Source: a virus. From it: a stretch of DNA of 26,975 bases. The notes beneath the pieces are model-generated. The model ran no database searches. It saw only the letters and a program-made list of their open reading frames with translations, and was not told the origin of the DNA. Positions 1 through 26,975 of the stretch are shown here, piece after piece (position 1 is the first letter of the stretch; every line of letters begins with the position of its first letter). Both the position numbers and the translations under genes were made by a program. The stretch covers positions 1 through 26,975 of the IMG/VR virus record IMGVR_UViG_3300040815_000695; one strand, 5' to 3'.

Positions 1-1
1 C

Positions 2-64
2 ACACTCAGCCAAACCTGTGCAACAGTAGGTGGCTGTTCGGTATCAGTAACACAAGGTAACTAG
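2..64 (+). CDS. Possible 3' end of an upstream gene (partial)
   Basis: The first 64 bases have an open frame from position 2 that ends in TAG at 62-64 and encodes about 20 residues rich in Ser, Thr, Val and Gly. Frame 1 is also open to a TAA at 58-60. Either could be the tail of a gene that starts before the window. The Ser/Thr-rich composition of frame 2 would suit a structural or fibre protein, but the fragment is too short to assign. A strong promoter for the next gene begins at 69, which fits a gene end here. Confidence 0.25.
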   Translation, partial: TLSQTCATVGGCSVSVTQGN

Positions 65-68
65 TCGG

Positions 69-97
69 TTGACAAACTTTTAAATATTTGCTATAAT
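69..97 (+). promoter_or_regulatory. Sigma70-type promoter, consensus match
   Basis: TTGACA at 69-74 and TATAAT at 92-97 are separated by 17 nt, a perfect match to the bacterial housekeeping consensus. The next start codon (ATG 105) lies 8 nt after the -10 box, so the transcript should begin at or next to the start codon and be essentially leaderless. It probably serves early transcription by unmodified host RNA polymerase. Confidence 0.85.
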
Positions 98-104
98 ATT
101 CGTA

Positions 105-272
105 ATGAAACATATGATCAAGTGGCTAAAAATATCAGCCGGTATAAATCTATATCTATCTGTAATACTAACATTAGTATTAATTGCTCTTGTGACTGAT
201 ATTGTGTTAGACACATATTGGCACAGCAACGCATACTTGGAACAATTAGGCATTGGTAGTCCTAATTCATAA
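105..272 (+). CDS. Small single-pass membrane protein (55 aa), unknown
   Basis: ATG at 105 opens a 55-codon frame ending in TAA at 270-272. The product has a short basic N-terminus (MKHMIKWLK), then a hydrophobic segment of about 25 residues (roughly 12-36, rich in Leu, Ile and Val), and a short polar C-terminus. This predicts one transmembrane helix. No Shine-Dalgarno sequence is possible if transcription starts at the consensus promoter immediately upstream, so leaderless initiation is expected. The gene ends 6 nt before the next one, with which it is probably co-transcribed. Small membrane proteins driven by strong early promoters are common in T4-like phages and often modify the host, but no function can be assigned here. 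Confidence 0.6.
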   Translation: MKHMIKWLKISAGINLYLSVILTLVLIALVTDIVLDTYWHSNAYLEQLGIGSPNS

Positions 273-278
273 ACACTT

Positions 279-587
279 ATGGTTACAAAATGGTTAAACA
301 GTCTTAGAATATATTCCCTATCTGTTATAGGTATACACTTTTTAATATTTGCATACTTCTTTCCAGTGTTTGTAATAAAAGTTGTGTTTATACCACTTAC
401 ATTTGTGGTATTTTGGCATTGGTGTGAACTAGTAGTTAGAATAGAAGAAGACAACAGAAATCAAATATTACATTTAATACACACCTCCAATAATCAGCAC
501 ACCAAAGACTTATTGACGTATGAACTATTTTTACACGATGAAAACAGTTTGTCAGGTAAAACTCTGTTTAACAGTTGCGGCATCTAA
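279..587 (+). CDS. Small membrane protein (102 aa), unknown
   Basis: ATG at 279 follows the previous stop by 6 nt. The N-terminal half is strongly hydrophobic, with two likely membrane helices at about residues 10-30 and 31-48 separated by almost no loop. The C-terminal half is polar, contains His, Asn and Asp, and is probably cytoplasmic. The last residues are NSCGI. There is no obvious Shine-Dalgarno sequence, so it may be translated by coupling to the upstream 55-aa gene. I do not recognise the family. The open frame, membrane pattern and operon position support a real gene, but the low-complexity AT-rich sequence leaves some doubt. Confidence 0.55.
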   Translation: MVTKWLNSLRIYSLSVIGIHFLIFAYFFPVFVIKVVFIPLTFVVFWHWCELVVRIEEDNRNQILHLIHTSNNQHTKDLLTYELFLHDENSLSGKTLFNSCGI

Positions 588-593
588 ATTTTA

Positions 594-601
594 GATAAAT
601 A
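594..601 (+). promoter_or_regulatory. T4-late-type promoter for the lipoprotein gene
   Basis: GATAAATA matches the late box seen upstream of structural genes in this window. The expected start is near 607, at the left edge of a palindrome (CTGTTATAATAACAG, 606-620) that would form a 5' hairpin on the mRNA. A clear AAGGAG at 646-651 then serves the ATG at 659. Confidence 0.55.
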
Positions 602-658
602 TATACTGTTATAATAACAGATGGTTTTATAACAATCTTATATATAAGGAGAAAATAA

Positions 659-982
659 ATGAAAGAATTAAAAAACGTGTTCTTTGGTATATTTTTTGTA
701 ATGTTCGCACAAGGTTGCGCCACTGTTGGTGCTATTTCCGATGGCGTACAACAAGGTGTTGCTGGAACAGTTGATGTTGTTCTAGGAACTACAAGCAATG
801 TAGTTACAACAGTAGTAGACGAAGGATCAAGAATCGGACAAGCAGGTGCAGAACTTGTTGTCGGTGTTGGTCAAACTGCTGGAGACTTAGTTGCTGGTAC
901 AGTCGAAACAGTCGCTACAGTTGTTGACGAATCTACTGATGCAGTACAAAAAGAAGAACCAAAAGAAGAACCAAAAAAGTAA
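659..982 (+). CDS. Phage lipoprotein, Gly/Val-rich (107 aa, zero-frame product)
   Basis: The start ATG at 659 has a strong Shine-Dalgarno sequence (AAGGAG, 646-651, 7 nt spacing). Residues 1-20 form a basic-hydrophobic signal peptide ending FAQGC, a slightly degenerate lipobox with Cys20 as the predicted lipidated residue. After cleavage the protein would be tethered to a membrane facing the periplasm. Residues 22-92 are a low-complexity helical region rich in Gly, Val, Thr and Ala, resembling glycine-zipper envelope lipoproteins. The C-terminus is a charged KEEPKEEPKK tail encoded by a 12-bp tandem repeat (949-960 and 961-972). The gene ends at a slippery heptamer directly before TAA, and a -1 shift would add 58 residues (see next entry). 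The family is not recognised. A role at the host envelope is inferred from the lipobox only. Confidence 0.7.
   Translation: MKELKNVFFGIFFVMFAQGCATVGAISDGVQQGVAGTVDVVLGTTSNVVTTVVDEGSRIGQAGAELVVGVGQTAGDLVAGTVETVATVVDESTDAVQKEEPKEEPKK
949..972 (+). repeat. 12-bp tandem repeat (2 copies) before the frameshift site
   Basis: AAAAGAAGAACC occurs twice in tandem at 949-960 and 961-972, encoding KEEPKEEP in the lipoprotein frame. The purine-rich GAAG repeats could also act as weak anti-Shine-Dalgarno pairing sites upstream of the slippery heptamer. Confidence 0.7.
973..979 (+). promoter_or_regulatory. Canonical -1 ribosomal frameshift site A AAA AAG
   Basis: In the reading frame of the lipoprotein gene the last two sense codons are AAA AAG, preceded by A, giving the heptamer A AAA AAG used by Escherichia coli dnaX. 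The UAA stop follows immediately. A 9-bp perfect hairpin lies downstream at 1001-1021. The -1 frame then stays open for 58 codons and ends overlapping the next start codon. An alternative is a one-base sequencing error in the A6 run at 973-978. Confidence 0.65.
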
Positions 983-1155
983 AACGCTCATTCTTTAAAA
1001 TTCCTAAATTTAATTTAGGAAATAAAAAAGAAGACTTACCCTCAGAAGAGGATGAGCAATATTCAGATGAGGAGATACAGGAGTTTATACGCCAGATTAA
1101 GTTATATCAAAAACTAATGGAGTACTGTTCCAAAAATCCAAAAGAATGTGAGTAA
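979..1155 (+). CDS. -1 frame extension of the lipoprotein (58 codons; 165-aa fusion)
   Basis: After a -1 slip on A AAA AAG the ribosome would read GTA at 979 and continue to TAA at 1153-1155. The extension begins VKRSFFKIPKFNLGN, passes through an acidic stretch (about residues 20-33 of the extension), and ends in a helical segment and EYCSKNPKECE. It has no ATG, GTG or TTG that would allow independent translation of more than about 12 residues, so it can only be made in full by frameshifting from the lipoprotein gene. Its stop overlaps the GTG start of the next gene by 8 nt, as expected for a translated, coupled gene end. The fusion protein would have 165 residues. The motif YCxxNPxEC recurs near the N-terminus of the next protein. 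Confidence 0.6.
   Translation, partial: VKRSFFKIPKFNLGNKKEDLPSEEDEQYSDEEIQEFIRQIKLYQKLMEYCSKNPKECE
1001..1021 (+). promoter_or_regulatory. Hairpin downstream of the frameshift site
   Basis: TTCCTAAAT (1001-1009) and ATTTAGGAA (1013-1021) form a perfect 9-bp stem with a 3-nt loop. It starts 21 nt after the slippery heptamer, longer than the usual 5-9 nt spacer for a stimulator. It is not followed by a U run, so it is not a convincing terminator. It lies inside the extended coding frame. Confidence 0.4.
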
Positions 1156-1621
1156 GTTACTTTTAATTTTATTAACACTTCCTCTGTTAGCAATAGCAGA
1201 GGATCGTGTTTTAGACCTTACTTATAATCCCCCACTAGACTACAACTATTGCGATAACAATCCAGTAGAATGTAGACCCCTACCATCACTGATACCAAAA
1301 TTTGAAATACAACAAAAAGCAACGCCAAAGCAATGGGCAGTATTTTGGACATTTCAAGTATTAGATGCTTACTCAACATCACGGGCAGTAAAGTATGATT
1401 GTGTAAAAGAAGTAAATCCACTGTATACAGAACATCCAAGTAACACAAGAATAGTTTTAACAAAAAGTGTATTGCTTCTGCCTGGCTTATTGTATAACGA
1501 TTATTATAAAACTGTGTCACCAGAGGAACTAAACGATACTAATATGTTATATTCTATAGTAGTTGCAAATAACTTTAGGTTACTTAATCAAGCCAAAGAC
1601 AGTTGTAATAAAATAAGATAG
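1148..1621 (+). CDS. Exported protein with signal peptide (157 aa), unknown
   Basis: The start is GTG at 1148, because an ATG at 1146 runs straight into TGA. It overlaps the end of the -1 extension by 8 nt. Residues 1-17 (MSKLLLILLTLPLLAIA) are a textbook Sec signal peptide, with cleavage predicted after Ala17. The mature N-terminal region carries YCDNNPVECRP, a Cys pair that could form a disulfide in the periplasm. The central part (about residues 61-118) contains WTFQVLDAYSTSRAV and a KEVNPL motif followed by a hydrophobic stretch. This is reminiscent of small membrane families of the DUF5658 type, in which an Asp-Thr helix precedes an E-NP motif, but I am not confident of membership. It probably acts in the envelope together with the upstream lipoprotein. 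Confidence 0.65.
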   Translation: MSKLLLILLTLPLLAIAEDRVLDLTYNPPLDYNYCDNNPVECRPLPSLIPKFEIQQKATPKQWAVFWTFQVLDAYSTSRAVKYDCVKEVNPLYTEHPSNTRIVLTKSVLLLPGLLYNDYYKTVSPEELNDTNMLYSIVVANNFRLLNQAKDSCNKIR

Positions 1622-1622
1622 C

Positions 1623-1630
1623 AATAAATA
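1623..1630 (+). promoter_or_regulatory. T4-late-type promoter, leaderless for FNR
   Basis: AATAAATA lies directly after the stop of the exported protein. The FNR start codon GTG begins 6 nt after the last base of the box, where T4 late transcription initiates. The same exact spacing occurs at five other genes in the window. Confidence 0.55.
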
Positions 1631-1635
1631 TATCT

Positions 1636-2376
1636 GTGTTAAAAGAAAAAGTAATAGAAATCAAACACTACTCAGATAGGCTGTTTAGTTTTAAAACCAC
1701 ACGCGATAAAACATTCCGTTTTAAAAATGGTGAATTTGCTATGATTGGTTTAGATGTAGACACAACTGTAAAAGGCAGTCCTCTACCTAAGAAAACAATG
1801 AGAGCATACAGTATTGTAAGCACAAACTATGATGACCATTTAGAGTTTCTAAGTATTATAGTACCAGATGGTCCGCTAACAAGCAAATTAAAGAATTTAC
1901 AAATTGGTGATGAAATATTAATTAATCCAAAAGTCACAGGCAGTTTGGTATGTGATTATTTGACCCCTAAAGATAATTTAGTATTATTAGCAACTGGCAC
2001 TGGAGTAGCACCATTTGTTAGTATTGTCAACGACCCTGATACATACAGCAGATTTAAAAAAGTATATTTGTTTCACACAGTAAGAAATGTAAACGAATTA
2101 GCATACATAGAATCGCTAAATAGTATAGAAGAAGATTTACCTTTTACTTACATACCAACTGTAACTAGAGAAGACTATGGTAGAACTGGTCGCTTTTGGC
2201 AATATGTTGAAGAATTTTTACCAGGTGGCTTCCTCAAAGAAAGAGACGGCATAATGGTGTGCGGTTCTCCAGGTATGAATAAGGAATGTCGTACTTTGTT
2301 TAAAACACTAAATTGGCAAGAAGGTAATACAGGCGAAATGGGCGACTTTATGTTAGAAAGGGCATTTGTAGATTGA
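1636..2376 (+). CDS. Ferredoxin/flavodoxin-NADP+ reductase, bacterial FPR type (246 aa)
   Basis: This FAD enzyme transfers electrons between NADPH and ferredoxin or flavodoxin in the cytoplasm. Residues 57-62 are RAYSIV, the FAD-binding RxYS motif. Residues 78-84 (DGPLTSK) match the FAD pyrophosphate loop. GTGVAPF (121-127) is the NADP-binding glycine loop, and CGSPGM (209-214) is the nicotinamide-side motif. The C-terminus ERAFVD resembles the AFV-type tail of Rhodobacter and Azotobacter FPRs rather than the terminal Trp of Escherichia coli Fpr. Length is normal for the family. The GTG start at 1636 is supported by a late promoter ending exactly 5 nt before it, and conserved sequence begins within the first 10 residues. 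It is followed by a 1-nt overlap (TGATG) with the next gene. It could supply or drain reducing power during infection, but the partner ferredoxin is not in this window. Confidence 0.9.
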   Translation: MLKEKVIEIKHYSDRLFSFKTTRDKTFRFKNGEFAMIGLDVDTTVKGSPLPKKTMRAYSIVSTNYDDHLEFLSIIVPDGPLTSKLKNLQIGDEILINPKVTGSLVCDYLTPKDNLVLLATGTGVAPFVSIVNDPDTYSRFKKVYLFHTVRNVNELAYIESLNSIEEDLPFTYIPTVTREDYGRTGRFWQYVEEFLPGGFLKERDGIMVCGSPGMNKECRTLFKTLNWQEGNTGEMGDFMLERAFVD

Positions 2377-2627
2377 TGGATTCAAACAAAATTATAGATG
2401 CTCTTAGGCAAGGAGTAGTAACAGTAGTATTTGAAAAGATAGACACAAAAGAAATTCGAACTATGCCGTGTACTCTTAATCAAGAAATACATAAACAAAG
2501 TATTGATATAAAAAAATACGATACTACTAGTGATACAATTATTATGTATGCATTAGATAAAAAAGCATGGCGTGATGTAAGAGTCAATACTATCAAAGAA
2601 TGGTACGAAGGATATCCAAAAGAATGA
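2376..2627 (+). CDS. Small WYL_2/DUF2693-like protein (83 aa)
   Basis: ATG at 2376 shares one base with the FNR stop (TGATG). A TTG three bases earlier is less likely. The protein has a run of predicted beta strands: VVTVVFEKIDTKEIRTMPCTL, then a polar turn, then TIIMYALDKKAWRDVRVNTIKEW. This layout, with K-x-x-G-V-V near the start and KKAWRDVRV near the end, matches small phage proteins of the DUF2693/WYL_2 type, which adopt an Sm/SH3-like barrel. Their function is unknown. The stop overlaps the cyclase start as ATGA, so the gene is translationally coupled to it. Confidence 0.65.
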   Translation: MDSNKIIDALRQGVVTVVFEKIDTKEIRTMPCTLNQEIHKQSIDIKKYDTTSDTIIMYALDKKAWRDVRVNTIKEWYEGYPKE

Positions 2628-4489
2628 AATGGGTTTATAGTGGTTATGCTGTAATAGTATCTATATTATTACTTACAGCACTCCAAGTAGTTGATCCTAC
2701 ACCAATACAGAATTTAAGAAATCAAACATTTGATGCATATCAAAAACTAGACGAAATTAAACAAAGCAACGAAGTTGTTATTATTAACATAGGCGAAAAA
2801 AGTCTAGAAACATTAGGGCAGTATCCTTTTCCTAGAACTACATACGCTCAACTCATATATGATATTAGACAAAAGAATCAAGGCATAGTAGGCTTCACTC
2901 TTATGTTTCCTGAAGCAGATAGATTTGGAGGAGACGAAGTTTTTGCTTCATGGATAAAGGGTAACGGAATAGTGTTATCTCAGACACCAAGCACAAGAGG
3001 AATTAAGACCACAGGACCTCATATTGGCACTGGAGTAATCGGTCCTACAACAGCACAGGACTTTCTCCTAACTTGGCCAAATTTAGTAACAAACATACCT
3101 GAACTAGAAGCAGAAGCACTTGGCATAGGCGTAAATGCATCAGCACCACAACCTGATTTTGTTACAAGAACGTATCCATTAGCAATAGGAGTAGAGGGAA
3201 AAATATATCCCTCGTTTGCTATAGAAATGTTACGAGTACAAACAGGCAAACCCAGTTACATGATTAAAACAACAGAGATAGGCATAAACGAATTTGCAGT
3301 TCCGCCTTTTGATCCTATAGTAACATTGCCAAAAGGCGATGCATATATACGTTACAATAATACGTTTGAAGAAGTAGAATATACGGACATAAACAGTTTA
3401 CCTAATATGGGTGGAAAGTTTGTTATAGTAGGTGTTACAGCAGAAGGTATTGCTAACCCTGTACCTACTCCAAGAGGCAACATGTATCCACAGCATATAC
3501 AAGCACACATGCTACAGAACTTTATAGATGGATCAAATATACAGCGGAGCCAGTTATCGTCGCTTATAGAACTTCTGTGTGCGTTGTGTGGTATGATTTT
3601 AATAGCCTTAGCGGTGTATAAGTTACCGTTGCTGTGGACAGCACCGATATCACTGCTAATTTTAGGTGGAGAAGCATATGGTAGTGTGTGGTTATATCAA
3701 AATAAATTACAATTAGTAGATGCAACTTTTCCTGTGTTAAGTGGATTTTTAGTGTTTACACAATCAGCATTTAATAACTTCTATAAACAATACAAATTAC
3801 GTCAACAAATCAAAGGACAGTTTGGTACTTATATATCCCCGGACTATGTTGATATGTTAGTTAAAGATCCTAGTCTAATGAAACTAGGTGGCGAAAGAAA
3901 AGAAATGAGTTTTATGTTTGCTGACATAGTCGGCTTTACACCTATATCAGAAAAGTATATGAAAGCGGATGACCCAGAAGGATTAGTAGAACTCATAAAC
4001 AGTTTCTTAGATAAAATGACCAAAATAGTTTTAAAGAACGGTGGCACAATAGACAAGTTCATGGGTGACTGTATAATGGCATTTTGGAATGCACCACTAC
4101 CATGTGAGAATCATGCTGAGATGGCCGTTAAAACAGCAATAGAGATTGAACTATTAGGTGACGAATTAGAAAAAGAAATGGAAGAACGTGGCTTGCCAAG
4201 AGTAAAATTTGGCACAGGTGTAAACACAGGTACATGTATTGTCGGCAACATGGGTGCTGAAACTAGATTAGATTATAGTGTTGTAGGCGATGCTGTAAAC
4301 TTAGGTGCTAGATTAGAAGCACAAACAAGAGCAGAAGACACACCAATTATTGTTTCTGAATATACTTATATGGAATGCCCTAACATAGCATTTGGTAATA
4401 TAGGAGAAGTTACTGTTAAAGGTAAAGTAGATCCTGTAAAAATGTACGCCCCATTATTTGACGGCGAAATAAGAAAACTTTACAAGTAA
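2624..4489 (+). CDS. CHASE2-domain membrane adenylate cyclase, class III (621 aa)
   Basis: The protein is predicted to make cyclic AMP from ATP. Domain order from the ATG at 2624 is: TM1 (about residues 5-23), a periplasmic CHASE2 sensor (about 25-305), three further TM helices (about 313-332, 336-356 and 364-385), a linker with FGTYISPDYVDML (400-412), and a class III nucleotidyl cyclase domain (about 425-612). All catalytic positions are present: metal-binding Asp434 (FADIVGFT) and Asp482 (MGDCIMAFW), the substrate-selecting pair Lys478 and Asp550, and transition-state Asn559 and Arg563 in GDAVNLGARLE. The Lys/Asp pair favours ATP over GTP. An ATG at 2600 would add 8 residues, but the ATGA overlap with the previous stop favours 2624. 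The family is common in bacteria as environmental sensors. Its presence next to phage neck and tail genes is unusual. The gene ends immediately against a convergent gene. Confidence 0.9.
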   Translation: MKWVYSGYAVIVSILLLTALQVVDPTPIQNLRNQTFDAYQKLDEIKQSNEVVIINIGEKSLETLGQYPFPRTTYAQLIYDIRQKNQGIVGFTLMFPEADRFGGDEVFASWIKGNGIVLSQTPSTRGIKTTGPHIGTGVIGPTTAQDFLLTWPNLVTNIPELEAEALGIGVNASAPQPDFVTRTYPLAIGVEGKIYPSFAIEMLRVQTGKPSYMIKTTEIGINEFAVPPFDPIVTLPKGDAYIRYNNTFEEVEYTDINSLPNMGGKFVIVGVTAEGIANPVPTPRGNMYPQHIQAHMLQNFIDGSNIQRSQLSSLIELLCALCGMILIALAVYKLPLLWTAPISLLILGGEAYGSVWLYQNKLQLVDATFPVLSGFLVFTQSAFNNFYKQYKLRQQIKGQFGTYISPDYVDMLVKDPSLMKLGGERKEMSFMFADIVGFTPISEKYMKADDPEGLVELINSFLDKMTKIVLKNGGTIDKFMGDCIMAFWNAPLPCENHAEMAVKTAIEIELLGDELEKEMEERGLPRVKFGTGVNTGTCIVGNMGAETRLDYSVVGDAVNLGARLEAQTRAEDTPIIVSEYTYMECPNIAFGNIGEVTVKGKVDPVKMYAPLFDGEIRKLYK

Positions 4490-5113
4490 TTATTCGTCTG
4501 GTGACCAGTGTCCCATAGAACGGAACACACTTCTAGCAGTAATAAGATCCTTCTTTAGTTCAACAAGATAAAAAAATTCAAAAGGCTTTTCACCTATTTT
4601 TTCTAATGGATAATGATAGGTTGATGTTATGGTATCTATTGCTGTTATGTCTTTTGCAACACAATTTATAATAGAGTTACGCCACTCGGCATCTTTGAAT
4701 AAATCAAGTACAAAAGCATGTGCTTCACTTTCAGGATTATAACTGTTCATTATATTGAGTAATTCATAATATAATGCTCTGATAGGATTTAAATTATCTC
4801 TGTATTTAGAACTTACAACAGGAAATCTCCACTTGTCTTCTTTGGTACATTGATGCTTATAAAAGTACAAGTATTCTTCCATAAATGATTCATATATGTT
4901 TTTTTGACTTTTACGCATTCTACTTGCTAGTATGCGTCTTAGTTTACTTAATAGTTTTAGGTGATATTCAGATAACGATTCATTATAAACATTAAATAAA
5001 TCATCAGGATTCATACGGCCGTCAATAAATTCGGGCGGTATTTCGTTAGACTTTGCAAACTTTATTAGTAAGTTCTCTAATCTTATCTTTTTAAAATCTA
5101 TTATATCTGACAT
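4490..5113 (-). CDS. Conserved phage protein of unknown function (207 aa)
   Basis: This is the last gene of the minus-strand gp14-gp15-Nudix operon. Its ATG (5113-5111) overlaps the Nudix gene end by 13 nt. The protein is mostly helical and soluble. It opens with MSDIIDFKKIRLENLL, has a basic region around residues 60-75 (KLLSKLRRILASRMRKSQKN), and ends with a mixed segment containing FEFFYLVELKKDLITARSVFRSMGHW. No signal peptide, membrane helix or catalytic motif is visible. I do not recognise the family. Its stop codon abuts the stop of the convergent cyclase gene with no bases between, so no terminator fits between them. Confidence 0.65.
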   Translation of the reverse strand: MSDIIDFKKIRLENLLIKFAKSNEIPPEFIDGRMNPDDLFNVYNESLSEYHLKLLSKLRRILASRMRKSQKNIYESFMEEYLYFYKHQCTKEDKWRFPVVSSKYRDNLNPIRALYYELLNIMNSYNPESEAHAFVLDLFKDAEWRNSIINCVAKDITAIDTITSTYHYPLEKIGEKPFEFFYLVELKKDLITARSVFRSMGHWSPDE

Positions 5114-5616
5114 TTATGTAAATTTAATATAGTATTAAGTTTTTCGTTACCTTTATTGTAACTTAAGGTTGCTCTGGCACCCTCGTGTAATGGCTTTGGC
5201 CATGTACCGATGTCTACCCAAGCATACCCACAACTTTCACCATTTAAATTTGGCATAAATTCGTGTTCTATGACTGCAACAAAACTGTAATACATAAAGT
5301 TCTTGTCTTTGCTTTGATAAACATCAATAGGATTTAGTTTATTAATATCTGGAACTAATCCTAATTCCTCATCAAGTTCACGTGTTAAGGCTTCATATGG
5401 AGACTCGCCTTTTTCAACAAGTCCTCCCCAAAATCCCCAAGTGTGTTTATGTCGTTTGTCGCTGTTTCTGAATTGTAAAAGTACACGGTTGGTATCAAGA
5501 GCAAGAAATAATGTGCCTACCCCTATAACACCTGTGAAAGGTTCTACAGGACTAGAGTCCAATATCCCGGATTGTATTCTCCCTCGTATATGCTCAGCCA
5601 TTGTGTTCCTGTCCAT
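5101..5616 (-). CDS. Nudix hydrolase (171 aa)
   Basis: The Nudix box is complete: G65-x5-E71-x7-R79-E80-L-x-E83-E84-x-G86-L87, giving the helix that binds divalent metal and cleaves nucleoside diphosphate-linked substrates. Upstream is the usual beta strand (GVIGVGTLFLALD), and after the box are the expected strands ending near YAWVDIG. Substrates in the family include damaged dNTPs, ADP-ribose, nucleotide sugars and NADH. GDP-mannose-type hydrolases also share features such as WGFWGG, so the substrate is open. The start lies inside the preceding gp15 gene, with a 73-nt overlap from ATG 5616 or 58 nt from ATG 5601. No Met is available after gp15 ends, so some overlap is required. T4 also encodes a Nudix enzyme (NudE), but in another place. 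Confidence 0.88.
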   Translation of the reverse strand: MDRNTMAEHIRGRIQSGILDSSPVEPFTGVIGVGTLFLALDTNRVLLQFRNSDKRHKHTWGFWGGLVEKGESPYEALTRELDEELGLVPDINKLNPIDVYQSKDKNFMYYSFVAVIEHEFMPNLNGESCGYAWVDIGTWPKPLHEGARATLSYNKGNEKLNTILNLHKCQI

Positions 5617-6905
5617 TTGTATACTTTACTTGTATTTAAGTTCTTCGTAATTGCTGTAGTACCAAAGTTGGCACTTGCATCATATGATACTGTCCACTTT
5701 GCACCATCAAATTCAATAATATCGTTTTCTGATGCATCAACATTCCACTCTGGATAACCTGCTTTGGAAAGATCTTCTGTTATTAAATATCGTTGTCCAA
5801 TTACAAGGTTTGGTATTGTACCATCGCCTGGTACATTACTATGAGGGTTAATAATTTTATCAATATTGCCTATTGTAGAAGCAGGCAATGTGTCAGTATC
5901 CAAATTAAATATAAGTTGACTATCATCTGATGGATGTTTTGCAATAGTACCTGCAATATCCTGTGAGTCATCCTCCATATCATTAGTGATTTTTAATTTT
6001 AAAATACTGGTGTTATCTTTTAATTCCTTGTCATACAATGCTAGTAAATCAGACCAACTCTTAGTCTCTATACCTCCTGAGTCATATAAAGTTGCAGAGT
6101 TGCCCAATATACTAACTTTGTAATTACCTGGCGAAACAATTAAACGTGATTGTATATCAAAACTTCTAAAGAAGTCTGCTATGTCTTCATCATATCCAAT
6201 TTCGCTTAATGATTGTCCACCAAAATCAGTTATTATATTACTGTGAATCTCATGTATAATACTCTGTCTTTTAACTTTTGCAGGAGGATTAATCCATATA
6301 GGCAATATAAATGTTAATGTTGTTACATCAATTTGCTCATCTACTCCTGCCGGAATACTTCTATTAGTAAACTGTATATCTGTTAATTCGACTTCAACAA
6401 TTGAGGTCCAATCAAACGGATTAGAATTTTGTTGTAACTGTATTGTTGGATTAAATAGAACTAATATCTGTTCCATTAATTGTAATTTTGTATCAGTATT
6501 AGGTGTCCATATATCAACTTGCATTGTTAAGTTGTAAGGTACTGGCATATACCTGTTAATAGTATATTGGTTGCCTTGCGTACTTTCATAACTTTGTGTA
6601 TCTTCGTTAAATTTACGCTCTGTTATACTTTTGGTATCTGTAAAGAAAGGATCTTGTGTCCTATCTCTGGCAATTTGTAAACTTTGGATACTCACACCTA
6701 TAAAAGGTGTGCTGTTAATAACATTTTCTGAATTTTGTCTAAGTATATGCGAAACCATTCTACTTGGATCTGCATATCTTATAGGCACAGTATTATATCT
6801 TTCGTCTTCGCCGTCTCTACTACCTTCTTTGACTTTGAATGCATGAAATATTCTAATAAATTGTAGAATATATCTTCTAATTTGTTCATCATACCAGTAC
6901 TGCAT
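5544..6905 (-). CDS. 15: Tail terminator / sheath stabiliser, T4 gp15-like, with C-terminal extension (453 aa)
   Basis: The first 225 residues match T4 gp15 in pattern. They include an opening YWYDEQIRRYILQFIRIFHAF helix, then VPIRYADPSRM (40-50), a long insertion, and PVPYNLTMQVDIWTPNTD (121-138) followed by a LMEQIL-FNP helix (143-153). In T4 gp15 caps the tail tube and sheath and joins them to the neck. T4 gp15 is 272 aa, and the extra 200 residues here form an added beta-rich region with Trp-containing repeats (FDGAKWTVSYD at 399-409, KVYKWTGTQWLSIYEG at 427-442) like those in gp14 and gp18. The gene follows gp14 by 2 nt. Its 3' end overlaps the Nudix gene by at least 58 nt. A TATAAATA box within gp14 could give it an extra late promoter. 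Confidence 0.85.
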   Translation of the reverse strand: MQYWYDEQIRRYILQFIRIFHAFKVKEGSRDGEDERYNTVPIRYADPSRMVSHILRQNSENVINSTPFIGVSIQSLQIARDRTQDPFFTDTKSITERKFNEDTQSYESTQGNQYTINRYMPVPYNLTMQVDIWTPNTDTKLQLMEQILVLFNPTIQLQQNSNPFDWTSIVEVELTDIQFTNRSIPAGVDEQIDVTTLTFILPIWINPPAKVKRQSIIHEIHSNIITDFGGQSLSEIGYDEDIADFFRSFDIQSRLIVSPGNYKVSILGNSATLYDSGGIETKSWSDLLALYDKELKDNTSILKLKITNDMEDDSQDIAGTIAKHPSDDSQLIFNLDTDTLPASTIGNIDKIINPHSNVPGDGTIPNLVIGQRYLITEDLSKAGYPEWNVDASENDIIEFDGAKWTVSYDASANFGTTAITKNLNTSKVYKWTGTQWLSIYEGEYNPGYWTLVL

Positions 6906-6907
6906 AT

Positions 6908-7981
6908 TTAATTGTCCGTCTTAGGTTTAACAACTTTACTTAGGTTTGTTCTTTCATTAGTTACAGTACCATCTGTGTTTGTTGTCTCTGTCGTGTTATT
7001 TATAAAGCCATCAAGGATTCTGTTTGCACTAGAGAACACTCTCTTACTGTCATCTGCAACTTTCACCCAGCGATTACCTGATTTCTTAAATATCCTACTA
7101 GGTGAAAAGTCTGTTCTTAAGAAATAATCACCATCAACTGCGGCTAATGGAAATGTTATTCCACTACCCAATAGTGTAGCACCATTTGGTGCACCTTCAA
7201 CAGTTCCTATAAATGGTTTGCCTTTGGCAGTTTCATCCACAAATAAATGAGTACCTGCGGCATAATAAGGATCCTGTGGAACATTATTTTCTGCTTGTTT
7301 TATAATAGCATCTGAAATATCAATTTCATCTTTGTATGTACTGATGATATTTCGTAAATCGTCTTCTTCATCACCATAGCCAATAATATCTCTGTATTCT
7401 TGACTGTCGCTTATTGGACCTAATTTACATCTCCACATATGAGGCCACCAATTTGGATCAAATCCTTCTGAAGGCCTACTTGCATCTGTAATTACATAAA
7501 ATCTGTTTATGGCATCTTTGCGTTCATCGAGTAATAAATCATCTCTCATATGAGGTAATTCTATAACATCGCCTGCCATAAGTTTTCTGCCTAATGTTGA
7601 TACCATTGTGTCAATGTGAAAATTGATGAACAATGTGTCATTTTGTAAGAACATACCAAATTGTGTTAAATCAAAGTCTGAATCACTTACAGTATATGTT
7701 CCTCTGAGTTCATATATGTCATCATCATACTTTCTGTCTCTATTTTCTAAAAATAATACATCCTGTATGAATGTTTCACCAGTTTTTTGATCGCCGTCTG
7801 AGTCGTAACTGTTATCCTGCTGAGGTTGTGTAAAGTCCTTTGTGTCCCCTTGATCGTGAACACCCAGATATTTGTGTACATTTACCCCAGTACCACCAGC
7901 ATAAATATTCTCCGCTACGATACCGCCGACAAACTTATAGTCGTTTCTTTTGACCGGATTCCATAAACTAATTTTAGGCAT
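6908..7981 (-). CDS. 14: Neck protein, T4 gp14-like (357 aa)
   Basis: The central region is strongly typical of marine gp14 homologues: DVLFLENRDRKYDDDIYELRG (73-93), FGMFLQNDTLFINFHID (108-124), GRKLMAGDVIELPHMRD (131-147) and INRFYVITDASRP (158-170). Gp14 works with gp13 and gp15 to close the packaged head and attach the tail. T4 gp14 is 256 aa, and the extra C-terminal part here carries a segment GDYFLRTDFSPSRIFKKSG with a following Trp305, a module shared with gp15 and gp18. The ATG at 7981 is placed exactly 6 nt after a GATAAATA late box on the minus strand, so a leaderless late mRNA is expected. It heads the inverted four-gene operon. Confidence 0.88.
   Translation of the reverse strand: MPKISLWNPVKRNDYKFVGGIVAENIYAGGTGVNVHKYLGVHDQGDTKDFTQPQQDNSYDSDGDQKTGETFIQDVLFLENRDRKYDDDIYELRGTYTVSDSDFDLTQFGMFLQNDTLFINFHIDTMVSTLGRKLMAGDVIELPHMRDDLLLDERKDAINRFYVITDASRPSEGFDPNWWPHMWRCKLGPISDSQEYRDIIGYGDEEDDLRNIISTYKDEIDISDAIIKQAENNVPQDPYYAAGTHLFVDETAKGKPFIGTVEGAPNGATLLGSGITFPLAAVDGDYFLRTDFSPSRIFKKSGNRWVKVADDSKRVFSSANRILDGFINNTTETTNTDGTVTNERTNLSKVVKPKTDN
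6997..7004 (-). promoter_or_regulatory. Possible internal late promoter for gp15
   Basis: Read on the minus strand, 7004 to 6997 is TATAAATA, the exact T4 late consensus. It lies in the 3' part of gp14, about 92 nt upstream of the gp15 start. It also encodes gp14 residues, so chance occurrence is possible. Confidence 0.35.
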
Positions 7982-7986
7982 AACTG

Positions 7987-7994
7987 TATTTATC
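7987..7994 (-). promoter_or_regulatory. T4-late-type promoter, leaderless for gp14
   Basis: On the minus strand GATAAATA (7994 to 7987) is followed by five bases (CAGTT) and then the gp14 ATG at 7981. This is the same 5-nt gap as at gp13, gp16, gp17, FNR and the 411-aa gene. Confidence 0.7.
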
Positions 7995-7997
7995 AGA

Positions 7998-8026
7998 TTG
8001 ACAACTGATTATTTTTTTGCTATTAT
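7998..8026 (+). promoter_or_regulatory. Sigma70-type promoter, leaderless for the 69-aa gene
   Basis: TTGACA at 7998-8003 and TATTAT at 8021-8026 are spaced by 17 nt. The next ATG (8033) is 7 nt after the -10 box, at the expected transcription start. It stands back to back with the gp14 late promoter, only 3 bp apart. Confidence 0.75.
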
Positions 8027-8032
8027 ACATTC

Positions 8033-8242
8033 ATGGAAATTGCAGAATACATTATATTTGGTATTTGTATTATAGGTGTAGGTTACACTTCGTACAATAT
8101 TGGTCACAAAGACGGCATAGACACAGGCATCAAACTTGGTGCTGGTTTTATGTATGAGAAGTTTTGGTCTTTGGGTAAACCACGTAAAAGAGATCCTCAA
8201 GTAAGATACATTGAAATGACAAAAGACGATATTATTTTATAA
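8033..8242 (+). CDS. Small single-pass membrane protein (69 aa)
   Basis: ATG at 8033 sits at the predicted transcription start of a strong sigma70-type promoter. Residues 4-24 are a hydrophobic helix containing several Gly (YIIFGICIIGVGYTSYNIG), followed by KDGIDTGIKLGAGFMYEKF and a basic C-terminal part. This gives a membrane anchor with a cytoplasmic tail. Similar one-helix proteins with a GxxxG-rich anchor and a short polar tail occur in other T4-like phages near early promoters. No function is known to me. Its 3' end leads into the promoter of the following gene. Confidence 0.6.
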   Translation: MEIAEYIIFGICIIGVGYTSYNIGHKDGIDTGIKLGAGFMYEKFWSLGKPRKRDPQVRYIEMTKDDIIL

Positions 8243-8253
8243 TAAATCTTTAT

Positions 8254-8281
8254 TTGACACCCTTTTTGCCAAAAATATTAT
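8254..8281 (+). promoter_or_regulatory. Sigma70-type promoter for the 387-aa gene
   Basis: TTGACA at 8254-8259 and TATTAT at 8276-8281 are spaced by 16 nt. Start of transcription is expected near 8288, giving a leader of about 24 nt before ATG 8312. No clear Shine-Dalgarno sequence is seen in that leader. Confidence 0.65.
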
Positions 8282-8311
8282 ATATAGTTTTAAAATTGAG
8301 TAATTATTGGT

Positions 8312-9475
8312 ATGGCTAGAAAGAAAACACAGAGATCTATATATGTTACAACAGAGCCTGATTGGAAGACTCTTAAACTTGTAACGGATAAAGAAGAACA
8401 GGTAAAAGCATTTCGCAGTTGCGAATATTTTGCCAGGACAGAGGTTAGTAAAACTAAAGGACTGCCTATTGTAAAAGATTGGCTTAAAAACCACACAGGA
8501 TGGACGCCAGAAGAAGTAAAGATTATTTTAGCAAATCCAGATTGGACATTTAGTTCATGCATTAGCACAATTTTTGTTTGGCACAAATTAGGTTATATGC
8601 CAGACCATTTAAGAGAACACTACGAAAAACGTAAAAACGAAGAGTGGTTACCACGTGGCAAAAAGGCTTTAGAAGAAAAGGTTGAAAAAATTGAGCAAAA
8701 ATTAGCAAAGCCTGTAATCAGCATTCAAGAACGAATGAAAGAACAAGTAAGTGATTTATGCGGTAATATCGAAGGCTTCTTAGACGAGATGGTTGACGGT
8801 TCTAAAACAATTAAAGATTTTGATCCTTATAAAATGATGATGTCATATCAAACTGAAATTAAAGGTCCACATGCTAAAATTATAAAAGAAGAATTTGCGG
8901 CTCAACATGCCGAAGCACTAGAAGTATTAGAATGGAAGGACGAAGAACTAAAAGAAGCATACAGCCACTTCGATGCTAAAATGCGTAAAGCCTTCGTACA
9001 GTACTACGAAACGATTAATACTGCTTGTGATACTATCATAGCAACAAAAGCCACTACACGCAAGGCTCGTAAGCCTAAGGCACGGTCTAAAGAGGCTATC
9101 GTGAAGAAATTAAAGTATGCAGTAAACTTTCCTGAACTAGGACTAGCAAGTTTGCACCCAACAGACATTGTGTACGCAAATGAAGTTTGGATATACAACA
9201 CTAAAACTAGAAAAATAGGTGTATATCGTGCAAAAAACATTGACCCTAAGAACATGCAAAGACCTGGTACAGGCATTATGGTAAAAGGAACAACATTACA
9301 AGACTATGACGAAGATACCAGCATACAAAAAACTTTGAGAAAACCAGCAGAAATGATTAAAGGATTTGATGCAGGCAAAATGAAATGCAAAAAATCATTT
9401 GAAGAACTTACTACAACCCCTACTAAAATGAACGGTAGATTTAATGAGCACACAATCATACTAAGAACTTTTTGA
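8312..9475 (+). CDS. Conserved phage protein of unknown function (387 aa)
   Basis: The protein is soluble and highly charged. Residues 1-100 hold an N-terminal domain with several Trp (DWKTLKL, DWLKNHTGWTPEE, NPDWTFSS, VWHKLGYMP). Residues 105-250 are predicted long helices, probably coiled coil (KALEEKVEKIEQKLAKP and on). A basic patch TTRKARKPKARSKEAIVKKLKY lies at about 248-269, which could contact nucleic acid. The C-terminal part is beta-rich (VWIYNTKTRKIGVYRAK). I do not recognise a family, but such proteins occur next to neck genes in marine T4-like phages. The sigma70-type promoter suggests early or middle expression, so it need not be structural. Its stop TGA overlaps the late promoter of gp13. 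Confidence 0.65.
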   Translation: MARKKTQRSIYVTTEPDWKTLKLVTDKEEQVKAFRSCEYFARTEVSKTKGLPIVKDWLKNHTGWTPEEVKIILANPDWTFSSCISTIFVWHKLGYMPDHLREHYEKRKNEEWLPRGKKALEEKVEKIEQKLAKPVISIQERMKEQVSDLCGNIEGFLDEMVDGSKTIKDFDPYKMMMSYQTEIKGPHAKIIKEEFAAQHAEALEVLEWKDEELKEAYSHFDAKMRKAFVQYYETINTACDTIIATKATTRKARKPKARSKEAIVKKLKYAVNFPELGLASLHPTDIVYANEVWIYNTKTRKIGVYRAKNIDPKNMQRPGTGIMVKGTTLQDYDEDTSIQKTLRKPAEMIKGFDAGKMKCKKSFEELTTTPTKMNGRFNEHTIILRTF

Positions 9476-9481
9476 TAAATA
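9474..9481 (+). promoter_or_regulatory. T4-late-type promoter, leaderless for gp13
   Basis: GATAAATA overlaps the TGA stop of the preceding gene. The ATG at 9487 is exactly 6 nt after the last base. This argues for the start at 9487 and against the upstream in-frame TTG at 9472, which lies before the predicted transcription start. Confidence 0.7.
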
Positions 9482-9486
9482 GTTGT

Positions 9487-10242
9487 ATGAGTGCAACAGA
9501 AACCCCTAGAGATAGACTAATTACAGAGATCAAGTTACGATTAGGTGACGGAATGATCGATGTGGAATTAGATCCAGAACACTACAATCTAGCAATAGAC
9601 AGAGCAATACAGACTTTAAGAAGTAGAAGTGATTCCGCTGTTGAAGAAAGTTATGCTTTTTTGCAAACACAACCAGATGTACAAGAATACACACTTCCAG
9701 GTGAAGTATTAAATATCAGAAAAGTATATCGTAGAGGTGTTGGTGGTGGTAATATAGGAACAGGCACAAACTTTGATCCGTTTGATGTAGCATTTCAAAA
9801 CACATATCTAATTAATGCAGGTGTTGTTGGCGGTCTAGCCAACTATGATGCATTTACCCAATATAAAGAAACACTTAACAGAATATTTGGTGGAGATTAT
9901 GACTTTACATTCAATACAAATACCAAAGTGTTAAAACTATTGCGTAAGATATCTATAACAGAAGACATAATGATACAGATTTCTAATTTAGTACCAGAAC
10001 AAAATTTATTAGAGAATGAGTATTCTAGACCTTGGATGGCAGATTGGGCATTAGCAGAAGCAAAAATGATGCTCGGTGAAGCAAGAAGTAAATATACTTC
10101 AGGCTTACCAGGGCCACAAGGTTCAGTGCAATTAAATGGCGAGGCTTTAAAGCAAGAGGCCATGACTGAGAAAGAAAGATTACTAACGTCAATAATTAAT
10201 ATGGAAGAAGGAAATAAAAATTACGGCTTTGTTATAGGATAA
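9487..10242 (+). CDS. 13: Neck protein, T4 gp13-like (251 aa)
   Basis: The N-terminus (PRDRLITEIKLRLGDGMIDVELDPEHYNLAIDRAI) aligns in pattern with the start of T4 gp13, which has a similar LGAPIINVELTPDQI segment. The end matches too: a W-DWALAEAK-LGEAR helix, a GLPGPQGSVQLNGEALKQEA segment equivalent to the gp13 LPGGVTIDGQRLIEEA, and a terminal YGFVIG like T4 FGILVG. Gp13 forms a ring under the portal and with gp14 seals the head after packaging. T4 gp13 is 309 aa, so this version is shorter. Start chosen at ATG 9487 from promoter spacing. It abuts the dNMP kinase gene with no intergenic bases. Confidence 0.87.
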   Translation: MSATETPRDRLITEIKLRLGDGMIDVELDPEHYNLAIDRAIQTLRSRSDSAVEESYAFLQTQPDVQEYTLPGEVLNIRKVYRRGVGGGNIGTGTNFDPFDVAFQNTYLINAGVVGGLANYDAFTQYKETLNRIFGGDYDFTFNTNTKVLKLLRKISITEDIMIQISNLVPEQNLLENEYSRPWMADWALAEAKMMLGEARSKYTSGLPGPQGSVQLNGEALKQEAMTEKERLLTSIINMEEGNKNYGFVIG

Positions 10243-10923
10243 ATGAACACAATAGGATTATTAGGTAATATAGGATCAGGTAAAAACACCGTAGCACAAT
10301 ACTTGGCAACTAAAGGTTGCATTCCAACTTCATTCGCAGGCCCACTAAAAGACTTATGTGCAAATGTATTTGGCTGGGATAGAGATTTACTAGAAGGTGA
10401 AACAGACGAAAGCAGACAGTTTAGAGAAACTGTTGATATGTTTTGGAGCAAAAAATTAAGCATATCTAATTTTACACCTAGATTAGCATTACAATTAATA
10501 GGCACAGATGTAATGCGTAATCATTTCAATGAAAACATCTGGATCAGCAGTTTAGAATACAGAGTTAAAAAACTACATCATCAAAACGAGTGTGTTGTTA
10601 TCAGTGATTGTAGATTTCAAAACGAAGTAAAAATTATACAGGCTATGAATGGCACAATTATTCTTGTTGAAAGAGAAGAAAAACCAGAATGGTATGACAT
10701 TGCTCTAAAGGCCAATCAAGGCGATGCAGTAGCAAGGCATATAATGAATAGAGATTTCAAACAGATTCACGCCAGTGAATGGGATTGGATCGGCTGTCAC
10801 ATTGACTTTACTGTAAAAAATAATAGCACAAAAGAAGAACTTTTTGAACAAATAGATCAAATATTAGAAAAACTTCCAACAAAACCAGAAATATTCACTG
10901 AAAATACCATAGAGATAATTTAA
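10243..10923 (+). CDS. 1: Deoxynucleoside monophosphate kinase, T4 gp1-like (226 aa)
   Basis: This enzyme phosphorylates dNMPs to dNDPs and recycles nucleotides for phage DNA synthesis. The P-loop GNIGSGKNT is at residues 8-16. FAGPLKDLCANVFGWDRDLLEG (31-52) and PRLALQLIGTDVMRNHF (79-95) match the T4 gp1 and related dNMP kinase NMP-binding and lid segments, and ISDCRFQNE (119-127) is the second conserved block. T4 gp1 is 241 aa. The ATG immediately follows the gp13 stop, so the two are co-transcribed and coupled. It is the only nucleotide-metabolism gene in the structural block, apart from the Nudix gene. Confidence 0.9.
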   Translation: MNTIGLLGNIGSGKNTVAQYLATKGCIPTSFAGPLKDLCANVFGWDRDLLEGETDESRQFRETVDMFWSKKLSISNFTPRLALQLIGTDVMRNHFNENIWISSLEYRVKKLHHQNECVVISDCRFQNEVKIIQAMNGTIILVEREEKPEWYDIALKANQGDAVARHIMNRDFKQIHASEWDWIGCHIDFTVKNNSTKEELFEQIDQILEKLPTKPEIFTENTIEII

Positions 10924-10928
10924 GGTCT

Positions 10929-10936
10929 TATTTATC
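10929..10936 (-). promoter_or_regulatory. Possible antisense late box after the dNMP kinase gene
   Basis: Read on the minus strand this is GATAAATA, like the late boxes of the window, and it points back into the dNMP kinase gene. No minus-strand gene follows, so it would make an antisense RNA or be a chance match. Confidence 0.25.
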
Positions 10937-10945
10937 ATTTTTCCT

Positions 10946-10969
10946 AAAAATTACTGAATAGTCATTTTT
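10946..10969 (+). terminator. Weak hairpin after the dNMP kinase gene
   Basis: AAAAAT-T-ACT (10946-10955) can pair with AGT-C-ATTTTT (10960-10969) around a GAAT loop, with one mismatch. It is AT-rich and ends in a U run, so it could be a weak bidirectional terminator. It lies 22 nt after the stop and before the sheath promoter. Confidence 0.3.
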
Positions 10970-10995
10970 ATAATACCACGATTATTGCATTTTTT

Positions 10996-11003
10996 AATAA
11001 ATA
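10996..11003 (+). promoter_or_regulatory. T4-late-type promoter for the tail sheath gene
   Basis: AATAAATA with predicted start near 11009 gives a 29-nt leader. The leader carries AGGAG at 11027-11031, 6 nt before ATG 11038. Unlike several neighbours this transcript has a standard leader. Confidence 0.65.
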
Positions 11004-11037
11004 CATGTAACCAAACAAGGTATTATAGGAGAAAAAT

Positions 11038-13914
11038 ATGGCAACATTAGTATCACCTGGTGTAGACATTTCAGTATCGGACGAATCGTTTTATTCGCCC
11101 GGAGGTCCTGGAACAGTACCTTTGATTGTGATCGCAACAGCAAAGAACAAATCCAACCCAGACGGATCAGGTCTAGCACCTTATTCCAAAACTGCAACGG
11201 ATAATCAACTTTACTTAATCACAAGTCAAAGAGAATTGTTACAGCAATACGGAAATCCACAATTCTACAGCACAGGAGGAACTCCACAACATGGTTACGA
11301 ATTAAACGAGTACGGTTTATTAGCCGCACACAGTTTTCTAGGTCTGGCTTCAAGAGCATACGTTCTTAGAGCAGATGTAGACTTAGATGAATTAAAACCA
11401 TTGTCAAGTGCACCGTCGGAATCCCCGGCAAATGCAACAATATGGGTAGACTCAAGTGCTACTAAGTGGGGTATCTTTACATATGACACATCTGGGACTA
11501 TTTCCAAGTATGTAGAAAAAACAGACCCTAAGATTTTTTCAAAAGATGAAATTACTGCCGGTGGCGTACCAAAACCATCAGTAGGTAAAACTGGAGACAT
11601 TGGAATCTTAGGTATAGATCAAAACGGTAAAGCAACAGCAGAAGTAGTATATTTCTACAAAGCATCATCTGTATGGCATGAGTTCACAGATGCAAGTACA
11701 TTCCAATCAAACACTGGTAAAGACTGTCAGTTTGTTACACATTTAAACAGACCAACTGCACGAAAAGATAGTAGTGCTCTTCAAAGTGGTGATTTAATTG
11801 TACAAACAACATCAGCCGCAAGTGGATTAAAATATGGACTTAAAGTTTATAACACATCTACTGCTTCATGGGTCAGTACAACAGCAGAAGGTTATGCCAA
11901 TTCAGCAAGTGCTTATGCAAGTACAAGTATTGGTGCTACACCAAATGCAGGTACTTTCTTTGTAGAGTACGATTCAGGTAATAAACTTGATTCAGATGTA
12001 CATGGTAGATTTGCTTTAAGAAGACATAATGGTCAAAGCAGTTTACAAGTACAAAGTTCAGCCGCACTAAGCGACACAGCAATATCACAACAAACTGGTG
12101 GGTCAGATTACGGCATCAGATTGAAAATTAATAATAGTGCATCAAACATTGATGTTAAATTTAATACTGATACAAGTGGCGACGGTAATGTAAGTGTTGA
12201 CGACATGGTTCAAGATATAAATGATGCATTAGCATCAGGAAGTGCTACAAATGTTGTAGCATCAAATGTATCAGGAAAAATTACATTAGTAGCAAGTGAC
12301 GGTAAAGACATTGATGTTTTCAATGGTAGTGTAGGTGGTGTAGCATTTAACGTGTTCACAAACTTAAACATTGCTACTGGTAATTACAGTAACTTTAAAG
12401 TTGCAGACGTAACTGGAACAGTTGCAACAATTGATAGTAAAAACTATGAATTTGGTACTACTGCACCAGTAGGTGACTTAATAACAGGTAAACTTTGGTA
12501 TGACAGTAGTTCAGCAGTTGACATTTGGTACAACAAAAATGTTGGCGGAACTGCAACATGGACAAAATACTCAGCAGACTACGATGTAAACGTAGCGGCG
12601 AGTGAGCCTACAACACAAAGCGATGGCGGTTCTTTAGTGGACGGCGACCTTTGGGTTGATTCAGATGATTTGGAAAACTATCCAAAAATTTACAAAAGAA
12701 AATCAAGTGTATGGATACTAGTTGATAACACAGACCAAGTGTCTGCAGACGGTATTCAGTTCTTAGATTTAGCATCATATGGTTCAGCATCTGTTGACGC
12801 AGACGCAATAGCACCAGCAACAGTACCATTTGGTATTTTAGCATGGAACTTTAGAGCCAGTGGTAAAAACGTTAAGAAATACTACACATCATATGCATAC
12901 AGCGGTGGAACATTAACTAATGTATGGGTAAGTGAGTCAGGCAATAAAGCAGACGGTTCACCTTACATGGGTAGAAAAGCACAGAGAAAAGTTATTGTAC
13001 AATCATTGCAGGCCGCAATAGCAAACAATAGCGAAATAAGAAGTGAAGTTAATTTCTATAACTTGATTTCCTCTCCTGGATATCCAGAATTAATAGATGA
13101 GATGGTTACTCTTAATACAGATAAGAAAGAAGTCGCATTTATTGTTGCTGATAGTCCAATGAGATTGAAATCAGATGCAACAAGCATGAAAAATTGGGCA
13201 ACCAATGCCAATAACGCAAGTGAAAACGGTGAAGATGGACTTATTACAAGTAATCCATACGTTTCAGTACACTATCCATCAGGTTTAACAACAAACTTAG
13301 ATGGTGCTAGTGTGGCTGTACCGGCTTCACATATTGCATTAAGAACATTTGCATTCAATGACAATGTGGCATATCAATGGTTTGCACCAGCAGGGTATCA
13401 AAGAGGTATCGTACAAAACGCAACTAGTGTCGGTTATGTAGACGGAACAGCAGGCGAGTTTGTTCCAGTTTCACTTAACAATGGACAAAGAGATACACTT
13501 TATGCAAATAAAGTTAATCCAATAGCAAACTTCCCAGGAAGAGGCTTAGTTGTATTTGGGCAGAAAACTCTTAACCCAACTGCAAGTGCATTAGATAGAA
13601 TCAACGTAGCAAGGCTTGTAAACTATATTAGATATCAATTAGATATCGCAGTTAAGCCTTTCTTATTTGAACCAAACGATGGAATAACAAGATCCGGTGT
13701 AAAACGAGTTGCTGATCAATTATTATCAGAACTAGTTACACTAAGAGGTTTATTTGACTTCATTAGTGTTTGTGATACCACAAATAACACACCTGCAAGG
13801 ATTGATAAAAACGAATTATACTTGGATATAGCAATTCAGCCAACTAAAGCAGTTGAATTTATATACATTCCGATTAGAATTCAGTCAACACTTGGTCAAA
13901 CAGGCTCAGAATAA
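11038..13914 (+). CDS. 18: Tail sheath protein, T4 gp18-like, with large insertions (958 aa)
   Basis: Gp18 forms the contractile sheath. The N-terminus (SPGVDISVSDESFYSPGGPGTVPLIVIATA) and the C-terminal domain from about 640 to 958 (KAQRKVIVQSLQAAI, NFYNLISSPGYPELIDEM, AYQWFAPAGYQRGIV, INVARLVNYI) are typical of T4-type sheaths. T4 gp18 is 659 aa. The surplus lies at about residues 120-635 and includes several beta modules with a GD(L)W...IY...W pattern (for example 536-563). It also holds a segment (365-428) with an EF-hand/dockerin-like loop DTSGDGNVSVDD (378-389) followed by a helix and a strand pattern like flagellar hook IN motifs. These domains probably decorate the outside of the tail. 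Shine-Dalgarno AGGAG is present and a strong terminator follows. Confidence 0.93.
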   Translation: MATLVSPGVDISVSDESFYSPGGPGTVPLIVIATAKNKSNPDGSGLAPYSKTATDNQLYLITSQRELLQQYGNPQFYSTGGTPQHGYELNEYGLLAAHSFLGLASRAYVLRADVDLDELKPLSSAPSESPANATIWVDSSATKWGIFTYDTSGTISKYVEKTDPKIFSKDEITAGGVPKPSVGKTGDIGILGIDQNGKATAEVVYFYKASSVWHEFTDASTFQSNTGKDCQFVTHLNRPTARKDSSALQSGDLIVQTTSAASGLKYGLKVYNTSTASWVSTTAEGYANSASAYASTSIGATPNAGTFFVEYDSGNKLDSDVHGRFALRRHNGQSSLQVQSSAALSDTAISQQTGGSDYGIRLKINNSASNIDVKFNTDTSGDGNVSVDDMVQDINDALASGSATNVVASNVSGKITLVASDGKDIDVFNGSVGGVAFNVFTNLNIATGNYSNFKVADVTGTVATIDSKNYEFGTTAPVGDLITGKLWYDSSSAVDIWYNKNVGGTATWTKYSADYDVNVAASEPTTQSDGGSLVDGDLWVDSDDLENYPKIYKRKSSVWILVDNTDQVSADGIQFLDLASYGSASVDADAIAPATVPFGILAWNFRASGKNVKKYYTSYAYSGGTLTNVWVSESGNKADGSPYMGRKAQRKVIVQSLQAAIANNSEIRSEVNFYNLISSPGYPELIDEMVTLNTDKKEVAFIVADSPMRLKSDATSMKNWATNANNASENGEDGLITSNPYVSVHYPSGLTTNLDGASVAVPASHIALRTFAFNDNVAYQWFAPAGYQRGIVQNATSVGYVDGTAGEFVPVSLNNGQRDTLYANKVNPIANFPGRGLVVFGQKTLNPTASALDRINVARLVNYIRYQLDIAVKPFLFEPNDGITRSGVKRVADQLLSELVTLRGLFDFISVCDTTNNTPARIDKNELYLDIAIQPTKAVEFIYIPIRIQSTLGQTGSE

Positions 13915-13930
13915 GATTATTCTAAAAATT

Positions 13931-13962
13931 ATAAAGGGTGGATTTTTCCACCCTTTATTTTT
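13931..13962 (+). terminator. Rho-independent terminator after the tail sheath gene
   Basis: ATAAAGGGTGG (13931-13941) pairs with CCACCCTTTAT (13948-13958), an 11-bp perfect stem with a 6-nt loop, followed by TTTT. It separates gp18 from the gp19 promoter. Confidence 0.85.
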
Positions 13963-13973
13963 GGCCGAAAAGA

Positions 13974-13981
13974 GATAAATA
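13974..13981 (+). promoter_or_regulatory. T4-late-type promoter for the tail tube gene
   Basis: GATAAATA with predicted start near 13987. The leader holds a small hairpin CATGT-ATA-ACATG (13992-14004) close to the 5' end and AGGAG (14010-14014), 8 nt before ATG 14023. Confidence 0.65.
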
Positions 13982-14022
13982 AATGCAATAGCATGTATAA
14001 CATGTGATTAGGAGATCGAAAG

Positions 14023-14643
14023 ATGGCAGTAACAAAAGATAAATTTGGTGTACCTATTGAAGGTGCTCGATTAGGTATCTTACAACCTAAACTCAAATAC
14101 AGATTCCGTGTACTCGTAACTGGATTTGGAGCAGGTGGTAGAACCGATGAGTTCACAAGTAACATCGTGAGTGTAACTAGACCAACATTTAATGTTGACG
14201 AAGTTGAAGTTCACAGTTATAACTCTCGTGCATATATATCAGGTAAACATCAATGGGAAGCGATTAATCTCAGTTTAAGGGATGATATTACTAACCAAGT
14301 TTCCGCTTTAGTCGGTCAGCAAATCCAAAGACAATTTAACCATTTCGAACAAACTACCGCAGTTAGTGGTGGAGACTACAAGTTTGATATGCTTATCCAA
14401 GTCTTAGATGGTACAAATGCTGAGCCAACAGAGCAATGGGAACTAGAAGGATGTATGCTACAACAGGTTAACTATAGTGATCATTCATATGATGCCAGCG
14501 AAATTGTTCAATTAGACTTGACCGTCAGATACGATAACGCGGTACATGTGGCTGGACCTAATACACTCGGTGGTAAAGTTGCCGCAGGTGATCCATTCCC
14601 ATTAGTATCACCACTACCAGCAACACCAGGCACTGGAGTATAA
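14023..14643 (+). CDS. 19: Tail tube protein, T4 gp19-like (206 aa)
   Basis: Gp19 hexamers stack to form the inner tail tube. The sequence has the usual tube fold pattern: KYRFRVLVTGFGAGGRTDEFTSNIVSVTRPTFNVDEVEVHSYNSRAYISGKHQWEAINLSLRDD, spread over residues 27-92, with the RP-x-F strand and the SGKHQWE turn. It continues with QILDG-type strand DMLIQVLDGTN and a C-terminal strand LDLTVRYDNAVHV. T4 gp19 is 163 aa, so this has about 40 extra residues, mostly in the N-terminal arm and C-terminal Pro-rich tail. It lies directly after the sheath gene, as in T4. It has its own late promoter and Shine-Dalgarno sequence. Confidence 0.9.
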   Translation: MAVTKDKFGVPIEGARLGILQPKLKYRFRVLVTGFGAGGRTDEFTSNIVSVTRPTFNVDEVEVHSYNSRAYISGKHQWEAINLSLRDDITNQVSALVGQQIQRQFNHFEQTTAVSGGDYKFDMLIQVLDGTNAEPTEQWELEGCMLQQVNYSDHSYDASEIVQLDLTVRYDNAVHVAGPNTLGGKVAAGDPFPLVSPLPATPGTGV

Positions 14644-14670
14644 TTTAGGCCTATTCTATAGGGAGAACCG

Positions 14671-15738
14671 ATGGCAAAATTCTGGAAAGAGTTAATCGGC
14701 GGACAAGTTAAAAACGGGATTTATGTAGCCGGACCTAGACACGCAAGTAGTAAACTTGGTAGTTTTAGTTCCGGTAACCCCCCTCGCTTGCCGTTTCAAT
14801 ATATAGTTCATTTTGAACTAAACCCCACATTGCAGGCATTGTTTTTAAACACGACTGGGCCTTTTGATTTAGCACAAATGGTTAAAACAATAGACATGCC
14901 AACTATGGCTGTGACTATTGAAAAAAGACCAAAATATAATAAAAATGTTCCAGTAATTCTAACAAAAGAGTTCAAGCCGTTTAATGTAACGGTACATGAT
15001 GATGTATCAAGCACATGGCAAGAACTATGGCAAGTATATTATAACTATCATTTTACCGACGGTAGACATACTCAAACAACACCAGGTATTGCAAGTGGTC
15101 AAATACAAGACTGGAATAGTGTCGTACATAATAGTAAATTAATAAGACACGAAGGCGACCACATGAGTCAATTTGATGGCATAGACATGCATGATGCAAA
15201 AAATTCACAATTTTTTAATAATATTCATGTATATCAAATACACGGCCAAACAGTACAACGTACAACAGCAGTCAATCCAATGATTGGTGACGTATCGTTT
15301 ACGCCTCTAGATTATGCAGGCTCAGGAAGTTCACAAGAAATAACCTTTTCATTCGAATACGAAAAGTTACACTATTCTCCTGTTATAAATTTTGATTATG
15401 ACGAAGAAAGTACATTCTTACAAGAGGCTATAGAGGATTATACTAAGTCAACGCCATTTAATCCAGGAGGGGATAGACTTAGAGGAATTGTAAAAGGGTT
15501 ATTTGGGTTATCTCAACGTGCCGGCAATAGAGCCAAAGATTTGAGTGCTGTAAATACAGCAAAAAGACAAGACTATGGCGGCAGTTTAGAATCAATTAAA
15601 ACAGCAGGGGCCGATCCAGAGGAAATTGGATTCTTTGGTAATTTAGTGCGTAATGCTGTAAGAAAAAAAGCAAATGAACTCACAGATGGCTTATTAAAGA
15701 AAAACAATAAAAATCTTAACAAGTTTAATATAAACTAA
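14671..15738 (+). CDS. Tail-tube-like structural protein, possibly a baseplate tube initiator (355 aa)
   Basis: The middle (about residues 70-130) has a tube-type pattern: MVKTIDMPTMAVTIEKRPKYNKN followed by KEFKPFNVTVHDDVSSTWQELWQVYY, where a strand, a turn and a D-D-x-SS-W helix match tube and tube-cap proteins. A later segment (VYQIHGQTVQRTTAVNPMIGDVSFTPLDYAGSG, then EITFSFEYEKLHYSP) is the second half of such a fold. In T4 the tube initiators are gp54 (320 aa) and gp48 (364 aa), so length fits, but I cannot decide between them or exclude another tube paralogue. The C-terminus is basic and flexible. It follows gp19 by 27 nt with AGGGAG at 14660-14665, probably on the same transcript. Confidence 0.6.
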   Translation: MAKFWKELIGGQVKNGIYVAGPRHASSKLGSFSSGNPPRLPFQYIVHFELNPTLQALFLNTTGPFDLAQMVKTIDMPTMAVTIEKRPKYNKNVPVILTKEFKPFNVTVHDDVSSTWQELWQVYYNYHFTDGRHTQTTPGIASGQIQDWNSVVHNSKLIRHEGDHMSQFDGIDMHDAKNSQFFNNIHVYQIHGQTVQRTTAVNPMIGDVSFTPLDYAGSGSSQEITFSFEYEKLHYSPVINFDYDEESTFLQEAIEDYTKSTPFNPGGDRLRGIVKGLFGLSQRAGNRAKDLSAVNTAKRQDYGGSLESIKTAGADPEEIGFFGNLVRNAVRKKANELTDGLLKKNNKNLNKFNIN

Positions 15739-16169
15739 TGAGTAATATATACAAAAATTTTGGAGTAGATTTTGATACAAATAAGTCTAATAACTCCTAC
15801 AAAATTATATCTAAAACAGGTGAAGAATTAAATATTAATCCTGAAGTACTGCAAATAAAACAATTAACAACACAGGCAAACACAGTTAAAAACGGCCTAG
15901 ACGGATATAAAATCGAACAGGTATTTGCAGATTTTAAAAGTGCTGGTTTGACAGACAAATTAGCAAACTTTTATACAATCACATTAAAAGAAATCGCAGA
16001 TAGCACAGAAGTTGATGTACTATCACTTTATACAAAAGAAGATAACAAGATATCAATAAGCAATGATGTACTAAATCTTATCAATAATACTTTACCAAAT
16101 TCAGTAAGATTTCAAAATTCTGTAAATACTACATCAGACAAATACGTTCGCCTACTTATAGGGGCGTAA
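15738..16169 (+). CDS. Conserved phage protein of unknown function (143 aa)
   Basis: ATG at 15738 overlaps the preceding stop by one base (TAATG), so it is coupled to the tube-like gene. The protein opens with YKNFGVDFDTNKSNNSYKI, then has LNINPEVLQIKQLTTQANTVKNGLDGYKI and a helical centre (FADFKSAGLTDKLANFYTITLKEIADST). It ends with VRLLIGA. There are no Cys, membrane helices or catalytic motifs. Its place between a tube-like gene and the gp4 gene suggests a minor virion or assembly protein. I do not recognise it. Confidence 0.6.
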   Translation: MSNIYKNFGVDFDTNKSNNSYKIISKTGEELNINPEVLQIKQLTTQANTVKNGLDGYKIEQVFADFKSAGLTDKLANFYTITLKEIADSTEVDVLSLYTKEDNKISISNDVLNLINNTLPNSVRFQNSVNTTSDKYVRLLIGA

Positions 16170-16170
16170 C

Positions 16171-16611
16171 ATGGCAAAATACGCCAAAGGCACATTCGAA
16201 CCACAAAACCCAAATAAGTATGCAGGTGCAAAATCTCCTTACTATCGTAGCAGTTGGGAATTAGCATTTATGAACATGTGTGATAGCCATCCAAACATTA
16301 CACAATGGGCAAGTGAAAATATCAAAATACCATATAGACACCCTGTGACAGGTAAGCACACAGTTTATGTGCCTGACTTCACAGTAATTTACACTGATAA
16401 AAATGGCAAGAATCATATGGAAGTAATTGAGATCAAACCTGGCAGTCAAAGTACAATGGAAAGTGCAAGAAGTAGTGCAGAAAAAATACAAGTTGCTATT
16501 AATTTAGCAAAATGGACAGCCGCAAATGAATGGTGTCAACGCAAAGGTGTACGTTTTAGAGTGTTGAATGAGAATCACATATACATGAACACCAAGAAGA
16601 GAAAGAACTAA
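16171..16611 (+). CDS. 4: Head completion protein, T4 gp4/gp50-like PD-(D/E)xK nuclease fold (146 aa)
   Basis: Length matches T4 gp4 (150 aa). The sequence carries the markers of a TnsA-like PD-(D/E)xK fold: Glu30 in YRSSWE, Pro68-Asp69 in YVPDF, and Glu87-Ile-Lys89 in EVIEIKPG. In T4, gp4 is needed to finish packaged heads so that tails can attach, and the nuclease-like residues suggest it trims DNA ends. It starts one base after the previous stop and ends at a TAA that forms part of the late promoter for gp16. It lies in the packaging block upstream of gp16 and gp17. Confidence 0.85.
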   Translation: MAKYAKGTFEPQNPNKYAGAKSPYYRSSWELAFMNMCDSHPNITQWASENIKIPYRHPVTGKHTVYVPDFTVIYTDKNGKNHMEVIEIKPGSQSTMESARSSAEKIQVAINLAKWTAANEWCQRKGVRFRVLNENHIYMNTKKRKN

Positions 16612-16614
16612 ATA
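16607..16614 (+). promoter_or_regulatory. T4-late-type promoter, leaderless for gp16
   Basis: ACTAAATA, a variant of the box, includes the gp4 stop codon (TAA 16609-16611). ATG 16620 is exactly 6 nt after its last base, matching the other leaderless late genes. Confidence 0.45.
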
Positions 16615-16619
16615 CAACT

Positions 16620-17084
16620 ATGACACGCAAACTGGAAGAAGAATTTAATTTACCGCCTATAGAAGACGTGTTACCTGCTGATACAAAAGAACAAAGCAAA
16701 GAAATCACAGAAGTAGAAGTTAAAGAGGCACTTACAAATGCTGAAAAAATAGATTCGGCACTACCTAAGGTTAAAGATTTAACAGCACATGACAATGAAA
16801 TGGAAGACATTGCACAAAAGGCACTAGACAGTTATGACGAACTTATGAACTTAGGTATGAATGTGCAAGATGCTCATGCCGGTAGAGTTTTTGAAACAGC
16901 AAGTAAGATGTTACAAATAGCAATGGACAGCAAAAATGCTAAAGTTGACAAAAAATTAAAAATGATTGACTTACAAATACGCAAAATGAGACTAGATCAA
17001 ACAGAAGGTTCGGAATCTAAAAGCGAAGGAGGAGTTATGGACAGAAACCACATCCTTCAAATTTTAAACAAAAAAGATAAATAA
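16620..17084 (+). CDS. 16: Terminase small subunit, T4 gp16-like (154 aa)
   Basis: Gp16 regulates the packaging motor gp17 and helps start packaging on concatemeric DNA. The length matches T4 gp16 (164 aa). The layout is an acidic disordered N-terminus (about 1-60), a helical centre ALDSYDELMNLGMNVQDAHAGRVFETASKMLQIAMDSKNAKVDKKLKMIDLQIRKMRLDQ spanning about 64-124 that would form the oligomerising hairpin, and a short flexible tail. The helical core pattern is that of small terminases in marine T4-like phages. It is separated from gp17 by two genes, whereas in T4 they are adjacent. Confidence 0.8.
   Translation: MTRKLEEEFNLPPIEDVLPADTKEQSKEITEVEVKEALTNAEKIDSALPKVKDLTAHDNEMEDIAQKALDSYDELMNLGMNVQDAHAGRVFETASKMLQIAMDSKNAKVDKKLKMIDLQIRKMRLDQTEGSESKSEGGVMDRNHILQILNKKDK
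17076..17083 (+). promoter_or_regulatory. T4-late-type promoter for the 229-aa gene
   Basis: GATAAATA overlaps the end of gp16. Transcription is expected near 17089, giving a 12-nt leader that consists almost wholly of the Shine-Dalgarno AGGAGAG (17091-17097) before ATG 17101. Confidence 0.6.
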
Positions 17085-17100
17085 CTACATAGGAGAGATT

Positions 17101-17790
17101 ATGAAAACACCTTTTAAACAATTTATAACAGAAAGTTTTGAAAAAACTTTTAACTATAGAATTAAATTCGCTGGAGATATATCTAACGAAGGTATAAAGC
17201 AGTTGGAAAATATTCTAGGTAAATACGGTGTACAAAGTGTTAGTAGTGCTAAAAGAACTCCTATTCAAGAAGAACCTTTAGATTTTAAAAACAAAAAACT
17301 TAAAGGACCAACAGAAGTAACAAGTGTAGACGTTGTATTACAATATCCAATTAATGAAAGATTATTAGAAGTTTGGGTAGCAGTAAATATGCAAATGATG
17401 TCAGAGCATGTTGTTATTCAACCAGTAGAAAGTCCAAGAACATTAGAAGATGAAGTTACTAAAAACAGAATCGAAAATGACAAGGATAGATATGCAGACA
17501 TGGAAAATGCCGAATTAACTAATGAAGAACAAGCACATTACGAAATTGAAAACAAAGATTTAGATTTTGCAGAATTAGGCATGTACGGCGAAGAGTTCAA
17601 TTCTAAGTTTTTAGATGAATTACAAAAAGTTAAAAACGAAAAAGGTGCAGACTATTTCCGTAACTATCCAAGCAAAAGCATGATGATGGGAGACGACCTA
17701 AAACCTTTAGCAGACGCAGTAGGTTTAGCACACGATCCAAGTGTACAAGGTAACGAATATCACATTAATCAAGGACCAGTGGTACAATAA
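17101..17790 (+). CDS. Conserved marine-phage protein between terminase genes (229 aa), unknown
   Basis: The N-terminus MKTPFKQFITESFEKTFNYRIKFAGDIS is a KxFxxFITE-type opening followed by a beta-alpha-beta region (residues 20-110: FNYRIKFAGDI, ILGKYGVQSVSSAKRTPIQ, VTSVDVVLQYPI, LLEVWVAVNM) that could be a ferredoxin-like domain. The second half is charged and helical and ends with a polar tail. Similar proteins occur next to terminase genes of marine T4-like phages, so it is probably late and related to heads or packaging. No enzyme motif is visible. It has a late promoter and a strong Shine-Dalgarno sequence, and its stop overlaps the next start by one base (TAATG). Confidence 0.7.
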   Translation: MKTPFKQFITESFEKTFNYRIKFAGDISNEGIKQLENILGKYGVQSVSSAKRTPIQEEPLDFKNKKLKGPTEVTSVDVVLQYPINERLLEVWVAVNMQMMSEHVVIQPVESPRTLEDEVTKNRIENDKDRYADMENAELTNEEQAHYEIENKDLDFAELGMYGEEFNSKFLDELQKVKNEKGADYFRNYPSKSMMMGDDLKPLADAVGLAHDPSVQGNEYHINQGPVVQ

Positions 17791-18263
17791 TGTCAGAAGA
17801 AATTAGAAAATATATGTCACTGATGGAGTCATTTTATACTTCATCACCTTATGGAATGCAAGGTGCAGACGACCAAGATGACAAAGAAACAGTAACTTAT
17901 AGCAAGACTAAGAAGCAAGGCGATAATACTGTTACTGTTAGTGCTAATGCTGACAGCATGGACGAACTACACGACATTTTAAAACTTGCAGGTATCACAT
18001 TACCTAAAGGCAAAGATTCAGAAGAAGAACATGATCACGATGAAGAACCAAAACAAGGCGAGTACGCAGATGTTTGTGATGGTTGTGGAAAGCCTGGTGA
18101 TGAGTGCGAATGTTCAGACTGCGATCAACACGGTGATGACGAAGAATCAAAAATGAAAATGAAAGTTATAAGTCTCAAACCAAAAGCAACAGGTTACGAC
18201 CCAGTTGCTGGTGATAAAAAAGAGATTCTTAACGCATTAATGAATCGTTACAAAAGCCTGTAA
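17790..18263 (+). CDS. Acidic protein with Cys-rich zinc-knuckle-like motif (157 aa), unknown
   Basis: It starts with a helical MSEEIRKYMSLMESF segment, then a polar linker and an acidic His/Asp/Glu-rich stretch (77-90). A Cys cluster follows: C96-x2-C99-x6-C106-x-C108-x2-C111, with His114 close by, which could bind zinc. The C-terminal 40 residues are basic-helical (KMKMKVISLKPKATGYDP, then KKEILNALMNRYKSL). The N-terminal peptide resembles that of other small proteins coded near terminase genes in marine T4-like phages. It is translationally coupled to the 229-aa gene. Metal binding and partner binding are inference; no function is known to me. Confidence 0.65.
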   Translation: MSEEIRKYMSLMESFYTSSPYGMQGADDQDDKETVTYSKTKKQGDNTVTVSANADSMDELHDILKLAGITLPKGKDSEEEHDHDEEPKQGEYADVCDGCGKPGDECECSDCDQHGDDEESKMKMKVISLKPKATGYDPVAGDKKEILNALMNRYKSL

Positions 18264-18287
18264 ACACTTTTCTTAACCAAAAACCCA

Positions 18288-18295
18288 CATAAATA
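18288..18295 (+). promoter_or_regulatory. T4-late-type promoter, leaderless for gp17
   Basis: CATAAATA lies in the 37-nt gap before gp17. ATG 18301 is exactly 6 nt after the last base of the box. Confidence 0.7.
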
Positions 18296-18300
18296 ACTGT

Positions 18301-19872
18301 ATGCCTAAAGGAACGCAGGATTATAGTTTAACCAAACGAGCATTTGCAAAGCAAAACTTCACTGAAGATCAAATCGTGGAATTACAAAATTGCATGGATC
18401 CAATAAGTGGACCAGCATTCTTTATGGGAAAATTTGTAAAAATACAACATCCTACAAAAGGTGGTATAGATTTTCAACCTTTTGAATTCCAAGAAAGGTT
18501 AATACACACTTACTCGCAATATCGATATAGTATAAACATGTTACCTAGACAGACAGGTAAAACAACGTGTGCGGCCGCATACTTACTTTGGTATGCTATG
18601 TTTGTCGCTGACAGCACAATACTTGTAGCGGCACATAAGCACACAGGCGCACAGGAAATTATGCAACGTATACGTTATGCGTATGAAAGTGTTCCAGATC
18701 ATATTAGAGCAGGTGTAACAGAATATAATAAAGGTAGTTTGAGTTTTGATAACGGTAGCAGAATAGTAAGTGCTACAACAACTGAAAATACTGGTAGGGG
18801 TATGTCACTTTCGTTAGTCTACTTAGACGAGTTTGCGTTTGTGCCACCAAGGATAGCGGCTGAATTTTGGACATCATTATCACCAACATTAAGTACAGGT
18901 GGTAAATGTATAGTAACATCTACACCTAACAGTGACGATGATACATTTGCTAATATCTGGCATCAAGCAATCAGAGAAGTAGATGATCACGGTAATGAAA
19001 GCGATGTAGGCACAAATGGATTCAAAGCATTCCGGGTAAATTGGCAAGAGCACCCGGACAGAGACGAACTGTGGGCAAAAGCAGAACGTAGTAGGATTGG
19101 CGAAGAAAGATTTAGACGTGAACACGAATGCGAATTTATCATATACGATGAAACACTTATTGATTCACTTAAACTAGTTGATATGAAAGGAGTTGACCCA
19201 ATTAGACGTAGCGGTCAAATACGTTGGTATGAAAACATTAACCCAAACAAAATATATACAATTACATTAGATCCTAGCACAGGAACAGGGGGAGACAATG
19301 CCGCCATAGTGTGTTACGACTTACCTAGTATGAATCAAGTATGTGAATGGCAACACAACAAAACACCAATTGAAGGGCAAGTAAAACTACTGCGAGACAT
19401 AGCATTAGAAATACAGAGTTACGGTGCTAATGAAATATACTGGACAGTAGAAAACAATGCTATCGGTGAAGCGGCACTTGTGGTTATTAGAGACACTGGT
19501 GAAGAAAGTTTCCCTGGAACATTCCTGCATGAACCTAACAAAGTACAGGGCAAGAAAGGTCGCAAAGGATATCACACCCATCATAAAAATAAAATGGAAG
19601 GTGCGTTGGCAATGAAACGTTTAATTGAAAACGGTAAATTATCATTACGCAGTAAAAATATAATTAGAGAATTAAAAGAATTTGTAGCACGTGGTACAAC
19701 ATTTGCCGCAAAACCAGGAGGTAGTGATGACTTAGTTATGGCTACTTTAGTTACAGTAAGAATGATCACATACATAGCACAATACGAAGATGCTATATAC
19801 GACGAAATAGAAACTAGTGTCGGCGGGGACGACGACGATTATAGCGGTCCTATGCCAATAGGTGTTTTATAA
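18301..19872 (+). CDS. 17: Terminase large subunit, T4 gp17-like (523 aa)
   Basis: Gp17 is the packaging motor and headful nuclease. The N-terminal ATPase has Walker A PRQTGKT (82-88, Lys87), Walker B LVYLDE (172-177, Asp176 and catalytic Glu177) and the coupling motif TSTPN (206-210). The C-terminal RNase H-like nuclease has metal ligands Asp324 (TLDPSTG), Glu384 (VENN) and Asp476/Asp477 (GGSDDLVMA). T4 gp17 is 610 aa. The C-terminal tail is acidic (GGDDDDY). The complete motif set indicates an active enzyme. The leaderless late promoter fits late expression. Confidence 0.96.
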   Translation: MPKGTQDYSLTKRAFAKQNFTEDQIVELQNCMDPISGPAFFMGKFVKIQHPTKGGIDFQPFEFQERLIHTYSQYRYSINMLPRQTGKTTCAAAYLLWYAMFVADSTILVAAHKHTGAQEIMQRIRYAYESVPDHIRAGVTEYNKGSLSFDNGSRIVSATTTENTGRGMSLSLVYLDEFAFVPPRIAAEFWTSLSPTLSTGGKCIVTSTPNSDDDTFANIWHQAIREVDDHGNESDVGTNGFKAFRVNWQEHPDRDELWAKAERSRIGEERFRREHECEFIIYDETLIDSLKLVDMKGVDPIRRSGQIRWYENINPNKIYTITLDPSTGTGGDNAAIVCYDLPSMNQVCEWQHNKTPIEGQVKLLRDIALEIQSYGANEIYWTVENNAIGEAALVVIRDTGEESFPGTFLHEPNKVQGKKGRKGYHTHHKNKMEGALAMKRLIENGKLSLRSKNIIRELKEFVARGTTFAAKPGGSDDLVMATLVTVRMITYIAQYEDAIYDEIETSVGGDDDDYSGPMPIGVL

Positions 19873-19883
19873 TTAGTTTTTTT

Positions 19884-19891
19884 GATAAATA
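19884..19891 (+). promoter_or_regulatory. T4-late-type promoter, leaderless for the 411-aa gene
   Basis: GATAAATA, then TAAGT, then ATG 19897: the 6-nt register again. It supports the start at 19897 instead of an in-frame TTG at 19882, which lies before the predicted transcript start. Confidence 0.7.
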
Positions 19892-19896
19892 TAAGT

Positions 19897-21132
19897 ATGA
19901 ATAATAAAGCAGAAATTAATACCAAAATCTTTGATTTCCTAAAAGGTAATGGATTAAAACTGACTTTAAAAGACGATCAAGGCAACGATACATTAGGTGT
20001 TGATATTGCTGAAAGATTTTTTAGCAGTGATCCAAATGTAATGGTCACTGTAGATTCAGCAGAAAAAGAAGTTAAGTTAAGCAGATCGAAGGTTGTCGAT
20101 GAAGACATCATAAATAAAATACATAAAGGTATAAAAGAAATTGCACATAATGGTTTATACAGTTTTAAGTATAAAATCTATGGCAAGAACATTACGCCAA
20201 AACACGATGAGTATAAAGTGAAAGCAGAAGTAACAGAAGCAAGTCTAGGAAAAATGTATGGTAGCACCAAAACAAGTTACCAACCTCTGGACGCAGTAAA
20301 AATAGTTGTAAGACACAACAAACCAGTTAACGAAGAAGTCAGAGGATCAAGAAGTAGACAAATATCAAAGATCTTTATACAACGTGCAGATGAAAGATTT
20401 GCATTACCTCATAAAAGTTTAGCAGGTGCCAGAGCAATGGCACGCCACGTACATAATGGTGGCAATCCTTTTGATCAAGTAGGCAATTCAATTAATGAAA
20501 TGGTACAAAACATTTCCGAATTGTCACAATTTGTTAGATATGTAGACAAAAAAGGATTAGTGAATGAACAAAATAACGAGTATGTACAAATAGCAAAAGA
20601 ATCTATATCTACAATGAGACAAAACTTAAAACAATTAAGTGGAGCAAAGTCTTATGCTAAAGCAGTAGATACAATTGACGCAATGAATACATTGACATTA
20701 AGTGAAGACGAACACGATTTATCAGGTTTATTCACAGAAAAGCATGTTGACAATACTGTACAATCTGCATTTCCTAGCATTAATAGATTAGTTAATATTC
20801 AACGTTCAGTTGCAGAGTATATTGAGCATTCTATTGAAAATAATAGATTTAGTGTACCAGCAATTAACGAAGATGCTGTTGAATTTCCTAATAAAAAATC
20901 AGAAATTGCATACAAATTAAATACAATTAGTGAAAGCATTGATGACAAAATTTTAAAAGAATTTATCAACAACACAACAGTTAAGATTCTGAAAGATCAG
21001 AAACTTGACGAATTTACTGTAAACATGGTTAAGAAATTAATCAGTAAAGTAAATGAAAGAGTAGAAAGTAATATAGACCAAGATTTAGTAGAATTTGTTG
21101 ATTTTACCGAAAAATTAAACAAAATCTGCTAA
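19897..21132 (+). CDS. Conserved phage protein, probably virion-associated (411 aa), unknown
   Basis: The protein is soluble and mostly helical. It has an N-terminal alpha/beta part (MNNKAEINTKIFDFLKG, then LTLKDDQGNDTLGVDIAERFFSSDP). Residues about 100-200 include KAEVTEASLGKMYGSTKTSYQ, VRGSRSRQISKIFIQ and RFALPHKSLAGARAMARHVHNGGNPFD, a motif-rich segment with an ARAMxRHVxNGG pattern that I have seen in other marine T4-like phage proteins. The rest is long helices. It has a late promoter and lies between gp17 and the gp32 block, so a structural or assembly role is plausible. No enzyme motif is visible. Start chosen from promoter spacing. Confidence 0.7.
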   Translation: MNNKAEINTKIFDFLKGNGLKLTLKDDQGNDTLGVDIAERFFSSDPNVMVTVDSAEKEVKLSRSKVVDEDIINKIHKGIKEIAHNGLYSFKYKIYGKNITPKHDEYKVKAEVTEASLGKMYGSTKTSYQPLDAVKIVVRHNKPVNEEVRGSRSRQISKIFIQRADERFALPHKSLAGARAMARHVHNGGNPFDQVGNSINEMVQNISELSQFVRYVDKKGLVNEQNNEYVQIAKESISTMRQNLKQLSGAKSYAKAVDTIDAMNTLTLSEDEHDLSGLFTEKHVDNTVQSAFPSINRLVNIQRSVAEYIEHSIENNRFSVPAINEDAVEFPNKKSEIAYKLNTISESIDDKILKEFINNTTVKILKDQKLDEFTVNMVKKLISKVNERVESNIDQDLVEFVDFTEKLNKIC

Positions 21133-21205
21133 TTTTGATATATAATATAGTAAAGTTAGTTTAAAAGAAATTTTAAATTAGATTACATAACATGGCAAAA
21201 AGAGG

Positions 21206-21234
21206 TTGACTTCAACTTCAAAAGGCATTATAAT
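21206..21234 (+). promoter_or_regulatory. Sigma70-type promoter for gp32
   Basis: TTGACT at 21206-21211 and TATAAT at 21229-21234 are separated by 17 nt. The leader of about 50 nt carries AAGGAG (21278-21283), 7 nt before ATG 21291. It is the only clear promoter of the gp32-uvsX-uvsY region. Confidence 0.8.
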
Positions 21235-21290
21235 AGGCAAACAAGTGTAAGAATTAATATTACACGACATGGCAAACAAGGAGAAAAAAC

Positions 21291-22298
21291 ATGGCAACAT
21301 TGGCTGAAATACGAGCAAAACTAGCCGCAATGGATACTAAACCAGGCGGTTCACAAACAGGTGGCGATAATGCTATCTTCCCATTTTGGAACATCTCAGA
21401 GGGCACTAGTGCTACAATGAGATTCTTACCAGACGGAGACCCCAACAACACATTCTTTTGGACTGAACGACAAATGATTCGTTTACAGTTCCCTGGCATA
21501 AAGGGTGGTGACATGAAACCTACAACTGTACAAGTACCTTGTATGGAAATGTGGGGAGAACAATGTCCGGTTCATAATGAAATCAGACCTTGGTTCAAAG
21601 ATCCTTCATTAGAAGATATGGGTCGCAAGTACTGGAAAAAAAGAAGTTATATATTCCAAGGATTTGTGGTAGATAGTCCACTTCAAGAGGATACAACTCC
21701 AGAGAATCCAATTAGACGATTCATTATTGGACCTCAAATATTTAATATAATCAAGGGTGCATTAATGGACCCAGACATGGAAAACATTCCAACAGATTAT
21801 GTAAATGGCACAGACTTTAGATTAACAAAAACCACAAAAGGTCAGTATGCTGACTATTCAACAAGTAAGTGGGCAAGGAAAGAAAGATCATTAGATGAAA
21901 ATGAACTTGCCAGTGTTGATACACATGGTTTATTTGATCTTAAAGATTTCTTACCTAAGAAGCCAACAGCAGAGGAAGTAGATGTTATTTACAACATGTT
22001 CCAAGATTCTGTAAATGGCGAACTTTATGACAGCGATAAGTACGGTAACTTTTTTAGACCTATTGGCCAGGCCGCACCTGCTAAGGTACAAACACCTTCA
22101 GCACCGGCTCAGGCTCCAGTGACTCCAGTAGCAGAAACTACTCCGGCACCAGCACCAGCGGCTGAGCCTGTAGCACCTGCACCGGTAGTTGAACCAGTAA
22201 CAGAAACAGTAAGTGCTTCTGCCGAAAACACTTCTAATGAAACTGGTAAAGCATCTGCAGATGACATCCTGCAGATGATTAGGAATCGTCAGCAGTAG
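21291..22298 (+). CDS. 32: Single-stranded DNA-binding protein, T4 gp32-like (335 aa)
   Basis: Gp32 coats ssDNA in replication and recombination and recruits UvsX through UvsY. The N-terminus (MATLAEIRAKLAAM) is the self-assembly region. The OB-fold core includes PFWNISEGTSATMRFLPDGD (31-50) and the block C84-x7-C92-x2-H95 in VPCMEMWGEQCPVHNE, a zinc-binding motif altered from T4, which uses His64, Cys77, Cys87 and Cys90. MGRKYWKKRSYIFQGFVV (110-127) is strongly conserved in gp32 homologues. Residues about 263-312 form a Pro/Ala/Val/Thr-rich linker, and the end is SADDILQMIRNRQQ. T4 gp32 is 301 aa. The gene has its own sigma70-type promoter and good Shine-Dalgarno sequence, and is followed by a hairpin with a U run. 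Confidence 0.93.
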   Translation: MATLAEIRAKLAAMDTKPGGSQTGGDNAIFPFWNISEGTSATMRFLPDGDPNNTFFWTERQMIRLQFPGIKGGDMKPTTVQVPCMEMWGEQCPVHNEIRPWFKDPSLEDMGRKYWKKRSYIFQGFVVDSPLQEDTTPENPIRRFIIGPQIFNIIKGALMDPDMENIPTDYVNGTDFRLTKTTKGQYADYSTSKWARKERSLDENELASVDTHGLFDLKDFLPKKPTAEEVDVIYNMFQDSVNGELYDSDKYGNFFRPIGQAAPAKVQTPSAPAQAPVTPVAETTPAPAPAAEPVAPAPVVEPVTETVSASAENTSNETGKASADDILQMIRNRQQ

Positions 22299-22308
22299 TT
22301 GACGACTA

Positions 22309-22376
22309 GTAGCCATACTTAGGGATTTGAATACTTGGTCCTGTTTACTTCAGAGAACTAGTATGGCTACATTTTT
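22309..22376 (+). terminator. Long-loop hairpin with U run after gp32
   Basis: GTAGCCATACT (22309-22319) pairs perfectly with AGTATGGCTAC (22360-22370), followed by ATTTTT. The 40-nt loop holds three TACTT repeats and could fold further. It could terminate or attenuate gp32 mRNA before the SGNH gene, protect its 3' end, or encode a structured RNA element. Confidence 0.6.
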
Positions 22377-22387
22377 AAGGAATAAAA

Positions 22388-23122
22388 ATGAGTACATTAT
22401 TAGCAATAGGTGATAGCCACACATTTGGTGCAGAAATATACGGCGAAGGTGACAATCGTCCTGAATCAATATACAAGGCTTACCCAGAAAAATTAAGACA
22501 ACTATTAGAAATAGATGAATGTGTTAATCTAGGCCAACCTGGTGCTAGTGTTATGCGAACTGAAAGACTATTAGTCGAATACTTAGCAGGTAACCCTAAA
22601 CCAGACTTAGTTATACTAGGTTGGACTTGTTTGGGTAGATTTGAATATGCAGACGGCTTTGACGATGACGGTTCTTATCATTATAATTTAGTGAACAGTT
22701 GGAGAGCACCGGAAATGACAGAAGGCTCAGAAAGGTATGAAACATACAAACAGTTTTTACCTATCTGTTTAGCAGAAGACTTATTAGCACAAAAATATAG
22801 GACATTGTATATATGTGAAAATATATGCAAAAACAATAACATTCCATATCTAATGTTTGATGTAATGACAAACACAAAGGATGAAGCACCACTAGAAGAC
22901 GAAGACGTAAAATTTTGGTCTGGTGATCACCCAGTAGATAAATCATTACATAATGCAATAGATAAAATCCATTACATGGAAACAAGTTATTGGGACTGGA
23001 TAATGAGTGGACAATTTCCAGAAGTTAGAATTAACGGAGGCCATGCCAATGAGGCAGGACACGAAAGATGGGCACAGAAACTAGTCGAAGAATTAAAAGA
23101 AAGAAATATATACGGAGTATAA
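22388..23122 (+). CDS. SGNH/GDSL-like hydrolase family protein (244 aa)
   Basis: The N-terminus LLAIGDSHTFG (4-14) carries the block I GDSxT motif with Ser10 as nucleophile. The block II Gly is in NLGQPGAS (47-54). Block III would be LGWTC (77-81), where the usual GxND Asn is not present. Block V is INGGHANEAGH (215-225), with His219 in the right place but Asn216 where the catalytic Asp normally stands. Family members are esterases, lipases or acetyl hydrolases, and this one may be altered in activity. The gene sits between gp32 and uvsX and may be co-transcribed with uvsX, because its stop is 1 nt before the uvsX ATG. AAGGA at 22377-22381 serves as Shine-Dalgarno. Its role in recombination or infection is unknown. 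Confidence 0.75.
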   Translation: MSTLLAIGDSHTFGAEIYGEGDNRPESIYKAYPEKLRQLLEIDECVNLGQPGASVMRTERLLVEYLAGNPKPDLVILGWTCLGRFEYADGFDDDGSYHYNLVNSWRAPEMTEGSERYETYKQFLPICLAEDLLAQKYRTLYICENICKNNNIPYLMFDVMTNTKDEAPLEDEDVKFWSGDHPVDKSLHNAIDKIHYMETSYWDWIMSGQFPEVRINGGHANEAGHERWAQKLVEELKERNIYGV

Positions 23123-23123
23123 A

Positions 23124-24233
23124 ATGCAAAAACCATTTGATTTAAGTAAATTTAGAACCGGCATCACTAAAAGTATTAGTGGTATTAGTGCCGGTTTTCA
23201 TGATCCAGTAGATTGGATCAGCACAGGAAACCACACACTCAACTATTTGATCAGTGGTGATTTTAACAAAGGCGTACCACTAGGTAAAGTTAGTGTGTTC
23301 GCTGGTGAGTCCGGTTCAGGTAAAAGTTTTATTTGTTCGGGTAATTTAGTAAGAAACGCACAGGAACAAGGATGTCAGGTAGTGTTATTTGACTCAGAGA
23401 ATGCGTTAGACGAAGATTGGCTAAAAGCACTAAACGTTGACACAGATCCATCTAAACTATTAAAAATTAGTGTATCAATGATTGACGATGTAGCAAAGGC
23501 TATTTCAGAGTTTATGAAAGACTATAAAAGTAACTACGGTGATTTAGAGTATGAAGAAATGCCTAAGTTGTTATTTGTTGTTGATAGTTTAGGTATGCTA
23601 CTTACACCAACCGATGTTGCTCAATTTGAAAAAGGTGACATGAAAGGTGACATGGGTAGAAAACCAAAGGCATTAACAGCCTTAGTTAGGAATACAGTTA
23701 ACCAACTAGCACCTTATCCAATTGGATTAGTTTGTACTAACCACACATACGCATCACAAGATATGTTTGACCCAGATGATAAAATCAGTGGCGGACAAGG
23801 CTTTGTGTACGCAAGTAGCATAGTGGTTGCTATCAAGAAACTAAAACTAAAAGAAGATGCAGACGGAAACAAAGTGTCTACTGTGCAAGGTATTAGAGCG
23901 GCATGTAAAGTAATGAAGTCAAGATACAGCAAACCTTTTGAAGGTGTACAAATTAAGATTCCTTATGAGACCGGCATGGACCCATACAGTGGTATGTTAG
24001 AAATGTTAGAAGCAAAAGGTATTGTAGATAAAGTTGGTAACAAACTCTCTTATGTTTCACCAGTAACAGGTGAAGAAATTAAAGAGTTCAGAAAAGGCTG
24101 GACAGGAGATAAACTTCAGGTAATTATTGATGAATGGGGTCAAAATCCTAAAGTAGTTGCAGAAGTAGTAGAAGATGACTTTGATGAAAATGAAATTGAC
24201 GACCCTTCAGTATACGAGGAGAATGTTGAATGA
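23124..24233 (+). CDS. uvsX: RecA-like recombinase UvsX (369 aa)
   Basis: UvsX forms filaments on ssDNA for strand exchange and recombination-dependent replication. Walker A GESGSGKS is at 61-68, and Walker B LLFVVDS with Asp154 is at 149-155. The region after 170 (GDMKGDMGRKPKALTALVRN) and LVCTNHTYASQDMFDP (about 203-218) matches UvsX loop and switch motifs. The C-terminal tail is acidic (DDFDENEIDDPSVYEENVE). T4 UvsX is 391 aa. Its start follows the SGNH gene directly with GGAG in the end of that gene. The stop overlaps the next ATG (ATGA). The order uvsX-small gene-uvsY is seen in related phages. Confidence 0.94.
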   Translation: MQKPFDLSKFRTGITKSISGISAGFHDPVDWISTGNHTLNYLISGDFNKGVPLGKVSVFAGESGSGKSFICSGNLVRNAQEQGCQVVLFDSENALDEDWLKALNVDTDPSKLLKISVSMIDDVAKAISEFMKDYKSNYGDLEYEEMPKLLFVVDSLGMLLTPTDVAQFEKGDMKGDMGRKPKALTALVRNTVNQLAPYPIGLVCTNHTYASQDMFDPDDKISGGQGFVYASSIVVAIKKLKLKEDADGNKVSTVQGIRAACKVMKSRYSKPFEGVQIKIPYETGMDPYSGMLEMLEAKGIVDKVGNKLSYVSPVTGEEIKEFRKGWTGDKLQVIIDEWGQNPKVVAEVVEDDFDENEIDDPSVYEENVE

Positions 24234-24457
24234 TAGATTTAACTTTAATAATAGAATCTTGGGAATGTGTTAAACCTTCGGTAAACGTTAAAGAACGTGA
24301 CGAAGTTTGTGCTAACTTGGTTAGAGTATTTGATGATCAAGGAATGGTAGACTATGACAAAGTAAGTATCAATGACTGTGATAAACATTTACGTCAAGCA
24401 ATTGAAGAATACTTTGAAGTAGAAGATCATGAAGAAGACGAAGAGGACTGGGATTAG
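24230..24457 (+). CDS. Small acidic protein between uvsX and uvsY (75 aa), unknown
   Basis: ATG overlaps the uvsX stop (ATGA) and has a GAGGAG Shine-Dalgarno sequence inside the uvsX end, so translation is coupled. The protein opens with MIDLTLIIESWECVKPSV, has a helical middle (ERDEVCANLVRVFDDQGMVD) with two Cys, and ends with a highly acidic tail (EYFEVEDHEEDEEDWD). Such small proteins recur between uvsX and uvsY in marine T4-like phages, so a recombination-linked role is possible but unproved. Confidence 0.7.
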   Translation: MIDLTLIIESWECVKPSVNVKERDEVCANLVRVFDDQGMVDYDKVSINDCDKHLRQAIEEYFEVEDHEEDEEDWD

Positions 24458-24459
24458 TA

Positions 24460-24918
24460 ATGGCAGGATGGTATAACAAAGTATCTGGTAATTTAAGTAA
24501 CATTGTAGATGCAATAGATTATTTTGAAGAAGAATTACTAGAGGCAAAAAAAGAATGTTATATCAAGGGCAATGTGGAACGTAATAGTGCCTCATTGCCT
24601 GGCATTACAGAACACAGGTTCAATCAATTACAAGAAATAGAAGCAATTCTAGAACACATAAACATTCAATTGCGTAAAACACGCAGTAAAGTATTTAGAA
24701 ACTTTTTAGAAAGTTATAACAGACAGTTAACCTCAAGAGATGCTGACAAATATGTAGATGGCGATGATGAAGTAGTAACACTAACATCATTGGCTAATCA
24801 ATTTGGTTTGTTACGAAATAAGTATCTCGGTATAATGAAAGGATTAGACACCAAACAATGGCAGATAGGACACATAGTGAAATTGAGGACAGCAGGTATG
24901 GAAGATATATCAATTTAG
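24460..24918 (+). CDS. uvsY: Recombination mediator UvsY (152 aa)
   Basis: UvsY loads UvsX on gp32-coated ssDNA. The length is close to T4 UvsY (137 aa). The layout matches: a helical N-terminal half (LQEIEAILEHINIQLRKTRSKVFRNFLES, about 66-94), then SYNRQLTSRDADKYVDGDDEV (94-114), equivalent to the T4 ARLDYYSGRGDGD...DRYEKSE region, and a C-terminal helix (LRNKYLGIMKGLDTKQWQIGHIVKLR) like the T4 ILLDFCSGALDAIKSRGFAIKHIQDMR. It lies two bases after the 75-aa gene and near uvsX, as in related phages. Its 3' end overlaps the following gene by 61 nt. Confidence 0.85.
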   Translation: MAGWYNKVSGNLSNIVDAIDYFEEELLEAKKECYIKGNVERNSASLPGITEHRFNQLQEIEAILEHINIQLRKTRSKVFRNFLESYNRQLTSRDADKYVDGDDEVVTLTSLANQFGLLRNKYLGIMKGLDTKQWQIGHIVKLRTAGMEDISI

Positions 24919-25769
24919 ATATATTGGATGACTTACTTGAATCAATACACGAAATTAAAGAAGAAGAAAAATTCGTACTATCGTTAGACGAATCTGTCGA
25001 GTCAACATTAGAAGATGTATTAAAATCTTATCTCAAATGGCACCAAGTAAAAGTAATACCTAATGCAAAAGGTAAAAATGTCTTTGCTACATTACATCAA
25101 TCACCTAGTAGACTAATACTAGAATCAGACGAAAAGAAATCTTTTTCATATTTTTACGACAACTTAGAAAAAGATATCGACGTGTCTAATGTTAAAAAAA
25201 GTATATTATCATTAACAGGTTTTTTTGATATAACGTTCCAATCAACTAATAACGGCAATGATATTTTTACATCAATTATGACCGCTAGAGAGTATTTTAG
25301 ACACAACATGTTAGCACATAAGGATTGTGTTATAACAGTTAATAATGCTGACATGCACACAATAAATGCATTATCAAACTCTAACTCCACAGGACTTGCT
25401 GTAGGATATACAGATAATAAAATTGATATTGACACATTAAAATCTCATTGCAAAGAATCAGCAGAATTTATATCTTGTATTATATTACCAGATGAAGTTG
25501 AGAACATAAAAGATATATGTGACGTTGTAAAAGATTACAATATATTTGTAATTAAAATTGCATCATACGAAGATTTTTTACGTGGTAAAGAACTGTATAA
25601 CAATGGCGTCGATATAATTGCATTTGGACCTGTTGCAACTATAGAAAAGTTGCATTACTACTTGCCATATCATAAGCAAGACAATACCGGTTTTTCTTTG
25701 GGGTTTGGTACTGTATCGCAATCAGGATACAACAGAAGAAGTATTGAAATCTGTAAAAGTATCATATGA
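24858..25769 (+). CDS. Phage protein of unknown function (303 aa), alternating alpha/beta
   Basis: The frame begins with an ATG inside uvsY (61-nt overlap). A TTG at about 24925 would remove the overlap and about 22 residues. The N-terminal 65 residues are acidic-helical (LDDLLESIHEIKEEEKF). The following part has a two-strand KVIPNAKGKNVFATLHQSPSRLILE pattern. From residue 150 on strands and helices alternate (CVITVNNADMHTINALS, TGLAVGYTD, FISCIILPDEVENIKDICDVVKDYNIFVIKIASYEDFLRGKELYNNGVDIIAFGPVATIEKL), which looks like half of a (beta-alpha) barrel with a GVDIIAFGP phosphate-loop-like end. That is only a pattern match. No catalytic residue is identified. It lies between uvsY and uvsW, which are closely linked in related phages. 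Confidence 0.6.
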   Translation: MADRTHSEIEDSRYGRYINLDILDDLLESIHEIKEEEKFVLSLDESVESTLEDVLKSYLKWHQVKVIPNAKGKNVFATLHQSPSRLILESDEKKSFSYFYDNLEKDIDVSNVKKSILSLTGFFDITFQSTNNGNDIFTSIMTAREYFRHNMLAHKDCVITVNNADMHTINALSNSNSTGLAVGYTDNKIDIDTLKSHCKESAEFISCIILPDEVENIKDICDVVKDYNIFVIKIASYEDFLRGKELYNNGVDIIAFGPVATIEKLHYYLPYHKQDNTGFSLGFGTVSQSGYNRRSIEICKSII

Positions 25770-25775
25770 ATAAGA

Positions 25776-25803
25776 TTGACATCACACACATTTAATGTAT
25801 AAT
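25776..25803 (+). promoter_or_regulatory. Sigma70-type promoter, leaderless for uvsW
   Basis: TTGACA at 25776-25781 and TATAAT at 25798-25803 are separated by 16 nt. The uvsW ATG (25811) is 8 nt after the -10 box, so the mRNA would begin at or next to the start codon. The -35 box starts 7 bases after the preceding stop. Confidence 0.75.
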
Positions 25804-25810
25804 AAACTTT

Positions 25811-26975
25811 ATGGCTAGACAAACAAGATTAGAAATAAGAGACGAAGTAAACATTAAGTTTCACGACTTAGATGTAGCCACACGCAGAAAACTTTCTGAT
25901 ACTTGCAAATACTTTTTACCATATGCATATCATATGCCGGCTTACAAGTTAGGTCGTTGGGACGGCTTTATGAGATTTTGTGATGTCGGTGGTAGGAGTT
26001 ATTTGAATTTATTAGACCAACTTATTCCAGTAGTAACTAGTTTGGGTTACGAAGTAGTGTTAGATGACAAAAGAGAAAAATGGGATTTTGAGTTTGAGGA
26101 AGTAAAACAAGACACATATGAAGAGTTTAGTTGGCCTAAGAAACATCCTGCAGAAGGTTTGCCTATTATACTTAGAGATTATCAAGTAGAAATAATTAAC
26201 AAGTTTTTAGCAAACCCACAATGCATACAAGAGATTGCCACAGGTGCTGGTAAAACTCTAGTAACGGCCGCACTTAGTCACCAATGTGAGAAGTACGGTA
26301 GAACAATAGTGATAGTGCCTAATAAGGACCTTGTAACGCAAACAGAAGCGGACTACAAGCATTTAGGACTTGATGTTGGTGTTTTCTACGGGGACAGAAA
26401 AGAATACAATAAAACGCACACAATTTGCACTTGGCAAAGTTTAGAAATACTACACAAAAAATCTAAAGCCAAGGAAGCAGTAGACTTTGATATCAGTGAA
26501 TTTATTGATGGTGTAGTGTGCATAATGATTGACGAAGTACACAAAGCAAAAGCAGATATTTTAAAACAATTATTAAGTAGTGTATTTTCTAATGTTCCTA
26601 TTCGCTGGGGACTAACAGGTACAATACCAAAAGACCAACACGAAGCAGTTGCAATGACTAGCACTATAGGACCTGTAATAGGACAATTAAGTGCAAAAGA
26701 ATTACAAGACAAAGGCGTACTATCTAACTTAGAAGTAAATGTATTACAGTTAGTAGACACTCATGTAGGATTTAGTAACTATGCACAAGAACTAAAATGG
26801 ATAACAACTAATCCTGAAAGAATAAAATTCATAAGTCAACTTATCAATGGCATGACTGATAACGGTAATACCTTAATACTAGTAGACCGAATAAAAACAG
26901 GCGAATTACTTATAGAACAAAACCCAGACTGGGTATTTGTAAGTGGTGGAATGAAAGCATCAGAAAGAAAAGAAA
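25811..26975 (+). CDS. uvsW: RNA-DNA and branch-migration helicase UvsW (partial, C-terminus beyond window)
   Basis: The frame is open from ATG 25811 to the window end (388 codons). UvsW is an SF2 helicase that unwinds R-loops, promotes branch migration and remodels stalled forks in T4. The N-terminal part (about 1-115) contains KLGRWDGFMRF (46-56), the small nucleic-acid-binding domain seen in UvsW. ILRDYQVEIINKFL (120-133) is the Q-like motif, Walker A is ATGAGKT (143-149), VIVPNKDLVTQ is motif Ia, Walker B is DEVH (241-244), and WGLTGTIP is motif III. It has its own leaderless sigma70-type promoter. T4 UvsW is about 500 aa, so some 110 residues are probably missing beyond the window. Confidence 0.93.
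   Translation, partial: MARQTRLEIRDEVNIKFHDLDVATRRKLSDTCKYFLPYAYHMPAYKLGRWDGFMRFCDVGGRSYLNLLDQLIPVVTSLGYEVVLDDKREKWDFEFEEVKQDTYEEFSWPKKHPAEGLPIILRDYQVEIINKFLANPQCIQEIATGAGKTLVTAALSHQCEKYGRTIVIVPNKDLVTQTEADYKHLGLDVGVFYGDRKEYNKTHTICTWQSLEILHKKSKAKEAVDFDISEFIDGVVCIMIDEVHKAKADILKQLLSSVFSNVPIRWGLTGTIPKDQHEAVAMTSTIGPVIGQLSAKELQDKGVLSNLEVNVLQLVDTHVGFSNYAQELKWITTNPERIKFISQLINGMTDNGNTLILVDRIKTGELLIEQNPDWVFVSGGMKASERKE

Follow-up and report, generated by a model that had tools for sequence, protein, structure and literature searches.

The receptor cyclase gene and its operon

The window, by which we mean the whole 26,975-nucleotide stretch of viral DNA analysed here, contains on its plus strand an open reading frame at positions 2624–4489 whose 621-residue product joins a CHASE2 receptor to a class III adenylate cyclase domain. 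CHASE2 (PF05226; 2.7e-36, 125.9 bits against a cut-off of 26.3) and Guanylate_cyc (PF00211; 3.3e-19) both lie above their Pfam cut-offs, in agreement with an earlier note that had recognised the two domains from the sequence alone, and the protein matches PHROG 35576 at 7.9e-174. The assignment of this frame as a phage-encoded CHASE2 receptor cyclase within a phage operon is thus supported. Although the longest open frame begins at 2600, relatives share a start of M/V-K-W (in nine of them, L010–L018, the frame opens one codon earlier), which makes 2624–4489 the likelier gene and the start chosen in the earlier note the right one.

An AlphaFold model of the full protein (mean pLDDT 89) contains four helices predicted to cross the membrane. 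Helix 1 spans residues 7–23 (2642–2692) and is followed by the extracytoplasmic CHASE2 sensor at residues 26–302 (2699–3529), which is delimited by Pfam and by models at pLDDT 89 and 92. Helices 2–4 occupy residues 312–333, 336–361 and 368–401 (3557–3826), the last extending onward as a connector helix, and the catalytic domain covers residues 422–610 (3887–4453) and belongs to type A by best match. This predicted order of one helix, an extracytoplasmic sensor and three further helices is the one that the earlier note had described, and we infer that the receptor has the same topology in the cell. At its threshold, a hydropathy scan picks out just residues 1–29 and 309–348, compared to the four helices of the model. 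No solved relative of the CHASE2 fold was found with the domain model (pLDDT 92.4; best Z 3.8, no Foldseek E ≤0.001).

Several cargo genes precede the cyclase on the same strand. Open reading frames of 102 residues (279–587), 107 residues with a lipoprotein-like N-terminus by eye (659–982), and 157 residues with a hydrophobic N-terminus (1148–1621) are recurrent cargo, the first recurring across contigs between curlin and cyclase. They are followed by a ferredoxin-NADP reductase-like flavoprotein (FNR; 1636–2376; Pfam NAD_binding_1, 5.5e-12), a variable partner, and by an 84-residue WYL_2 protein, an Sm-like barrel (2373–2627; Pfam WYL_2, 2e-7). The WYL_2 gene shares 4 nt with each of its neighbours, FNR and the cyclase, and its stop forms ATGA with the cyclase start, as the earlier note had described. 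A convergent phage open reading frame of 207 residues on the minus strand (4490–5113) closes the operon, with NUDIX and tail-sheath-stabiliser genes next to it.

A perfect sigma70-type promoter (TTGACA-17-TATAAT with an extended TG; 69–97, plus strand) lies 5 nt past the stop codon of a curlin gene and, from its sequence, is probably where the cargo operon, with the cyclase as its last gene, begins. The window holds nine sites scoring at least 11/12 and two perfect sites, against 1.7 and 0.05 expected from 40 single-base shuffles; a loose scan gives 41 sites against 40.7 expected, with no excess. T4-type late promoters were considered and rejected (TATAAATA occurs once against 4.4 expected), and Rfam gives no match in the window. 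A terminator-like hairpin is situated at 1180–1203, between the 69–97 promoter and FNR. Of the 25 loci where the cyclase is split from curlin, 15 have a site scoring at least 11/12 no more than 32 nt from the curlin stop, and 10 lack a strong promoter in the 100 nt after it. In the coupled layout, seen at 8 of the 33 loci with an upstream curlin match (layout counts, like those for FNR proximity and catalytic types below, include near-duplicates such as L069–L071, L073/L074 and L046/L047), the cyclase ATG lies 1–21 nt past the curlin stop. There the search ran from 60 nt before the curlin stop to the ATG, and the absence of a promoter at these eight loci means little because a gap of 1–21 nt cannot hold one.

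Catalytic-domain dN/dS is low (0.04–0.11 over eight pairs), so the cyclase is not a pseudogene. Bacterial contamination or a chimeric contig, raised as a concern in the earlier note, would fit the mostly alphaproteobacterial identity of the nearest cellular homologues among the matches listed, but the best of these is only 35–36% identical to the window protein. Seven other IMG/VR contigs, among the best 80 of 401 relatives, match the cyclase at 100% (rounded) protein identity and carry phage structural genes; many contigs show the cyclase flanked by the same structural genes, and isolate phage genomes hold homologues. These independent contigs and isolates refute a chimera in practice.

Active site and nucleotide choice

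We take class III cyclases to use two metal-binding aspartates and a transition-state asparagine and arginine, roles that would fall here to Asp434 (3923–3925) and Asp482 (4067–4069), and to Asn559 (4298–4300) and Arg563 (4310–4312), respectively. Two further positions, Lys478 (4055–4057) and Ser552 (4277–4279), would select the base. We aligned full-length, non-identical sequences from 52 phage proteins (window included) and 78 of the 80 bacterial proteins among the matches listed. Asp434, Lys478, Asp482, and Arg563 occur in 52/52 phage and 78/78 bacterial rows, Asn559 occurs in 49/52 and 78/78, and position 552 is Ser or Thr in 49/52 and 78/78; the bacterial rows were picked by patterns containing Asp434 or Lys478/Asp482, so that only Asn559, Arg563, and position 552 are freely tested there. 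These include five of the six residues that the earlier note had called intact; the sixth, Asp550, was a misassignment, as Asp is found in only 48 of the 78 bacterial rows among the matches listed. By alignment, the base-selecting position is instead Ser552, acting with Lys478, and it aligns with a Thr in CyaC and in CyaB of P. aeruginosa.

The catalytic domain superimposes on CyaB (3r5g) with Z 27.1 and an rmsd of 1.8 over 188 residues, and Arthrospira/Spirulina CyaC (1wc0/1wc1) has the same fold (Z 25.4); both enzymes carry Lys and Ser/Thr at the base-selecting sites, and these entries comprise catalytic domains alone, without CHASE2. The guanylyl cyclase Cya2 (2w01) has Glu where the window protein has Lys478. 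Lys plus Thr/Ser at the two positions is presumably the rule for class IIIb adenylate cyclases, which Lys478 and Ser552 fit. With Lys478 and a class III active site, ATP is the favoured substrate and the product is probably cAMP.

The curli-FecR module and a proposed signalling model

The left end of the window cuts through a curlin gene. Positions 2–64 (plus strand) encode the last 20 codons and the stop of a second curlin-repeat protein, identical to the end of 6623–7465 in contig L006. This contig shares 7,883 nt with the window, with a single mismatch, and extends leftward beyond it. To the left of the overlap, L006 carries csgF, csgG, curlin, FecR, and curlin, the module described in PMC9599517. 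The window itself holds just 20 codons of this curli-FecR module, which was invisible to the earlier reader because the contig ends inside it. CsgF, CsgG, and FecR of L006 are confirmed by Pfam; the first curlin protein scores below the Curlin_rpt cut-off and the second has no Pfam match, and both are named from similarity to annotated phage curlin proteins. The FecR-domain protein has a signal-peptide-like start by eye. Ahead of csgF, L006 has two 98-residue open reading frames of PHROG 18771, a family of unknown function; in podovirus curli clusters, a histidine kinase gene precedes csgF (PMC9599517).

FecR and curlin lie upstream of the cyclase at all 17 phage loci whose upstream DNA can be followed for at least 5 kb; three of these loci (L006, HTVC008M, and Melnitz) were the source of the query proteins, and some others are near-duplicates. 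At the same loci, FNR lies within 2 kb in 5/17 and WYL_2 next door in 4/17. The conserved partner of the cyclase is the curli-FecR module, not FNR.

Bacterial CHASE2 adenylate cyclases provide a further comparison. The 80 loci listed were found by two catalytic-motif patterns; there are at least 80 such loci, and closer or FecR-richer relatives may exist. Domain order and catalytic residues are as in the window, but identity among these matches reaches only 35–36%. A FecR-like open reading frame is present at 27 of the 80 loci (a raw count), in 16 cases within 200 nt of the cyclase or overlapping it, and Pfam FecR is above cut-off in all five checked; FecR is absent from the fetched DNA at 53/80, where some loci are truncated. 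Curli genes occur at 0 of these 80 cyclase loci, so among the matches listed curli as an input is seen in phages only. In the class of Terasakiella brassicae (L086), four of 241 genomes matched CsgF, three above cut-off; in this small sample, none of the three curli loci has a cyclase or FecR match within about 9 kb, and no CsgF occurs in any of 16 genomes that encode a CHASE2 cyclase, likewise a small sample.

Pairing of FecR with CHASE2 also has precedents. FecR adjoins CHASE2 histidine kinases in BiofilmReg operons and a P. aeruginosa PAO1 counterpart (PMC5192318); the arrangement resembles that of the phages, although the output is a histidine kinase, whereas that of the window receptor is a cyclase. 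A CHASE2 cyclase-FecR cluster is described for Campylobacterota (PMC9239204). The S. meliloti CHASE2 adenylate cyclases CyaD1, CyaD2, and CyaK, likened to the window protein by description only, respond via the β-barrel NsrA (PMC13001267), a precedent for an outer-membrane input.

We consider it somewhat better than an even chance (about 0.55) that the cyclase is the last member of a mobile phage module, csgF-csgG-curlin-FecR-curlin-...-cyclase, in which the periplasmic state of FecR and curli switches CHASE2 and so produces cAMP that a host receptor would read. CsgG/CsgF would be assembled with the curlin proteins in the host envelope, where the FecR-domain protein would sense the envelope or curli state in the periplasm and touch the CHASE2 domain. 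The signal would run through helices 2–4 and the connector helix to a cyclase dimer, which would convert ATP to cAMP. The cAMP would then work through a receptor assumed to be the host's, proposed because the phage records searched (45 of 83, hand-chosen, mostly the longer ones and most of them fragments) gave no cNMP-binding domain (PF00027); our search yielded no usable literature on SAR11 host cAMP receptors. With a sigma70 promoter and cargo between curlin and cyclase, the receptor could be made apart from curli, perhaps early. The virus may in this way wire its own envelope machinery to host signalling, and phages would then govern a second messenger that acts throughout the host, with the signal passing inward from an envelope structure that they build themselves.

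The earlier note had instead envisaged a stand-alone environmental sensor, made together with FNR and WYL_2, that alters host redox or carbon regulation by cAMP. The tight overlaps of the three genes in the window stand, as does a promoter candidate common to them, and of the 45 loci that extend 2 kb or more upstream, 25 have FNR within 2 kb of the cyclase. The weight placed on FNR and redox is not supported, given the 5/17 and 4/17 above against 17/17 for FecR/curlin, and an FNR homologue is located elsewhere, downstream of structural genes, in L032, L034–L036, L039–L041, L045, L058, and L079. We reject FNR as a conserved functional partner, retain it as lineage cargo, and regard the stand-alone sensor as improbable.

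A timer of lysis or envelope state, in which CsgG forms a pore, the receptor reports pore opening or damage, and cAMP times late events rather than curli fibres, is about equally doubtful. Melnitz CsgG is proposed as a pore, and a pinholin-like role is put forward for phage CsgG (PMC9004378), and the csgF, csgG, curlin, and FecR neighbours are all envelope-directed; yet no lysis gene is recognised next to the cyclase, and the host-type promoter suggests early, not late, expression. Less likely still is another cyclic nucleotide (cGMP, or the cCMP/cUMP of Pycsar) or a role in defence, such as misleading the cyclic-nucleotide defence of the host. The catalytic domain is matched by nine PycC models of PADLOC (best 1.9e-22), but CyaB and CyaC, both adenylate cyclases, are among its closest solved relatives by sequence and fold, with the guanylyl cyclase Cya2 also near, and no phage row lacks the base-selecting Lys (52/52). 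No PADLOC model matches FNR, WYL_2, or the L006 FecR, the three neighbours scanned, and we take the PycC match as a resemblance.

Phage lineage and exchange of modules

The window phage, a marine giant virus of bacteria, resembles the PA5oct jumbo group at the protein level: its large terminase is 59% identical to that of the group, and a 30-kb stretch of PA5oct holds homologues, in order, of 12 of the 26 window proteins. Close kinship to HTVC008M is not supported; only the cyclase and one other protein match in the 26.8 kb of that genome compared, and the same number match in the 27.8-kb part of Melnitz compared.

Both isolates likewise encode annotated CHASE2 cyclases (AGE60353.1 and QZI94833.1, 42% and 33% identical to the window protein, respectively), downstream of csgF-csgG-curlin-FecR-curlin as in the window lineage, and their sensors fall in one clade with that of the window (support 100). 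The Melnitz cyclase is of a different catalytic type from the type A of the window, and the window differs from both isolates in belonging to a PA5oct-like jumbo phage with its cyclase split from curlin by cargo and a promoter. FecR and adenylate cyclase have also been reported in phage curli (T8SS) clusters, including those of HTVC023P-type phages (PMC9599517). With these annotations and that report, the idea of a phage-borne cyclase is not new. New, within the open-access literature searched, are its occurrence in a jumbo lineage, the split of cyclase from curlin, the use of the FecR-CHASE2 pairing to point to the input, and the reassortment of sensor with catalytic modules. HTVC008M and Melnitz make the receptor-cyclase idea testable now, and for CHASE2 receptors at large the FecR-CHASE2 pairing offers a concrete candidate input.

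More tentatively, phages may have built a trans-envelope line from a phage curli pore or fibre, a FecR reader, and a CHASE2 receptor, one unseen in bacteria (curli at 0/80 cyclase loci among the matches listed, a cyclase at 0/3 curli loci), with modules reassorting so that one outer signal drives differing cyclases in different hosts. Catalytic types A, B, and C are found under one phage sensor type, in a count that includes truncated proteins; type C has Ser where the window protein has Asn559. Trees were built by a quick method with one support value and carry a long-branch warning; once redundant rows had been cut they comprise 36 from phages and 50 from bacteria, with IMG/VR relatives drawn from the best 80 of 401. 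By hand, 16 of 112 rows were removed from the structure alignment; three of 84 were removed from the CHASE2 alignment. Once four long bacterial rows are removed, the catalytic domains from phages fall on one side of a branch with support 90; separate bacterial origins of the three types are not supported, and exchange is claimed between phages only because the domains group in this way. The reassorting modules show phages recombining receptor cyclases close to where the sensor and catalytic parts join. Exchange of the catalytic part alone under a retained sensor does not fit L043 and L020, which are 99% alike in the catalytic domain and 66% alike in the CHASE2 part.

Architecture and active site of the cyclase

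The open reading frame at 2624-4489 (+) encodes a 621-residue protein in which Pfam detects CHASE2 (2.7e-36) and Guanylate_cyc (3.3e-19), both above the curated cut-offs, in agreement with the domains read from the sequence in the earlier note. We prefer the start at 2624 to that at 2600 because relatives share an M/V-K-W sequence there and the open frames of phage contigs L010-L018 begin about one codon ahead of it, longer frames of the L019 type excepted. An AlphaFold model of the protein, built from 94 aligned sequences (mean pLDDT 89.2), contains a helix (residues 7-23), the CHASE2 sensor (26-302), helices at 312-333, 336-361, and 368-401, and the catalytic domain (422-610), reproducing the predicted membrane layout of a sensor followed by three further helices. 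Superposition of the modelled catalytic part gives Z 27.1 with P. aeruginosa CyaB (188 residues at rmsd 1.8) and Z 25.4 with CyaC. Modelled by itself, the sensor (pLDDT 92.4) has no close counterpart in a search of solved folds (best Z 3.8). Across eight codon comparisons, dN/dS is 0.04-0.11 in the catalytic domain and 0.06-0.28 in the sensor.

Asp434, Lys478, Asp482, and Arg563 show no variation across the 52 phage and 78 bacterial rows of our alignment, and Asn559 is kept in 49 and 78 of these, respectively; the bacterial rows were retrieved by patterns containing D434 or K478/D482, so only the remaining positions are a free test for bacteria. These five residues stand as first listed, but Asp550, also named as intact, does not occupy the substrate position: when solved cyclases are aligned, the counterpart of the Thr in CyaC and CyaB is Ser552, which is Ser or Thr in 49/52 phage and 78/78 bacterial rows, and position 550 is Asp in just 48/78 bacterial rows. 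Class IIIb cyclases have an arrangement of Lys with Ser or Thr. The alignment row for 2w01, titled guanylyl cyclase Cya2, carries Glu at the position of the window's Lys, which makes ATP the more likely substrate.

The curli-FecR module and a candidate promoter

Window positions 2-64 (+) hold the last 20 codons of a curlin-like protein, as seen from phage contig L006, which overlaps the window over 7,883 nt with one mismatch and extends leftward. The extension contains two 98-residue ORFs, csgF, csgG, a curlin-repeat protein, a FecR protein, and this second curlin-like protein. Pfam supports CsgF, CsgG, and FecR; the first curlin protein falls below the cut-off for Curlin_rpt, and the second matches no Pfam family. 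The tandem 98-residue ORFs (L006 2558-2854 and 2854-3150; PHROG 18771, unknown function) lie ahead of csgF, as do their homologues in the isolate phages HTVC008M and Melnitz, and may be what PMC9599517 called histidine kinases.

Conservation of the operon among related phages, a check proposed in the earlier note, was followed across 82 phage loci, near-duplicate contigs included, drawn from isolates and the best 80 of 401 IMG/VR relatives. FecR and curlin matches lie upstream of the cyclase in 17/17 loci with at least 5 kb of upstream sequence, three of which are sources of the query proteins; csgG occurs in 12 and csgF in 11 of the same 17. When the threshold is lowered to 3.5 kb, 24/25 loci show at least one curli or FecR match, and L076 shows none. 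Profile searches of 45 phage records, many of them short, recover CsgG in 15 and FecR in 19 (17 above cut-off). The gene order first described, with a ferredoxin-NADP reductase-like flavoprotein (FNR; 1636-2376, +) and a WYL_2 protein (2373-2627, +), holds in the window, where these ORFs and the cyclase overlap, but FNR lies within 2 kb of the cyclase in just 5 of the 17 loci and WYL_2 adjoins it in 4.

Two layouts occur among the 33 loci with an upstream curlin match. In eight coupled loci, including HTVC008M and Melnitz, the cyclase ATG follows the curlin stop by 1-21 nt; in 25 split loci, 0.5-7.3 kb of other genes intervene. A sigma70-type site with at least 11/12 matches lies within 32 nt of the curlin stop in 15 of the 25 split loci and is absent in 10. 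The window, itself split, has a 12/12 site at 69-97, one of two perfect sites against 0.05 expected from 40 single-base shuffles; a looser promoter scan of window 1-8400 gave no excess. The other perfect site (25776-25803, +) stands just ahead of a helicase ORF at 25811. Because the FNR, WYL_2, and cyclase ORFs overlap, their co-transcription from the candidate promoter at 69-97 is likely, with the caveat of a terminator-like hairpin at 1180-1203.

Pelagiphage curli clusters, in podoviruses and myoviruses, hold FecR and an adenylate cyclase, both closest to alphaproteobacterial versions (PMC9599517); the terms CHASE2 and jumbo do not occur in the main text of that paper. A pelagimyophage curli operon has been described (PMC7029224), and the CsgG of Melnitz has been discussed as a lysis-control pore in a report whose accessible text does not contain the term cyclase (PMC9004378). 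We found no paper on a jumbo phage with curli and CsgG in the open-access literature searched.

Bacterial relatives and exchange of modules

FecR adjoins CHASE2 receptors in bacteria (PMC5192318, PMC9239204). In a genome collection scan, the best 80 bacterial loci among the matches listed are mostly from Alphaproteobacteria and 27-36% identical in the best segment. Searched with a profile of 22 phage FecR proteins, 27 of these 80 loci, some of which are incomplete, show a FecR-like ORF, and in 16 of the 27 it lies within 200 nt of the cyclase ORF or overlaps it (both raw counts); all five checked pass the Pfam FecR cut-off. Phage CsgG, CsgF, and curlin profiles find no curli genes in the best 80 listed loci. 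Single phage CsgG and CsgF sequences do detect bacterial ones; the curlin queries matched just one of three bacterial curli loci. CsgF exceeds the cut-off in 3/241 genomes, in the class of Terasakiella, with no cyclase or FecR match near these three loci, and in 0/16 genomes with a CHASE2 cyclase. On these small samples, FecR and CHASE2 thus form a pair in bacteria and curli a separate bacterial operon, and the joining of the two looks phage-made. FecR domains near bacterial CHASE2 cyclases also occur within large proteins that resemble adhesins and contain cadherin or Ig repeats (bacterial loci L089, 3338-7891, and L095, 1-2239), which would again tie FecR-CHASE2 to surface structures.

The 36 phage rows group together in the sensor tree as a single clade with support 100; within it HTVC008M and Melnitz are sisters, and the window lies inside a 31-row clade. 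Three groups can be told apart among the catalytic domains: A, with the window, HTVC008M, and others; B, with phage locus L057 and others; and C, with Melnitz, L069, and L073. The window-type sensor occurs in 77 proteins, a count that includes the window and truncated copies; it is joined to catalytic type A in 59 of them, to B in 13, and to C in 5. With the window, L069 shares 77% identity over the CHASE2 part and 34% over the catalytic domain; against Melnitz the values are 31% and 84%. Between L055 and L059, identity falls from 89% (CHASE2) to 49% (catalytic) near residue 400, also in the DNA profile. The sensor can be the swapped module as well, L043 (4953-6836) and L020 being 99% identical in the catalytic domain and 66% in the CHASE2 part. 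Such mosaics reflect recombination among phage genes; separate bacterial origins of types A, B, and C are not supported by these data. Type C (L069 2652-4706, L073 10013-12067, L083 13016-15064) has Ser at the Asn559 position, found in 0/78 bacterial rows, and Asp at 552, which may alter its activity. A C-terminal extension of ~60-70 residues that ends W-(D/N)-G...K is present in types B and C (L057, L059-L067, L069-L071, L073, L074, L083) and lacking in type A; the bacterial consensus likewise ends W-x-G...K.

Proposed signalling and the carrier phage

Our computational results cover the domains, residues, synteny, promoter match, and module exchange. We propose that FecR would be exported to the periplasm together with curli parts and pass their state to CHASE2, that the cyclase would then make cAMP, and that a host receptor would act on it. 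The receptor is proposed to be the host's, as a search for cNMP-binding domains in 45 phage records, including records of 250, 147, and 141 kb, gave none. In S. meliloti, a plant protein is reported to trigger a response of the CHASE2 cyclases by way of NsrA in the outer membrane, their output running via the CRP-family regulator Clr (PMC13001267). We infer the product, ligand, direction of control, timing, and receptor, and we give the whole reading a probability of about 0.55; we have much greater confidence in its opening part, the prediction of a working CHASE2 adenylate cyclase that belongs to a curli-FecR module.

Window 1-25000 has no Megablast match in the phage collection. The large terminase is 59% identical to those of Pseudomonas jumbo phages of the PA5oct group, and 12/26 window proteins have homologues in the same order in a 30-kb PA5oct stretch; the window is thus part of the genome of a jumbo myovirus allied to this group. 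The phage is probably marine, and it is no close relative of HTVC008M. Cyclase matches occur in nine phage records, PA5oct not among them. A TnsA-like endonuclease domain (16171-16611, +; Pfam 7.6e-21) matches an HTVC008M protein annotated as head completion protein. A NUDIX ORF (5101-5616) and a tail-sheath-stabiliser ORF (5544-6905), both on the minus strand, have a 73-nt overlap that is also seen in relatives such as phage loci L002 and L003.
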